From the NCBI GenBank assembly GCA_913775795.1, contig CAJYLT010000005.1, positions 1 to 64,000 of the forward strand: a DNA stretch of 64,000 bases, written 5' to 3'. The DNA comes from an uncultured Sphingomonas sp. (GTDB lineage Bacteria > Pseudomonadota > Alphaproteobacteria > Sphingomonadales > Sphingomonadaceae). The position numbers and the translations under genes were made by a program. Positions 1 to 64,000 of this stretch are shown one piece after another. The notes beneath the pieces are model-generated. The model did not search any database and was not told the DNA's origin. It saw nothing but the letters and a program-made list of their open reading frames with translations. How positions within the stretch are numbered: position 1 is the stretch's first letter; each line of letters opens with the position of its first letter.

Positions 1-737
1 GCGCCGATGCCCAGCGCATTGACCTTGTCGAAGATCTCGATGCGCAGCGCCTCGATATCGTTCTTCGGCCCGCGCGCCTTCAGCGGCCCCATGTCGATCG
101 GCTCCATCAGCGCCTGCTTGGCGAGCAATACGCAATGTTCGGCGGTGCCTCCGATGCCGATGCCCAGCATCCCCGGCGGGCACCAGCCCGCGCCCATCTG
201 CGGCAACATCTCGACCACCCAGTCGACGATCGAGTCGCTGGGGTTCATCATCTTGAACTTCGACTTGTTCTCGCTGCCGCCGCCCTTGGCCGCCACGTCG
301 ATCGACACCTTGCTGCCCGGCACCATCGTCACGTGCAGGACGCTCGGCGTGTTGTCCCTGGTATTGCGCCGGGTGAACGCCGGGTCGGTCAGCACCGACG
401 CGCGCAGCTTGTTCTCCGGGTGCAGGTACGCACGGCGCACCCCCTCGTCGACGACTTCCTGAAGCGAGCGCGAGGTGTCGTCGAGGACGCAGTCCATGCC
501 CCATTCGACGAACACGTTGACGATGCCCGTATCCTGGCAGATCGGCCGATGCCCCTCCGCGCACATGCGGCTGTTGGTCAGGATCTGCGCGATCGCGTCC
601 TTCGCCGCCGGGCCTTGCTCGGCCTCATAGGCATCGCCCAGCGCGCGGATGTAATCCATCGGGTGGAAGTAGCTGATGAACTGAAGCGCGTCGGCGACGC
701 TGTCGATCAGGTCTGCGGTGCGGATGGTCACGGTCAT
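1..737 (-). CDS. class I fumarate hydratase, N-terminal part (3' end of gene runs off the window)
   Basis: Reverse-strand translation begins MTVTIRTADLIDSVADALQFISYFHPMDYIRALGDAYEAEQGPAAKDAIAQIL and contains CQDTGIVNVF and GGGSENKSKFKMMNPSD, typical of 4Fe-4S class I fumarases. No stop is reached before position 1. Confidence 0.88.
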   Translation of the reverse strand, partial: MTVTIRTADLIDSVADALQFISYFHPMDYIRALGDAYEAEQGPAAKDAIAQILTNSRMCAEGHRPICQDTGIVNVFVEWGMDCVLDDTSRSLQEVVDEGVRRAYLHPENKLRASVLTDPAFTRRNTRDNTPSVLHVTMVPGSKVSIDVAAKGGGSENKSKFKMMNPSDSIVDWVVEMLPQMGAGWCPPGMLGIGIGGTAEHCVLLAKQALMEPIDMGPLKARGPKNDIEALRIEIFDKVNALGIG

Positions 738-797
738 GCACGGTCCTATGCCGCGCACAGGCGGCGGCGGCAACGATTCCGAAACCGTTGCCACGCC

Positions 798-2873
798 ATG
801 ATCCGCGATCGACGGGGGAGTGGCGTGGTCATCGGGTCGTTCGGCAAGTTTCGCGATCGCCTTCGCACGGGCGAGGGATCGTCCTCGGCTGTCCCGCCGA
901 CGCAGGGACAGGTCGCGTTGCGCCTGCTGCGCGAGGCGGAGGAGCACAGCGCCGGCTGGTTCTGGGAAACCGACCGCAACGGCCAGATCAGCTATCTGTC
1001 CGAAAAGGTCGCCCAGTTGCTCGGCGGGATCGAAGCGGGGGCGACGTTCACCGAGCTTTTCCGACTGTCGGGCGATGCGAGCGACACCGAACGTACCCTG
1101 GCCTTTCACTTTTCGTCGCGCACGTCGTTTTCGGACTATTCGCTGGAAACCGGCAGCGGCGAGGCGATGCGCCACTGGACGGTATCGGGCCGCCCGCGCT
1201 TCGACGAGTTCGGCCAGTTTCAGGGCTTTACCGGCACCGGCAGCGACCTGACCGAAAAACGGCGGGCCGAGGCGGAGATCACGCGGCTCGCGCTGTTCGA
1301 CGGGCTGACCGGTCTTGCCAACCGGCAGCGGATGAAGCTGTCGCTCGACCAGACGCTGGTCAATTCGCGGCGCGGGTGGCGCAGCGTCGCGCTGCTGCTC
1401 CTCGACCTCGACCGGTTCAAGGCGGTCAACGATACGCTCGGCCACCCCGTCGGCGACGCGCTGCTCAAGCAGGTCGCGCAGCGGCTTCAGCGCTGCACCG
1501 CCGACCATGGCCTGGTCGGGCGACTGGGCGGCGACGAGTTCCAGATCATCCTGCCCGAGGCGCCCAATCAGGAAGCGCTGTCCGAACTGTCGCGCACGAT
1601 CATCACGACGCTGTCGCAACCCTACTACCTTGCCGGGTCGAACATCACGATCGGCTGTTCGATCGGCGTCGCGGTCGCGCCCGAGAACGGGAGCGATTCG
1701 GAAACGCTGATCCGCAGCGCCGACCTCGCGCTCTATGCCGCCAAGGCCGATGGGCGCGGCACGCACCGCTTCTATCACGAGGACATGCTGGAGGGTGCGC
1801 GCCACCGGAAGGCGCTGGAGGACGATCTGCGCGGCGCACTCGCCCGCGGCGAGTTCCACGTGGTCTATCAGCCGGTCGTCGCCACCCGCGATGCCAGCGT
1901 CGTCGGGTTCGAGGCACTGGTTCGCTGGGAGCATCCGATTCGCGGTGCCGTCTCCCCCGGCGAGTTCATCCCAATCGCCGAGGAGAGCGGCCTGATTGAA
2001 TCAATCGGCGAATGGGTGATGCGCACCGCCGCGGCCGATGCCGCGAGCTGGCCCGGCGACGTGCGCGTGGCGGTCAACGTCAGCCCGATCCAGTTCGCCA
2101 ACAGCCAGTTGCCGACGATCGTCGCCTCCGCGCTCGCCAATAGCGGCCTGCCCGCGCACCGGCTGGAGCTCGAGATCACCGAGGGGGTGTTCCTCAACGA
2201 AAGTGCGTCGTCGGACGCGATGTTCTCGTCGCTGAAGCGGCTGGGCGTCCGGCTGGCGCTCGACGATTTCGGGACGGGCTATTCGTCGCTCGGCTATCTG
2301 CGCAAGGCGCCGTTCGACAAGATCAAGATCGACCAGAGCTTCGTGCGCGGCGCCGCCGTCACCGGCAACCGCAATGCCGCGATCATCCAGGCGATCGTCA
2401 CGCTGGCCACGACACTGGGCATGGAGACCACCGCCGAGGGTGTCGAGATCCAGGACGAGATCAGCCTGATCGCCGGCCTGGGGTGCAGCCATATCCAGGG
2501 CTATGTCTATGGCAGGCCGATGCCCGCCGAGGCTGCCGCGGAAATGGCGGCGGAGGGCAAGGCATCGCCATCGGGCGTTCGCGTCAGCCGCGCGCCGCGC
2601 CTGCGCACGCTGCGCTGGGCGCGGATGCTGGTCGGCGGCCAATCGGGCGAGGTGCGAATCCGCAATGTCTCGGCGTCTGGCGCGATGATCGACGGGATCG
2701 AGTTTCCCGCCGCGATGGTGGGATCGACGGTGCAGCTCGAATTGATCGAAGGCGACCTCATCACCGCCGAGCTGCGGTGGGCACATGGCGAGCAGGCCGG
2801 CCTTCAGTTCGACCAGCCCTTCAACCTCGAACGCCTGCAACAACCGGCCGCCCGCGCACGCCGCGCGGGCTGA
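798..2873 (+). CDS. PAS-GGDEF-EAL-PilZ multidomain c-di-GMP protein
   Basis: ORF 135..2873, likely start at ATG 798. GGDEF motif in GRLGGDEFQIILPEA; EAL-type motif in VGFEALVRWEHP and DDFGTGYSSLGYL; PilZ-like C-terminus (RTLRWARMLVGGQSGEVRIRNVSASGAMI). Confidence 0.9.
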   Translation: MIRDRRGSGVVIGSFGKFRDRLRTGEGSSSAVPPTQGQVALRLLREAEEHSAGWFWETDRNGQISYLSEKVAQLLGGIEAGATFTELFRLSGDASDTERTLAFHFSSRTSFSDYSLETGSGEAMRHWTVSGRPRFDEFGQFQGFTGTGSDLTEKRRAEAEITRLALFDGLTGLANRQRMKLSLDQTLVNSRRGWRSVALLLLDLDRFKAVNDTLGHPVGDALLKQVAQRLQRCTADHGLVGRLGGDEFQIILPEAPNQEALSELSRTIITTLSQPYYLAGSNITIGCSIGVAVAPENGSDSETLIRSADLALYAAKADGRGTHRFYHEDMLEGARHRKALEDDLRGALARGEFHVVYQPVVATRDASVVGFEALVRWEHPIRGAVSPGEFIPIAEESGLIESIGEWVMRTAAADAASWPGDVRVAVNVSPIQFANSQLPTIVASALANSGLPAHRLELEITEGVFLNESASSDAMFSSLKRLGVRLALDDFGTGYSSLGYLRKAPFDKIKIDQSFVRGAAVTGNRNAAIIQAIVTLATTLGMETTAEGVEIQDEISLIAGLGCSHIQGYVYGRPMPAEAAAEMAAEGKASPSGVRVSRAPRLRTLRWARMLVGGQSGEVRIRNVSASGAMIDGIEFPAAMVGSTVQLELIEGDLITAELRWAHGEQAGLQFDQPFNLERLQQPAARARRAG

Positions 2874-2887
2874 TCGGCCTTGCCGGT

Positions 2888-3136
2888 TCAGGCGTCCTGC
2901 TGCCAGCTGATCTCGCCCGCCTGATCGGCGTCGCGATTGGCACCCGGCGCAGAGGTCGACGGCGGATCAGACGCATCCATCGAATCCTCCGACCCGATGT
3001 CGACCGCCTCGTCCTGCTTCGGATCGCCGCTGCTGCCGGTCGCCGGCTGATCGCCGTCACCCTTGGGGTCGGGCGGCGCCACCGAAAGGCTGTCGATCGC
3101 TTCGTCGCTGATGCCGTTATGTTCGGGGTCGGCCAT
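2888..3136 (-). CDS. small acidic hypothetical protein
   Basis: ORF starting MADPEHNGISDEAIDSLSVAPPDPKGDGDQ; low-complexity acidic. Confidence 0.55.
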   Translation of the reverse strand: MADPEHNGISDEAIDSLSVAPPDPKGDGDQPATGSSGDPKQDEAVDIGSEDSMDASDPPSTSAPGANRDADQAGEISWQQDA

Positions 3137-3192
3137 GTCCACTCTCCTTCGAAAGATCAACGAGCGCCCCGCGCCGCCTGTTCCGCGCAAGC

Positions 3193-3224
3193 AAAAGGGC
3201 CCGGCGGTTTCCCGCCGAGCCCCT
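3193..3224 (-). terminator. Rho-independent terminator of the Bax-inhibitor-like gene
   Basis: Minus strand reads GGGCTCGGCGG-GAAA-CCGCCGGGCCC followed by TTTTGC, just after the stop at 3247. Confidence 0.75.
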
Positions 3225-3246
3225 CGCTTGGGTCAGGTCTGATGGA

Positions 3247-3978
3247 TCAGTCGCGGCTGCCCATGAACGACAGCAGAAACTGGAACATGTTCACGAAGTC
3301 GAGATAGAGCGACAGCGCACCCATGATGACGACCTTGCCCATCATGTCGGTGCCCGCGACCCAGTCGTACATGCTCTTGATACGCTGCGTGTCGTAAGCC
3401 GTCAGACCAGCGAACAGCAGCACACCGATCGCGCTGATGACCAGGCTCATCACCGGCGACTGGAACCACAGGTTCGCCAGCGAGGCGACGATCAGGCCGA
3501 CCAGCCCCATGATGAGGAAGGTGCCGAGGCCCGACAGATTGCGCTTCGTCGTGTAGCCGTAGAGGCTGAGCGACAGGAACGCGACCGTCGTCGCGAAGAA
3601 GGTGATCGCGATCGACGCGCCGGTATAGACGAAGAAGATCGACGACATCGACAGGCCCATGACCGCCGCGAACGCGAAGAACAGCGCCTTCAGCGTGCCG
3701 GTCGACAGCTTGTTCATGCCGAAGCTCATGACCATCACGAAACCGAGCGGCGCGAGCGCGATGACCCAGCGCAGCGGCGTGCCGAGCACCGCCGCCGCCA
3801 TGCCCGAATTGGCGAACAACAGCGCGACGATACCCGTCAGCAGCACGCCCGAGGCCATGTAGTTGTAGACCGAAAGCATATAGGACCGCAGCCCCGCGTC
3901 GTACGCAGCGTCGCGCGACCCCGCGCGCGCGGCGTAGGGGGCGGACGAAGCGGTCCGGGGATCCGACCAGTTTGCCAT
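3247..3978 (-). CDS. Bax inhibitor-1/YccA family membrane protein
   Basis: MANWSDPRTASSAPYAARAG...; multi-TM with C-terminal AYDTQRIKSMYD and LYLDFVNMFQFLLSFMG, typical of the BI-1 family. Confidence 0.9.
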   Translation of the reverse strand: MANWSDPRTASSAPYAARAGSRDAAYDAGLRSYMLSVYNYMASGVLLTGIVALLFANSGMAAAVLGTPLRWVIALAPLGFVMVMSFGMNKLSTGTLKALFFAFAAVMGLSMSSIFFVYTGASIAITFFATTVAFLSLSLYGYTTKRNLSGLGTFLIMGLVGLIVASLANLWFQSPVMSLVISAIGVLLFAGLTAYDTQRIKSMYDWVAGTDMMGKVVIMGALSLYLDFVNMFQFLLSFMGSRD

Positions 3979-4138
3979 CTTGAACTCCTTTGCCCGGCTG
4001 ATGCCGGATGTGACGAATATCGTGGGGCGGCCGTTCCCTTTCAAGCAAAACCGGTGCCGTATCGAGTGCCAGACATGTTTCGTTACACTCTTTTGCAAGC
4101 GGTTGCGGATGCGGGCCGGCGCGCGCACGTTGAACCGC

Positions 4139-4675
4139 ATGCACCGCCTGTTCGTCGGCCTCCGCCCGCCCCCCGCCATCCGCGAACTGCTGTTCGATAC
4201 GATGGGCGGCGTCCCCGGCGCGCGCTGGCAATCCGACGAGCAATTGCACCTGACATTACGCTTCATCGGCGAGGTCGACCGGCGAACTGCCGAGGACGCG
4301 GCGCATGTGCTTTCGACGGTCCGCGCCGCCCCGATCGAACTGCACATCGAGGGCGTCGGCCAGTTCGATACGCGGGGCCGTGCCAACGCACTCTGGGCGG
4401 GCGTGCGCCCGCGCGAGGCGGTGACCGCGCTCCACAAGAAGGTCGATCAGGCGCTGGTCCGCGCAGGGCTGGAGCCCGAGCGACGCGCCTATCTGCCGCA
4501 CATCACGCTGGCGCGGATGGGCGGCGGCGCCGGCCCGACCGACCGCTGGCTCGCCGATCACGCGGGGCTGACGAGCGAGCCGTTCACCCTCGGCCATTTC
4601 ATGCTGTTCGAGAGCCATCTCGGCCAGGGCGGCGCGAGTTACGAGGCGGTCGAGCGCTATCCGCTCGGCGACTAG
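4139..4675 (+). CDS. thpR: RNA 2',3'-cyclic phosphodiesterase (2'-5' RNA ligase family)
   Basis: MHRLFVGLRPPPAIRELL; HxT motifs in EQLHLTLRFIGEV and LPHITLARM. Confidence 0.88.
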   Translation: MHRLFVGLRPPPAIRELLFDTMGGVPGARWQSDEQLHLTLRFIGEVDRRTAEDAAHVLSTVRAAPIELHIEGVGQFDTRGRANALWAGVRPREAVTALHKKVDQALVRAGLEPERRAYLPHITLARMGGGAGPTDRWLADHAGLTSEPFTLGHFMLFESHLGQGGASYEAVERYPLGD

Positions 4676-5973
4676 CCCGCCTTGTCGACCAGCAGCTTGT
4701 CAATCTTGCGCCCGTCCATGTCGACGATCTCGAACCGCCAGCCCTGCTCTGTAAAATGCTCGCCCTCGGTCGGCAGATGCTTGAGCACCGCAAGCGCGAG
4801 GCCAGCGACCGTCGCATAGTCTCGATCCTCGGGCAGTTCGATGCCGATCCATTCGGCGAGCGCGTCCGCGGGCATCTGGCCCGAGACGAGCAGCGAGCCG
4901 TCCTCACGCGTCACCACCCGCTCGTCGGTCGTGTCGTCGCGCCCGCGCGCGTCACCGGCGATCGCGGCGAGCAGGTTGGCGGGCGTCACGATCCCCTCGA
5001 AATGCCCGTATTCGTCGTGGACAAAGCCCATCGGCACCTCGGCCCCGCGAAGGAGCGCGAGCGCGTCCATCGCATCGACCTGATCGGGCAGTACCGGCGC
5101 CTGCTTGGCAAGCGCGCGCAGGTCGATGGCGCGGCCCTCGATCAGCGCCGCGACGACGTCTCGCGCCTGGACGACGCCGACCACCGCGTCGATCGACCCC
5201 TCCGCCACCGGCAGCCGGGTGTGCGCGGTATGCAGCAGCGTCTCGCGCACCGCCGCCTCGGGCAGCGACAGGTCGAGCCAGTCGACCTCGGTCCGCGGGG
5301 TCATGATCTCTCGCACCGGGCGGTCGGCGAGGCGCACGACGCCGGAGATGATCGACCGCTCATGCTCCTCGATCACGCCCGACTTCGCCGCTTCGGTGGC
5401 GATCAGGTGGAGCTCCTCGGCGGTCACGCGATTCTCGGCCTCACGGCTGAGGCCCAGCAGCTTGAAGACGAGGCCCGTGGTCGAATCGAGCAGCCACACG
5501 AACGGCGCGCAGACCGTCGCCAGCAGCCGCATCGGGATCGCGATCCAAGACGAGATCACCTCGGGCGAGCGGAGCGCGAACTGCTTGGGCACCAGCTCGC
5601 CGACGATCAGCGAGAGGAAGGTGGTGATGAAGATGACCAGCGCGAAGCCCGCGGTATCGGCGATGTCGGCGGGCACGCCGATCAATTGCAGCCGCGCGGC
5701 GGTCGGCGCGCCCAGGCTGGCGCCGGAATAGGCGCCCGTCAGGATGCCGATCAGCGTGATGCCGATCTGCACGGTCGACAGGAACTTGCCCGGATCCTCC
5801 GACAGCGCCAGTGCGGCGATGGCGCCGCGATTGCGCCCCTTCGCCATGGTCTCCAGCCGCGCGCGGCGGGAGGAGACGAGCGCCAGCTCGCTCATCGCAA
5901 ACACGCCGTTGAGTGCGAACAGCACGACGATGATGACGACATCGATCCAGGGAAAGGGCGGGAGCGGGTCCAT
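4672..5973 (-). CDS. hemolysin family protein (CNNM, CBS pair and CorC/HlyC domains)
   Basis: N-terminal TM region, IMTPRTEVDWLDL (CBS start), C-terminal GWRFEIVDMDGRKIDKLLV (transporter-associated domain). Confidence 0.9.
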   Translation of the reverse strand: MDPLPPFPWIDVVIIVVLFALNGVFAMSELALVSSRRARLETMAKGRNRGAIAALALSEDPGKFLSTVQIGITLIGILTGAYSGASLGAPTAARLQLIGVPADIADTAGFALVIFITTFLSLIVGELVPKQFALRSPEVISSWIAIPMRLLATVCAPFVWLLDSTTGLVFKLLGLSREAENRVTAEELHLIATEAAKSGVIEEHERSIISGVVRLADRPVREIMTPRTEVDWLDLSLPEAAVRETLLHTAHTRLPVAEGSIDAVVGVVQARDVVAALIEGRAIDLRALAKQAPVLPDQVDAMDALALLRGAEVPMGFVHDEYGHFEGIVTPANLLAAIAGDARGRDDTTDERVVTREDGSLLVSGQMPADALAEWIGIELPEDRDYATVAGLALAVLKHLPTEGEHFTEQGWRFEIVDMDGRKIDKLLVDKAG

Positions 5974-6122
5974 CGGTGCTGCTCCAAGCCAATAGCCGTT
6001 CGGGCGGGGCTGACAACTGTCAAAGTGTTGCCGGCGGTCAGCGCCGGTTCAGTGCGCAGCCGGAACAACTGGCCCGCACGGCGGTTGCCGCCACCATCCC
6101 GGACCCCAACAGGAGGAACTCT

Positions 6123-6803
6123 ATGCGTCTCGGTCAGCGTCTCGGCCTCGTCGCCGTCATTGCATCGCTCGGTGTCACCAGCGCCTGCGTCACCGATCCC
6201 GTCACCGGCGAACAGCGCATCTCGAAGGCGGCGATCGGCGGCCTGGGCGGCGCGTTCGGCGGCTATCTGCTCGGCGACATTGTCGGCGGTCGCCGCGACC
6301 GGACCGAGAAGATCGTCGGCGCGGGCATCGGTGCGCTCGCGGGCGCGGGCATCGGCGCGTACATGGACCGCCAGGAGCGTGAGCTGCGCGAGCGGACCGC
6401 CGGCACCGGCGTCGAGGTCGTCCGCCGCGGCGACGAACTCGTGCTCGACATGCCGTCGGGCATCACCTTCGACTTCGACAGCAGCACCGTCCGGCCCGAG
6501 TTCCGCGAGACGCTGAACCAGGTCGCCGACACGCTGCGCCGCTACGAGCAGACCTATGTCGATGTGTACGGCCACACCGATTCGGTGGGCTCGGACGCCT
6601 ATAACCAGACGCTGTCGGAGCGGCGCGCGAGCGCGGTCGCCGGCTATCTGACCAGCCGCGGCGTCCAGTCGGCCCGGCTCGCCACCCGCGGCTTCGGCGA
6701 GAGCGAGCCGATCGCCTCGAACGAGACCGAGGAAGGCCGCGCGGAGAATCGCCGCGTCGAGATCAAGCTGGTGCCGATCACCGAGGACGACGTCCGCCGC
6801 TGA
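6123..6803 (+). CDS. OmpA-family lipoprotein with glycine-zipper region
   Basis: Lipobox-like VTSACVTDP; glycine zipper (GALAGAGIGAYMDRQ); OmpA C-terminal VDVYGHTDSVGSDAYNQTLSERRASAVAGYL. Confidence 0.9.
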   Translation: MRLGQRLGLVAVIASLGVTSACVTDPVTGEQRISKAAIGGLGGAFGGYLLGDIVGGRRDRTEKIVGAGIGALAGAGIGAYMDRQERELRERTAGTGVEVVRRGDELVLDMPSGITFDFDSSTVRPEFRETLNQVADTLRRYEQTYVDVYGHTDSVGSDAYNQTLSERRASAVAGYLTSRGVQSARLATRGFGESEPIASNETEEGRAENRRVEIKLVPITEDDVRR

Positions 6804-6809
6804 TCGAAC

Positions 6810-6832
6810 GGGGAGCGGTTCTGCCGCTCCCC
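6810..6832. terminator. stem-loop between convergent ompA-like and tadA genes
   Basis: Perfect 9-bp inverted repeat GGGGAGCGG / CCGCTCCCC, loop TTCTG. Confidence 0.6.
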
Positions 6833-6835
6833 CCC

Positions 6836-7306
6836 TTACCGCCGCTCGGTAAAGAAGGCGCGCAGCAGCGCCGCCGCCTCCCCCTCGCCGATCCCGGCAT
6901 ACACTTCAGGCCGGTGATGGCAGGTGGGCTGGCCGAAGAAGCGCGGCCCGTGCGCGACCGCGCCCCCCTTTGCATCGTCGGCGCCGTAATAGAGCCGCCG
7001 GATGCGCGCATGGGCGATGGCTCCCGCGCACATCGCGCACGGTTCCAGCGTCACCCACAGATCGCAATCCTCTAGTCGATCACGACCGAGCGCACGCGCC
7101 GCCGCGCGAATCGCGACGATCTCCGCATGCGCGGTCGGGTCGCACAAGCCGCGCGGCGCATTGGCACCCGTGGCGACGATCTCGCCTGCCAGCGTCACGA
7201 TGGCACCCACCGGGACCTCCCCCGCCCTTCCCGCCGCCGCCGCCGCATCAAGCGCGGCGCGCATCGCGGGCGGCAGGGGGAAGGCGTCGTTACTGCTGCT
7301 TGGCAC
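6836..7306 (-). CDS. tadA: tRNA adenosine(34) deaminase
   Basis: HAEI motif (DPTAHAEIVAIRAA) and PCAMCAGAIAHARI zinc motif. Start uncertain (GTG near 7306 or ATG 7264). Confidence 0.88.
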   Translation of the reverse strand: MPSSSNDAFPLPPAMRAALDAAAAAGRAGEVPVGAIVTLAGEIVATGANAPRGLCDPTAHAEIVAIRAAARALGRDRLEDCDLWVTLEPCAMCAGAIAHARIRRLYYGADDAKGGAVAHGPRFFGQPTCHHRPEVYAGIGEGEAAALLRAFFTERR

Positions 7307-7505
7307 CCTCTGCCTTTTCGACTTGGAGCGTCGGCACCTCGACCGTCTTGTTGGTGGTGCCCAGTTCGACCTTGCCGACATCGGCCTTGAACTCGGGCGC
7401 CTGCACGACCGCCGGACGCGTCTGGTCGATGCTGACCATGCCGAACGACATCAGCGCGACGAGGATGAGAGCAGCGAGCCCGAGAGCGACGAGGATGGTA
7501 CGCAT
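7290..7505 (-). CDS. small hypothetical membrane-anchored protein
   Basis: MRTILVALGLAALILVALMSFGMVSIDQTRPAVVQAPEF: one N-terminal TM helix followed by a short soluble tail. Confidence 0.6.
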   Translation of the reverse strand: MRTILVALGLAALILVALMSFGMVSIDQTRPAVVQAPEFKADVGKVELGTTNKTVEVPTLQVEKAEGAKQQ

Positions 7506-7690
7506 GGCCGAGGCTTCCTATCTAGAAATCGAAACGTCGCCGCAACAACGCCGCGCCTCGCCCGTGGTTGCGCAAAGGCTTTGTCCGTCGGCAGCGGGCG
7601 TGCGAACGGTTGACGCCGCGCGGCATAGCGGTTACTGGCGCGGCCTTTCCGGGGCTGTACCCGGGTCCGTCGAAACTCAGGATTGTCATC

Positions 7691-7987
7691 ATGTCGCGCA
7701 TTTGCGAGCTGACCGGCAAGGGCCGGCAGGTGGGACACAACGTGTCGCACGCCAACAACAAGACCAAGCGCACGTTCCTGCCCAACCTGCAAAACGTCAC
7801 GCTGATCTCCGAGGCGCTGGACAAAGGCGTTCGCCTGCGCGTCTCGACGCACGGCCTGCGTTCGGTCGAGCATGTCGGCGGGCTCGACAACTGGCTGACC
7901 AAGACCAGCGATACCGAGCTGTCGCTGCGCGCGCGTCGCCTGAAGCGCGAAGTCGCCAAGAAGCTGGCGGGCACCGCCGCCGCCTGA
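7691..7987 (+). CDS. rpmB: 50S ribosomal protein L28
   Basis: [34 protein letters not shown] is a clear L28 signature. Confidence 0.97.
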
Positions 7988-8011
7988 TCCGCGTTGCGGT
8001 TCGGAACTGCC

Positions 8012-8045
8012 AAAGGGCGCCGTCCTGATCGGACCGGCGCCTTTT
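8012..8045 (+). terminator. Rho-independent terminator of rpmB
   Basis: AAAGGGCGCCGTCC-TGATC-GGACCGGCGCCTTTT. Confidence 0.8.
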
Positions 8046-8061
8046 CGCATATCTGCGCCTG

Positions 8062-9045
8062 TCAGCCGTCGAGCTGGAACTTCAGCAGCAGCGTACGCTG
8101 AAGGAAGAACTGGTTGTCGTCGCTGATGAGCCACAGGATCGTGTGACCGCGATCCTGTGTCGCCGCGATCCCCTCAAAATTGTCGTGGATAGCCGGCGCC
8201 TCCAGCCGTGCGATCTCCCGCCCGCGGACCACGGCGCCGGGGCGGATCGCGCCGCGCTCGATCATGGTCAGGATATTGTAGAAACCGTGCGGCAGCGCGA
8301 CCCCGCGATTGAGGACGAGGATGCGCCCATCGGGCAATTCGGTCGCGTCCGAGGGATGCGTGCCCGCCGGCGGACGGTAGCTGAACGCGAACTGCCGCGT
8401 GCCGCGCGCCACGGGATCGCCCGAAAAGACGATCCCGTGCCGCAGTCCCGGCCCGGCGTCCGCCCGCGTCTCGGCGATCGTCAGGAAGCGGCCATCGGCC
8501 AGCCGCACCAGGCTTTCCGGGCCGCCATTTTCCTCCCATCGCGACATCGCCCGCGGCGCGACATGGCCGGTCGCGCGTGACAGATCGGGCGTGTAGCGCC
8601 AGATCGCGTTGGCACGTTCGTAGCCGACCCACATCGTCCCGGTAGCCGGATCGCGGGCCAGCGATTCGCTGTCGCGGTCGAGCTTCGACCAGCCCTGCCC
8701 CGGCCCTTCGACCAGCGAGGCGTAGCGTACGTTCGCCAACCGCTCGCCCCCCAGCCAGTCGAACGCCAGCACGGTGCCGCCGTCGCTGACCGTCGTGATG
8801 CGTGTGCCGGCGACCGCAAGCGCCGAATAGCCGCCGATGCCGCGCCCCGTCTCGTGCAGGACGATGCCGTCGAGAAAGGTGAGCGCCCCGATCCGACGGC
8901 GGGCGGGGTTGCCGGGATACAGGTCGACGCGTTCGGCGCGCACCGCATTGGCGAGCGGCGGCGCCAGCGGCAGCGGCAATCGCGCGTCACCCGAATAATC
9001 CTGAACGAAGATCAGGCAGAGAAGGACCGACAGCGGGATACGCAT
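8062..9045 (-). CDS. esterase-like activity of phytase family protein
   Basis: Signal peptide; propeller-like repeats with VSDGGTVLAFDWLGG, DSESLARDPATGTMWVGYE and NFEGIAATQDRGHTILWLISDDNQ. Confidence 0.75.
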   Translation of the reverse strand: MRIPLSVLLCLIFVQDYSGDARLPLPLAPPLANAVRAERVDLYPGNPARRRIGALTFLDGIVLHETGRGIGGYSALAVAGTRITTVSDGGTVLAFDWLGGERLANVRYASLVEGPGQGWSKLDRDSESLARDPATGTMWVGYERANAIWRYTPDLSRATGHVAPRAMSRWEENGGPESLVRLADGRFLTIAETRADAGPGLRHGIVFSGDPVARGTRQFAFSYRPPAGTHPSDATELPDGRILVLNRGVALPHGFYNILTMIERGAIRPGAVVRGREIARLEAPAIHDNFEGIAATQDRGHTILWLISDDNQFFLQRTLLLKFQLDG

Positions 9046-9227
9046 CGTCCCCGGCCCTAGAGGGCGCGCTCACCCGGCTCAACCGCGCGATTAGCTGAAC
9101 GGCGGCTAACAGCGGCATTCAGCGTCGGCTCAATGCGAATCACCCATAAGCGGATCAACGGTGGCGGAAACTGATTCGTCCGTCATCGCTTCGGGTTTCG
9201 ATTGAATAGGGTACGAGGAGAAAGTTC

Positions 9228-9626
9228 ATGTTCAAGCAGATCACGCTTGCAGCCGCCGCGCTGACGATGGGCACCACCGCGCTCGTCGTCCCGACCGCCC
9301 CCGCCGCCGCGCAGGGCTATTACGGCCAGGACTATTACGGCCAGCGCTATCGCGACCGCGGCTATTACGGCGATCGCGGCTACGACCGGGGCTATCGCGA
9401 CCGCAGCTACTACGGCAACGACCGCCGCTATTACCGCAACCGGGCGCGGGAGCGCTGCAAGGATGGCGATGGCGGCACGATCGTCGGTGCGATCGCCGGT
9501 GGCCTGCTCGGTAACCAGATTGCGGGCCGCGGTGACCGGACGCTCGGCACGATCCTCGGCGGCGGCGTCGGTGCGCTCGCCGGCCGCGCGATCGACCGGT
9601 CGGATCGTCCGAACTACTGCCGCTGA
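9228..9626 (+). CDS. glycine zipper 2TM domain-containing protein with Tyr/Gly/Arg-rich segment
   Basis: Signal peptide; YYGQDYYGQRYRDRGYYGDRGYDRGYRDRSYYG; GGTIVGAIAGGLLGNQIAGRGDRTLGTILGGGVGALAGRAI. Confidence 0.85.
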   Translation: MFKQITLAAAALTMGTTALVVPTAPAAAQGYYGQDYYGQRYRDRGYYGDRGYDRGYRDRSYYGNDRRYYRNRARERCKDGDGGTIVGAIAGGLLGNQIAGRGDRTLGTILGGGVGALAGRAIDRSDRPNYCR

Positions 9627-9635
9627 CGCTCTACG

Positions 9636-9787
9636 CTCTCTCCAGTAGCGTAGCTGAGAGAGTCCCTCGCGTAGCGTATCGAGGGAGGGAGGCCGGTTCC
9701 TTCGGGAGCCGGCCTTCTGCTGTTTGAAGGGTTTGACGGCAATCGGCGACGGCGAAGCCGCCGCCGTCGGTCGGGCCTGCAAGGCCC
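9636..9787. terminator. series of stem-loops between convergent genes (9636-9662, 9663-9686, 9691-9714, 9773-9787)
   Basis: CTCTCTC/GAGAGAG; TCCCTCG/CGAGGGA; GGCCGGTTCC-TTCG-GGAGCCGGCC followed by TTCTGCTGTTT; GGGCCT-GCA-AGGCCC. Confidence 0.7.
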
Positions 9788-9859
9788 GCCGGCCGTTCCG
9801 GGCGATGTGGCCGGGCCTTGCCGGCCGCATCGGCGCGGGCGTGGCCGCGCCTTCGCCCG

Positions 9860-10582
9860 TCAGTACATATGCTGCCCGCCGTTGATGCTCAGCGTCGAGC
9901 CGGTGACGAACCCGGCATCCTCGGCGCACAGGAACGCCACGCCGCGCGCGATCTCTTCCGCCTGGCCGAGGCGGCCGACCGGCACCTTGGCGACGATCTT
10001 CTCCAGCACGTCGGCGGGGACCGCGGCGACCATGTCGGTGTCGATATAGCCCGGCGCGATCGCGTTGACCGTTACGCCGAAGCGCGCGCCCTCCTGCGCC
10101 AGCGCCTTGGTAAAGCCGTGGATGCCCGACTTGGCGGCGGCATAGTTCACCTGGCCATACTGGCCCGCCTGGCCGTTGATCGAGCCGATGTTGACGATGC
10201 GGCCCCATCTGCGGTCGCGCATGCCCGGAAACGCCGCCTTGGCCATGTTGAAGCAACCGCCGAGATTGGTGTCCATGACCTCCTTCCACATCTGGTATGT
10301 CATCTTGAGGAGCGTGCCGTCGCGGGTGATGCCGGCGTTGTTGACGACGATGTCGACCGGGCCGAGCTCGGCCGCGACCTTCGCCACGCCTTCCTGGCAG
10401 GCGTCGTAGTCGGCGACGTCCCACTTGTAGGCGGCGATGCCGGTGCGGTCGCTGAACGCCTTGGCGCGTTCGTCATTGCCGGCATAGTTGGCGGCGACGG
10501 TGACGCCCGCTTCCTTGAGCGCAAGGCTGATCGCCTCGCCGATCCCGCGCGTACCCCCGGTGACGATCGCGACACGTGCCAT
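9860..10582 (-). CDS. phbB: acetoacetyl-CoA reductase
   Basis: SDR fold MARVAIVTGGTRGIGEAIS; NNAGITRDGTLLKMTYQMWKEVMDTNLGGCFNM; GQYGQVNYAAAKSGIHGFTKALAQE. Confidence 0.92.
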   Translation of the reverse strand: MARVAIVTGGTRGIGEAISLALKEAGVTVAANYAGNDERAKAFSDRTGIAAYKWDVADYDACQEGVAKVAAELGPVDIVVNNAGITRDGTLLKMTYQMWKEVMDTNLGGCFNMAKAAFPGMRDRRWGRIVNIGSINGQAGQYGQVNYAAAKSGIHGFTKALAQEGARFGVTVNAIAPGYIDTDMVAAVPADVLEKIVAKVPVGRLGQAEEIARGVAFLCAEDAGFVTGSTLSINGGQHMY

Positions 10583-10643
10583 GGCTCTCTCTCCTTACGC
10601 TCCGCTTGGCCGACCATCGGCCGCTACGGATTTGGAAAGAGGC

Positions 10644-11651
10644 CTAGCCTTGGTCGATCCACCCGGCAAGTTCGCGCGCGACAAGGCCGCGAAGCATTCG
10701 TATGCCGGTCTCGGACGCATTGAGGCATGGGAGATAGGCAAAGTGCGTGCCCCCTGCCCCCTCGAACTCCTCCTTGCCGCGGATCGCCAGTTCCTCAAGC
10801 GTCTCCAGACAGTCGGCGGAGAAGCCAGGCGCGAAGATCGCCAACCGGCGCGTGCCGTTCTTGCCCAGCTCCATCAGCACTTCGTCGGTCGCCGGCCCCA
10901 GCCACTTGGCCGGACCGAAGCGTGACTGGAACGTGACGACCAGTTCGCGCCCCATTGCTTCGCCCAGCAACCGCGCGGTCTTGCGGCACTGGCAATGATA
11001 GGGGTCGCCCAGCATCAGTGTCCGCTGCGGCATCCCGTGGAAGCTGGCGACCAGCACCTCGGGCTCGAAATCGAGCGCAGCGATCCCCGCCTCGACGCTT
11101 TCCTTGAGCGCGCCGATATAATGCGCGTCGTCGTGATAGGGCGGCAGCGTGCGGATTGCCGGCTGCCAGCGCATCTTCGCCAGATGCGCGAACGCCTTGT
11201 CGTTGGCGGTCGCGGTCGTGGCGGCGCAGTACTGCGGATAGAGCGGCGCGATCAGGATGCGATTGCATCCGGCGTCCTTCATCGCCTGAAGCCGGTCGGC
11301 GATCGCCGGCTGGCCGTAGCGCATCGCATAATCGACCAGCACGCCCGGCCCGAACGCGCCCTTCAACGCCTCGGTCTGCGCCCGCGTGATCGCGGCGAGC
11401 GGCGAGCCGTCCTTCGTCCACACCTGCTTATAAGCGTGCGCCGACTTCTTCGGCCGCGTCGTCAGCACGACGCCGCGCAGGATCGGCTGCCACAGGAGCG
11501 GCGGGATCTCGACCACGCGGCGATCCGACAGGAACTCGGCCAGATAGCGGCGGACCGATCCGACGTCCGACCCGTCGGGTGTGCCGAGGTTGGTCAGCAA
11601 CACGCCCACCTTCGGCGGCACGATCGGCGGATGGTCAGGGGGAAGCTGCAT
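10644..11651 (-). CDS. hemH: ferrochelatase
   Basis: VGVLLTNLGTPDGSDVGSVRRYLAEFLSDRRVVE; LVASFHGMPQRTLMLGDPYHCQCRKTARLL; APGFSADCLETLEEL. Confidence 0.96.
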   Translation of the reverse strand: MQLPPDHPPIVPPKVGVLLTNLGTPDGSDVGSVRRYLAEFLSDRRVVEIPPLLWQPILRGVVLTTRPKKSAHAYKQVWTKDGSPLAAITRAQTEALKGAFGPGVLVDYAMRYGQPAIADRLQAMKDAGCNRILIAPLYPQYCAATTATANDKAFAHLAKMRWQPAIRTLPPYHDDAHYIGALKESVEAGIAALDFEPEVLVASFHGMPQRTLMLGDPYHCQCRKTARLLGEAMGRELVVTFQSRFGPAKWLGPATDEVLMELGKNGTRRLAIFAPGFSADCLETLEELAIRGKEEFEGAGGTHFAYLPCLNASETGIRMLRGLVARELAGWIDQG

Positions 11652-13870
11652 CAGGGGTTCGCCGGATCGAGAGGAAGCCGGCGCAGCCGCTGCCCCGTCG
11701 CCGCCGCAACGGCATTGGCGATGGCGGGCGCGACGGGCGGCACGGACAGGTCGGACACGCCGCCGGGTTCGGCTTCGCTGCGGATCAGCTCCACGGTAAT
11801 ATCGGGCAGGTCGTCGATCATCGGCAAGCGCAAATCGGTAAGCGTCCGCGCCGCCGCAACCCCTGCCTTGTACCGCGTCGCGCACCCCAGCGCCTGGGCG
11901 AGCCCGAAGACCAGCCCACCTTCAAGCCGCTGGAGGACGATGTCGGGATGGACGACGCGCCCGCAATCGACCGCGGCGACGAGGCGCGAGCAGCGCACGC
12001 GCCCGCCCTCGACGCTCGCCTCCGCCAGCACGGCGATGAACGACCCGCGAAATGCGTGCGCGGCGATCCCCTGCCCGCTGCCCAGCATCCCGCCCTGCCA
12101 CCCGCCGATCGAGGCGACCGTGTTGAGGCAGTTGGCAAGCCGCGGCTGCTGCCCCAGCATGCGGATACGGAAATAGCTGGCGTCGAACTCGGCCCGGCGG
12201 GCGAGTTCGTCGATGAAACTTTCGGCGAAGAACGTCGTGTAGCCGTGGGCGCCACCGTGCAGATAGCCGGTCGGCGTGCCGATGTCGGCCATGTGGTGAT
12301 CGACAGCCCAGTTGGGGATGGCATAGGGCGGCTCGGCTCCCGCCACCGCCGCCGCATCGCCGCCGCGCCCCGGCAGCGCCAGCGACAGGTCGGCGACGCC
12401 GTCCCCCGCCATCAGCCGGCTCGCCAGCTCGCGGCCCGACGCGGGGGCGGCGATGCGTGCGTGCCAGGCCATGACCCGACCGTCGCGCTCCATCCGCGCG
12501 GTCATCGTCGCCCGGGCGGGCGCGCGAAAGCGGTCGCGGGCGATATCCTCTGCCCGGCTATACGATAGTTGTACCGGCCTGCCCGCCTGCGCGGCGAGCC
12601 ACGCCGCCTGCTCGGCGACGAGCGTATCAAGCCCCGCCCCGAACGAGCCGCCGAGCTGCATCGGAATAACGCTCACCGCATCCTCGCCGATCCCGAGCGT
12701 CCGCGCCGCCGCCGCGCGGACCGCCGCGGGCGCGAGCGTACCGATCCACAGGCGCAGCCGCCCGTCCTCGAACTGCGCCGTCGCCGCCGGCAATTCGAGC
12801 GAAGCATGGATGCCCGGCGCGACCGCATAATTCGATCGGAACAGCCGCCGCCCGGTGAGCGTCGCATCGGGATCGCCGGCCGCGGCCACCCGCGTGCCCT
12901 CACCCGCCAGCGCGGTCTCGAGCGCGGCGGCGATGCTCTCGTCGCTCGCCGGCGCGCGCGTCTCGAACCGGGGTCGCGCCGCGTCGAGCGCGCGGCGCGC
13001 GGCAAAGCTGTCGGTGGCGAGCGCGGCGATCCAGCGCTCGGTGGTGACGATCTTCACCGCGCCCGGCACCGCATCGGCGGCGGCACGACCGGCGGCGACC
13101 AACCGCGTGTCGCCCAGCGGTCCCTGTCGGATCGCCGCGTAAAGCATCCCCGGCAACCGCACGTCGCCCGCGAAATTGGCGCTGCCGTCTAGCTTGGCGG
13201 GGGTGTCGAGCCGCGTGACGCTGGTGCCCGACAGTCGGTTGTCCTCGTCGCTGCGCAGGACCGGCCGCTTGGGCGGCGTCCGCCCTGCTGCGTCCGCGGC
13301 CAGCTCACCGAAGCGCAGCTTGCGATCGCCCGACACGACGAAGCCGTCGCGCGTCTCGCACTGGGCGGCGTCGATGCCCCAGCGGTTCGCCGCCACCTCG
13401 ACCAGCATCGTGCGCGCGGCCGCCGCCGCCTCGCGCAGCGGCACCTCGAACTGGCGCAGCGACGTGGCGCCGCCCGTCAGCATCTGCCGCGCGCCGTGCG
13501 CGGCGGCGGCAGCGGCGACGACCGGCAAGCGCGCGTCCACCCCGCCGAACAATTCGGCAGCAGCCAACGGATTGGCGTTGGCGACACCGATCCCCGCCGG
13601 CTCGACCCCGACGGTGCGCCAGTCGGCGCCAAATTCGTCGGCGACGACCTGCGCCAGCACGGTTAAGACGCCCTGCCCATGCTCGGCGACAGGCACCGCG
13701 ACGATCAGGCGGCCGTCCTCGGCAATGCGGATCCACGCGCCGAAGCCATGCTCGTCGTCGCGCACCGGCTGAGGGGTCGGAAACTGGCGCGGCCACAGGC
13801 CCCAGGCGAGGATCAGGCCAAGGCCCACGCCGCCGCCAGCCAGCAGCCGCCGCCGTGTCACGCCGCTCAT
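11651..13870 (-). CDS. molybdopterin-dependent oxidoreductase large subunit (isoquinoline/aldehyde oxidoreductase beta-like) with Tat signal
   Basis: MSGVTRRRLLAGGGVGLGLILAWG; QLGGSFGAGLDTLVAEQAAWLAAQAGRPVQLSYSRAEDIARDRFRAPA; stop overlaps the hemH start codon (ATGA). Confidence 0.85.
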   Translation of the reverse strand: MSGVTRRRLLAGGGVGLGLILAWGLWPRQFPTPQPVRDDEHGFGAWIRIAEDGRLIVAVPVAEHGQGVLTVLAQVVADEFGADWRTVGVEPAGIGVANANPLAAAELFGGVDARLPVVAAAAAAHGARQMLTGGATSLRQFEVPLREAAAAARTMLVEVAANRWGIDAAQCETRDGFVVSGDRKLRFGELAADAAGRTPPKRPVLRSDEDNRLSGTSVTRLDTPAKLDGSANFAGDVRLPGMLYAAIRQGPLGDTRLVAAGRAAADAVPGAVKIVTTERWIAALATDSFAARRALDAARPRFETRAPASDESIAAALETALAGEGTRVAAAGDPDATLTGRRLFRSNYAVAPGIHASLELPAATAQFEDGRLRLWIGTLAPAAVRAAAARTLGIGEDAVSVIPMQLGGSFGAGLDTLVAEQAAWLAAQAGRPVQLSYSRAEDIARDRFRAPARATMTARMERDGRVMAWHARIAAPASGRELASRLMAGDGVADLSLALPGRGGDAAAVAGAEPPYAIPNWAVDHHMADIGTPTGYLHGGAHGYTTFFAESFIDELARRAEFDASYFRIRMLGQQPRLANCLNTVASIGGWQGGMLGSGQGIAAHAFRGSFIAVLAEASVEGGRVRCSRLVAAVDCGRVVHPDIVLQRLEGGLVFGLAQALGCATRYKAGVAAARTLTDLRLPMIDDLPDITVELIRSEAEPGGVSDLSVPPVAPAIANAVAAATGQRLRRLPLDPANP

Positions 13871-13928
13871 GTCGAAGCCCCCGCCATGACAGCGCCCTAA
13901 CGGGTTGGGCGCGCGGGCGCCAGCGACG

Positions 13929-14456
13929 TTACCGAAGCGGCTTTTCGAGCACCACGAACTCGAGCGCGGGGTCGGTCGGCACCCCGAACCGCGCGTCGCC
14001 ATGCGGGAAGGGCCGCCGCTCGCCGGTCTGCGCATAGCCGCATCGCTCGTACCAGGCGATCAGCTCCGGCCGCTGGCGGATGACGGTCATTTCCATGACG
14101 TCAGCGGCAAAGATCGCGCGCGCCGCCTCCTCCGCCGCCGCGATCAGCTTTCGGCCGAGGCCCGCACCCTGAAGGTCGGGCTTCACGGTCAGCATGCCGA
14201 GATAGGCGGTGGCCGGCGGCCTGGCCGTGACCGCGACGCAGCCGGTGGGCGCATCGTCACCGGCGATCAGAATGCGCTGCTTCGGGTCGGCGATCACCTC
14301 GGCGAGCGCGTCGGCGTCGGTGCGCTGCCCTCCGAGCAGATCGGCCTCGTGCGTCCAGCCCGCGCGTGCCGACTCGCCGCGATAGGCGCTTTCGATCAGG
14401 GCATGGAGGGCCGGAATGTCGCTTGGGGTCGCGGTTCGAAATCGGTCTGCCGTCAT
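13929..14456 (-). CDS. GNAT family N-acetyltransferase
   Basis: MTADRFRTATPSDIPALHALIESAYRGE; LTVKPDLQGAGLGRKLIAAAEEAAR; MTVIRQRPELIAWYERCGYAQTGE. Confidence 0.9.
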   Translation of the reverse strand: MTADRFRTATPSDIPALHALIESAYRGESARAGWTHEADLLGGQRTDADALAEVIADPKQRILIAGDDAPTGCVAVTARPPATAYLGMLTVKPDLQGAGLGRKLIAAAEEAARAIFAADVMEMTVIRQRPELIAWYERCGYAQTGERRPFPHGDARFGVPTDPALEFVVLEKPLR

Positions 14457-14481
14457 GTCGATTTCCCGCGCCGCAGGCGGA

Positions 14482-14567
14482 TGGTGGAAGGGGCTGGATT
14501 CGAACCAGCGTACGCTTGCACGGGCAGATTTACAGTCTGCTGCCTTTAACCACTCGGCCACCCTTCC
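14482..14567 (-). tRNA. tRNA-Tyr (GTA)
   Basis: Minus strand reads GGAAGGGTGGCCGAGTGGTTAAAGGCAGCAGACTGTAAATCTGCCCGTGCAAGCGTACGCTGGTTCGAATCCAGCCCCTTCCACCA: acceptor pairing, GTA anticodon, GGTTCGAATCC T-arm, encoded CCA, long variable arm. Confidence 0.96.
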
Positions 14568-14716
14568 GGGGTGTCACTTCGTAAAGTGAGGGCGCCCCCT
14601 AGCCGCGCTGCGAGCGGCTTGTCAACGCCGTTGCGCGAATGACCGCGGGCCGTTGCGCGAATGACGCGGGCGCAATAGCAACGCGCGAAACCAAACCGAT
14701 CCTCGGGGGGAAACCA

Positions 14717-16318
14717 ATGCGCCTGATTCACCTGCTCGCCGCGACCGCCCTCGCCTCCGCGCCGCTCGCCGCGCAGACGACGCCCCCGCCCGCGCCCGAG
14801 TTTGCGCGGATCGTCGACGAGGGGACGAATCGCAGCCAGGTGATGACGCTGGCGCAGCAGATGACCGACGTGCTCGGCCCGCGCCTCACCAACTCGCCCG
14901 CGATGCGCAAGGCGGAGGACTGGGCGGTGGCCGAGTTCCGCCGCATGGGCCTCACCAACGTCCGCAAGGACGGGTTCGATTTCGGCCGCGGCTGGTCGAT
15001 CGAGCGATCGAGCGTGCGGATGGTAACCCCGCGCGTGGTACAGCTGACCGCGATCCCGATCGCCTGGACCCCGCCGGTCAATGCGACCGCCGCGATCGTC
15101 GTCGCGCCGATGACGAAGAAGGAGCATTTCGCCGCGTGGCGCGGCAAGCTTTCCGGCAAGATCGTCCTCGTCTCCGCCCCCGGCAAGGTCGACGACGTGA
15201 CCGAAGCACCGTTCAAGCGCCTGTCGGGCGAGGACATCGCCAAGCTCGACACGTTCAAGGAACCCACCTGGGACCCGGCGAAGAACGCGCGCAACATGGC
15301 CCGGATGACGTTCGAGGAGGACCTCGACGCGTTCCTGAAGGCGGAGGGCGCGGTCGCGCTCGCGCGGATCAGCTATCGCGACGACAAGCTGCTGCATGGC
15401 GAGGGGTATCAGCACCGCACCGGCGCGCAGACGCCCGGCGTCGAGATCGCGGCGGAGGATTATCGCCGCCTCACTCGCCTCGCCGCGATGGGTCAGGCGC
15501 CGACGCTCGAGATCGTCAGCGACGTGAAGTTCGACGACAGCGATCGACAGGCCTACAACATCCTCGCCGACATCCCCGGCACCGACAAGTCGGGCAGCTA
15601 CGTCATGGCCGGCGCGCATTTCGACAGCTGGGTCGCGGGTGACGGCGCGACCGACAATGCCGCGGGATCGGCGATGGTGATGGAGGCCGCGCGGATCATC
15701 CGCGCCTCCGGCATTCGCACCAAGCGGACGATCCGCTTCGCGCTCTGGACCGGCGAGGAGCAGTCGCTCTACGGCAGCATCTCGTACATCGAGAAATATC
15801 TGGCGCGCCGCCCCGCGCCCGCCACCCCGCAGAACAGCGACCAGAACTACTACGGCCAGACGCAGCGTTTCCCGGTGACGCCGCTGCCCGGCTATCGGGA
15901 CCTTGCCGCCTATTTCAACATCGACAACGGCTCGGGCAAGCTGCGCGGCATCTATGCCGAGAACAACGCCGCGGCCATGCCGATCCTTCGCGAGTGGCTG
16001 TCGCCGTTCGGGCCGATGGGCGCCGACAGCGTCGTGTTCGGCCGGACCGGCGGCACCGATCATCAGTTCATGGCGGCGGTCGGCCTGCCCGCCTTCCAGT
16101 TCATCCAGGATCCGCTGGACTATGAGAGCGTCACGCACCATTCGGGCGCCGACACCTTCGACCATCTGAAGGCGAGCGACATGCGCCAGGGTGCGATGGT
16201 GCTTGCCTGGATGCTGGTGAAGGCGGCGAATGCGGACGCGCCCCTGCCGCGCAACCCGATCCCGCAGGCGCCGCTGCCGACCGATCCGTTCCAGACCCCC
16301 GACCCCAACGCCGAGTAA
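14717..16318 (+). CDS. M28 family zinc metallopeptidase, secreted
   Basis: Signal peptide MRLIHLLAATALASAPLAAQ; GAHFDSWVAGDGATDNAAGSAMVMEAARI and FALWTGEEQSLYGS metal-binding motifs; GGTDHQFMAAVGLPAFQF. Confidence 0.92.
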   Translation: MRLIHLLAATALASAPLAAQTTPPPAPEFARIVDEGTNRSQVMTLAQQMTDVLGPRLTNSPAMRKAEDWAVAEFRRMGLTNVRKDGFDFGRGWSIERSSVRMVTPRVVQLTAIPIAWTPPVNATAAIVVAPMTKKEHFAAWRGKLSGKIVLVSAPGKVDDVTEAPFKRLSGEDIAKLDTFKEPTWDPAKNARNMARMTFEEDLDAFLKAEGAVALARISYRDDKLLHGEGYQHRTGAQTPGVEIAAEDYRRLTRLAAMGQAPTLEIVSDVKFDDSDRQAYNILADIPGTDKSGSYVMAGAHFDSWVAGDGATDNAAGSAMVMEAARIIRASGIRTKRTIRFALWTGEEQSLYGSISYIEKYLARRPAPATPQNSDQNYYGQTQRFPVTPLPGYRDLAAYFNIDNGSGKLRGIYAENNAAAMPILREWLSPFGPMGADSVVFGRTGGTDHQFMAAVGLPAFQFIQDPLDYESVTHHSGADTFDHLKASDMRQGAMVLAWMLVKAANADAPLPRNPIPQAPLPTDPFQTPDPNAE

Positions 16319-16325
16319 GTTCATC

Positions 16326-17078
16326 ATGGCCCGCCGCGGACACCGCCCCTCCCAAGCCACCGGCAATCGCCCCCGTTTCTGGGGCAAGCACGCCGTCCTC
16401 GCCGCCCTCGCCAATCCCGACCGCCAGGTGCGCAAGCTCTGGGGGACGCGAGAGGCACTGTCGCATCTCGACCTGCCGCCGGTCCTGCCCATCACCTATG
16501 CCGACGCCGCCGATCTCGGCCGGCTGGTGCCCGGCGACGCGCCGCACCAGGGATTGGTGATCGAAGTCGATCCGCTCGACGACCTGTGGCTGGGCGAAGT
16601 GCTGGAGCGCGGCACCGACGATCGCCGGCCGATCGTCGTGCTGGATCAGGTGACCGATCCGCACAATGTCGGCGCGGTGCTCCGCTCGGCCGCCGCGTTC
16701 GACGCACTGGCGATCGTGACGCAGGACCGGCACGCGCCCCCCGAAAGCGGCGCGCTGGCCAAGGCGGCGTCGGGCGCGCTCGAGGTCGTGCCGTGGGTGC
16801 GCGTCGTCAACCTGTCCCGCGCGCTGGAGGAGATCGCCGAGGCGGGGTTTTGGCGCGTCGGCCTGACCGGCCATACCGACACGCTGCTCGCGGGCGCGCT
16901 GGTCGGCGCGAACAAGGCCGCGCTGGTACTGGGCGCGGAGGGCGAAGGGATGCGCCAGAATACCGAGGCGCATTGCGACATTCTCGCCAAGCTGCCGATC
17001 AGCCCGCGGGTCGAGAGCCTCAACGTCTCCAACGCCGCCGCGATCGCGCTCTACGCGGTCGCCTCCGCGCGGGGCTGA
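16326..17078 (+). CDS. rlmB: 23S rRNA (guanosine(2251)-2'-O)-methyltransferase family (SpoU/TrmH)
   Basis: FWGKHAVLAALANPDRQVRKL; VVLDQVTDPHNVGAVLRSAAAFDALAIV; LVLGAEGEGMRQNTEAHCDILAKLPISPRVESLNVSNAAAIALYA. Confidence 0.93.
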   Translation: MARRGHRPSQATGNRPRFWGKHAVLAALANPDRQVRKLWGTREALSHLDLPPVLPITYADAADLGRLVPGDAPHQGLVIEVDPLDDLWLGEVLERGTDDRRPIVVLDQVTDPHNVGAVLRSAAAFDALAIVTQDRHAPPESGALAKAASGALEVVPWVRVVNLSRALEEIAEAGFWRVGLTGHTDTLLAGALVGANKAALVLGAEGEGMRQNTEAHCDILAKLPISPRVESLNVSNAAAIALYAVASARG

Positions 17079-17083
17079 CGCGG

Positions 17084-17764
17084 ATGGCGCGGGGGCTCCT
17101 TCTGGCGCTCCTCGCGCCGCTCCTCCTGATGGGCTGCATCGTCGTGCCGGGCCGGTTCGACGCCAGCCTCGATATCGCCGCCGATCGCAGCTTCACCTAT
17201 CGCTATCGCGGCGAGATCGTCGCGATCGACCTCGAGGACGAGTTCGCCAAGGGGTTGAAGGACACAGACACGACGCCCGAAAAGCCGAAGGGCGTCGCTT
17301 GGAAGGCGGACAAGGACCCGACATCCAAGGACGCGACGTTCCGCGCGCTCGCCGACGCGCTGCGCAAGGAGGCGGGCTATCGCAATGTCGAGTACAAGGG
17401 CGACGGCCTGTTCCAGATCGACTATGCGATCAGCGGCCGGCTGACCCACGCTTTCATCTGGCCCTACAATGCCGATGCCGAACTCGTCTTCCCGTTCCTG
17501 ACGGTCGAACTGCGCGGGGCGGATGGCGTGCGGATCAAGGCGCCCGCGTTCGGCAAGACGAGCGATGCGCGCGTGCCGGGCGCGGACAAGGTCGGCGACC
17601 GGCGCGAGGGCGTCTTCACGCTCACGACCGATGCCGAGATCGTCAGCCAGAACAACGAGGAACGCGCGAAGCCGGCGGGGCCGAAGCGGACGATCACCTG
17701 GAACGTGACGCCGCTCAGCAAGGACCCGCCGATGGCTGTGCTGAAGGTCGCGCCGCTCGGCTAA
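17084..17764 (+). CDS. hypothetical lipoprotein
   Basis: MARGLLLALLAPLLLMGCIVVPGRFDASLDIAADRSFTYRYRGEI: lipobox LLMGC. Confidence 0.75.
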   Translation: MARGLLLALLAPLLLMGCIVVPGRFDASLDIAADRSFTYRYRGEIVAIDLEDEFAKGLKDTDTTPEKPKGVAWKADKDPTSKDATFRALADALRKEAGYRNVEYKGDGLFQIDYAISGRLTHAFIWPYNADAELVFPFLTVELRGADGVRIKAPAFGKTSDARVPGADKVGDRREGVFTLTTDAEIVSQNNEERAKPAGPKRTITWNVTPLSKDPPMAVLKVAPLG

Positions 17765-17782
17765 GGAGCGGCGCGCGAGCGA

Positions 17783-18103
17783 TCAGTCCTCCTCGGCGAT
17801 CCGCACCTTCAGCCCGTCGAGCGCGCTGGTGAACTGGATCTGGCACGACAGGCGCGAGGTTTCGTCTCGGGTCGAGCTGCTGTCGAGCAGATCGTCCTCG
17901 TCCTCGCTCATCGCCGGCAGCTTGTCGGCAAAGGCGGGATCGACATGGACGTGGCAGGTCGCGCAAGAGCAGCAGCCGCCGCACAGCGCCAGCAGCTCGT
18001 CGAAGCCGTTGTCGCGGATGACTTCCATCACCGACAGGCCGACCTCACCCTCGACGGTACGCTCTTCACCCTGGCGGGTCACGACGGTAAGCTGCGGCAT
18101 CAT
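17783..18103 (-). CDS. 2Fe-2S ferredoxin (adrenodoxin-like)
   Basis: [57 protein letters not shown]...[10 protein letters not shown]; CxxxxCxxC cluster motif. Confidence 0.93.
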
Positions 18104-18162
18104 CTTCTCCTGCGAACCGGCGCGACTTGCCGTGTGAGCGGCCGGTTTTCAAGGGACCAAAG

Positions 18163-18190
18163 GCATGGGTTTGAGCGCATGGGTTTGAGC
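18163..18190 (+). repeat. perfect 14-bp tandem duplication spanning the start codon of the alkA-like gene
   Basis: GCATGGGTTTGAGC repeated at 18163-18176 and 18177-18190. Confidence 0.95.
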
Positions 18191-18805
18191 GCCGATCAGT
18201 TGCGCGAGGCGCTGGACGCCCTTTCGGCACGCGAGCCGGCGATCGCCGCCGCGGTCGCCCGCGTGGGCTATCCCGAACCACGCATCCGCGACCGCGGCGT
18301 CGCGACGCTGCTGCGCACGATCGTCGGGCAACAGGTGAGCTATCAGTCCGCCGATGCGGTCTGGCGGCGGCTGGAGGAAGCGCTGGGCGGCGACGCGACG
18401 AACACCGCCGCCTGGATCGCCGCGAGCGACGAGACGCTGCGCGGCGCGGGCCTGTCGCGGCAGAAGCTCGGCTATGCGCGCAGCCTTGCCGGCTTGGTCG
18501 AAAGCGGCGAGCTCGACCTGTCCAACCTGCCCGCCGATGACGAAGCGGCGATCGCGGAACTGGTCAAGGTGAAGGGCATCGGTCGCTGGTCGGCCGAAAT
18601 CTACCTGCTGTTCGCGGAGGGGCGACCCGATATCTGGCCGGCCGGCGACCTCGCGGTCCAGATCGAGGTCGGGCGACTGATGGGCCTGCCCGACCGCCCG
18701 AGCGAGGCCCTGACGCGCGAGATCGCCGAGGCATGGCGCCCGCATCGCGGCGCCGCGGCGATCTTCACCTGGCACCATTATCGCAGCGACATGGGCGTGA
18801 TTTGA
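18179..18805 (+). CDS. DNA-3-methyladenine glycosylase 2 family protein (HhH-GPD)
   Basis: GVATLLRTIVGQQVSYQSADAVWRRLEEALGG; LVKVKGIGRWSAEIYLLFAEGRPDIWPAGDLAVQ (HhH-GPD motif). Confidence 0.9.
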   Translation: MGLSADQLREALDALSAREPAIAAAVARVGYPEPRIRDRGVATLLRTIVGQQVSYQSADAVWRRLEEALGGDATNTAAWIAASDETLRGAGLSRQKLGYARSLAGLVESGELDLSNLPADDEAAIAELVKVKGIGRWSAEIYLLFAEGRPDIWPAGDLAVQIEVGRLMGLPDRPSEALTREIAEAWRPHRGAAAIFTWHHYRSDMGVI

Positions 18806-18812
18806 CACTCGT

Positions 18813-18901
18813 ACCCCGGCGAAGGCCGGGGTCCAGTTGGGGGGCCAGCGGCTCGTGCGAGCAGACGGATGCCGATCCTGGACCCCGGCCTTCGCCGGGG
18901 T
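18813..18901. repeat. long inverted repeat (24-bp perfect arms), likely bidirectional terminator or REP-like element
   Basis: ACCCCGGCGAAGGCCGGGGTCCAG (18813-18836) and CTGGACCCCGGCCTTCGCCGGGGT (18878-18901) are exact reverse complements; GCTCG-TG-CGAGC lies inside. Confidence 0.9.
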
Positions 18902-18906
18902 GCGGG

Positions 18907-19704
18907 TCAGCTCCCGAACGACCGCGGGTCCGGGCCGGTCCGGCCATCCGCGTCGTCCAGCCCGGCGATCGCCGCCATATCCTCATCATCCAGCGTCACC
19001 CCGGTCGCGCCGAAATTGTCGCGCGCATGCGCCTCGTCCGAGGCCTTGGGGATCACCGACAGGCCGAGCGCGAGGTGCCACGCCAGCACCACCTGGGCCG
19101 TGGTCGCGCCATGCTTGTCCGCGATGCCGGTGATGACCGCATCGGACAGCAGTCCGCCCCGCCCCAACGGGCTCCAGCTCTGCGTCACGATGCCCCTCTC
19201 GGCGTGGAAGGCGCGAGCTTCGGCCTGCTGAAAGCGGGGGTGCAGTTCGATCTGATTGAGCGCAGGGGTCACGCCGGTCTTATCGATCAACCGATCGATC
19301 TGCTCGGGCAGGAAATTCGACACACCGATCGAGCGCGTCTTCCCCGCCTCGCGCAGGCGGATCATCGCCTCCCATGCGGCCGGATACGCCTCGCTGCCCG
19401 CGACTGGCCAATGGATCAGATAGAGGTCGACATGGTCGCGTCCCAGCAGCGCCAGGCTCTCGTCCAGCGCCGCTTCGGCATCCTCATGCCGGTCGTTCCA
19501 CAACTTTGTCGTCAGGAACACGTCGTCGACGCTCGCCAGCCCCTCCCCCACGCCGCGCTCGTTCTGATAGATCGCGGCGGTGTCGATGAGCTTATAGCCG
19601 ATATCGGTGGCCTTGCGGACGATCAGCCCGGCATGTGCGTCGGGGATCTGCCATGTGCCGAAGCCGAGCGCGGGAATGCGGTTGCCGTCGTTCAAATCGA
19701 GCAT
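18907..19704 (-). CDS. aldo/keto reductase
   Basis: MLDLNDGNRIPALGFGTWQIPDAHAG; DTAAIYQNERGVGEGL; VDLYLIHWPVAGSEAYPAAWEAMIRLREAGKTRSIGVSNFLPEQI. Confidence 0.93.
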   Translation of the reverse strand: MLDLNDGNRIPALGFGTWQIPDAHAGLIVRKATDIGYKLIDTAAIYQNERGVGEGLASVDDVFLTTKLWNDRHEDAEAALDESLALLGRDHVDLYLIHWPVAGSEAYPAAWEAMIRLREAGKTRSIGVSNFLPEQIDRLIDKTGVTPALNQIELHPRFQQAEARAFHAERGIVTQSWSPLGRGGLLSDAVITGIADKHGATTAQVVLAWHLALGLSVIPKASDEAHARDNFGATGVTLDDEDMAAIAGLDDADGRTGPDPRSFGS

Positions 19705-19742
19705 GTCGGGGGTCCAGTTACTGAATTTACCCACCCAATGCC

Positions 19743-20663
19743 TCAACTCCGGCTTGGTTGCCCGTAGAGCCAGGCCAGCGGATCGGTCAGCCGCGCCGCC
19801 CAGGCATTCTCCTCATGCGGCGCGCCGGGATAGGCGCGCGAGGTGAAGTCGCGTCCCGCCCGCCAGCCGAGCCGCGGCAGCGCCGCATCCACCGCCGCCT
19901 GGTAGGGCGCATAGAGCCGGTCGAGCGTCGCGGTGCCGTGATCGAACCAGATCCGCCGCCCCGCCGGCTTGCCCAGCGCCTCGCCCAGCCAGTCGGTCCA
20001 GCCGCGGATCACCCCCGCGCGATAGGGCGCGTCTCCCTCCTGCTCGGGGATGAACAGCGGCCAGTGGCTCGACAGGCATCCGGCCGCACCGAACACCTGC
20101 GGGTGCCGGACCAGTGCGTAGAGCGAGATGAGCCCACCCATGCTCGACCCCATGATGAAGGTGTCGGCGGGACCGGGCCGCGTGCGGTATTTCGCGTCGA
20201 TCGCCGCCTTGAGCGGACCGGTGAGGAAGTCGAGATAGGCATCCGACTGCACCGCGCCGCCGATCCGGTCTGCAAGGCCCGTCGTCACCGGAGCGGGCAG
20301 GCGATCGACGATCGGCTGCGGAACATAGGTGCGGAACCGCGCCGCGCCCGGATTCCAGACGCCGACGACGATCGGCGCGCGCGGGCCGAGCTTCAGCCGC
20401 TCGATCGCGCGATCGACGTGCCAGACCTTGCCGTATCCGCTCATCGCCGGATCGAACAGGTTCTGCCCGTCGTGCATGTAGAGCACCGGATGGCGCCCCC
20501 GCCCGCCCGCATAGCCCGGCGGTGCCCAGACGCTGACGCGCATCGACCCGATGCCCGCCGCCTCGAACCGCAGGTCGTCGAGCGCCGGCGCGTCGGCGGG
20601 CCGGGCCGCACCGACGAGCGCAGCGCCCGCGATCAGCCCGATCGCCTCGCGCCGCGTGGTCAT
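19743..20663 (-). CDS. alpha/beta hydrolase-fold esterase (enterochelin-esterase/putative esterase family)
   Basis: HPVLYMHDGQNLFDPAMSGYGKVWHVDRAIERL; FIMGSSMGGLISLYALVRHPQVFG; SRAYPGAPHEENAWAARL. Confidence 0.88.
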   Translation of the reverse strand: MTTRREAIGLIAGAALVGAARPADAPALDDLRFEAAGIGSMRVSVWAPPGYAGGRGRHPVLYMHDGQNLFDPAMSGYGKVWHVDRAIERLKLGPRAPIVVGVWNPGAARFRTYVPQPIVDRLPAPVTTGLADRIGGAVQSDAYLDFLTGPLKAAIDAKYRTRPGPADTFIMGSSMGGLISLYALVRHPQVFGAAGCLSSHWPLFIPEQEGDAPYRAGVIRGWTDWLGEALGKPAGRRIWFDHGTATLDRLYAPYQAAVDAALPRLGWRAGRDFTSRAYPGAPHEENAWAARLTDPLAWLYGQPSRS

Positions 20664-22276
20664 CCCAGCCGCGCGACGAACGCCACGTGCGCGCCCAGCG
20701 TCACCCCGTCGATCTCGCCGGTGGAAGCGAGGATGCGATGCGGCGGCAGCGTCGCGGTGACAGGCTCGGTCCCGAAGTTGAAGGCGCACAGCAGCGGCGC
20801 TCCCTCGTCCGAACGACGCTCAAACACGAGCAGATCGCCCTCGACCACGCGCACCTCGATCGACCCGTGCGCCAGGCTCGGCTCGGCATGACGAAGCGCG
20901 ATCAGGCGGCGCGTCCAGTTGAGCAGCGAGCGCGGATCGCCGGTCTGGAGGTCCACCGCCAGCGCCTCGTGATCCGGCCCGTGCGGCAACCACGGCTCGG
21001 CCGATCCGAACGCGCGGTCGGGCACCCCCGCTGCCCAGGGCATGGGCGTGCGCACGCCGTCGCGCGACAGCGTCATCGGCCAGTTGGCGATCGCCTCAGG
21101 GTCGACGAGCTTCTCGAAGGGAATGTCGACCTGCGTCAGCCCCAATTCTTCGCCCTGGTACAGGATGGCGTTGCCGCGCAGCGACAGGAGCAGCAGCATC
21201 TTCATCCGCGCGAAGTCCGCGGCGTGCTCGGGCGTCGTCCAGCGCGAGATCGCGCGCGGCGCATCGTGATTCTCGAACGCCCAGCTCGGCCAGCCGCGAT
21301 CGGGCGCATCGGGCCAGACGGATAGCGCATCGACAACGAGGCCGGGGGTCAGCTTCTCTGCATAGAGGAAGTTGAAGCCATAGGCGCTGTCGAGCCGGCG
21401 GTCCCCCTCCGTATAGAGCGCCATCTCGCGCGCCCAGTGATCGCCGCCCACCTCGGCCATCGAGAAGACCGAACCGTGCGATCGCATCTCGCCCGCCAAC
21501 CGCTCGATGAACGCCGGGATGTTCGGATGGCTCTGATTGTGGATCTTGTCCTGAAAATCGAACGGACGCGATCGGGCGCGATTGGACGGCGGCAGCGGCG
21601 GATTGTCGCGAAACTCGGGGTCGTGCATCGCGAAGTTCAGCGCATCGAGCCGGAACCCGTCGACGCCGCGCCCCAGCCAGAAGCGCGCGACGTCCAGAAT
21701 CGCTTCCTGCACCGCCGGATTGTGGAGGTTGAGGTCGGGCTGCTCGACGAGGAAGTTGTGCAGATAATATTGCCCGCGCCGCGCATCCCACTGCCAGGCC
21801 GGGCCGCCGAACACCGACTGCCAGTTCGACGGCGGCGAGCCGTCGGGCTTGGGATCGGCCCACACGAACCAGTCGGCCTTGGGATTGTTGCGGCTCGACC
21901 GGCTCTCGGCGAACCACGGATGCTGGTCCGACGCGTGAGAATAGACCTGGTCGATCATGACCTTGAGGCCAAGCTCATGCGCGCGCGCGACCAGCGCGTC
22001 GAAATCCTCGATCGTCCCGAACACCGGATCGACGCCGCAGAAATCGGCGATGTCGTATCCGAAGTCGCGCATCGGCGAGGTGAAGAACGGCGAGATCCAG
22101 ATCGCATCGACGCCCAGGTCCGCGACATGGCCCAGCCGCTGGGTGATGCCAGGCAGGTCACCCACCCCGTCGCCGTTCGCGTCCGCGAAGCTGCGCGGAT
22201 AGATCTGATAGATCACCGCGCCCTTCCACCAGGGGGCGGGGTCGGCCGTTGGCATGGCGAGCGGCGACGTGCTCAT
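20660..22276 (-). CDS. alpha-glucosidase, GH13
   Basis: WWKGAVIYQIYPRSFADANGDGVGDLPGITQRLGHVADLGVDAIWISPFFTSPMRDFGYDIADFC; GFRLDALNFAMHD; WAFENHDAPRAISRW. Confidence 0.93.
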   Translation of the reverse strand: MSTSPLAMPTADPAPWWKGAVIYQIYPRSFADANGDGVGDLPGITQRLGHVADLGVDAIWISPFFTSPMRDFGYDIADFCGVDPVFGTIEDFDALVARAHELGLKVMIDQVYSHASDQHPWFAESRSSRNNPKADWFVWADPKPDGSPPSNWQSVFGGPAWQWDARRGQYYLHNFLVEQPDLNLHNPAVQEAILDVARFWLGRGVDGFRLDALNFAMHDPEFRDNPPLPPSNRARSRPFDFQDKIHNQSHPNIPAFIERLAGEMRSHGSVFSMAEVGGDHWAREMALYTEGDRRLDSAYGFNFLYAEKLTPGLVVDALSVWPDAPDRGWPSWAFENHDAPRAISRWTTPEHAADFARMKMLLLLSLRGNAILYQGEELGLTQVDIPFEKLVDPEAIANWPMTLSRDGVRTPMPWAAGVPDRAFGSAEPWLPHGPDHEALAVDLQTGDPRSLLNWTRRLIALRHAEPSLAHGSIEVRVVEGDLLVFERRSDEGAPLLCAFNFGTEPVTATLPPHRILASTGEIDGVTLGAHVAFVARLG

Positions 22277-24096
22277 TGCGCCACCTCGGCCGCGCAGACG
22301 ACGGTGGAGAATGGCGCGATCTTGACGCGGACGCTGCCCGGTGCGGTCGCGGCAGCGGGGCATCCCTTGCCATAGAGCGGGCGGAAGCGCTGCGATCGCG
22401 TCTCGACCTCTACATTCGCCTCGATCGGCTGGGCCGAGCTGTTGAACGCCAAGAGCACCTCGCCATTGCTGGCCGGATCGAAGCGGCTGACCGCGAACAG
22501 CCCGGGCTTGTCGTCGAGGTACGCGCGCGTCACCTGCCGCCCGTGCGACAGCGCCGGCGTCGCGCGGCGCAGCTTCGCCAGCGTCGCGATCGTGCGGAAC
22601 AGCGGGTGATCGGTGCCGAAATGCGCCTGTGCGTGAGTTCCGGTCGTGCCGATCAGCTTGTCGCTGAGATAATCGGGCGTCTTGCTGGCGAACATCGACT
22701 GGCGCGCGGCCTGATCGTTGCCCTTGCCCGCGAAACCCTGCTCGTCGCCATAATAGATGGTCGGCACGCCGCGCAGCGTCAGCAGCATCTCGTGCCCCAG
22801 CCGGTCGCGCGCGAGCAGTTCGGCATCGGCGGCGTTCGGGTTCGCTTTCATCACGAACATGCCGAAACGGCCCTGGTCGTGGTTGCCGATGAACGTCGGC
22901 AGCTGCAGCGCCGTCGCCTCCCCGCCGGCATACATGGCATCGCCCATGAACAGCTTGGCGAGCGCGGCGGTCGGCCTGCCCTCCGCCACCACCTGCTGGA
23001 CCGCGGTCGCGAACGCGAAGTCGAGCACCGCGGGCAGCTTGTCGACGACGGTGTGCCGCTGGAGCAGGCCGATCTCCAGCTCCGACCACGCGGCCTCGCC
23101 GAAGATGTGGAAGTTGGGGATGCCCTTCGCCTTCGCCCGCGCCTGCATCGCCGGCACGAACGCGGCCCAGAATTCCGGGTTCACATGGCGCGCGGTATCG
23201 ATGCGATAGCCGTCGATCCCGTAGCGATCGATCCAGCCGCCGAACACGTCGATCATGCCCGAGACGACACGCGGATTCTCGGTCATCAGGTCGTCGAGGC
23301 CGACGAAATCGCCCATCGTCGCGCTCTCATTCGAGAAGGTCGAGTTGCCGCGATTATGGTAATAGATGGGGTCGTTCAGCCAGGCGGGAACCTTGATGGT
23401 CCGCTCCTCGGGCTTCACCTTTACCGTATAGGCAAAATTTGGGTCGGTGAGCTTCGCGAAGTTGTCGGCGGTCATTACCTGGTCGCCGGCAAAACCGCTG
23501 TTGATCGCCCTGCCCTTCAGCCCGCCGCGCCGCGCATAGGGATAGTCGGCGCGGCTGCGATAGGCGCACTCGGCCTGCCCCTCGCACTCGGCGAAATAGA
23601 TCACATCGGCGGTGTGGTTGGCGATGATGTCCATGTAGACCTTGAGACCGCGGGCATGGGCCGCGTCCACCAGCGCCTTGAAATCGGCATCAGTGCCAAG
23701 GTGCGGATCGACCGTCGTGAAGTCGGTCACCCAATAGCCGTGATAACCAGCGGACTCGCTGCCCGGCCCGCCCTGTACCGCCTTGTTCTTGAACACCGGC
23801 GTCAGCCAGATCGCGGTCGCGCCCAGCGCCTGGATATAGTCGAGGCGCTTCATCACCCCCTTGAGATCGCCGCCCTGGAAGAAGCCCTTGCTCGCCGGAT
23901 CGAACCCGTTCTTCAGCCGGTCGCCGGGGATGCCGCCGCGATCGTTGCCCGGATCGCCGTTCTCGAACCGGTCGGGCAGGACGAAATAGATGACTTCTTC
24001 GGACGGCAGCCGTTCGCGCAGCGGCAGCGGCGCCTGCTGGGCGGCGGCGGGCAGCGCCGCGGCGCCGAGCGATAGAGCAGCGATCAGTCGCTTCAT
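22273..24096 (-). CDS. alpha-amylase family protein, GH13, secreted
   Basis: Signal peptide; EEVIYFVLPDRFENGDPGNDRGG; GIDGYRIDTARHVNPEFWAAF; FIGNHDQGRFG. Confidence 0.92.
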   Translation of the reverse strand: MKRLIAALSLGAAALPAAAQQAPLPLRERLPSEEVIYFVLPDRFENGDPGNDRGGIPGDRLKNGFDPASKGFFQGGDLKGVMKRLDYIQALGATAIWLTPVFKNKAVQGGPGSESAGYHGYWVTDFTTVDPHLGTDADFKALVDAAHARGLKVYMDIIANHTADVIYFAECEGQAECAYRSRADYPYARRGGLKGRAINSGFAGDQVMTADNFAKLTDPNFAYTVKVKPEERTIKVPAWLNDPIYYHNRGNSTFSNESATMGDFVGLDDLMTENPRVVSGMIDVFGGWIDRYGIDGYRIDTARHVNPEFWAAFVPAMQARAKAKGIPNFHIFGEAAWSELEIGLLQRHTVVDKLPAVLDFAFATAVQQVVAEGRPTAALAKLFMGDAMYAGGEATALQLPTFIGNHDQGRFGMFVMKANPNAADAELLARDRLGHEMLLTLRGVPTIYYGDEQGFAGKGNDQAARQSMFASKTPDYLSDKLIGTTGTHAQAHFGTDHPLFRTIATLAKLRRATPALSHGRQVTRAYLDDKPGLFAVSRFDPASNGEVLLAFNSSAQPIEANVEVETRSQRFRPLYGKGCPAAATAPGSVRVKIAPFSTVVCAAEVAQ

Positions 24097-24172
24097 ACGG
24101 GCACCTCTAGCCGGCCCGTGCCCCGCAGGACCACGGGGGTCGCCGTAAAATCATGTCGAAAGCGAGCGGGGG

Positions 24173-24200
24173 ACCTGTACCGGTCGAAACCGATACAGGT
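24173..24200. promoter_or_regulatory. imperfect 12-bp palindrome between TonB receptor and GH13 genes (hairpin terminator or LacI-type operator)
   Basis: ACCTGTACCGGT-CGAA-ACCGATACAGGT, one mismatch; minus-strand loop is TTCG. Confidence 0.55.
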
Positions 24201-24220
24201 CCACGCGCCCCCTTTAATTA

Positions 24221-26914
24221 TTAGAACCGTAGCGTCGCACCCAACAGGAAGCGACGGCCGTACGTCTGATAATCGATGACCGCACGCGGATCGCGCGGAT
24301 CGACCGTCGCGAACCGCTCGTCGGTCAGATTCTGGCCCTGAAGGAAGAGCGAAACCCCCTCAAGCGCAGACCCAGGCTGGAAGTCGTAGCCGACCTGTGC
24401 GTCGAAGATCGTTTCGTCGAGCGCCCGGCGCCGCACGCGGTTGGCGGCAAGACCCGACAGTTCACCCACGAAGGTCGAGCGATAACGAACCGACCCGCGC
24501 AGGTTGAAGCCCCACTTCTCGAAATACGCGGTGCCGTTGGCGACCCACTTCGAATAGCCCGGAATATCCTCGGCCGGCGACGTCGGGGTCGGCTTGATCT
24601 CGGTCTCGGTATAGCTGACGCCGCCGGTTACACCGAACCCGTCGAGGAAACCGATGACCTCACCCAACGGAAGCGTCGCGGCAAGCTCGGCACCGTAGAT
24701 GTTGCCGCCGACACCGTTAATCGGCGCATTCAGCACGCCGATGTCAGTCGGCGGGCGCAGACCCGCAGGCTTCGGATAGGGGCCATAGTCGAACGGTATT
24801 TCAAGATTGTACACGAAGCTCTTGAGGTCCTTATAGAACCCCTGAAGCGCGATGTAGCCCTTGGTGCCAAAATACTTCTCGATCGTCGCGTCGAACGAGT
24901 TTGAGCGGATCGGGCGCAGGTACGGATTGCCGCCGCTGCCCTCGTAGCGATTCAGCGCGGTATTCAGGCCGTACCCGATCGCGATCCGCATGTCATCGAG
25001 ACGCGCCCGCTGCATCTGGCGCGCGGCACCGATGCGGAACACGAAGTCGCTTGGCAGGCGCAGCGACAGGTTCAGCACCGGCAGCACGTCGATGTAATCG
25101 TCGCCCGCCAGCGCCGGCTGGAGCACTTGGCCCGCGGCGACGAGACCCGACGACTTCTGCACGGTCGAGACGAACTGGACGCCGATATTCCCGGTCAGCA
25201 CCGACGCGCCGATCTCGTGGTCGATGTTCGCCTGGAGATAGGCGCTCATCACGTCTTCGTTGATGCGGAACGCCTTGGCCGGCACGTCGAGGCTGGTGTT
25301 GGGCGTCAGCTGATAGATACCGCCCGCCAAAAGCTGCGCCGGGTCGTAGCTGACCATCGGACCGAGGCCAAGATAGGACAGATTGGTCGCGCCCAGCAGA
25401 TATTCCTGCGGAATGACGCGCTCGCGCAGGCCGCCCGAGAGCTGCAGCAGCGCTTCGTTCGGGGTCAGCGACTTTTCGCGGCGGGTATAGTTGAGGCCGA
25501 ACTGGATCGAGCGGAGGAAGCCGTCCATCTCCTTTTCGACTTCGCCGCGATATTGCTGGATCTCATCCTTGACGACGCGATCGTTGAAATAGCCCGCCTG
25601 GATGTTCGAGCCGCCCCAGCCCTGCGGGTCGGTCAGCTTGATGAGGTTGGGGTCCGAATAGTTGAGCGTCGGCGAGAAGACGGTGCCCGTCTTTCCGGTG
25701 GTGAAGCCGATCGTGTCGCGCGCGCCGACATTCTGGCCATAGCCGGTGCCGGCATAGCTTTCGATGATCGTTTCGCTGCGGTCGGTCTTCGAATAGCTGA
25801 CGTCGATGAACGCGTTCCAGCCGTCATCGCCCTCGTAGCGCTGGTTCATGCCGAACGAATAGAGCTTCGCCTTGCGGCTGAAGCTGTCGTTGCGGATCAC
25901 GCCCTCGACGCCGGTGAAGGTGCCCGAGGTGACGAGGCCGCCCTCGACATTTGCGCGGGTCAGCGTTGCGTTGCCGAACGCGAGCGGAAGTTCGATGCCG
26001 CGCTTGATCTGCGGATCGTCGAAGTCCGAATAGAAGCCGTCGAACGTGATCGTGTAGTTGGGCGCCGGCCGATACTGAAGCGTGCCCTGCAGGCCGAGCC
26101 GCTTGAGATTGGTCGAGGTGACATACGACTTCGACCCGCCGATCACGCCGGCTCCCGGCGCAATCGCTCCGGCATCGGCATAGCCCCAGGCGTTGAATTC
26201 CTGGATCTGGTATGGCTCGTCGAGATAGTTCGCCGACAGCGCGATGCCGATCGTGTCGTTCGCGAACTGGTCGACGTATGTGCCGAACACGCGATAGCCA
26301 TATTCCTTCGACCCGGCGTTCAGCTTGCCGAGGTCGGTGTAGACACCGCGGCCGCCGACGGCGAGCACGCGCTTGCCGGTGTCGAGCGGACGAATCGTCT
26401 TGAGATCGACGGTGCCCGACAGGCCCTGCCCGATCAGCGTCGCCTGCGCGGTCTTGTAGACCAGCACCTGGTTGATGACTTCGGAGGGATACTGGTCGTA
26501 CTCGACGGCGCGATTGTCGCCGGTCGAGGTCTGCTCGCGGCCGTTCAGCAGCGTCGACGAGAAATCGGGCGCGAAGCCGCGGATCGAGACGCCCGACGAG
26601 CGGCCCGAGATGCGCTGCGAGGTCAGGCCCGGCAGGCGCGCGATCGATTCCGCGATCGAGGCGTCGGGCAGGCGGGCGATATCCTCGGCCGAGACCGACT
26701 CGACGACCTGGTCGCGCGACTTCTTGGCGTTGACCGCGCTCTCGAGGCTGGCGCGGAAGCCGGTCACGACGATGTCGTCGGCGGGCGCAGCGTCCTGTGC
26801 GGCGGGATTGGTGGTGTCGCCGGCGTCCTGCGCCATGGCGGGGGCGGCGGTCGCCGCAAACGTGAGCGCAGTGGCGCCCAGCAGCGCGGCCCGAATCGAA
26901 ATGGATGCCTTCAT
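24221..26914 (-). CDS. TonB-dependent receptor (maltose/malto-oligosaccharide type by context)
   Basis: Signal peptide; DDIVVTGFRASLESAVNAKKSRDQVVESVSAEDIARLPDASIAESIARLPGLTSQRISGRSSGVSIRGF; terminal aromatic FLLGATLRF. Confidence 0.92.
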   Translation of the reverse strand: MKASISIRAALLGATALTFAATAAPAMAQDAGDTTNPAAQDAAPADDIVVTGFRASLESAVNAKKSRDQVVESVSAEDIARLPDASIAESIARLPGLTSQRISGRSSGVSIRGFAPDFSSTLLNGREQTSTGDNRAVEYDQYPSEVINQVLVYKTAQATLIGQGLSGTVDLKTIRPLDTGKRVLAVGGRGVYTDLGKLNAGSKEYGYRVFGTYVDQFANDTIGIALSANYLDEPYQIQEFNAWGYADAGAIAPGAGVIGGSKSYVTSTNLKRLGLQGTLQYRPAPNYTITFDGFYSDFDDPQIKRGIELPLAFGNATLTRANVEGGLVTSGTFTGVEGVIRNDSFSRKAKLYSFGMNQRYEGDDGWNAFIDVSYSKTDRSETIIESYAGTGYGQNVGARDTIGFTTGKTGTVFSPTLNYSDPNLIKLTDPQGWGGSNIQAGYFNDRVVKDEIQQYRGEVEKEMDGFLRSIQFGLNYTRREKSLTPNEALLQLSGGLRERVIPQEYLLGATNLSYLGLGPMVSYDPAQLLAGGIYQLTPNTSLDVPAKAFRINEDVMSAYLQANIDHEIGASVLTGNIGVQFVSTVQKSSGLVAAGQVLQPALAGDDYIDVLPVLNLSLRLPSDFVFRIGAARQMQRARLDDMRIAIGYGLNTALNRYEGSGGNPYLRPIRSNSFDATIEKYFGTKGYIALQGFYKDLKSFVYNLEIPFDYGPYPKPAGLRPPTDIGVLNAPINGVGGNIYGAELAATLPLGEVIGFLDGFGVTGGVSYTETEIKPTPTSPAEDIPGYSKWVANGTAYFEKWGFNLRGSVRYRSTFVGELSGLAANRVRRRALDETIFDAQVGYDFQPGSALEGVSLFLQGQNLTDERFATVDPRDPRAVIDYQTYGRRFLLGATLRF

Positions 26915-27042
26915 GTCTCTCCCCTGTCGCAACCCTGCTTGTGACCGCAGGCTCGCTTCCCGAAAAACGGGTATGGCGACGACGCCGCCAACCGCTTCAC
27001 GACGCGGCCATTATCGTCGGGCGGGTGCGGCCGAACAGAAGG

Positions 27043-27070
27043 CATACGTATGTCATGCAACCGTCATGCA
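27043..27070. promoter_or_regulatory. candidate operator region between divergent TonB receptor and LacI regulator
   Basis: Perfect palindrome CATACGTATG (27043-27052) followed by direct repeats GTCATGCA (27052-27059 and 27063-27070) with 11-bp periodicity. Confidence 0.45.
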
Positions 27071-27194
27071 TCGCGGCTGTTGCCCGATTGCCACTGTGGT
27101 CGGCGGCGGCGCGCTTTACCGTTCGGGACGCTTGCTTTAGCGTCCGCGGCCGGGCGAGCGCAGACCCGCCATCAGGGAACGAGGAAAGCCGATC

Positions 27195-28241
27195 GTGAGC
27201 CGCCCGGCGTCGCAGCGCCCGACATCCTTCGACATCGCGTACCGCGCGGGCGTGTCGCAGCCGACCGTCAGCCGGGCGCTGCGTGGCTCGACCTCGGTCA
27301 GTGCCGAGACGCGCGCGCGGATCGAGGCGATCGCGCGCGAACTGGGCTATGCGGTCGACAAGAACGCTTCTTCGCTGCGCAGCCAGCAGTCGCACACGCT
27401 GGCGCTTCTCTTCTTCGAGGATCCGACCGCCGACGCCAGCCTCATCAACCCGTTCTTCCTGTCGATGCTCGGCTGGATCACCCGGCACACGGCGAATGCG
27501 GGATACGACCTGCTCATCTCGTTCCAGCAGCTCTCGGGCGACTGGCACAAGGCATATGAGGACAGCCGCAAGGCCGACGGGATCATCCTTCTCGGCTATG
27601 GCGATTACGAGGCGTATCGCCCGCGCCTCGAGCAATTGCGCGCGCAGGGCACGCATTACGTTCGCTGGGGCTCGCCCGAGCCGGGCGACGGCGGCGCGAC
27701 GATCGGCTGCGACAATCGCGCCGGCGGGCGGCTGGCGACCGAGCACCTGATCGGCCATGGGCGCCGCCGGATCGCGTTCCTGGGCGCGGGCGACGACCAT
27801 TATCCCGAGTTTCGCGACCGCTATCTCGGCTATCTCGACGCGCTCGCCGCGGCGGGCATGAGTGCCGACCCGGCGCTTCAGGTCGATGCGATCACGCTGG
27901 AACAGGCGGGCGCCGATGCGATCGGCGAGCTGTTCGCGCGCGGCGTCGCCTTCGACGGCATCGTCGCGGCCAGCGACCTGATCGCCATCGGCGCGATGCA
28001 GGCACTGGAACGGCGCGGCTATGCCGTCCCGCGCGCGGTGTCGGTCGTGGGCTTCGACGATATTCCCGCCGCGCAGCAGGCCTCGCCCCCGCTCACGACC
28101 GTGCAGCAGGATGCCAAGGCCGCGGGCGAGGCGCTGGTCGGCACGCTGCTCGACCGGATCACCGGGCGCGAGCCGCCCGCCGGCCCCCTGCCCGTCCGCC
28201 TGATCGTCCGGGCAAGCTGCGGCGCGCATACGAATACGTGA
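27195..28241 (+). CDS. LacI family transcriptional regulator
   Basis: GTG start; TSFDIAYRAGVSQPTVSRALRGSTSVSAETRARIEAIARELGYAVDKNAS; VVGFDDIPAAQQASPPLTTVQQD. Confidence 0.95.
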   Translation: MSRPASQRPTSFDIAYRAGVSQPTVSRALRGSTSVSAETRARIEAIARELGYAVDKNASSLRSQQSHTLALLFFEDPTADASLINPFFLSMLGWITRHTANAGYDLLISFQQLSGDWHKAYEDSRKADGIILLGYGDYEAYRPRLEQLRAQGTHYVRWGSPEPGDGGATIGCDNRAGGRLATEHLIGHGRRRIAFLGAGDDHYPEFRDRYLGYLDALAAAGMSADPALQVDAITLEQAGADAIGELFARGVAFDGIVAASDLIAIGAMQALERRGYAVPRAVSVVGFDDIPAAQQASPPLTTVQQDAKAAGEALVGTLLDRITGREPPAGPLPVRLIVRASCGAHTNT

Positions 28242-28308
28242 AGCGCCCCGCGCCCCCGCTTCATAAGGATGACGCCGACAGGGCGGCCAGCGTCCACGGG
28301 GAGGATAC

Positions 28309-29769
28309 ATGAACAAGCCGCGCCAGAGCATGGCGGGTCTCTGGAACATCTCGTTCGGCTTTTTCGGGATCCAGATCGCGTTCGCGCTTCAGAACGCCAA
28401 TGTCAGCCGCATCTTCCAGTCGCTGGGCGCCGAGATCGATCAGCTCGCGTTTCTGTCGATCGCCGGGCCGGTCACGGGCCTGCTCGTCCAGCCAGTCATC
28501 GGCCATTATTCGGACCGCACGTGGAGCCGCTTCGGCCGCCGCCGGCCCTTCTTCCTTGGCGGCGCGATCCTGGTGGCGTTGGCGCTGGTCGGGATGCCGC
28601 ATGCCGGCGTGCTGCTGACCGCGGCGATCATGCTGTGGCTGCTCGATGCGTCGCTCAACATCTCGATGGAGCCGTTCCGCGCCTTCGTCGGCGACATGCT
28701 GGGCAAGGAACAGCAAACCGCGGGCTACGCCTTCCAGACCGCGTTCATCGGCGCGGGCGCCGTCGTCGGCTCGCTGGCGCCCGAGCTCCTCAACATGGCG
28801 GGCGTCGCCAACACCGCGCCAGCGGGGGTCATTCCGCCGTCGGTTCGATACGCCTTCTATATCGGCGCTGCGGCGATCCTGTTGGCGGTGCTGTGGACCG
28901 TGCTCACCACGCGCGAATATCCGCCCGAGCAGATGGAAACCTTTGCCGGCCCCGCCGCGCCCGAGCATGAGGCGACGGTGGTGGCCCCCGCCAATGGCCC
29001 GATCTGGGCGCTGGCGGGCGTCGCCGTGGTGGCGGGAGTCTATGCGCTCGCGCTCGACAAGGCGGTCTATGTCCTCGGCGGAGCATTGGTCGCGTTCGGA
29101 TTGGCCCGTGTCGCGGCGCGGTCGATGGCGGCGAATGGCAGCCGAAGCGCGCTGGTCCTCATCAATTCCGACCTAGCACAGATGCCGCCGACGATGCGCC
29201 GCCTCGCGCTCGTTCAGTTCTTCACCTGGTCGGCCCTGTTCATCCTGTGGATCTATACCACCCCGGTCGTGACGCAGGTCGTGTTCGGCTCCACCGATCC
29301 CACCAGCGCCGCCTTTAACGAAGGGGCTGACTGGGTCGGCGTCCTGTTTGCCAGCTACAACGGGATCGCGGCGGTCGGCGCGTTTGTGCTGCCCTGGCTG
29401 GCGGGCCGGATCGGCAAGGTGAAGACGCATGTCTTTGGCCTGCTGTGCGGCGCGGCCGGGTTTGCGACGATCCTGGTCACCCGCGACGCGCACCTGCTGC
29501 TGGTGGCGATGGTGTTCGTCGGCATCGCCTGGGCGTCGATCCTGACGATGCCGTATGCGATCCTGGCCGGCGCGCTCGATCCGCGGAAGTACGGGATCTA
29601 CATGGGGCTGTTCAACATCTTCATCGTCGTGCCCCAGCTGATCGTCGCGGCGGTGATGGGTGCCGTCATCAAGGCGTTCTTCCCCGGCCAGCCGGTCTGG
29701 ACGATGGCGATCGGCGCGGCCGTGATGGTGCTCGCCGCAGCCACGATGCTGCGCGTGAAAGAGGCCTGA
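28309..29769 (+). CDS. MFS transporter (sugar/SLC45-like)
   Basis: WNISFGFFGIQIAFALQNANVSRIFQSLG; GHYSDRTWSRFGRRRPFFLGGA; 12-TM-like hydrophobicity; downstream of the mal-type regulator. Confidence 0.9.
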   Translation: MNKPRQSMAGLWNISFGFFGIQIAFALQNANVSRIFQSLGAEIDQLAFLSIAGPVTGLLVQPVIGHYSDRTWSRFGRRRPFFLGGAILVALALVGMPHAGVLLTAAIMLWLLDASLNISMEPFRAFVGDMLGKEQQTAGYAFQTAFIGAGAVVGSLAPELLNMAGVANTAPAGVIPPSVRYAFYIGAAAILLAVLWTVLTTREYPPEQMETFAGPAAPEHEATVVAPANGPIWALAGVAVVAGVYALALDKAVYVLGGALVAFGLARVAARSMAANGSRSALVLINSDLAQMPPTMRRLALVQFFTWSALFILWIYTTPVVTQVVFGSTDPTSAAFNEGADWVGVLFASYNGIAAVGAFVLPWLAGRIGKVKTHVFGLLCGAAGFATILVTRDAHLLLVAMVFVGIAWASILTMPYAILAGALDPRKYGIYMGLFNIFIVVPQLIVAAVMGAVIKAFFPGQPVWTMAIGAAVMVLAAATMLRVKEA

Positions 29770-29794
29770 CGCTTTTCCCCTCCGGTTTCGCTTT

Positions 29795-29822
29795 CAAGTG
29801 TGGTGGTTCGGCATTACACTTG
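29795..29822 (+). promoter_or_regulatory. inverted repeat upstream of the SPFH gene (putative promoter/operator)
   Basis: CAAGTGT (29795-29801) ... ACACTTG (29816-29822), 14-bp spacer, 22 bp upstream of ATG 29844. Confidence 0.45.
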
Positions 29823-29843
29823 GGGCATCACCGGAGGGATCCC

Positions 29844-30839
29844 ATGGGCATTCTCGATTTTCTGAAGAAGCAGTTCGTCGACGTCATCGATTGGGTAGAG
29901 GAGCCCGGCGACCTCGCCATCCGCTATCCGATGGAGGATCGCGAGATCCAGAACGGTGCCGCGCTGACGGTGCGCGAGGGGCAGGTCGCGTTCTTCTATA
30001 ACGAGGGGCAGATGGCCGACGCGTTCGGGCCGGGCCAGCATACGCTGAACACGCAGAACCTGCCGCTCCTCACCGCGCTCCAGAACTGGGACAAGGGCTT
30101 CCAGTCGCCGTTCAAGGCCGACGTGCTGTTCTTCACGCAGAAGGAACAGGCCGGCCTCAAATGGGGCACGTCGCAGCCCGTCACCGTGCGCGACAAGGAG
30201 TTCGGCCCGCTGCGCATCCGCGCGTTCGGCGGCTACAGTTTCCGCATCGAACAGCCGCCGGTGTTCCAGGCCAAGCTGATGGGCACGCTCGATCACGTCC
30301 GCGTCGGCGATGTGGAGGGCCAGCTGCGCTCGGCGATCGCGACGCAGCTTGCGACCTCGCTCGGTCGCAGCGAGTTCGGCTTCGTCGACATGGCTGCCGA
30401 TCAGGCGGCGATGTCCGACCGCCTGCGCGAGATGGTGCAGCCCGCCTTCACCCAATGGGGCCTCAGCTGCCAGACCTTCTTCGTCGAGAGCCTGTCGCTG
30501 CCCGACGAGGTGCAGAAATATCTCGACAAGGCATCGTCGATGCGCGTCGTCGGCGACCTCGACCGCTTCGTGAAGTTCCAGAGCGCCGACGCGATCGAAA
30601 AGGCGGCGAGTGCTGAGGGCGGGGTCGCGAGCCTGGGCGTCGGCGCGGGTGCGGGCATGGCGCTGGGTCAGGCGATGGCCGCGGGCCTTGGCGGCGGCGG
30701 TCAGGCGAGCGCGCCCGCTGGCGGCGGCGACGATCCGTACGGCCAGATCGAGAAACTGCACAAGCTGCTGACGATCGGCGCGATCACCCAGGCGGACTTC
30801 GACGCGAAGAAGGCGGAGTTGCTGGGCCGGATTCGCTGA
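29844..30839 (+). CDS. SPFH domain protein with C-terminal SHOCT-like region (virion core/YdjI-like family)
   Basis: MGILDFLKKQFVDVIDWVEEPGDLAIRYPMEDREIQNGAALTVREGQVAFFYNEGQMADAFGPGQHTLNTQNLP; C-terminus DDPYGQIEKLHKLLTIGAITQADFDAKKAELLGRI. Confidence 0.9.
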   Translation: MGILDFLKKQFVDVIDWVEEPGDLAIRYPMEDREIQNGAALTVREGQVAFFYNEGQMADAFGPGQHTLNTQNLPLLTALQNWDKGFQSPFKADVLFFTQKEQAGLKWGTSQPVTVRDKEFGPLRIRAFGGYSFRIEQPPVFQAKLMGTLDHVRVGDVEGQLRSAIATQLATSLGRSEFGFVDMAADQAAMSDRLREMVQPAFTQWGLSCQTFFVESLSLPDEVQKYLDKASSMRVVGDLDRFVKFQSADAIEKAASAEGGVASLGVGAGAGMALGQAMAAGLGGGGQASAPAGGGDDPYGQIEKLHKLLTIGAITQADFDAKKAELLGRIR

Positions 30840-30843
30840 TCGT

Positions 30844-30968
30844 CTCCCCTCCCTGACAAGGGAGGGGTCGGGGTGGGTCGGCCCGCGATGGCCGCCTCAT
30901 CTGCCGCGAATGCCACGCCCGACAATCGGCCCACCCACCCCCAGCCCCTCCCTTCTCAGGGAGGGGAG
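30844..30968. repeat. large inverted repeat whose arms are themselves hairpins
   Basis: CTCCCCTCCCTGACAAGGGAGGGGTCGGGGTGGGTCGGCC versus the reverse complement of GGCCCACCCACCCCCAGCCCCTCCCTTCTCAGGGAGGGGAG; only a few differences. Confidence 0.85.
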
Positions 30969-30982
30969 CAGGTCGCCCCTCA

Positions 30983-31651
30983 ATGCTGACCCTACCCTGC
31001 CCCAATTGCGGCGCGCCCGTGACCTTCCGATCGCCGGCGCTGCCCAATCGCGTCTGCGACCATTGCCGCTCGATGCTGGTGCGCAGCGATGTGGGCGTTG
31101 GCGTCGCCGGCGAACAGGCGGCACTGCCGTTCGACGTGTCGCCGATCCAGATCGGCACGCGCGGGCGCTTCGACGGGCGGGCGTTCGAGGTGATCGGCCG
31201 CGTCCGCTGGTCGTGGGACGACGGGTCGTGGAACGAATGGCTGTGCCTGTTCGAGGGCGGCGTCCACGGCTGGCTGGGCGAGGCGATGGGCGATTTCATG
31301 ATGACGTTCGAGCGGCCGCTGGCCGAGGTCCGCTCCGCCGAACTCGACCGCATCGCCCGCGGCGCGCCCGCGCTGCCCGGCCGCAAGGCTGAGATCGACG
31401 GCGAGGAACTGGCGATCGCCGACGCGCGTGAGGTGTCGTGTATCGCCGCCGAGGGCGAGCTGCCCTTCACCGCCCTGCCCGGCTGGACGATCTACTCCGT
31501 CGATCTCAAGGCCGCATCGGGCCGCGCCGCCAGCCTTCAGCGCGAGGGGGGCGAGGCATGGTTCTATGACGGCCGCTATGTGACGCTGGCCGAGCTGTCG
31601 GCCAACAACCTGCGCGCGATCGAGGGATGGACGATGCCGCGCTATGGCTGA
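30983..31651 (+). CDS. zinc-ribbon DUF4178 domain-containing protein
   Basis: MLTLPCPNCGAPVTFRSPALPNRVCDHCRSMLVRSD; IGTRGRFDGRAFEVIGRVRWSWDDGSWNEWLCLFEGGVHGWLGEAMG. Confidence 0.85.
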   Translation: MLTLPCPNCGAPVTFRSPALPNRVCDHCRSMLVRSDVGVGVAGEQAALPFDVSPIQIGTRGRFDGRAFEVIGRVRWSWDDGSWNEWLCLFEGGVHGWLGEAMGDFMMTFERPLAEVRSAELDRIARGAPALPGRKAEIDGEELAIADAREVSCIAAEGELPFTALPGWTIYSVDLKAASGRAASLQREGGEAWFYDGRYVTLAELSANNLRAIEGWTMPRYG

Positions 31652-32984
31652 CGCTGCCGTCGCCCAGCCCGCCGCGAAGGCGCTGTCCTGCCCCAATTGC
31701 GGCGGCACCGTCACGCTGCGCGCAGCCGGCTATTCCGTCACGGTCGCATGCGAGTATTGCGCGAGCATCCTCGACGTGTCCCAGCCCGAAGTGCGGCTGG
31801 TCACGCGCTACAACGAAAAGGCGTCGCGGCTCGCCATCCCGCTCGGCACGCGCGGCACGCTGGACGGGACCGAGTGGGAAGTGGTCGGCTGGATGGCGCG
31901 CGACGACAGCGGCTATCCGTGGGAGGAGTTCCTCCTCTTCAATCCCTATCACGGCTATCGCTGGCTGATCGAGCAGCGCGGCGGCTGGAGCTTCGGCGAG
32001 CAACTGACCCGGACGCCCGAGGGAAGCTGGGGCGGGCTCAAGGTCGATGGCGAAAGCTACAAGCCCTTCTTCGCCGACGGCACCGCGCGGGTGACCGACG
32101 TGGTCGGCGAATTCTACTGGCGGGTGAAGCGCGGCGACACCGTCCGCACCGACGATTGGGTAAGGCCGGGCGCGATGCTGTCGCGCGAGGCGGACGGCAA
32201 GGAGGTGAACTGGTCGCGCTCGCGCTGGGTCCCCGCCGCCACGATCGCCGCCGCCTTCGGCGTGGCGGCCGGCGGGAAGCCCTGGCCGCCGCTGCCGCAC
32301 CAGCCCTCGCCCGCGCTGCCCTTCGTCAAGGGCGGCATCGTCATCGCCATCCTCGCTTTCCTCGCCCTGTTGGTCGGCGCGTCGATCACCGGCGGCGGCC
32401 GATCGCTCTGGAACGGGTCGATCGCGATCGCCGCCGATGGTCGTGACCAGCAGGCGACGGTCGGCCCGATCGAACTTACCCGTCCCTATCAACGGGTACG
32501 CGTCTCGGCCGACGTGCCCGCGCTGTCGAACGGCTGGGTCGACCTCGACTACACGCTCGTCGATCGCAAGAACCAGGCGAGCTACACCGCGTCGAAGGCG
32601 GCGGAGCGCTACACCGGCCGCGACTCGGACGGCGACTGGAGCGAGGGCGACCAGACCGCCGGCGCCGATTTCGCCGCGCTGCCCGCCGGCACCTACGATC
32701 TCGTCATCGACTACAAAGGCAACAACTGGGTCGATCCGAACAAGTCTTCGGGCAACTTCTGGGATCCCGGCGCAGGCGAACGGACGCCCGACTGGCGCCG
32801 TGATGCCGTCCAGCCGCAGGTGAACATCAGCGTTCGCAGCCGCGGCGGCGCGGGCGGCGGCGTGTTCGTCCTCATGCTGATCCTGATCGTGCTGCCGCTC
32901 GGAGCCGGCCTCCTGATCCATGCCCAGTTCGAGGGCGCCCGCCGCGGCGAGAGCGACTTCGCGTCGGGAGGGGACGACGACTGA
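31644..32984 (+). CDS. zinc-ribbon DUF4178 domain-containing membrane protein (longer paralogue)
   Basis: LSCPNCGGTVTLRAAGYSVTVACEYCASILDVSQPE; LGTRGTLDGTEWEVVGWMARDDSGYPWEEFLLFNPYHGYRWLIEQRGGWSFG; TM helices around VIAILAFLALLVGASI and VLMLILIVLPLGAGLLI. Confidence 0.87.
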   Translation: MADAAVAQPAAKALSCPNCGGTVTLRAAGYSVTVACEYCASILDVSQPEVRLVTRYNEKASRLAIPLGTRGTLDGTEWEVVGWMARDDSGYPWEEFLLFNPYHGYRWLIEQRGGWSFGEQLTRTPEGSWGGLKVDGESYKPFFADGTARVTDVVGEFYWRVKRGDTVRTDDWVRPGAMLSREADGKEVNWSRSRWVPAATIAAAFGVAAGGKPWPPLPHQPSPALPFVKGGIVIAILAFLALLVGASITGGGRSLWNGSIAIAADGRDQQATVGPIELTRPYQRVRVSADVPALSNGWVDLDYTLVDRKNQASYTASKAAERYTGRDSDGDWSEGDQTAGADFAALPAGTYDLVIDYKGNNWVDPNKSSGNFWDPGAGERTPDWRRDAVQPQVNISVRSRGGAGGGVFVLMLILIVLPLGAGLLIHAQFEGARRGESDFASGGDDD

Positions 32985-33145
32985 TGCGCACCTCGATCTT
33001 TCTCTACGGCCTGTGGTGCCTCGCCATTGTCGGGCTGTTCATGGTCGCCAACACCTATGCCTGGTCGCCGTTCGCGGACGGGCGCAGCGGTCCGCGCGGC
33101 AGCGGCGGCGGCGTCATTTTCGTCGGCGGACCCAACCACAAATAA
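32984..33145 (+). CDS. 53-aa membrane peptide
   Basis: TGATG overlap with upstream stop: MRTSIFLYGLWCLAIVGLFMVANTYAWSPFADGRSGPRGSGGGVIFVGGPNHK*. Below the length cutoff of the supplied ORF track. Confidence 0.7.
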   Translation: MRTSIFLYGLWCLAIVGLFMVANTYAWSPFADGRSGPRGSGGGVIFVGGPNHK

Positions 33146-33157
33146 AGGGGATTTCGG

Positions 33158-33370
33158 ATGGTCACCTCGCTCGCCACCCTGCTGAACACACTGCTCTATG
33201 CCGGCGTCGGCATCTTCGTGTTCCTCGTCGGTTTCTTCATCCTTGACCTCCTGACCCCCGGCAAGCTCTGGCAGGAGATTCACGACCAGCGGAACATCGG
33301 CGTCGCGATCGTCGCGGGGGCGATGGCGCTGGGCCTGGCGATTATCGTCGCTGCCGCCATCCATGGCTGA
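33158..33370 (+). CDS. DUF350 (YjfL/UPF0719-like) membrane protein
   Basis: MVTSLATLLNTLLYAGVGIFVFLVGFFILDLLTPGKLWQEIHDQRNIGVAIVAGAMALGLAIIVAAAIHG. Confidence 0.88.
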   Translation: MVTSLATLLNTLLYAGVGIFVFLVGFFILDLLTPGKLWQEIHDQRNIGVAIVAGAMALGLAIIVAAAIHG

Positions 33371-34892
33371 AGCCGACCCCGCCGCGCGGCCAAAGGTCAC
33401 GGCGCCGGCGGGGGCACTCCTCGTCTCGGCGTTCGTCGTCGCGACGTGCGGGCTTATATACGAACTGCTCGCGTCGACGATCGCCAGCTACCTGCTCGGC
33501 GACAGCGTCACGCAGTTCTCGACCGTCATCGGCACCTATCTGTTCGCGATGGGCATCGGATCGTGGTGCTCGCGCTATGTAAAACGCGGCGAGCTTCGCC
33601 TGTTCGTCCGCACCGAATTGCTGATCGCGATTATCGGCGGCTGTTCGGCCGCGCTCCTCTTCATGCTCTTTCCGCTGGTCGAGCATTTCCGCATCGCGCT
33701 CTACGGCATCGTGCTGGCGATCGGGTTCCTCGTCGGGCTCGAGATCCCGCTGCTCATCCGCATCCTCAAGGATTTCGATTTCCGCGAGACGGTGTCGAGT
33801 GTCCTCACCTTCGACTATGTCGGCGCGCTCGCCGCCTCGCTCCTCTTCCCGCTCGTCCTGATGCCGCATCTCGGCATGATCCGCACGGGTTTCGCATTCG
33901 GCATCGCCAATGCGGGCGTCGCGCTCGCCCTCCTGCTCGCGCTCCCGCGCGGACGTCGGATGAAGGGGGAGGTCGCCGCCGCAATCGTCATCCTCCTGCT
34001 GCTCGCCGCCGGCTTCGCCGCGTCGGACAAGCTCCAGCGGTTCGGCGAGCAGGCGGGCTATGGCGAGCCCGTCGTCTATGCTCGGTCGAGCCGCTACCAG
34101 CGCATCGTCCTGACGCGAAAGGACGACGACCTGCGCCTCTATCTCAACGGCAACCTGCAATTCTCGTCCCGCGACGAGTATCGCTATCACGAGGCGCTGG
34201 TGAAGCCCGTGCTGGGCCGCGTCGCCAACCCCGCCAATGTCCTGATCCTGGGCGGCGGCGACGGCCTCGCGGCGCGGGAGGTATTTCGCGACCCCGCCGT
34301 CCGCCGCGTGACACTGGTCGATCTCGACCCGGAAATGACCGCGCTGTTCCGCGACACCCCGGCGCTGGCCGAGCTCAATCGCGGCTCGCTGTCCGACCCG
34401 CGCATGACCGTCGTCAACGCCGACGCGTTCAGATGGGCGCGAGAGGCCCGGGGACAGTATGACGCGATCATCGTCGATTTCCCCGATCCCGTCGATTATT
34501 CGGTGGGCAAGCTCTACACCGACGCCTTCTATACCCAGGTCCGCCGCCTCCTCGCGCCATCGGGCATGATGGTCGTCCAGTCGACCTCGCCGCTGGTGGC
34601 GCCCGACGCCTATTGGACGATTTCGACGACGCTGGAGGCAGTGGGGTTCGCAACCAAGGGCTATCACGCCTATGTCCCGAGCTTCGGCGAATGGGGCTAC
34701 ACGCTCGCCGCGCTGCGCCCGATCCCGGCGCACGCCCGGCTGACGCCCGGCCGGTTCGTCACCGCCGCGAGCGAACCGCCGCTGTTCGACTTTCCCCCCG
34801 ACATGGCCCGCCGCCGGGTCGAGGTGAACCGGCTGGACAATCAGGCGCTGGTCCGCGTCTTCGACACCGCGTGGAGCCGGTATGAAAGCTGA
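33363..34892 (+). CDS. polyamine aminopropyltransferase (spermidine synthase-like) with N-terminal multi-TM domain
   Basis: Multi-TM N-terminus (CGLIYELLASTIASYLLGDSVTQFSTVIGTYLFAMGIGS); VLILGGGDGLAAREVFRDPAVRRVTLVDLDPEMTALF; YDAIIVDFPDPVDYSVGKLYTDAFY. Confidence 0.93.
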   Translation: MAEADPAARPKVTAPAGALLVSAFVVATCGLIYELLASTIASYLLGDSVTQFSTVIGTYLFAMGIGSWCSRYVKRGELRLFVRTELLIAIIGGCSAALLFMLFPLVEHFRIALYGIVLAIGFLVGLEIPLLIRILKDFDFRETVSSVLTFDYVGALAASLLFPLVLMPHLGMIRTGFAFGIANAGVALALLLALPRGRRMKGEVAAAIVILLLLAAGFAASDKLQRFGEQAGYGEPVVYARSSRYQRIVLTRKDDDLRLYLNGNLQFSSRDEYRYHEALVKPVLGRVANPANVLILGGGDGLAAREVFRDPAVRRVTLVDLDPEMTALFRDTPALAELNRGSLSDPRMTVVNADAFRWAREARGQYDAIIVDFPDPVDYSVGKLYTDAFYTQVRRLLAPSGMMVVQSTSPLVAPDAYWTISTTLEAVGFATKGYHAYVPSFGEWGYTLAALRPIPAHARLTPGRFVTAASEPPLFDFPPDMARRRVEVNRLDNQALVRVFDTAWSRYES

Positions 34893-36486
34893 CCGACGGG
34901 CTGCGCTGTTCGGCCTCGGCGCGGGGGCGGCGGCGCTGGCGGGGGGCGGCGCGGCGCTGGCGTTCCGAGAACCGCCGCTGCCGCCCGGCGCACTTGCCGG
35001 CGCGGATCTCGCGCGCGGGCATCGGCTGCGTCAGGGGAAGTTCCCGGCGCCGTCGCGCGAGGAGCAGGTGGGCCTGGCCATCGCCGGCGGCGGGATTTCG
35101 GGGCTGTCGGCGGGGTGGACGCTGGCCGAAGCCGGCTTCGACGATTTCGCGCTGCTCGAGTTGGAAGACGAAGCGGGCGGAAACGCGCGCAGCGGCCGCA
35201 ATGCCGTCAGCGCCTATCCGCTCGGCGCGCACTACCTGCCCATCCCCAATCGCGAGGCGACAGCGCTTCGTCGGATGCTTCAGCGCATGGGGATGATCGT
35301 CGGCGAGGCGAACGGCGTGCCGGTCTACGACCCGATGCAGCTTTGCGCCGACCTTCAGGAACGGCTGCTCTGGCGCGGGCGCTGGCAGGAAGGGCTGGTC
35401 CCGCGAACCGGCCTTGCGGCCAAGGACAAGGCCGATCTCGCCGCCTTCGACGCCGAGATGGCGCGCGCGAGAGCCGCGATCGGCAGCGACGACCGGCCGG
35501 CCTTCACCACGCCGACCGCCTACAGCTCGGCCGATCCGGCATGGCGCGCTCTCGACCGACAGACGTTCGCCGGCTGGCTCGACGCGCGCGGCCTGACCTC
35601 GCCGGTCCTACGCGCGCACGTCCGCTATTCGATGCGCGACGATTACGGAACCGAGCCGGAGCACGTGTCCGCCTGGGCCGGCGTGCATTACTGGGCGGGC
35701 CGCCGCGGGTTCGCTGCGCCCGACGTCGCCGACAACGTGCTGACCTGGCCGGTCGGCAACGGGCACCTTGCCGGCCTGATGGCGAAGCGCCTCGGCGATC
35801 GCATCCGTGCTGGCCGCATCGTCCATGCCGTCACCCGCACCGACGACGGCGTCGCGATCGACAGCTTCGACGTCGCAAGCGGCGACACCGTCCGCACGCA
35901 CGCCCGCGCCGCCATTCTGGCGATGCCGCTGTTCGTCACCGCGCGGCTGGTCCCGGAGATCGATGCGAAGCCCTGCACCTACGCCCCCTGGATCGTCGCC
36001 AACGTCACCGTGGCACAGCCGCCGCGCGGGACGGGCGCGCCGCTCGCTTGGGACAATGTTTCGACCACCAGCGAATCGCTCGGCTACGTCGTCGCGACGC
36101 ATCAGGACGCGTCGGCCCCCGCCGGCGCGACGGTGCTGAGCTGGTACATGCCGCTGTCGAGCATGGCGCCGGCCAGCGCCCGTCGCCTGATGCTCGAGCG
36201 CCCCGCCGACGAGTGGAAGCGGATCGTTCGCGACGACCTGCTCGCCATGCACCCGGAACTCGACATCGGCGAGATCGCGCTGTGGCGCTGGGGCCATGCG
36301 ATGATCCGCCCGACGCCCGGCTATGTCTGGGGCGCCGCCCCGCGCCACCGCGTCGACCCGCCGCTGTTCCTCGCGCACAGCGACCTGTCGGGGCTTTCGT
36401 TGTTCGAGGAAGCGCATTTCCACGGCACCCAGGCGGCGGAGGCGGCGATGACGACGCTCGGCCACGCGCACGAGACGCTGATATGA
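34882..36486 (+). CDS. FAD-dependent amine-oxidase-like oxidoreductase with putative Tat signal
   Basis: MKADRRAALFGLGAGAAALAGGGAALAF; GLAIAGGGISGLSAGWTLAEAGFDDFALLELEDEAGGNARSGRN; C-terminal LFLAHSDLSGLSLFEEAHFHGTQAAEA. Confidence 0.88.
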   Translation: MKADRRAALFGLGAGAAALAGGGAALAFREPPLPPGALAGADLARGHRLRQGKFPAPSREEQVGLAIAGGGISGLSAGWTLAEAGFDDFALLELEDEAGGNARSGRNAVSAYPLGAHYLPIPNREATALRRMLQRMGMIVGEANGVPVYDPMQLCADLQERLLWRGRWQEGLVPRTGLAAKDKADLAAFDAEMARARAAIGSDDRPAFTTPTAYSSADPAWRALDRQTFAGWLDARGLTSPVLRAHVRYSMRDDYGTEPEHVSAWAGVHYWAGRRGFAAPDVADNVLTWPVGNGHLAGLMAKRLGDRIRAGRIVHAVTRTDDGVAIDSFDVASGDTVRTHARAAILAMPLFVTARLVPEIDAKPCTYAPWIVANVTVAQPPRGTGAPLAWDNVSTTSESLGYVVATHQDASAPAGATVLSWYMPLSSMAPASARRLMLERPADEWKRIVRDDLLAMHPELDIGEIALWRWGHAMIRPTPGYVWGAAPRHRVDPPLFLAHSDLSGLSLFEEAHFHGTQAAEAAMTTLGHAHETLI

Positions 36487-36854
36487 CGCCCCCGCCCCCT
36501 TATGACGGCGTGCACCTGATCGCCGACCTGTCCGGCGGCCGGGGGCTCGACGATGCGACATTGATCGAACGCGCGCTGCGCGAGGCGGCGGCGGCAGCGC
36601 GCGCGACGCTGCTGGAGGTACGCCTCCATGCCTTCGGGCCGGGGCAAGGGATCACTGGCGTCGCGCTGCTCGCCGAATCCCACATCTCGATCCATTCCTG
36701 GCCCGAGCACGGCTATGCCGCAGTCGACATCTTCGTCTGCGGTCGCCGCTGCGATCCCGATGCGGCGCTCGCGACACTGGTTGAGATGCTCGGTGCGACC
36801 CTCCACAGCGAGCGGCGCATCGCCCGAGGCTTCGGCGTCGTTCAACCGGCGTAG
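36483..36854 (+). CDS. speD: S-adenosylmethionine decarboxylase proenzyme (SpeD/SpeH class)
   Basis: DGVHLIADLSGGRGLDDATLIERALREAAAAARATLLEVRLHAFGPGQGITGVALLAESHISIHSWPEHGYAAVDIFVCG; pyruvoyl cleavage site at ES in LAESHISIHSWPE. Confidence 0.94.
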   Translation: MTPPPPYDGVHLIADLSGGRGLDDATLIERALREAAAAARATLLEVRLHAFGPGQGITGVALLAESHISIHSWPEHGYAAVDIFVCGRRCDPDAALATLVEMLGATLHSERRIARGFGVVQPA

Positions 36855-38245
36855 GCGGCCGCGTTCCGCAGATCCTCCACGAACCGCGCATATTCCTCCT
36901 CGGTCTGCACCTTGTCGGGCAGGCGCAGGAGGAAGCTCGGATGCACCGTGATCCACCCCTCCCCGCCGTCCGCCAACGCGATCGGTCGCCCGCGTTCGCG
37001 CGAGATCGTCACCGTCTTCCCCGTCAGCGACCGCGCCGCCGTCGCGCCCAGCGCCACGGTCAGCTTCGGCGTCAGCAGCATCCGCTCCTGCTCCACCCAC
37101 CAGCGGCACGCGTCGATTTCGCCCGCATCAGGCTTGGCATGGATGCGCCGCTTGCCGCGCGGCTCGAACTTGAAGTGCTTGACCGCGTTGGTGACATACA
37201 CGGTGTCGCGGTCGATCCCCGCCTCGCCCATCGCCCGGTCGAACACCTGCCCCGCCGGGCCGACGAACGGGCGACCGGCCAGATCTTCCTGATCCCCCGG
37301 CTGCTCGCCGACGAACATCATTCGCGCATCGAGCGGCCCCTCCCCGAACACGGTCTGCGTCGCGGGTTGGTACAGGTGGCAGCGGGTGCAGCCCATCGCC
37401 TCCTCGCGCAGCGCCGCCCACGCGCCCTCGACATTCCCGCCCGGCGTCGCCGCCCTTGCCGTCTCGATCATCGCCGTCTCCCGCGCCCGCGCTCCCGCGA
37501 TCAGCTCGCCGACCAGTGCCGTCTCGGGCATGTTCTTCCAGTATTTGCGCGGCATCTCGCGCAGCATTGCCCCGACCTTCAGCCGCGCGGGATTGAAGAT
37601 CGACGCATAATAGGTCTTCCACACCGCTTCGATCGGATCACCGTCGGGCGCATCGGCCTTCGCCGCGCCCGGCCCCTCGCGCAGCGTCTGCGTATCCCAG
37701 TGGAGCGACACTTCGGGCGACAGGATCGACCAGCGCATCGTGTTGAAGCGATTGACGAAGAAGGCGGCGTTGGCGCGGACGATGTGATGTTCGGGCTCGA
37801 ACCAGGCGACGAAACGCTCGCCGTCATCGTCGGGCACCTCGCGAAAGCGCAGGAACGCGCGCATCTTGTGGATATCGCGCCGTACCGCCTTGGTCATTTC
37901 GTCGAGGCGGCGGCGCGCGGGGTCGGCGCGGTCGTCGATCAGGCGGGGCTGGTCGATCAACCGCACCAGCATCGCATATAGCCGCGCAAATCGCTCGGGG
38001 TCGCTGTGCAGCACAACGCTGTGCGCCAAGTCGATGAACGCCTTGGGCACGCGGAACGCCGGCGGCGGTGCGGGCGGCGACGGCTCCAGCGAGGGCACTT
38101 CCTCGGCGAACAGGTCCGTCGCGTGCCCCGCCACCTGCCAGATTACCCGGTCCGGGGGCACTCTATCGGTTGCGAGCGCCCGCGCGGCGTCCCGCCACCC
38201 CTCGAAATCGTCGGGGGCGTCGAGGCGCGCGACACGGATGCCCAT
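36842..38245 (-). CDS. DUF4130/TIGR03915-type domain fused to UdgX-type uracil-DNA binding protein/glycosylase
   Basis: N-terminus MGIRVARLDAPDDFEGWRDAARALATDRVPPDRVIWQV; UDG part MMFVGEQPGDQEDLAGRPFVGPAGQVFDRAMGEAGIDRDTVYVTNAVKHFKFEPRGKRRIHAKP with the UdgX KRRIH loop; HPSFLLR. Confidence 0.92.
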   Translation of the reverse strand: MGIRVARLDAPDDFEGWRDAARALATDRVPPDRVIWQVAGHATDLFAEEVPSLEPSPPAPPPAFRVPKAFIDLAHSVVLHSDPERFARLYAMLVRLIDQPRLIDDRADPARRRLDEMTKAVRRDIHKMRAFLRFREVPDDDGERFVAWFEPEHHIVRANAAFFVNRFNTMRWSILSPEVSLHWDTQTLREGPGAAKADAPDGDPIEAVWKTYYASIFNPARLKVGAMLREMPRKYWKNMPETALVGELIAGARARETAMIETARAATPGGNVEGAWAALREEAMGCTRCHLYQPATQTVFGEGPLDARMMFVGEQPGDQEDLAGRPFVGPAGQVFDRAMGEAGIDRDTVYVTNAVKHFKFEPRGKRRIHAKPDAGEIDACRWWVEQERMLLTPKLTVALGATAARSLTGKTVTISRERGRPIALADGGEGWITVHPSFLLRLPDKVQTEEEYARFVEDLRNAAAYAG

Positions 38246-38254
38246 GGGCCAGGC

Positions 38255-38731
38255 TTACTCGCGATCGTCGCCGGGCTCGCTCGCCTCGGCGAGTTCCAGT
38301 TCCTTGGGCTTGCGCGCCTCGAACACCTTGGCGAGCTTTGCGACCTCCGCATCGTCGAGGTCCTTGGCCGCCTCGGGGAACATCTCTTCCTCTTCCTCGT
38401 CGATGTGATGCTCGTAGCGATGACGCATCTCGTCGAACTTCGCCTTCCACTCGGACGTGGCGGGGTCGAGCTCGGCCATCTCCTCGAAGAAGTCGTCGAT
38501 TTCCTTGTGCTCCGACACCGAATGCCGGGCCTCGTCGCGCAGGTCGGGCTTGGCAAGCATCGTCGCATAGAGCGACTCTTCCTCGGCGGCGGCGTGGGCC
38601 GTCACCTCGACGCGGAACTGCTCGAACAGGTCGGCGCGCTCGCCCTCATCGGCGGCCTCGATCTGCTTCAACAGCTTGCGGTGGAGGTCGTGATCCTTCT
38701 TCAAGTCTTCGAAGATTTTCGCATCGGCCAT
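38255..38731 (-). CDS. hemerythrin HHE domain-containing protein
   Basis: MADAKIFEDLKKDHDLHRKLLKQIEAADEGERADLFEQFRVEVTAHAAAEEESLYATML...HSVSEHKEIDDFF...HHIDEEEEEMFP. Confidence 0.92.
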   Translation of the reverse strand: MADAKIFEDLKKDHDLHRKLLKQIEAADEGERADLFEQFRVEVTAHAAAEEESLYATMLAKPDLRDEARHSVSEHKEIDDFFEEMAELDPATSEWKAKFDEMRHRYEHHIDEEEEEMFPEAAKDLDDAEVAKLAKVFEARKPKELELAEASEPGDDRE

Positions 38732-38803
38732 GGTGATTTCCTCGATCAGGGGTTCGGGCATCCAACCCGCCGCACCGCTGCGCGTTTCACCTGCGAACCG
38801 CTA

Positions 38804-40051
38804 TCAGGCAGCGAACAGTTCAAGCTGCTCGCGCTTCGGCGCCACCAGCGGCTTCAGGTCAGCGCGATCGGTCAGCAGCGCCGGCCTCCACCCCTCCGCC
38901 ACGATGAACGGCCGCACCTTCGCCACCGACACCGTCAGCCTCGCCACGTCGTCGAGCGACAGGCGCCGCCACTTGCGAGCCTTGAGGATCGAGTTGACCG
39001 CCTTCACCCCCAGCCCCGGCACGCGCAGCAGGTCCTCGCGCGCCGCGCGGTTCACGTCGACCGGAAACCGCTCGCGAAACTTGAGCGCCCAGGCGAGCTT
39101 GGGATCGATGTCGAGCGGCATCATCCCCGTCGCCGGATCGGCCGCCGCCGCCACCTCGCCCGGCGCATAGTCGTAGAACCGCATCAGCCAGTCCGATTGA
39201 TACAGCCGGTGCTCACGCATCAGCGGCGGGCGCTGAAGCGGCAGCACTGCACTCGCCTCCGGGATCGGGCTGAATGCGGAATAATAGACGCGGCGAAGGC
39301 TGAAGCGATCGTAGAGCGTCGCCGCCTTGGTCACGATATCGCGGTCGGTGGCGGCATCGGCGCCGACGATCATCTGCGTCGACTGGCCCGCGGGCGCGAA
39401 GCGGGGGGCGGAGCGATAGCGTTTGCGCGCATCGGCGGTGTCGACGATCGCGGTCTTCATGTCGCGCATCGCCCCCTCGATCCGCGTCGCCGACTTTTCG
39501 GGCGCGAGGCGGGTAAGCCCCGGCAGCGTCGGCAGCTCGACGTTGATCGACACGCGATCCGCATGCAGGCCCGCCAACCGGACCAGTTCCGGATCGGCGT
39601 CGGGAATCGTCTTCAGGTGGATATAGCCGCGGAACTGATGATCCTCGCGCAGCGACCGCGCGACCTCGACGATCTGCTCCATCGTATAGTCGGGCGAGCG
39701 GATGATCCCCGACGACAGGAACAGCCCCTCGATATAATTGCGCTTGTAGAAGCTCATCGTCAGCGCGACGACCTCCTGCGCGGTAAAGCGCGCGCGGCGG
39801 ACGTTCGAGGACTTGCGATTGATGCAGTAATGACAGTCGAAGATGCAGCTGTTGGTCAGCAGGATCTTGAGCAGGCTGATGCAGCGGCCATCGGGGGCGT
39901 AGGCATGACAGATGCCCATCCCCTCGGTCGACCCGATCCCTTCGCCGCCGGCCGAATTGCGCTTGGTCGTGCCCGACGATGCGCAAGAGGCATCGTACTT
40001 GGCCGCGTCCGCCAAAATGCCAAGCTTTTCACGAACGTCGAGCTGCGCCAT
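38804..40051 (-). CDS. putative DNA modification/repair radical SAM protein (TIGR03916-like)
   Basis: GRCISLLKILLTNSCIFDCHYCINRKSSNVRRARFTAQEVVALTMSFYKRNYIEGLFLSSGI (radical SAM CxxxCxxC); C-terminal HhH DLLRVPGLGVKAVNSILKARKWRRLSLDDVARL. Confidence 0.94.
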   Translation of the reverse strand: MAQLDVREKLGILADAAKYDASCASSGTTKRNSAGGEGIGSTEGMGICHAYAPDGRCISLLKILLTNSCIFDCHYCINRKSSNVRRARFTAQEVVALTMSFYKRNYIEGLFLSSGIIRSPDYTMEQIVEVARSLREDHQFRGYIHLKTIPDADPELVRLAGLHADRVSINVELPTLPGLTRLAPEKSATRIEGAMRDMKTAIVDTADARKRYRSAPRFAPAGQSTQMIVGADAATDRDIVTKAATLYDRFSLRRVYYSAFSPIPEASAVLPLQRPPLMREHRLYQSDWLMRFYDYAPGEVAAAADPATGMMPLDIDPKLAWALKFRERFPVDVNRAAREDLLRVPGLGVKAVNSILKARKWRRLSLDDVARLTVSVAKVRPFIVAEGWRPALLTDRADLKPLVAPKREQLELFAA

Positions 40052-41474
40052 CCGTTCGATATATGTTCGCAGGATGCGACTGTCGAGAGAGCGCGATCAC
40101 AAGCGCGCCAAACAGCGACGCCGCGGTGGCGGCCCACATCGCCAGCCCCTGCCACGGCGTCCAGCCAAAGAACTCGTTTGCCACGGTGCGCAGATAGCCC
40201 GGCCAGAACCGCTCGCGCCACACCCCGTCGAACAGCGCATTCTCGGCGCTCCAGGCGGCGGTGATCTCGGCCGACGCAATCGTCAGGTTGATCGCGATGC
40301 TCGCCGCGAGCAGCACGGACAGCGCAACGCGCCCCACTCGCCCCGCCGCCGCCCAGACGCTCGGCAGCACGAGCGACAGGAACGCGATCGCCGGCATTGC
40401 ATGGCGCGGCCCCGTCGAATTGCCGCCATCCCAATAGACATAGGACGCGTTGTAGAGGAACGCCGCCACCGCCCCGCCGGCCGCCAGCACCGCCAGATCG
40501 CGCCAACCACGCCGCCACAACAGCCACAGCCCCGGCAACGCGGCCAGCAGAACGGGCGCAACCCAGAGCATCCCGCGGTGCCGGCCCACCAAAATCTCTG
40601 CCAGCACCGCCGCGTGCGGATAGGTAAGGCCGAACAGCCCCTGCTGCATCCCCTCCCAGCCGACCACGCCCTCGTAACCCAGCCGGAACGGCGTGCCGAA
40701 CGCAAACAGGTTATAGGCAAGCAGTGGGATCATCGCCGCCGCGCCGGCCAGCACCGCGCTGCCGGCCGCGCACGCGGCCTCTGCCCGCGAAATCGCTTGC
40801 ATTCGCCAGAGCGCAAAGACGCCGACGGGCAAGGCGAAGAGCAGCGCGCTATGCTCGATCACCAGCGTCCAGCCGAGCGCCAGCCCCGCCAGCGGCGCAT
40901 CTCCCCGGCTGCGATCGTCGCTCGTCCCCTTAAGAATCAGCCGCACTGCGATCACCAGCAGCGAAGCGACCGCACAATGCCCGAACAGCGTCGTTGCCCA
41001 GCCCCAGAGCGGCGTGCCAAGCGCGAACGCGAGCGCGCCGAACGCCCCCGCCCCGGCCGATCCCGTCACGCGCCGCCCGATATCCATCAGCGCGACCGCG
41101 GCGAGCGCAAGCAACGTCGCGTTGATCGCCGCCGCCGTCAGCCACTGGCGCAGCTTCATATAGCGGTCGAATGCCGGATCGGTCGTCACCAGTACCTTGC
41201 CCTCGGCACTGTCCCCAGTCGCGGTGTCGATAGCGGCGACCACCGGCACCGCCATCAGCGTCATGCCCGGCGGCTTGTCGAGATAGAAATGCGCACCGAA
41301 CCGCGCCTTGTCGATCGTCAGCGCCTCGAACCGGTCGATCGCGGCATCTTGCCGCTCGGCGATCCCGATCGCGGCGAACAGGCGGACCGCGCTGTTAGGA
41401 TTCCAGTGCCACGACCCGAACCACGCCGCGGACAGCCAGACGAGCGCGAACAGCAGGATCGACGGCCGGGGCAT
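40029..41474 (-). CDS. hypothetical multi-pass membrane protein (glycosyltransferase-39/ArnT-like topology)
   Basis: MPRPSILLFALVWLSAAWFGSWHWNPNSAVRLFAAIGIAE; many TM helices; GAHFYLDKPPGM motif resembling GT-C family loops. Confidence 0.7.
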   Translation of the reverse strand: MPRPSILLFALVWLSAAWFGSWHWNPNSAVRLFAAIGIAERQDAAIDRFEALTIDKARFGAHFYLDKPPGMTLMAVPVVAAIDTATGDSAEGKVLVTTDPAFDRYMKLRQWLTAAAINATLLALAAVALMDIGRRVTGSAGAGAFGALAFALGTPLWGWATTLFGHCAVASLLVIAVRLILKGTSDDRSRGDAPLAGLALGWTLVIEHSALLFALPVGVFALWRMQAISRAEAACAAGSAVLAGAAAMIPLLAYNLFAFGTPFRLGYEGVVGWEGMQQGLFGLTYPHAAVLAEILVGRHRGMLWVAPVLLAALPGLWLLWRRGWRDLAVLAAGGAVAAFLYNASYVYWDGGNSTGPRHAMPAIAFLSLVLPSVWAAAGRVGRVALSVLLAASIAINLTIASAEITAAWSAENALFDGVWRERFWPGYLRTVANEFFGWTPWQGLAMWAATAASLFGALVIALSRQSHPANIYRTDGAARRS

Positions 41475-41573
41475 CCGTGCTGGCTAGCGGAAAAGCGCAA
41501 CGGCCCGCAACCAGCGTTGGTGCGGTGCAGCATAGTCTGCTAGGGAATGGATCGACAGCGCAGGAGCAAGCCG

Positions 41574-41870
41574 ATGTCGACGCGCACGAACGCCTACGCC
41601 GATTGGGCCATCCTCGGATACCAGACCTGGCTGCTCGGGGTCGAAGCCTCGATCGTCATTGCCACGCGCCTCAACGGGCTCGCCTGGCAGGCGCCGGGGT
41701 CGGACAAGGAAGTCGTGCGGATGGTGAGCGAGAAGATCGCTGCGATCACCGAGCTTCAGATGCGCTATCTGACCGGCGGCATGGGTTCGACCCCGCTCGC
41801 CGCCTCGCAGAAGACCGTGCAGCATTACCGGCGCAAGGTCGCGGCCAACCGGCGCCGGCTGTCGCGTTAG
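41574..41870 (+). CDS. hypothetical protein, 98 aa
   Basis: MSTRTNAYADWAILGYQTWLLGVEASIVIATRLNGLAWQAPGSDKEVVRMVSEKIAAITE; resembles small phasin-like sphingomonad proteins but is not firmly assigned. Confidence 0.65.
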   Translation: MSTRTNAYADWAILGYQTWLLGVEASIVIATRLNGLAWQAPGSDKEVVRMVSEKIAAITELQMRYLTGGMGSTPLAASQKTVQHYRRKVAANRRRLSR

Positions 41871-41873
41871 GCG

Positions 41874-42275
41874 TCAGTCGCCCAGGACGTTCTGCGCTTC
41901 CTTGCGCTGCTTGCGCTCCGCCTTGTTGATCGCCGCCGCCTGACCGAAACAGCCGGTCGCGCCGCCGATACCGACCGCCGAACAACTGCCGATCCCCGAC
42001 TGCCCGGCATTCAGCGTGCCGTCGACGCGGGTCGCCCATGCCTGGTTCTGTGGCGTCACTTCGAGCTCGCGCAGTTCCTGCGGGATGCGGAAGCGCTCGG
42101 CCTCGCTCTTGCGGACGCAGACGACGATCTCCTCGCCGTCGGCGTTGGTCGGGCACTTGTCGTTGCCGTAGATGTAGAGGACGCCGTTCTGCGTCTGCGC
42201 CGCGGCGGGCGCGGGGATCGAGGCGGCACCGATCGTGGCGGCAGCAGCGAAAATGGCGATCGATTTGAACGTCAT
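41874..42275 (-). CDS. hypothetical periplasmic protein
   Basis: Signal peptide MTFKSIAIFAAAATIGAASIPAPAAAQ; conserved-looking LYIYGNDKCPTNADGEEIVVCVRKSEAERFRIP. Confidence 0.78.
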   Translation of the reverse strand: MTFKSIAIFAAAATIGAASIPAPAAAQTQNGVLYIYGNDKCPTNADGEEIVVCVRKSEAERFRIPQELRELEVTPQNQAWATRVDGTLNAGQSGIGSCSAVGIGGATGCFGQAAAINKAERKQRKEAQNVLGD

Positions 42276-42331
42276 GAAATATCTCCTGCCGGAAGAACGC
42301 CCGGCGCTGCGAACGGTGCCCGGCGGGCGTA

Positions 42332-42874
42332 TCAGATGCGCTTCGAAATGGCGATGGCGGCGCGGCACCCGGCGCGGATCACGGCGCTCATCAGCGGATA
42401 GGCCGGCGCCTGCTCCGCCCCGGCGGCGAGCGCGGCTTCCTTGTGCTCGAGCTCCTCGGCCTGGAACTGGCGGATATGCGCGGCCAAGTCTGGGTCGTCG
42501 TCGCCCAGCTCGGCAAGCTGGTCGGCATAATGCTTGTCGATTTCGGTCTCGACCGCGGCGGTGCAGGCCATCGCCGCCTCCGGCCCGATCGCCGCGGTCA
42601 CCGCGCCGAGCGCAAAGCCGGCGACGTTCCAGAACGGCTGGAGCAGCGTCGGGCGCACCCCGCGCTCGGCGATCAGCCGGTCGAAATATTCGCGATGGCG
42701 CGCTTCCTGCTGCGCCATGCCGGCGATTTCCGCCGCGTGCGGGCCCTGATCGCCGAGGATCGCGAGCTGGCCGGCATAGATGCGCGTTGCGCCATATTCG
42801 CCCGCCTGATCGACCCGGATCATCGACCGGATCCTCTCGCGCCGGTCGCCCGGTCGCCATGCCATGTCCGTCAT
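42332..42874 (-). CDS. coq7: demethoxyubiquinone hydroxylase
   Basis: MIRVDQAGEYGATRIYAGQLAIL; MAQQEARHREYFDRLI; FQAEELEHKEAALAAGAEQAP; diiron carboxylate motifs. Confidence 0.93.
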   Translation of the reverse strand: MTDMAWRPGDRRERIRSMIRVDQAGEYGATRIYAGQLAILGDQGPHAAEIAGMAQQEARHREYFDRLIAERGVRPTLLQPFWNVAGFALGAVTAAIGPEAAMACTAAVETEIDKHYADQLAELGDDDPDLAAHIRQFQAEELEHKEAALAAGAEQAPAYPLMSAVIRAGCRAAIAISKRI

Positions 42875-43347
42875 AGGCTCCGCCTCTTGAACGCGAGTAC
42901 CAGAATGATCGCGGCACCCGTCAGCGAGAAGATGGCGTTGAAACCCGCGAGCGAAATACCCCCCAACGTCCATTGCGGCACGTCGCAGCGAATGAGCGGC
43001 CGCGACAGAATGTCGGCGAGCAGGTCGCCGCCGCGCGGCGCCGGCGCGGTGCAGGCGGTGATCCCCTCCCACCAGTGATATTCGACGCCCGCGTGAAACG
43101 CGCCGATCGCCCCGCTGACCGCGATCAAGAGAGCAGCGAGCATCACCATCGCGCGCTTCGCCGCGGTGCCGGGGATCACAAACGCCAGCAGCGCGGGGAC
43201 GAGCGCGGCATAATGCGGCCAACGCTGCCAATGGCACATCTCGCACGGATAGAGTCCGCCGATCAGTTGCGATCCCCACGCGCCGGCGAGCAGCACGGCG
43301 GGCACGACGAGCGCGAGCAGCCGCGCCTGGACGAGCGAACGGGGCAT
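42871..43347 (-). CDS. dsbB: disulfide bond formation protein B
   Basis: LIGGLYPCEMCHWQRWPHYAAL (CxxC); EYHWWEGITACTAP; IRCDVPQWTLGGISLAGFNAIFSL. Confidence 0.92.
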   Translation of the reverse strand: MPRSLVQARLLALVVPAVLLAGAWGSQLIGGLYPCEMCHWQRWPHYAALVPALLAFVIPGTAAKRAMVMLAALLIAVSGAIGAFHAGVEYHWWEGITACTAPAPRGGDLLADILSRPLIRCDVPQWTLGGISLAGFNAIFSLTGAAIILVLAFKRRSL

Positions 43348-43351
43348 CGGC

Positions 43352-44698
43352 TCAGCGTTTCGCCGCGGCCTTCGCCGGCGCCGTTGCCGCCACCTGGGCG
43401 GTCGGGGCACCGAGCCGTGCGATCGTCTTCACCGCATAGTCGAGCTGGAAGTCCTCGACCCCCTGCTTCTTCAACTGCTCGGCGGTGGCGGCGAAGCGCG
43501 GATCGGTCTTGGCGTCCTCCTCCAACACCTTGTTGTCGACCTTGGCCTCGTTGATGAGGTGACGGCGCAGATCGGCCTCGCGGAACACCGGGCGCGACTT
43601 GTAATCCTCATCGGTCAGCTGTGGCACGGCGAGATCGGGCTCGATCCCCCCTTCCTGCACCGACCGGCCCGAGGGCGTGAAGTAGCGCGCGGTCGTCAGG
43701 CGCAGCGCGTTCGACGGCCCGAGTTGCAGCAGCGTCTGCACCGATCCCTTGCCAAAGGTGCGCTCGCCCATGACGATCGCGCGGTGATGATCCTGGAGGG
43801 CGCCCGCGACGATTTCACTGGCAGACGCGGTGCCTGCATCGACCAGCACGATGATCGGCAGCCCGCCCGCCAGATCGCCGGCGCGGGCATAGTAACGCTC
43901 GATATCCGCCTTCTCGCGCCCGCGCTGCGACACGATCTCGCCGCGCTCGAGGAACGCATCGGACACTTCGATCGCCTGCGTCAGCAAGCCGCCTCCGTTC
44001 GAGCGCAGGTCGACGATATAGCCTGTCGGCTTGTGCCCCAGCGACTTGTCGATCGCCATGATCGCCGCGCGCGTATCTGCGCCGGTGGAGGCGGAGAAGG
44101 TGTTGATGTTGATGATGCCGACGCCGTTCTTGACCTCCCACTTCACCGGCTTCTGCACGATCACCTCGCGCGCCATGGTGAGTTCCATCGGCTTGTCGCG
44201 GCCGGGACGGACGACGGTCAGCGTGACCTTGGTTCCCGGCTGGCCGCGCATCCCCTCAATCGCCTCGTCCAGCGCCTCGCCGAAGATGAGCTTGCCGTTG
44301 ATGTGAGTGATATAGTCGCCGGCCTTGATACCCGCACGCGCGGCGGGCGAGTCCTCGGTCGGGGCGATCACCTTGACCGCGCCGTCCTCCTGCGTGACCG
44401 TGAGGCCGAGGCCGCCGTAATTGCCCTCGGTCTGGATGCGCATATTCTCGAAATCGAGCGCATCGACATAGGAACTATGCGGGTCGAGCGCCGCGAGCAT
44501 CCCCTGGATCGCCCCCTTCACCAGCGTCTTGTCGTCGACCTTGTCGACATATTCGGACTTCACGCGGTTATAGACGTCCATGAACAGGTCGAGCTCGCGA
44601 TAGCTGTTGCTATCGACCTGGGCCATCGCCCCCGTTGCCAGCGGCACCATCGCGATGGCGGCGGTTGCGGCGAAAGCCTGAAGCAGCGGGCGGGCCAT
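43352..44698 (-). CDS. ctpA: S41 family C-terminal processing peptidase
   Basis: PDZ region VIAPTEDSPAARAGIKAGDYITHING; GYIVDLRSNGGGLLTQAIEVSDAFL; DAGTASASEIVAGALQDHHRAIVMGERTFGKGSVQ. Confidence 0.95.
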   Translation of the reverse strand: MARPLLQAFAATAAIAMVPLATGAMAQVDSNSYRELDLFMDVYNRVKSEYVDKVDDKTLVKGAIQGMLAALDPHSSYVDALDFENMRIQTEGNYGGLGLTVTQEDGAVKVIAPTEDSPAARAGIKAGDYITHINGKLIFGEALDEAIEGMRGQPGTKVTLTVVRPGRDKPMELTMAREVIVQKPVKWEVKNGVGIININTFSASTGADTRAAIMAIDKSLGHKPTGYIVDLRSNGGGLLTQAIEVSDAFLERGEIVSQRGREKADIERYYARAGDLAGGLPIIVLVDAGTASASEIVAGALQDHHRAIVMGERTFGKGSVQTLLQLGPSNALRLTTARYFTPSGRSVQEGGIEPDLAVPQLTDEDYKSRPVFREADLRRHLINEAKVDNKVLEEDAKTDPRFAATAEQLKKQGVEDFQLDYAVKTIARLGAPTAQVAATAPAKAAAKR

Positions 44699-44774
44699 GG
44701 AACGCAATTCCTTTTCGAACTCTGTGGGCAGAGATAGCGGCAAGTTGCGTGCCCTTAAAGCCGAACGCACAAGT

Positions 44775-45920
44775 TTATCGGAGCAGCGCGACAAGGTCGA
44801 ACGGCTGGCCGCGGCGGCGCAGTTCGACCGTGACACGCGGCCCGGCGCGGCCGAGCGGCATCCCCGCCCCCACCATCGCTCCGCGCGCGACCTGTGCGCT
44901 GTCCAAGCCCGAAATGAGGGTCGTCCACCCTTCGCCATGATCGAGGATCACAACGGTGCCGTACCCGCCGAAGCGGCGCGCGAACATCACCCGGCCCGGC
45001 GCCGGCGCGATGACAGGCGCGCCCGCCGCGGTCTCGATCGTCAATCCGCGCGAGCGAACGCCGCTGTCGCTGATCTCGCCCAGCCCGGTGGCGATGCGTC
45101 CGCGGACGGGCAGGCGATAGGCGGGCGCACTTTCAGCCTCTTCGGCGGCCGTATCCGGGCGGGGCAGCGGCTCGCCGAGCATCAGCAACCGCGCCCGGGT
45201 CGTTTCCGCCGCATCGGCGACCGCAAGCTGATCGACGATATCGCGCGCCTCCTCGCCCAGCGCGATCGCACGGTCCGATTCGACTAGGGCCCCGCGCGCA
45301 AGCTGGCGCGAGCGAAGGCGGCTGGCGCTTTCAAGTTCGAGCAGCTTCTGCCGCTCGCTCTCCAGTCGCACGCGCCCGTCGCGCAGGCTGGCGGCGGCAA
45401 GCTCGGCACCGCGGCGCAGGCGGCGGGTGCGCTCGATCTCGCCCTGTACCGCGGCGCTGCGCGCCTTCACGATCGGAACGATCCCCGCGAGGAGCGCGCG
45501 GACATGCACCGCGTCGCGCGTCGACCCGGGCTGGAGCAGCGCCAGCGATGCGGGCCGGCGCGCCAGCGATTGCAGCGCCGCGACCAGCCGCATGGTCGGC
45601 GCACGCTGCGTATCGAGGCGGCGGCGCTGCGCGGTGAGCGCCCGATCGACGAGAACGATGCGCGCACGCGCGGCGGCGATGTTGGCCTCGGCAGCCTCTG
45701 CGCGGGCAGCGACCGCGGCCTGTTCGCGCCGGGCGCGTTCTGCCTCACCCTTGGCCGCGGCGGCCTGTCGTTCGAGGGCTTCGGCACGCACCTCGGCCGC
45801 GCGCGACGCGCGGTTGGCGCGGGTCAGGGCCGCACGCTGATCGACGCCCGCCTGCTGCGCGCCCGTCGCCACCGGCAGCAGCAGCACCGGCAGCGCGACC
45901 AGGGCGAGCGCGCGCCTCAT
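44775..45920 (-). CDS. murein hydrolase activator EnvC family (M23 peptidase-like, coiled coil)
   Basis: Signal peptide, long coiled coil, C-terminal LPVRGRIATGLGEISDSGVRSRGLTIETAAGAPVIAPAPGRVMFARRFGGYGTVVILDHGEGWTTLISGL. Confidence 0.92.
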   Translation of the reverse strand: MRRALALVALPVLLLPVATGAQQAGVDQRAALTRANRASRAAEVRAEALERQAAAAKGEAERARREQAAVAARAEAAEANIAAARARIVLVDRALTAQRRRLDTQRAPTMRLVAALQSLARRPASLALLQPGSTRDAVHVRALLAGIVPIVKARSAAVQGEIERTRRLRRGAELAAASLRDGRVRLESERQKLLELESASRLRSRQLARGALVESDRAIALGEEARDIVDQLAVADAAETTRARLLMLGEPLPRPDTAAEEAESAPAYRLPVRGRIATGLGEISDSGVRSRGLTIETAAGAPVIAPAPGRVMFARRFGGYGTVVILDHGEGWTTLISGLDSAQVARGAMVGAGMPLGRAGPRVTVELRRRGQPFDLVALLR

Positions 45921-46339
45921 CCCTCGCGGTGATAGGGGTGGCCGGCGAGGATGCTCGTCGCGCGCCACAATTGCTCGGCCAGCATCGCGCGGGCCATCAG
46001 GTGCGGCCACGTCATCCGCCCAAAAGCGATCAGCCAGTCGGCCCCTGCTCGCTCCGCATCGCCGAAACCGTCGGCGGCGCCCAGCATGAAGCGCACCTCG
46101 CGAACACCGTCGTCGCGCCAGCGGCCGAGCTTCTCGGCAAAGGCCATGCTGGCGGGCTGCTCGCCCTTCTCGTCGAGCAGGACGATCCGCGTCCCCGCCT
46201 CGATCGCGGGCACCTTGCCGCCGGTGTCGGGCAGTTCGGTCACGCGCACCGGCCAGCCGACGCGCTTCAGATAGCGGTCGACCAGTTCGGCCTCAGGCCC
46301 GCGGCCAATCCGCCCGCGCGCGACGACGTGGAGGAGCAA
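45917..46339 (-). CDS. rlmH: 23S rRNA (pseudouridine(1915)-N(3))-methyltransferase
   Basis: MLLHVVARGRIGRGPEAELVDRYLKR; VRFMLGAADGFGDAERAGADWLIAFGRMTWPHLMARAMLAEQLWRATSILAGHPYHREG. Confidence 0.95.
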   Translation of the reverse strand: MLLHVVARGRIGRGPEAELVDRYLKRVGWPVRVTELPDTGGKVPAIEAGTRIVLLDEKGEQPASMAFAEKLGRWRDDGVREVRFMLGAADGFGDAERAGADWLIAFGRMTWPHLMARAMLAEQLWRATSILAGHPYHREG

Positions 46340-46348
46340 GCGTCGCCG

Positions 46349-46750
46349 TCAGTTTTCGGCGGCCGGGGCCGGCGGCGGGGTCGGCGCGTCGCCAAACGCC
46401 CACATCCGCTCCAGATTGTAGAAGCTGCGCACCTCGGGCCGGAACAGGTGGACGATGACGTCGCCGGCATCGATCAGCACCCAGTCGGCGTTGGTCAGCC
46501 CCTCGACCTTGGCGATCACGCCGCGCTCGCGCTTGATCCGCTCGGCCAGCTTCTGCGCCATCGAGGCGACCTGACGCGTCGAACGGCCCGACGAGATCAC
46601 CATATAGTCGGCGATGCTCGACTTGCCGGTGAGCGGGATCGAAACCGTCTCAAGCGCCTGATCGTCGTCCAGTGACGCCAGGACGAGGGCGTGCAGCGCC
46701 TCTGCCGGGTCGGCGTCGGGCGTGGACGAAACGGGACGGGTCTGGGACAA
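46349..46750 (-). CDS. rsfS: ribosome silencing factor
   Basis: LHALVLASLDDDQALETVSIPLTGKSSIADYMVISSGRSTRQVASMAQKLAERIKRERGVIAKVEGLTNADWVLIDAGDVIVHLFRPEVRSFYNLERMW. Start tentative (TTG). Confidence 0.93.
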   Translation of the reverse strand: MSQTRPVSSTPDADPAEALHALVLASLDDDQALETVSIPLTGKSSIADYMVISSGRSTRQVASMAQKLAERIKRERGVIAKVEGLTNADWVLIDAGDVIVHLFRPEVRSFYNLERMWAFGDAPTPPPAPAAEN

Positions 46751-46758
46751 TGCTGCTC

Positions 46759-47391
46759 CTAGGCGCGTGCGGAAGAAGATGGGGAACGCCGGCCCTTCAG
46801 GTAACGGCGGTGCCAGGCAGGATCGGCGGCACGGATGCCGGTCGCCGAACGTCGGTCGGGGCGGAAGCGCAGCAGCACGAGGCCGGGCAATCTCCACTCG
46901 TCCCATCGTCTTGCCTGGCCTGCGGGCCGCACAGCGCGCCGCAGCCAACCCATCGCGGGACTTGCGAGGGCCCCTCCGTCATAGCCCGGACGCGCGACAA
47001 CCGCAATCGGCACCGCGCGCGCGATATCGCGCCATCGCTTCCAACGGTGGAACCCGCCCAGGTTGTCGGCCCCCATGATCCAGACGAATCGCTTTTTCGG
47101 ATACAGCCGCGGCAGCTTTTCGAGCAGATCGACGGTGTAGCGCGTGCCGAGCTTCGCCTCGACCGTCGACACCCGGATCGGCGCGTGCCGCGCCACCGCA
47201 TTCGCGGACGCGACCCGGGCGGCATAGGGTGCCATGTCCCCCGCCGCTTCCTTCAACGGATTGCCGGGCGAGACCAGCCACCACACCTCGTCCAGGTCGA
47301 GCGCCCGCAGCGCCTGCATCGCGACATAGCGGTGCCCGCCATGCGCCGGGTTGAACGACCCGCCCATCAGGCCGATCCGCCGCGCGGTCAT
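46759..47391 (-). CDS. nadD: nicotinate-nucleotide adenylyltransferase
   Basis: [68 protein letters not shown]. Confidence 0.95.
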
Positions 47392-48647
47392 GGCCGAGTC
47401 TGGCCGGTACCGCGGACCTGCCATTTGTAGGTCGTCAGCCCCTCCAGCGCGACCGGCCCCCGGGCATGGAGCCGGCCGGTGGCGATGCCGATCTCCGCGC
47501 CCAGCCCGAACTCGCCGCCATCGGCGAACTGGGTGGAGGCGTTCCAAATGACGATCGCCGAGTCGACCTCGGCCAGGAAGCGTTCGGCCGCGGCCGCATC
47601 CTCGGTCACGATCGCATCGGTGTGGTGCGAACCGTGCCGCTCGACATGCGCGATCGCAGCGTCAAGGTCATCGACGAACCCGACGCTCAGCACCGCGTCG
47701 AGATATTCGGTGTCCCAATCCGCCTCCTCGACCGCGACGACGCGCGGGTCGAGTGCCTGTACTTGCGCGTCGCCGCGGACCTCGCAGCCCCTGTCGGCAA
47801 GCGCCGCGACGATCCGGGCAGGCTCGGCAAAGCCGCGGTCGATCAGCAGCGTCTCGGTCGCGCCGCAGACGCCGGTGCGCCGCAGCTTGGCATTGACCGC
47901 CAGCGCCTCGGCCTTCGCCGGGTCGGCGGCGGCGTGGATGTAGGTGTGGTTGAGCCCGTCGAGATGCGCGAGCACCGGCACTCGCGCCTCCGCCTGCACC
48001 CGCGCGACCAGGCTCTTGCCCCCGCGCGGGATGATGAGATCGACGAGGCCAGCCGCCCCGAGCATCGCGCCCACCGCCGCGCGGTCGGTCGTCTCGACCA
48101 GTTGCACCGCATCGGCGGGCAGTCCCGCTTCAGTCAGCCCGGCGACCAGCGCCGCGTGCATTGCCCGGTTGGTGCCGATCGCCTCCGACCCGCCGCGCAG
48201 GATCGCGGCATTGCCCGCCATCACCGCCAGCGCGCCGGCATCGGCGGTCACGTTGGGCCGGCTTTCGAAGATGATGCCGAGGACTCCTATCGGCACCCGG
48301 ACGCGAGTCAGTTCGAGCCCGTTCGGCCGCTCGCGCCGGTCGATCGCCGAACCCACCGGATCGTCGAGCCCCGCCACCGCCTCGACCCCCGCCGCGACCC
48401 CTTCGAGCCGATCTGGATCGAGCCGCAGCCGGTCGAGCATCGCGCCCGACAAGCCGCCCGCCTCCGCCCGCGCGAGATCGTCCGCGTTGGCCGTCAGGAT
48501 CGCGTCCGCCGCCCCGCGAATCGCCGCCGCCGCCGCCCGCAATCCTGCGCGCTTCGTCTCGGTCCGCGTGCGCGCGAGTTCACGTGCGGCGGCACGGGCG
48601 CGCGTGCCGGTGGCGATCATCCATTGCTGCCAGTCAGGATCGGTCAT
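47388..48647 (-). CDS. proA: glutamate-5-semialdehyde dehydrogenase
   Basis: [121 protein letters not shown]. Confidence 0.96.
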
Positions 48648-48690
48648 CCGCGTTCTGTCGCGCAACCGCCGCCGCGGTGCAACGAAGTTG

Positions 48691-48750
48691 CGCTCGCACC
48701 GGCGAAAGCTTCGCGAAAGCCGCTCGCATCCGTCATAGCTTCGCGATACA
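48691..48750 (+). repeat. two imperfect 30-bp tandem repeats between proA and the DUF3667 gene
   Basis: CGCTCGCACCGGCGAAAGCTTCGCGAAAGC / CGCTCGCATCCGTCATAGCTTCGCGATACA (22 of 30 positions identical by eye). Confidence 0.75.
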
Positions 48751-48759
48751 CCGCGCCTC

Positions 48760-49824
48760 ATGTCGGGGGAAATCGAGGGGCTCGGCGATCTCGCCACCGG
48801 CGCGCTAATGGCGCGCGCGGTCGATCGTCATGGCAACAACCATGCGGGGCATGAGGGCCATGGCCCCTGCCTGAATTGCGGGACGACGCTGGTCGGCGAG
48901 CACTGCCATGCCTGCGGGCAGGCGGCGCATCTGCACCGCTCGGTGGGGGCGATCTGGCACGACCTGCTCCACGGCGTCCTGCATTTCGAGGGGCGGATGT
49001 GGTCGACGCTGCCGATGCTGATCCGCCGCCCCGGCGAGCTTACCCGCCGCTATATCGAGGGCGAGCGCGCCAAGTTCGTGTCGCCGATGGCGATGTTCCT
49101 GTTCTCGGTCTTCACGCTGTTCGCGGTGCTCTCGATCCTCGGCATCTCGCCCCCTGCCGATGTCGGCAATGCCACGGGCAAGGTCGCGTCGGGGATGGAG
49201 GAGGCCAAGAAGGAACTCGCCTCGACCCGAGAAGTGCAGCTCAAGCGGCTGAACGACCCGGCGGGCAATGCCGCGAGCAAGGCGAAGGCACAGACCCGGC
49301 TGGTCGAGATCGACCGCGAGCTTCGCGTCATCGCCGAAGCGCAGCCGGTCTTCAAACCGCAGGAAGAGGGGCTGTCGGGCGTCAAGACCGGCTGGACGCG
49401 CCTCGACCACGGGATCGAGAAGGCATCGAAAAACCCCGGCCTTGCGCTCTACAAGCTACAGGCGAACAGCTACAAATTCTCGTGGTTGCTGATCCCGCTG
49501 TCGGTGCCGTTCGTGTGGATCATGTTCGCGTGGAAGCGTCAGTATCGCGCCTATGACCATGCGGTGTTCGTCACCTATTCGCTCGCCTTCATGTCGCTCC
49601 TGTTCATCGTCCTGACGATCATGAGCGCGGTCGGGGTACCGATGCAGCTGCTGGCCCTGGCGGGCTTCGCGATCCCGCCCTTCCACATCTATCGCCAGCT
49701 CCGCGGCGCCTATCGCCTCGGCCGTGTCTCGGCACTGGCGCGCACGGCGGTGATGCTCGTCTTCGTACAGGTCATTGCCGCGCTGTTCCTGATGCTCGTG
49801 CTGGGGCTCGGCCTGGTCGGCTGA
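48760..49824 (+). CDS. DUF3667 domain-containing membrane protein
   Basis: [90 protein letters not shown]. Confidence 0.88.
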
Positions 49825-49836
49825 GTTCCGGCTCGA

Positions 49837-51195
49837 TCAGGCCGCGACACGCTTCACGAAGTCGGTCGCGCTCGACTTGAGCGAATCGAGGTCGCCCTCG
49901 AACGCCACCACGCCCTGCCCCACGGCGTCGATGCCGCTCGCCACCGCCTCGGTATCCTCGCGGATCGCGGCGATGGTGTTCGACATCGAGTCGGCGGCGA
50001 GCGCGGTTTCGTCGACGGCGGCGGTGATCGCGGTCACGGTCTGTGCCTGCGCCTCCATCGCCCGGCGAATGCGGTTGGCCGAATCCTGAACCTCGTCCAC
50101 CGTCGTGCGGATCGAGGCGGAGGTATCGACCGTCAGTCGCGTCGCCGACTGAATCGCCGCGATCTTGGCCGCGATGTCGTCGGTCGCGCGCGCGGTCTGA
50201 TTGGCGAGGCTCTTCACCTCCTGCGCGACGACCGCGAAGCCGCGACCGGCGTCACCAGCGCGTGCCGCCTCGATCGTCGCGTTGAGCGCAAGCAGGTTGG
50301 TCTGCCCGGCGATCTCGCGGATTAGGCCGAGGATCGATTCGATCGACTTGGCATGGTCCGACAGCGTGCCGGAGGTTTCGACCGCCGCCCCCGCCTGTGC
50401 GCTCGCGCGAGTCGCGATCTCGGCCGCAGCCTCCACCTCCGCCCGGGCATCCTCGATCGCGCGGATCAGGCCCGCCGCGGTCTGCGCCGCCTCGCGCATC
50501 GCCACCGCCGACTGTTCGGCCGCGGCGGCGACTTCGCTCGCCTTGCCCAGCATGCCCCGCGCCGATCCCGACGCCGCCTGTGCCTGGCCGCGCAGCGCCG
50601 AGCCCTCGTGGCTTGCCCGCTCGACGCTCGAGACGATCTTGTCGCGGAACTCGCCCGCCAGCTTTTCGCGCTGGCGGTCGTTGCCGAACGCGACATGCTC
50701 GGCGTAGATCGCGACGGTCAGGTCGGTTTCCAGCGCCGACAGCCGCATCAGCGTGTCGATCAGCGCGGCAAGCTCGGGATCGCCCTGCGGAACGCGCTTC
50801 AGAAGGATGTCGAGCGCCACGCGGTCGCTGGCGTTGATCATCGACAACAGCGCCATCGGCGGCACGTCGGCGGCATAGGCAGCAGCGACCGACCGCTCGA
50901 TCGACTCGATCCAGGCATGGCCCGCCGTGTCGAGGAAGCGATTGCGCAGGAAGGTGACGCCCACGTCGATCATCTTCTCGGTCTCGTACGGCGCCCAGGT
51001 ACGCGTGTCCGAGAAGCAGCGGATCCAGTGCCGCCAATAGGCCTCCGCCACCGCGCGGATGTCGGCCTCGATCAGGGTCCAGACGCGGCGCGCGCCGTCG
51101 ATCATCCCGCCGTCGAAGTCGAAGACACGCAGCCGCGCGCCGATCTCGACCTGGCGGGCGATCGAACCCGGCTCGGGCAAATCCTTGTTCTGCAT
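49837..51195 (-). CDS. soluble methyl-accepting chemotaxis protein with globin-like N-terminal sensor
   Basis: MCP signaling tip [59 protein letters not shown]; no obvious TM helix; N-terminal ~170 aa helical. Confidence 0.88.
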
Positions 51196-51381
51196 GGCGT
51201 CGTCGGCCCTTGTGACTATCTATACGGCAACAGGCCCCCTCGCCCGCACCTGCCCATGGGTTTAGGCCGCCATCCGTTAAGAGGCGGTTAGCCACGGACC
51301 GGGATCGGGTCACGGACCAAGGGCCGATCTTGCATCTGCGAAGAACGGGGGCCATTAGCGCCCCTGAAAGGAACAGACCTC

Positions 51382-51795
51382 GTGGCATCAAAACCCGTGA
51401 ACCGGCCGCTCTCCCCGCATCTGTCGATCTGGAAATGGGGGCCGCACATGACGGTCTCGATCGCGCATCGCGTGACCGGCAGCGGCATGGCCACGGTGGG
51501 TTCGATCCTGCTCGTCGCCTGGCTCGCCAGCGCCGCGGCGGGCGAGGAGGCGTACGGCGTGTTCCGGGGTCTGTTCACCACCGCCGACGGCAGCCTCAAC
51601 ATCGTCGGCTATGTCCTCGGCATCGGCCTGACGTTCAGCTTCTTCCAGCACATGGCCTCGGGCGTCCGGCATCTCGTGCTCGACACCGGCGCCGGTTATG
51701 AGCTCAAGCGGAACAAGATGGGCGCGCAGGCGACTTTCGCCTTCTCGATCCTCGCCACCCTCGCCTTCTGGGCGTTTCTGACCGTGGGGAAGTAA
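51382..51795 (+). CDS. sdhC: succinate dehydrogenase cytochrome b556 subunit
   Basis: NRPLSPHLSIWKWGPHMTVSIAHRVTGSGMATVGSILLVAWL; FFQHMASGVRHLVLDTGAGYEL. GTG start. Confidence 0.95.
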   Translation: MASKPVNRPLSPHLSIWKWGPHMTVSIAHRVTGSGMATVGSILLVAWLASAAAGEEAYGVFRGLFTTADGSLNIVGYVLGIGLTFSFFQHMASGVRHLVLDTGAGYELKRNKMGAQATFAFSILATLAFWAFLTVGK

Positions 51796-51796
51796 C

Positions 51797-52180
51797 ATGC
51801 GTACCAGCATCGGCCGCGTCCGCGGCCTCGGCTCCGCCAAGGAAGGCGCGCACCATTGGTGGACGCACCGCCTGACCGCGGGCAGCAACCTGCTCCTCAT
51901 GCTCTGGTTCATCGCCTCGATCGCGATGCTGCCGGGCTATGACTACGCGACGATCCAGTCCTGGCTGTCGAGCCCCTGGGCGGCGGTGCCGATGGCGCTG
52001 CTGATCGTCAGCGTGTTCATGCACTTCAAGCTCGGCCTGCAGGTCGTGATTGAGGATTACAGCCACGCCGAATCGCGCGTCGTGCTGCTGGTCCTCCTCA
52101 ACCTCTTCGTCGTCGGCCTCGGGGCCACGGCGATCTTCTCGATCCTCAAGCTCGCCTTTGCGGCGGGAGCGGTTTCCTGA
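51797..52180 (+). CDS. sdhD: succinate dehydrogenase hydrophobic membrane anchor
   Basis: [64 protein letters not shown]. Confidence 0.95.
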
Positions 52181-53982
52181 TGAGCGACGCCTACAAGATC
52201 ATCGACCACAGCTATGACGCGATCGTCGTCGGCGCGGGCGGCTCGGGCCTGCGCGCGACGATGGGTGCGGCCGAAGCGGGCCTCAAGACCGCCTGCATCA
52301 CCAAGGTGTTCCCGACGCGCAGCCACACCGTCGCGGCACAGGGCGGCATCGCCGCCAGCCTCGGCAACAATTCGCCCGACCACTGGTCGTGGCACATGTA
52401 CGATACCGTCAAGGGCTCCGACTGGCTCGGCGACCAGGACGCGATCGAGTACATGGTGCGAGAGGCACCGGCCGCGGTCTATGAGCTCGAGCACGCGGGC
52501 GTGCCGTTCAGCCGCAACGACGACGGCACCATCTATCAGCGCCCGTTCGGCGGCCACATGCAGAACATGGGTGAAGGCCCGCCGGTCCAGCGCACCTGCG
52601 CCGCCGCCGACCGCACCGGCCACGCGATGCTCCATGCGCTCTATCAGCAGAGCCTGAAGTACGACGCCGACTTCTTCATCGAGTATTTCGCGCTCGACCT
52701 CATCATGGAGGACGGCGCCTGCCGCGGCGTGATCGCGCTGTGCATGGAGGACGGCTCGATCCACCGCTTCCGCGCGCATGCCGTCGTGCTCGCGACCGGC
52801 GGCGGCGGCCGCGTCTATCAGTCGGCAACGTCGGCTCATAGCTGCACTGGCGACGGCAACGGCATGGTGCTGCGCGCGGGCCTGCCGCTCCAGGACATGG
52901 AGTTCGTGCAGTTCCACCCGACCGGCATCTACGGCGCGGGCGTCCTCATCACGGAGGGTGCGCGCGGCGAAGGCGGCTACCTCACCAACGCCGAGGGCGA
53001 GCGCTTCATGGAGCGCTACGCCCCCTCGGCCAAGGATCTCGCCAGCCGCGACGTGGTGTCGCGTTCGATGGCGATGGAAATCCGCGAGGGTCGCGGCGTC
53101 GGCAAGGAGAAGGATCACATCTTCCTCCACCTCGACCATATCGACCCCAAGGTGCTTGCCGAGCGGCTGCCCGGCATTACCGAGACGGGCAAGATCTTCG
53201 CGGGCGTCGACCTGACGCGCAAGCCTCTGCCAGTGGTGCCGACCGTCCACTACAACATGGGCGGCATTCCCACGAACTATCATGGCGAGGTCGTGCACCT
53301 TCGTGATGGCAATCCCGACGCCGTCGTCCCCGGCCTGTTCGCGGTGGGCGAGGCGGCTTGCGTGTCGGTCCACGGCGCCAACCGTCTCGGCTCGAACAGC
53401 CTGATCGATCTCGTCGTGTTCGGCCGTGCGACGGGCCTGCGCCTCAAGGAGCTGTTGAAGCCCAACGCCGCGCACAACGCGCTGCCCAAGGGGTCGGAAG
53501 AGATGGCCCTCAGCCGCCTCGACCATTTCCGCCACGCCAAGGGCGGCACGCCGACCGCGCAGATCCGCACCGAGATGCAGAAGACGATGCAGAAGCACGC
53601 CGCCGTCTTCCGCGACAGCGCGCTCCTGAAGGAAGGCGTCGAAAAGCTCGATGCCATCTATCAGGGGATGAACGATATCGGCGTGACCGACCGTTCGCTG
53701 ATCTGGAACACCGATCTGGTCGAGACGCTCGAGCTCGACAACCTGATCGGTCAGGCCGTCGTCACGGTGCGCGGCGCGGAGAACCGCAAGGAGTCGCGCG
53801 GCGCCCACATGCACGAGGATTTCCCGGATCGCGACGACGCGAACTGGATGAAGCACACCATCGCCACCTTCGACGGCTGGGGCGGCAAGGGCGGGACCTG
53901 CAAGCTCGATTACCGCCCGGTGCACGACTACACGCTCACCGACGAGGTCGAGTATATCAAGCCCAAGAAGCGGGTGTACTAA
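52180..53982 (+). CDS. sdhA: succinate dehydrogenase flavoprotein subunit
   Basis: [101 protein letters not shown]. Confidence 0.98.
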
Positions 53983-54007
53983 ACCCCTTCACCGGACACT
54001 CCAGACG

Positions 54008-54043
54008 AACCCGCCCGGACCCCGCGTCCTGGCGGGTTCTTCT
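54008..54043 (+). terminator. Rho-independent terminator after sdhA
   Basis: AACCCGCC ... GGCGGGTT (54008-54015/54031-54038) followed by CTTCTTT. Confidence 0.8.
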
Positions 54044-54198
54044 TTGATCCCAAAGGGCGATCGGTTGCGATGCGCCTGTCACGATGCTGACTTGATTCGA
54101 GGCCAATGCCGCGCGCGGGCCTGAGGCGCGGGTACATGCGCACGGGCCCGAAGCGGCGGACGGAGGGGTCCGCCGTCCTCCATAAAGGGCAAACTTCC

Positions 54199-56511
54199 GT
54201 GAAGCTTTCGATTGCGCGCCGCACGGCGCTCCGTTCCGCCTGCGCGGGCCTCGCGCTGACCGTCGCCGCCACCGCCGCACAGGCACAGGACACCAGCCCT
54301 GCCGCCCCCGCCGCGCAGGCCGACGATTCGTCGCTCGGGGAAATCACCGTCACCGCCGAGCGCCGCACCGCGAACCTGCGCGACGTGCCGATCTCCGTCG
54401 GCGTGGTCGCTGGCAGCCAGCTGCGCGAGTTCCAGCAGGCAGGCGAGGACATTCTGGCGCTGTCGGGCCGCGTCCCCGGCCTCTATGGCGAAACCACGAC
54501 CGGCCGCATCTTCCCGCGCTTCTACATTCGCGGCCTCGGCAACATCGACTTCTATCTCGGCGCGTCGCAGCCCGTCTCGATCGTTCAGGACGACGTGGTG
54601 CTGGAGCATGTCGTGCTGAAATCGAACCCGGTGTTCGACGTGGCTCAGGTCGAGGTGCTGCGCGGGCCGCAGGGCTCGCTGTTCGGCCGCAACACGACCG
54701 CCGGCATCATCAAGTTCGACACGATCAAGCCCTCCAATGTCTTTACCGGCCGCGGTCAGGTGTCGGTCGGCGAATACGGCACGGTCAACGCCGATGTCGG
54801 TATCGGCGGGCCGATCGCGGGTGACAAGCTGTCGGCGCGCTTCTCGGCGCTCGTCCAGCACCGCGAAGACTGGGTCGACAACACCTATGCCGGCCCGAGC
54901 GACGATGGCACCCCGCGCCCGCTGAAGAAGGCGATGGGCGGCTTCGACGACCGCAACGTCCGCCTCCAGTTGCTGGCGACTCCGACCGAGGCGACGCGCT
55001 TCCTGCTGTCCGGCCATTATCGCGACTATAACGGCACCTCGACGCTGTTCCGCCGCGCCGCGCTGAAGCGTGGGTCGAACAACGTGTCGGGCGTCATTCG
55101 CGACGAGGTCCGCTACGACGAGGCGATGAACAACCCGCAGGCGTACGAGACCTATGGCGGCTCGTTCAACGCCAGCTTCGACTTCGGCGGCGTCACGCTG
55201 ACCTCGATCACCGCCTATGAGAGCGCGTCGGGCTACAGCCGCGGCGACACCGACGGCGGCGCGGCGTCGGACTATCCGGTGAACGGCGTGCGCAACGGCT
55301 TCGGCCAGAGCCAGGGCAACCTGCGCGACCTCGACCAGTGGACGCAGGAAGTGCGCCTCGCCGACGACAGCGGCCGGTTCAAGTGGCAGGTCGGCGGCCT
55401 GTATTTCGACAGCCGCGACACGACCGACTTCTACCAGCGCGGCTTCTTCGTCACGACCGCGGCGCGCAATCCCAACAACTGGGTGCGGCTGCGCAACGTC
55501 AACACGAGCTGGGCGGCGTTCGGCCAGGCGAGCTACGACGTGACCGATGCGCTGACGATCACCGCGGGCGGCCGCATCACCGAGGACAAGAAGCGCACGC
55601 GCCTTCTGAAGACCGCGAACACGGCGGCGAACGTCGTCACCTATCGCGGCCGGACCGACGTCGAACTCGACGCGACCGAGCCGAGCTGGGACCTGTCGGC
55701 GCTCTATCGCCTCGATGACGAAGTCAGCCTCTACGCCCGCGTCGCGCGCGGCTTCCGCGGGCCGACGATCCAGGGGCGCTCGGCGGTGTTCAATTCGGAC
55801 TTCACGACCGCCAATTCGGAGACGATCGTGTCGTGGGAAGCCGGCGCCAAGTCGAGCCTGCTCGACAATCGCCTGCGCCTCAATGCCACCGGCTTCTACT
55901 ACACGGTCAGCGACATCCAGCTGAACGGCAATGATTCGGACGGCAACGGCGTCCTTTTCAACGCCGACAAGGCCAAGGCGTACGGCGTCGAAGTGGAGGT
56001 GGATGCGCGTCCCGTGCGCAACCTGTCGCTGACCGCCGGCTTCAGCGCGCTGCACAGCGAGATCAAGGACGGCCGCGTCTATGCGCAGGTCTGCGCGCTC
56101 AACGGTCAGGTGGTGTGCAACGTCTATGACCCGACGATCCGGCGCAACGGCAACGTCTTTGCGCAGATCGACGGCAACCCGCTGCCCAACGCGCCCCGCT
56201 GGAACCTGAATCTCGCCGCGCGCTACGACATTCCGATGGATGGCGGCGATCGCTTCTTCGTGGCGACCGACTGGAACGTGCAGGGCTATACGAGCTTCGT
56301 GCTCTATCGCACCGACGAGTTCACCTCGAGCGGCAATTTCGAGGGCGGTCTGCGCGCTGGCTATGCGCTGTCCGGCGACACGCTGGAGTTCTCGGTCTTC
56401 GCGCGAAACATCACCAACGAGAAGAACCTGAAGGGCGTGATCGAGAACTACATGGCCGCGGTGGTCAACGAACCGCGCGTCATCGGCGTCTCGCTCTCCG
56501 GGCGTTTCTAA
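54199..56511 (+). CDS. TonB-dependent receptor
   Basis: GTG start with upstream AAAGGG; signal peptide; LGEITVTAERRTANLRDVPISVGVVAGSQLREFQQAGEDILALSGRVPGLYGETTTGRIFPRFYIRGLGN; VEVLRGPQGSLFGRNTTAGIIKFDTIKP. Confidence 0.94.
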   Translation: MKLSIARRTALRSACAGLALTVAATAAQAQDTSPAAPAAQADDSSLGEITVTAERRTANLRDVPISVGVVAGSQLREFQQAGEDILALSGRVPGLYGETTTGRIFPRFYIRGLGNIDFYLGASQPVSIVQDDVVLEHVVLKSNPVFDVAQVEVLRGPQGSLFGRNTTAGIIKFDTIKPSNVFTGRGQVSVGEYGTVNADVGIGGPIAGDKLSARFSALVQHREDWVDNTYAGPSDDGTPRPLKKAMGGFDDRNVRLQLLATPTEATRFLLSGHYRDYNGTSTLFRRAALKRGSNNVSGVIRDEVRYDEAMNNPQAYETYGGSFNASFDFGGVTLTSITAYESASGYSRGDTDGGAASDYPVNGVRNGFGQSQGNLRDLDQWTQEVRLADDSGRFKWQVGGLYFDSRDTTDFYQRGFFVTTAARNPNNWVRLRNVNTSWAAFGQASYDVTDALTITAGGRITEDKKRTRLLKTANTAANVVTYRGRTDVELDATEPSWDLSALYRLDDEVSLYARVARGFRGPTIQGRSAVFNSDFTTANSETIVSWEAGAKSSLLDNRLRLNATGFYYTVSDIQLNGNDSDGNGVLFNADKAKAYGVEVEVDARPVRNLSLTAGFSALHSEIKDGRVYAQVCALNGQVVCNVYDPTIRRNGNVFAQIDGNPLPNAPRWNLNLAARYDIPMDGGDRFFVATDWNVQGYTSFVLYRTDEFTSSGNFEGGLRAGYALSGDTLEFSVFARNITNEKNLKGVIENYMAAVVNEPRVIGVSLSGRF

Positions 56512-56535
56512 CGCCTTCGGGAACCAAGCTCACCC

Positions 56536-56566
56536 TCCCCGCATTCGTGGAACGTGGATGCGGGGA
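56536..56566. terminator. stem-loop after TonB receptor
   Basis: Perfect 9-bp inverted repeat TCCCCGCAT / ATGCGGGGA. Confidence 0.55.
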
Positions 56567-56724
56567 TCGGTGATGCGCTGGCGTATGCGGCGTTCGCGGC
56601 CCTGGGGGCTGCGGGCGCCGCAATCGTGCTGGGCGCGCTGTTCCGGCCGGTCAGGCGAAAGCCCGGCCCCCGCCGCCGAAGCCCCTTCCGTGCGTCCGCC
56701 GATATTCAACAAAGGCCCCAGCCC

Positions 56725-57375
56725 ATGTCCGACCCGACCCGCTCGATCGACCACGACGTTCTGGAGGCCGCGCGCGCCGATGCGCCCACCGGCCAGGCGC
56801 AACCCGCCGCCACGGGGGCGATCAACCGGTATCCGCTGCTCGCCAATCCGCACATCAAGCTCGCCGGCCCGGTCGACCATGCGATGTACGCCAGCTTCTG
56901 CGACCAGCTTTCCGCCGCCCCGCGCGACGGCGCGATCGTGATCGCCATCTCCACGCTGGGCGGCGATCCCGAAGTCGCGCGCCTGATGGGCGACGAAGTC
57001 CGCCTGCTGCACGAGGCGGAGGGCCGCGAGCTTCTGTTCCTGGGCAAGGTCGCGGTCTATTCGGCGGGTGCGACGTTCATGTCCGCCTTCCCCGTCGACA
57101 AGCGTTTCCTGACCCGCGGCACCCGGCTGATGCTGCACGAGCGGATCATGAACAAGACGGTGGAGGTGAGCGGCCCGCTCAAGACCTGCGTCGCGGTGCT
57201 CAAGGCGACGCTGCACGAGATCGAACATTCGATCGCGATCGAGGAAGAGGGATTCCGCCGGATCGTCGCGGGCAGCCGCGTCGATTTCGACGAACTCGTC
57301 CGCCGCGCCCCGGAAAACTGGTACATCGAAGCCGAGGAGGCGAAGGAAAAGGGCCTCGTCCTCGACGTGGTGTGA
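56725..57375 (+). CDS. ClpP-like (S14/SppA-superfamily) serine peptidase
   Basis: PHIKLAGPVDHAMYASFCDQLSAAPRDGAIVIAISTLGGDPEVARLMGDEVRLL; KVAVYSAGATFMSAFPVDKRFLTRGTRLMLHERIM. Upstream start at 56554 also possible. Confidence 0.83.
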   Translation: MSDPTRSIDHDVLEAARADAPTGQAQPAATGAINRYPLLANPHIKLAGPVDHAMYASFCDQLSAAPRDGAIVIAISTLGGDPEVARLMGDEVRLLHEAEGRELLFLGKVAVYSAGATFMSAFPVDKRFLTRGTRLMLHERIMNKTVEVSGPLKTCVAVLKATLHEIEHSIAIEEEGFRRIVAGSRVDFDELVRRAPENWYIEAEEAKEKGLVLDVV

Positions 57376-57382
57376 TGGCGCG

Positions 57383-57405
57383 GCCCCGGACGATCCGTCC
57401 GGGGC
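57383..57405. terminator. bidirectional stem-loop between convergent genes
   Basis: GCCCCGGACG-ATC-CGTCCGGGGC, perfect 10-bp stem. Confidence 0.7.
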
Positions 57406-57414
57406 ACCGATTCC

Positions 57415-58062
57415 TTACCGCGTCGTATTGTACCGCAGCTGGTCGTCGGTCAGTTGAAAGCCGACCAGTGCCTCGAACGTCGCGCGGGCGACGGCGGCGC
57501 GGACGCCCGGCGCGGTCAGCGGGTCGACCGCGGCGTCTTCCTCACCGGCCTTGCGCTTCTTGGTCAGCTGATCGCGGACTTCCTGCGGCAGGGTGGCGGC
57601 GCTCTTGGCGATCACGCTGGTCACGGTCGCCTGCGCCTGGCCGCGAAGCTGGCCGGCGGGGAAGCTGATCGTCACGTCGGCGACGCGCTTGGCGGTGACG
57701 GCAGTGCCGCCGCGCACGATCGCGATGAAATAGGGGAGCGTGACTGACCGCGCGGCGTCGGCGCGGGAACGGCGCGCCTGAACGTCGAAGGTGACCGTCG
57801 TGACGACGTCGTCGCCGCTCTCGCTGCACTGCGAGCGGAGGTTGGTGATGTTGGCCACCACGTCGATCGCGGCGGAATCGCGGCTGGCGGGCGGGTCGAA
57901 CAGCGTGATGTCGCCGGTATTAGCGGGCACGCCGACGATCGGACACGCGGTCCGCGTCGCCTGGATGCCGACGCCGCCGTCGACGCTGATCTCGCCATTG
58001 CGCGAGCAGCCGGCAAGCGCGGCGGCGACAGCGAGCGGTGCGGCAAGCCGGACGATCTTCAT
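57415..58062 (-). CDS. hypothetical lipoprotein
   Basis: MKIVRLAAPLAVAAALAGCSRNGEISVDGGVGIQATRTACPIVGVPANTGDITLFDP. Confidence 0.8.
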   Translation of the reverse strand: MKIVRLAAPLAVAAALAGCSRNGEISVDGGVGIQATRTACPIVGVPANTGDITLFDPPASRDSAAIDVVANITNLRSQCSESGDDVVTTVTFDVQARRSRADAARSVTLPYFIAIVRGGTAVTAKRVADVTISFPAGQLRGQAQATVTSVIAKSAATLPQEVRDQLTKKRKAGEEDAAVDPLTAPGVRAAVARATFEALVGFQLTDDQLRYNTTR

Positions 58063-58179
58063 TGGGGCGAACCCTTCCCATCTTCATACGCGAACGGGCC
58101 GCATCCCGGCCCGCCTCAAGCCGGATTGCCATAGGAACCGCCTTTCGGACAAGCAAGCAATCGCGTAGAGGCTGTAGCC

Positions 58180-59133
58180 ATGACCGATGCCCGAAAGCCG
58201 ACGCTCGACCTGCTCATCGCCGCCCCGCGCGGCTTCTGTGCCGGGGTCGACCGCGCGATCCGCATCGTCGAGCTGGCGATCGAGCGCTATGGCGCGCCGG
58301 TCTATGTCCGGCACGAGATCGTCCACAACAAGTATGTCGTCGATACGCTGAAGGCGCAGGGCGCGATCTTCGTCGAGGAACTGGACCAGGTGCCCGACGA
58401 CGTACCCGTCGTCTTTTCCGCGCACGGTGTGCCCAAGGCAGTACCCGCCAAGGCGGCGGAGCGCGGCCTTTCCTATCTCGACGCCACCTGCCCGCTCGTC
58501 TCCAAGGTCCATCGCCAGGCCGAGCGGCTGGTCGCGGCGGGCCGTCACATCATCTTCATCGGCCATGCCGGCCATCCCGAAGTCATCGGCACCTTCGGCC
58601 AGGTGCCCGAGGGAAACATGACGCTGGTCGAATCGGCCGATCAGGTCGCCGCGCTGGACGTGCCCGATCCCGAGAATCTCGCGTTCCTCACTCAGACCAC
58701 GCTGTCGGTCGAGGATACCGCCGCGGTCCTGTCGGCGCTGCGCGCGCGCTTCCCGAACATCGTCGCGCCGCACGCCGACGACATCTGCTACGCCACCACC
58801 AACCGCCAGACGGCGGTGAAGGCGATCGCCAGCAGCGTCGACCTGATGCTCGTCATCGGCGCGCCCAATTCGTCCAACTCGCTGCGGCTGGTCGAAGTGG
58901 CCGAGCGCGAGGGGACGGCGGCCAAGCTCATCCAGCGCGCCGACGAACTCGACTTCGCCTGGCTCGAGGGGATCGGCGCGCTCGGCATCACCGCCGGCGC
59001 TTCCGCGCCCGAGGTGCTGGTGCGCGAGGTCGTCGACCGCATTGCCGAGCGGTACGACGTGGTTGAGCGAGAGGTCGAGACGACGCGTGAGACGATCGCC
59101 TTCAAGCTGCCACGCGGGCTGGAAGCGGCTTGA
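58180..59133 (+). CDS. ispH: 4-hydroxy-3-methylbut-2-enyl diphosphate reductase
   Basis: [91 protein letters not shown]. Confidence 0.98.
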
Positions 59134-59189
59134 CCGCGCGGGCCTGAGGCTGTCCTAGGGCGGTCCACCCGCACGCGAACGGATCGCCG

Positions 59190-60155
59190 ATGGCCGTCTA
59201 TACCCAGGTTTCCGCCGAGCTTTTGGCCGACTTCCTCACGCGCTTCGACGTGGGCGACCTCGTGTCCGCCAAGGGCATCGCCGAGGGGGTGGAGAACTCC
59301 AACTACCTCGTCGAGACGACGCAGGACCGCTTCATCCTGACGCTGTACGAAAAGCGCGTGTCGGCGGGCGACCTGCCCTATTTCCTGTCGCTGCTCGACC
59401 ATCTGGCGGCCAAGGGCCTGCCCGTGCCGCCGGCGATCAAGGATCGTGACGGCAATGCGATCCACGAGCTCGCCGGCCGTCCCGCCTGCCTCATCCGCTT
59501 CCTGCCCGGCGTGTCGCTCTCGCACCCGACCCCGGCACAGGCGCTGGCCGCGGGCGAGGCGATGGGCGCGATGCACCGCGCGGTCGCCGATTTCGGCGGC
59601 GAGCGCGCGAATTCGATGGGCATCGTCACGTGGCAGCCGCTGCTCGACCGCTGCGGCGAGAGCCTCGACGGGATCGCGCCGGGCCTGCACCGCGACATCG
59701 CTTTCGCGCTCGGCGACCTGATGGCGACGTGGCCGGCGGGGCTCGATACCTGTGCGATCCACGCCGACCTGTTTCCCGACAATGTGCTGATGCTCGGCGA
59801 CCGGGTGACGGGGCTGATCGATTTCTATTTCGCGTGCACTGACCTGCGCCTCTACGACCTCGCCGTCATGCATGCCGCCTGGAGCTTCGACGCGACCGGC
59901 CGCGATTTCGACGTGGCGGTGGGCGATGCGCTTATCGAGGGGTATGCCAAACATTACCCGCTGACCGACGAGGAACGCGCGGCGTTCTCCGACCTAGCCG
60001 CCGGTGCCTGCATCCGCTTCACGCTGTCGCGCGCGTGGGACTGGCTCAACACCCCTGCCGACGCGCTGGTGACGCGCAAGGATCCGCTCGCCTTCTGGCG
60101 GCGGCTGCGCGTCTATGATCCCGACCTCGCCTCGAAACTGAAGACGCTTTCATGA
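59190..60155 (+). CDS. thrB: homoserine kinase type II
   Basis: [96 protein letters not shown]. Confidence 0.95.
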
Positions 60156-60601
60156 CCGAACTCCCGCATGTCGAGATCGCCACGGACGGCGCGTGCAAGG
60201 GCAATCCCGGCCCCGGCGGCTGGGGCGCCCTCATCCGCCACGGCACGCGCGAAAAGGAGCTGTCGGGCGGCGAGCCGCTGACGACCAACAACCGCATGGA
60301 ACTGATGGCGGCGATCCAGGGGCTCAATGCGCTGAAGAAGCCGTGCCGCGTGACGCTGTCCACCGACAGCCGCTACGTCATGGACGGGCTGACCAAATGG
60401 GTAAAAGGCTGGCTGAAGAACGGCTGGAAGACCGCGGACAGGAAGCCGGTCAAGAACGCCGAACTGTGGCAGGCGCTGATCGCCGCCGCCGAACCGCACC
60501 GCGTCGAGTGGAAATGGGTCAAGGGCCATGCCGGTCACCCCGACAACGAGCGCGCCGACAAGCTCGCCAGCGACGCCGCACTGGCGGTGGCGAAGCGCTA
60601 A
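60152..60601 (+). CDS. rnhA: ribonuclease HI
   Basis: [103 protein letters not shown]. Confidence 0.98.
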
Positions 60602-61956
60602 AGCCCCTCGCCGCCCACCCAGTGTGCGTTGGCGAGCGTGCGGGCCAGATTCCAGGCCTGAACGCGGATGTCGGGCACCGCGACGACTTCCCACCACGCG
60701 CCGCGCGTCATCGGGCCGATGGCGTAGAGCCGGTCGGCGGGGCGCCCATCCGCGCCGATCACGCGCGTGTCCGCCGCCACGTCGATGCCGAGCCGCGCCG
60801 CATCGGGCCGGATCGCGCCCGCCGCCATCAACTGGCGCAGCAGCGGATCGGCCGCGCGTTTCAGGTCGCCCTGCGGTCCGGTGCAGTTGACGATCCGGCG
60901 GAAGCGCGCGGTGGTTGGCGTGTCGGCTCCGCGCGGCCGCCACTCGACGGTTCCGCCTTCGCCCTCGGGCCGGATCGCGGCAAGCTTGCCCGCCTGGAAG
61001 CTCAACCGCCCCTCGGCTACCATCGCATCGATCCGCGCAGCGATCTGCGGCGCGAGGCGGTGGCGATGCACGTCCCAAAAGGGCCGCAGGTGCCGGAGGA
61101 ACCGCTGCCGCGTGGCAAGGTCCGCGCCCGACCACATGAGCTGCGTCACCGGCCGCAGCGCGTCGACCGCAGCGCGCCACTCGCCCGTCGCCGCCACCTG
61201 CTCGCGCACCGCGTGGACAAGGGCTGGTAGCGTCCGCGCCGGCTTCTCGTCGGCGGGCGGCGCCTTTGCCTGCCCCTCGACATGCGCGCGGGGGACCAGG
61301 CCGCGGCGCGACATGGCGACGATCCGCCCGCGAAACCCCTGCCGGTCGAGCAGCAACGCCGCGTCGATCGCGGTAAGGCCGGTGCCGAGCAGCAACACTG
61401 CATCGTCCGCGTCCAGCCCCTCGCCGATATCCGCCGCCCAGGGATCGTCGCAGTAGAGGTCTCGCGGCAGCGCATCGGCGTCGATCCCCGGCGGTGCGTG
61501 CGGCGGCAGGTTGCCGACCGCGAGCACCGCGCGGTCGAACAGACGCTCGGCCCCCTCAATCACGGCTCGCACGCTGCCATTCGCCTCGACCGCCGACACG
61601 TCGCCTGTCTCCACCACCAGCCGGTCGCCTGCCCCCGCGCACGCTTCGGCCAGCAGTGCATTGAGGTAACGCCCATAGGTCGTCCGCCGCACGAACGACG
61701 TCGGCCCGCCCTCCCCCTCGGTCGCCAGCCAGCGCACGAAATGGTCGGGATCGTCGGGCAGCGCGCTCATGTTCGACGCGCGCACGTTGAGCAGATGACT
61801 GTCGTCCGCCGCCGAATAGGCGACGCCGCGCGCGACCTGGTTGGCGCGTCGCTCGACCAGCGTCACGCGCGGGCCGTCGTGGCGCAGCAGATTGATGGCG
61901 AGCAGCGTCCCCGAAAAGCCGCCGCCGACGACGAGCACATGCTCCCGCATCGACAT
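60598..61956 (-). CDS. FAD/NAD(P)-binding protein
   Basis: [77 protein letters not shown]. Confidence 0.92.
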
Positions 61957-61964
61957 GAACCCGC

Positions 61965-62213
61965 TCAGATTTCGTATTCGGGCAGCCAGGCGGTCTCGCG
62001 CGCCGGCGCGGGCTGGCGCGCGGCGAGCTCGGCGTGGAGCGACTTGACCGTCTTGCTCGCGGTCCGCTCGCACAGTGCGGGGACGAGGCCGTGGATCACC
62101 GCCGCCCCGCCCGCCGCGAGCAGCCGCCCGCCGAAGCGGAAAGCGACCCCCATATGCTCGACATAGCTTTCGCCCACCGATGTGGGATGACGAAGGAAGA
62201 GGCGGTCGATCAT
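61965..62213 (-). CDS. DUF6356 family protein
   Basis: MIDRLFLRHPTSVGESYVEHMGVAFRFGGRLLAAGGAAVIHGLVPALCERTASKTVKSLHAEL. Confidence 0.8.
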   Translation of the reverse strand: MIDRLFLRHPTSVGESYVEHMGVAFRFGGRLLAAGGAAVIHGLVPALCERTASKTVKSLHAELAARQPAPARETAWLPEYEI

Positions 62214-62253
62214 GCCCGCGACCCTATCGTCGCGTGCGGACGACCGCCACCCT

Positions 62254-62430
62254 TCACTCGGGTTCTTCGACCGGCGCATCCGGGCCGTTCTTCAGGACGG
62301 AGGCGATGGCGTTGCGCGCGCTTGCCTTCGACGAATAGCCTTCGGTCCAGAAGATCGTCTCGCTGTTGTGCTTGAACTTGGCGACATACTCGCCGGCCTT
62401 GTTCCGCTCGATCACGAACTTATGCGCCAT
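62254..62430 (-). CDS. YegP/DUF1508 family protein
   Basis: MAHKFVIERNKAGEYVAKFKHNSETIFWTEGYSSKASARNAIASVLKNGPDAPVEEPE. Confidence 0.85.
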   Translation of the reverse strand: MAHKFVIERNKAGEYVAKFKHNSETIFWTEGYSSKASARNAIASVLKNGPDAPVEEPE

Positions 62431-62479
62431 CTTATCCTCCAAGGATTGAAGCGAATCGCAGCCTAGCGCGACAGCCCGG

Positions 62480-63589
62480 TCAGCGGAAGCGGTCGGGGGC
62501 GTAGCGTGCCGGATCGACGCCGGAGAGCCAGTCGGGCGCCGCCGCGCCGGTCAGCAGCGACGCGGCAAGCGCCGCGGCGGCGGGAGCGGTCTGGATGCCG
62601 AAGCCCCCCTGCCCCGCGAACCAGAAGAAGCCCTCGGCCGCGGGATCGAAGCCATAGACGGGCAGCCGGTCGGGCGCGAAGCTGCGCAGCCCCGCCCAGC
62701 GGCGCTCAACCGCCTCGACCCGCCAGTCCACTGCCCCCTCGAACCGGTCGATCGCGACCGCCACGTCCAGTTCCTCGGGCGCTACGTCGCGGGGCACGTC
62801 GGGGATCTCGTCGTGCGGCGACAGCCAGACGCGCCCGCCGGCCTCGGGCTTGAAGTAGAAGCGGTCGGCGCCGTCGCGCACCAGCGGCAGGTCGGCGGCC
62901 ATGCCGGGATCGGTGCGAAGCTGCACCATCGTCCGGCGCAGCGGCGCGATGCCGATCGGGGCCACCCCCGCCGCCTCGGCAACGCGATCCGCCCAGGCAC
63001 CACCCGCATCGACGAGCACCCCCGCCGCGAAATCGCCCGCGCGCGTGCGGATCGCCCAGCCGTCGCCCTCGCGCGCCGCGCGCTCCAGCGCCGCACCCGT
63101 GACGATCGTCACCCCCCGCCGCCGGGCCAGCGCCAGATGAGCGCCGTGCAGTCGCCCCACGTCGATATCCATGCAGGTGGGCTCATAGACCGCCTGCACC
63201 CAGTCGGGCCGCAGCCCTGGCAGCATGGCATGCGGATCGACACGCTCCAGGGCGACGCCGGTATCGGCGAACTCGGCAATGAACGCATCGAGGGCAGCGG
63301 TGTCGCCCTCCCGCCCGATGAACAGCTCGCCGCGCGGCTTGAGAAAGCTCTCGCCGCCCAGTGCCTCGGGCGGGTCGGTCAGGATCGGCCCCGACGCAGT
63401 CGTCAGCGGCTGGACGCCCGGCCCGCCATAGGTTTCGGACCAAAACGCCGCCGACCGGCCGGTGGCGTGATAGCCGGGCTGATCCTCTGCCTCAAGCAGC
63501 AGGACGCGGGCATGTGCCGCCGCCTCTGCCGCCAGGCTCGCGCCGGCAATGCCGCCGCCGACCACGGCAATGTCATACGCTGAAATCAA
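62480..63589 (-). CDS. FAD-dependent oxidoreductase (DAO family)
   Basis: YDIAVVGGGIAGASLAAEAAAHARVLLLEAEDQPGYHATGRSAAFWSETYGGPGV; ERRWAGLRSFAPDRLPVYGFDPAAEGFFWFAGQGGFGIQTAPAAAALAASLL. Confidence 0.93.
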   Translation of the reverse strand: MISAYDIAVVGGGIAGASLAAEAAAHARVLLLEAEDQPGYHATGRSAAFWSETYGGPGVQPLTTASGPILTDPPEALGGESFLKPRGELFIGREGDTAALDAFIAEFADTGVALERVDPHAMLPGLRPDWVQAVYEPTCMDIDVGRLHGAHLALARRRGVTIVTGAALERAAREGDGWAIRTRAGDFAAGVLVDAGGAWADRVAEAAGVAPIGIAPLRRTMVQLRTDPGMAADLPLVRDGADRFYFKPEAGGRVWLSPHDEIPDVPRDVAPEELDVAVAIDRFEGAVDWRVEAVERRWAGLRSFAPDRLPVYGFDPAAEGFFWFAGQGGFGIQTAPAAAALAASLLTGAAAPDWLSGVDPARYAPDRFR

Positions 63590-64000
63590 CGAGGGGCCTT
63601 TTCGTCGAGGAAGCCGTCGATCGCCGCCAGCGCACGGTCGCGCACCGGATCGGCCTCGCGCAGGAGCTCGTGCGCCGCCTCCAGCCCGAAGGCAAGCGTG
63701 CGCGCATCGGGCAGGCGTGCGATCAGCGCCTTGGCCGCCTTCGCATCGACCAGCCCGTCTGCCTCCGCGATCAGGCCGAGGACCGGTACCCGCATTGCGC
63801 CGACGCGCACATCCTCGCGCAGCATCCGCGTCTCGGCAAAGGCGTCGGCGACCCAGGCCCAGCTCGGCGGGCCGGTCATCAGCCTCGGGTCAGCCTGCTG
63901 CCAGTAGATCTCGTCTGCATAGCGGTCGGGATCGTGGGTCAGCAGGCTCTCGCGCGTCTCGGTCGTCGCGGGGCGCTCGTTGCCCTTCCATGCAGGGCGC
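63586..64000 (-). CDS. alpha/beta hydrolase (lysophospholipase-like), C-terminal part; N-terminus beyond window
   Basis: MRVPVLGLIAEADGLVDAKAAKALIARLPDARTLAFGLEAAHELLREADPVRDRALAAIDGFLDEKAP; the open frame continues to the window edge. Confidence 0.8.
   Translation of the reverse strand, partial: RPAWKGNERPATTETRESLLTHDPDRYADEIYWQQADPRLMTGPPSWAWVADAFAETRMLREDVRVGAMRVPVLGLIAEADGLVDAKAAKALIARLPDARTLAFGLEAAHELLREADPVRDRALAAIDGFLDEKAPR

Follow-up and report, generated by a model that had tools for sequence, protein, structure and literature searches.

Gene content and organization of the cluster

We analyzed a window of 64,000 nucleotides from the genome of a sphingomonad (2.88 Mb, 81% complete) and identified a cluster of eight genes, all on the plus strand, at positions 29844-36854. 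The cluster contains the following features:

29844..30839, +, SPFH/band-7 protein with a C-terminal SHOCT domain (PF13421 [Band_7_1], 3e-72; PF09851, 4e-6)
30844..30968, no strand, imperfect palindrome of 125 bp between the SPFH gene and the first DUF4178 gene (42-nt arms, 81% complementary)
30983..31651, +, DUF4178 protein A, with a zinc-ribbon-like N-terminus (CPNC...CDHC) and without a transmembrane (TM) segment (PF13785, 3e-13)
31644..32984, +, DUF4178 protein B (PF13785, 5e-20)
32984..33145, +, 53-aa single-TM tail protein ending ...GGPNHK, proposed acceptor
33140..33142, +, AAA codon of the C-terminal Lys, proposed aminopropylation site
33158..33370, +, DUF350 (YjfL-like) protein of 70 aa (PF03994, 6e-16)
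33363..34892, +, membrane aminopropyltransferase (7TM-SpdSyn) with seven TM segments and a spermidine-synthase domain (Spermine_synth, 1e-32)
33411..34025, +, seven-TM domain of the transferase, with conserved acidic residues E34, E85, E127, and D151
34882..36486, +, FAD amine oxidase with a Tat-type signal (PF01593 [Amino_oxidase], 2e-15)
36483..36854, +, AdoMet decarboxylase SpeD, class 1b (AdoMet_dc, 5e-33)

The eight co-directional genes and their junctions were all present as first annotated: from DUF4178 protein A to SpeD, consecutive genes are joined by an 8-bp overlap, a TGATG, a 12-bp gap, and overlaps of 8, 11, and 4 bp. The SPFH gene lies 143 bp upstream of the first DUF4178 gene. 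In the close relatives L042, L073, and L074, the corresponding gap is approximately 20 bp and the 125-bp palindrome is absent; the palindrome is probably a later repeat insertion.

HMM searches, proposed as a check in the first-pass annotation, confirmed the domain families that it had named, with SHOCT (26.8 bits) falling just below its curated cut-off of 27. The same annotation had described two zinc-ribbon DUF4178 proteins; DUF4178 was assigned by Pfam, and the zinc ribbons are based on conserved CPxC...CxxC motifs, with no Pfam zinc-ribbon match above the cut-off. DUF4178 protein B comprises a zinc-ribbon-like motif, DUF4178, a TM segment (225-250), a beta-sandwich, and a second TM segment (405-434), and fold comparison of its AlphaFold2 model (pLDDT 88) returned just generic, partial jelly-roll/GOLD/CBM-like matches. 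No solved relatives of the SPFH protein or of DUF4178 protein B were found by sequence. In a search of PADLOC anti-phage defence families, the SpdSyn domain partially matched mad2 and there was one weak hit to a desaturase; as no family match covered a protein, assignment to a known PADLOC defence system was rejected.

Relation to described operons and conservation across genomes

Ravi et al. 2024 (PMC11237479) place a 7TM-SpdSyn/DUF350/DUF4178 group among PSP-linked polyamine operons and, in their account of it, describe a PspA-less variant with a band-7/SHOCT protein, an AdoMet decarboxylase, and a polyamine oxidase, in which a band-7 protein with a C-terminal 2TM segment and SHOCT replaces the CesT/Tir-PspA pair. 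The link of DUF350, DUF4178, and polyamine enzymes to PspA-type operons, noted in the first-pass annotation, was already known, including variants without PspA. Our cluster shares the gene families of these operons and the AdoMet decarboxylase and amine oxidase genes of the variant. Its band-7 protein seems to stand in for the CesT/Tir-PspA pair, with a borderline SHOCT and, viewed by eye, no strong 2TM segment. PspA and CesT were not found among the eight genes; none of the eight matched ATP-grasp in a family profile search, and the YjfC-like ligase known from the parent group has no counterpart nearby. The first-pass annotation read the cluster as a version without a recognisable PspA or ATP-grasp ligase that carries SPFH and an oxidase instead; this arrangement is not new, the cluster being an instance of an operon family that has already been described (Ravi et al. 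2024). For a polyamine-independent role of AdoMet decarboxylase, Ravi et al. cite Li et al. 2019 (10.1042/BCJ20190561). The tail peptide with its Lys ending, the fusion of this tail to DUF4178, and the predicted outward topology are reported here and are not mentioned in the operon descriptions of Ravi et al. that bear on this group; a literature search on Ctha_1186 and on C-terminal lysine with aminopropyltransferase returned nothing beyond that paper.

We collected 110 loci with a homologous SpeE, 30 of them from an even sample of Pseudomonadota and 80 as the best matches in GTDB species. DUF350 was identified near SpeE in 95 loci, DUF4178 in 88, the FAD oxidase in 76, SpeD in 63, and SPFH in 40, where the rates are biased for the 80 GTDB loci, picked by similarity to this SpeE, and unbiased for the even sample, and the loci are not phylogenetically independent. 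DUF4178 was present in 20 of 299 sampled Pseudomonadota genomes, and all 20 were among the 31 with the SpeE fusion (hypergeometric ~1e-23). The eight genes thus form a genuine operon that is conserved widely among bacteria, with an association far beyond chance, and the gene-neighbourhood analysis (110 loci, 299 genomes) bore out the earlier view of a single conserved, membrane-linked cluster whose components are kept together. Matches to the SpeE fusion spread over at least 8 phyla, with a patchy distribution within the order (over the cut-off in 3 of 101 genomes) and some copies carried on plasmids. The SpeE fusion of the cluster is 99% identical to its counterpart in Sphingomonas yantingensis.

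A small tail protein with a C-terminal lysine

The 53-aa TM peptide had been treated as a minor component and the substrate left open. It now appears to be the key part of the system, and the near-complete invariance of its C-terminal Lys makes it the leading candidate for the substrate. A profile search gave no family match for this protein, and its own profile finds sphingomonads only; with a sequence profile this narrow, homologues elsewhere were identified by position and ending. The position is conserved, directly after DUF4178 and often overlapping the DUF4178 stop codon, and the homologues have in common just one TM segment, a Gly/Ser-rich tail, and a C-terminal Lys.

A Lys-ended, Gly/Ser/Arg-rich tail on an anchored or exported protein was identified at all 88 DUF4178-bearing loci, as 66 stand-alone peptides, 21 tails fused to the DUF4178 C-terminus (mostly in Burkholderiales, with the TM segment and Gly/Ser-rich tail at the protein end), and 1 lipoprotein ending FGGK in place of the tail peptide (L100). 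The cluster's own tail ends HK, and the last two residues among 87 tails are HK in 64, GK in 21, and IK in 2. The C-terminal Lys, present in 87/87, is encoded by AAA in 55 and AAG in 32 and is followed by all three stop codons, while the 25 residues before the last two have a median identity of 12%. This list was built by seeking Lys, and the survey was repeated blind to the ending by taking the nearest TM ORF after DUF4178, which was Lys-ended in 64 of 67 cases; the three remaining picks were spurious, two coming from loci with fused tails and one from L085, which has a proper YHK ORF. The background frequency of C-terminal Lys was 8.4% of 763 neighbouring ORFs. Out of sample, all 7 intact plasmid-borne loci, unused before, had a Lys-ended tail (L218, a fragment, was left out).

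The Lys-ended tail very probably belongs to the system as an integral component under functional constraint, and the invariant Lys could act as a binding or sorting element instead of a modification site. The charges flanking the TM segment of the stand-alone peptides do not settle their orientation (of 66, 26 have N>C and 19 have C>N). The lipobox places the lipoprotein tails outside the cytoplasm, and in most of the fused DUF4178 proteins a single strong TM segment follows cytoplasmic-looking domains.

The transferase, the decarboxylase, and the host spermidine route

The transferase matched the membrane-SpdSyn fusion family PRK03612 (NF002956) over its full length with 643 bits (cut-off 472), and scored 121.6 bits against canonical spermidine synthase SpeE (TIGR00417), below the cut-off of 249.55. 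Residues D300, D322, D354, D372, D375, Q406, and W444 were invariant in 111 of 111 transferase sequences; alignment, together with what is established for solved spermidine synthases, matches them to the donor site and the catalytic aspartates. Pro374 is likewise invariant (111/111) and three solved relatives have Thr there, a difference in the acceptor pocket that does not alone indicate a lysine acceptor.

Seven hydrophobic segments, with K+R-rich loops after TM2, TM4, and TM6, were identified in 111/111 sequences, and in a positive-inside comparison the N-in, seven-TM model won in every one of them, with loop boundaries set by hand from the mean profile. An N-terminus inside and seven TM helices would place the spermidine-synthase domain, and with it the active site, in the periplasm, where the Tat-type oxidase is also predicted to reside. 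An aminopropyltransferase working there would require a supply of decarboxylated AdoMet beyond the cytoplasm, for which we know of no precedent. Speculatively, the acidic residues E34, E85, E127, and D151 might ferry a cation, for instance decarboxylated AdoMet.

SpeD scored 113 bits against TIGR03330 (cut-off 75.65), and by alignment it retains the pyruvoyl Ser, catalytic His, and Cys of the Thermotoga maritima AdoMetDC, which PMC10407285 names as the class 1b catalytic residues. That SpeD is instead an ornithine or arginine decarboxylase that arose by neofunctionalisation, of the kind described in the same paper, is disfavoured, since these residues are kept and the score exceeds the NCBIfam AdoMetDC equivalog cut-off; ADC derivatives differ little from AdoMetDC, and the decarboxylase-switch reading is put no lower than disfavoured.

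Both catalytic centres being intact, SpeD and SpeE might simply make ordinary spermidine with the other genes clustering alongside, and the cluster indeed holds the only AdoMet_dc gene and the only full SpdSyn domain found in the 81% complete genome. However, a separate locus encodes an ODC-like protein together with close homologues of carboxynorspermidine decarboxylase (387 bits, narrowly short of the cut-off of 409) and of carboxynorspermidine synthase (424 bits, cut-off 800). The carboxyspermidine route to spermidine needs no SpeD. Among the 31 fusion genomes, a SpeE over the TIGR00417 cut-off was identified in 1 and a CASDC homologue in 10. As genes for ODC, carboxyspermidine dehydrogenase (CASDH), and carboxyspermidine decarboxylase (CASDC) lie elsewhere in the genome, the product of the cluster is probably something other than ordinary spermidine, which agrees with the initial proposal. 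The 7TM-anchored, probably outward-facing catalytic domain also speaks against ordinary synthesis, as does the close association, kept in different phyla, with DUF350, DUF4178, and an exported oxidase. Thousands of bacteria reportedly carry, as this cluster does, an AdoMet decarboxylase beside a membrane-bound spermidine-synthase fusion, with DUF350; in the work of Li and colleagues the decarboxylases are said to have been active, spermidine to have been absent, and the fusion to have failed to complement a speE deletion. We consider ordinary spermidine synthesis improbable; the cluster enzymes resemble polyamine-making ones and probably do not make free polyamines. That work is said to have named no acceptor for the fusions, and one is proposed here.

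The amine oxidase and the tail lysine

The exported, amine-oxidase-like flavoprotein with a Tat signal was upheld. Arg5 of its Tat-type signal was invariant in 34 of 34 homologues, many of which have an RRxFL motif and a lipobox Cys, and the signal of the cluster's own oxidase (DRRAALFGLG) is a weaker match to RRxFL. The oxidase model (pLDDT 90) resembles MAO, putrescine oxidase, and spermidine dehydrogenase, a fold that fits an amine product without fixing the reaction.

With such a fold on an exported enzyme, likely on the side of the tail, the C-terminal Lys could be the direct substrate of the FAD oxidase, in a lysyl-oxidase-like reaction from which SpeD and SpeE are separate. Against this, the Lys-ended tail is kept in operons without a nearby oxidase (e.g., L044-L051, L056, and L067-L070). 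In PspA-type operons, a lipoprotein of 300-510 aa also ends GK, and where the oxidase is lacking, these lipoproteins end FGGK, RRGK, SRGK, or SSGK, so that the Lys follows the transferase and not the oxidase. Direct oxidation of the Lys is in our view improbable.

A putative extracytoplasmic aminopropylation of the tail

We give an even chance to the cluster being an extracytoplasmic protein-aminopropylation system in which the Lys tail is aminopropylated and then oxidised, a reading that draws on the gene set, its conservation, the Lys terminus, the intact catalytic residues, the Tat-type signal, and the separate spermidine-route genes, all taken from sequence. SpeD would make decarboxylated AdoMet in the cytoplasm, and the 7TM transferase, whose synthase domain would lie at the periplasmic surface of the inner membrane, would aminopropylate the C-terminal Lys side chain of the small anchored tail protein or, where the tail is fused to DUF4178, of the fusion. 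The Tat-exported FAD oxidase would then oxidise the aminopropylated end. As a guess, DUF350 and the acidic TM residues of the transferase may move the cationic donor across the membrane, and SPFH and DUF4178 may organise the complex. With its four-carbon amine side chain, Lys resembles putrescine, so that the modified tail would end in a spermidine-like group, and if only a chain end enters the closed acceptor pocket, this would explain why the Lys must be last. We infer the acceptor, the membrane side, the donor path, the role of oxidation, and any envelope-stress purpose. What is added here to a known operon family is a defined candidate acceptor that is open to test: with a final residue that never varies on so small a partner, the acceptor question is reduced to a single mass-spectrometry experiment. 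If true, it would add a protein modification and put AdoMet chemistry outside the cytoplasm.

The transferase might instead aminopropylate a small molecule or lipid, as spermidine-synthase relatives act on small amines, with the Lys tail serving as a regulator, docking peptide, or product sensor and the oxidase recycling the product. The scaffold-like DUF4178 and SPFH parts would suit this, and the 7TM domain could present a lipid. We regard it as rather unlikely, for it leaves unexplained both the conservation of the last residue amid a variable tail and the switch to Gly-Gly where a ligase is present.

That switch is seen in the yjfLMC and ygiBC operons of Escherichia coli, where a DUF1190 protein is paired with an ATP-grasp enzyme (YjfC, YgiC) annotated as 'peptide--spermidine ligase.' The E. 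coli systems resemble the cluster in that a protein which is exported or anchored bears a tail rich in Gly, Ser, and Arg with a conserved terminus, in DUF350 (in yjf), and in a predicted polyamine-type modification of the tail; they differ in combining an ATP-grasp ligase with a Gly-Gly ending, whereas the cluster combines an aminopropyltransferase with a Lys ending. The ATP-grasp enzyme and DUF1190 GG tail required of a peptide--spermidine ligase system are thus lacking in the cluster, and DUF1190 was not found in the host genome. Among 30 DUF1190 tails, 27 ended in GG and none in Lys. DUF1190 was identified in 39 and the SpeE fusion in 31 of 299 genomes, with an overlap of 0 where approximately 4 would be expected. 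Tails thus end differently depending on the enzyme they accompany, which is what would be expected of a modification site.

The full proposal, a new extracytoplasmic modification by which exported decarboxylated AdoMet aminopropylates a C-terminal Lys that is then oxidised, with an ATP-grasp/Gly-Gly counterpart elsewhere, is put forward tentatively and at somewhat less than even chance. If true, it would unite transferase/Lys-tail and ligase/Gly-Gly envelope operons through polyamine-like tail ends on envelope proteins. Hypusine on eIF5A resembles the proposed mark in that a polyamine-derived alkylamine is transferred to a protein lysine, and differs in its internal lysine, its aminobutyl donor group from spermidine, its unrelated enzyme, and its cytoplasmic location.

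Cluster boundaries

The cluster is flanked in the window by the following genes:

27195-29769, + strand like the cluster: upstream genes for a LacI-family regulator and an MFS sugar transporter
36842-38245, - strand: gene with DUF4130 and uracil-DNA glycosylase domains, convergent with speD

The last 13 bp of speD lie within the convergent gene, and the upstream regulator/transporter pair is apparently a separate unit. Within the cluster, the gap between the SPFH gene and the first DUF4178 gene contains an imperfect palindrome of 125 bp (window 30844-30968), likely a repeat insertion because it was absent from the three close relatives compared (L042, L073, and L074); it could, but need not, interrupt the transcript.

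Transferase and polyamine metabolism

The TM region of the transferase (window 33411-34025) carries 4 acidic residues, E34, E85, E127, and D151, all nearly invariant, which would be unusual for a mere membrane anchor. The host genome's spermidine route is probably encoded at a separate locus:

L014 (G000:C52), 449-4370: ODC-like decarboxylase gene, transcribed away from the genes for carboxy(nor)spermidine decarboxylase and dehydrogenase

Apparent SpeD-SpeE fusion ORFs of about 450 aa, identified in 2 genomes carrying the membrane fusion (G181:C1:3827656-3828891 and G291:C50:2711-3928), probably serve ordinary polyamines.

Among DUF1190 proteins (loci L182-L211, L152, and L181), 27 of 30 end in Gly-Gly and most adjoin genes for an ATP-grasp peptide--spermidine ligase, whose target may be this conserved terminus. 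A variant operon on an Alteromonas mediterranea plasmid (L217) comprises SpeE, SpeD, a TelA-like toxic-anion-resistance protein, DUF4178, a lipoprotein terminating in SSGK, and DUF350.
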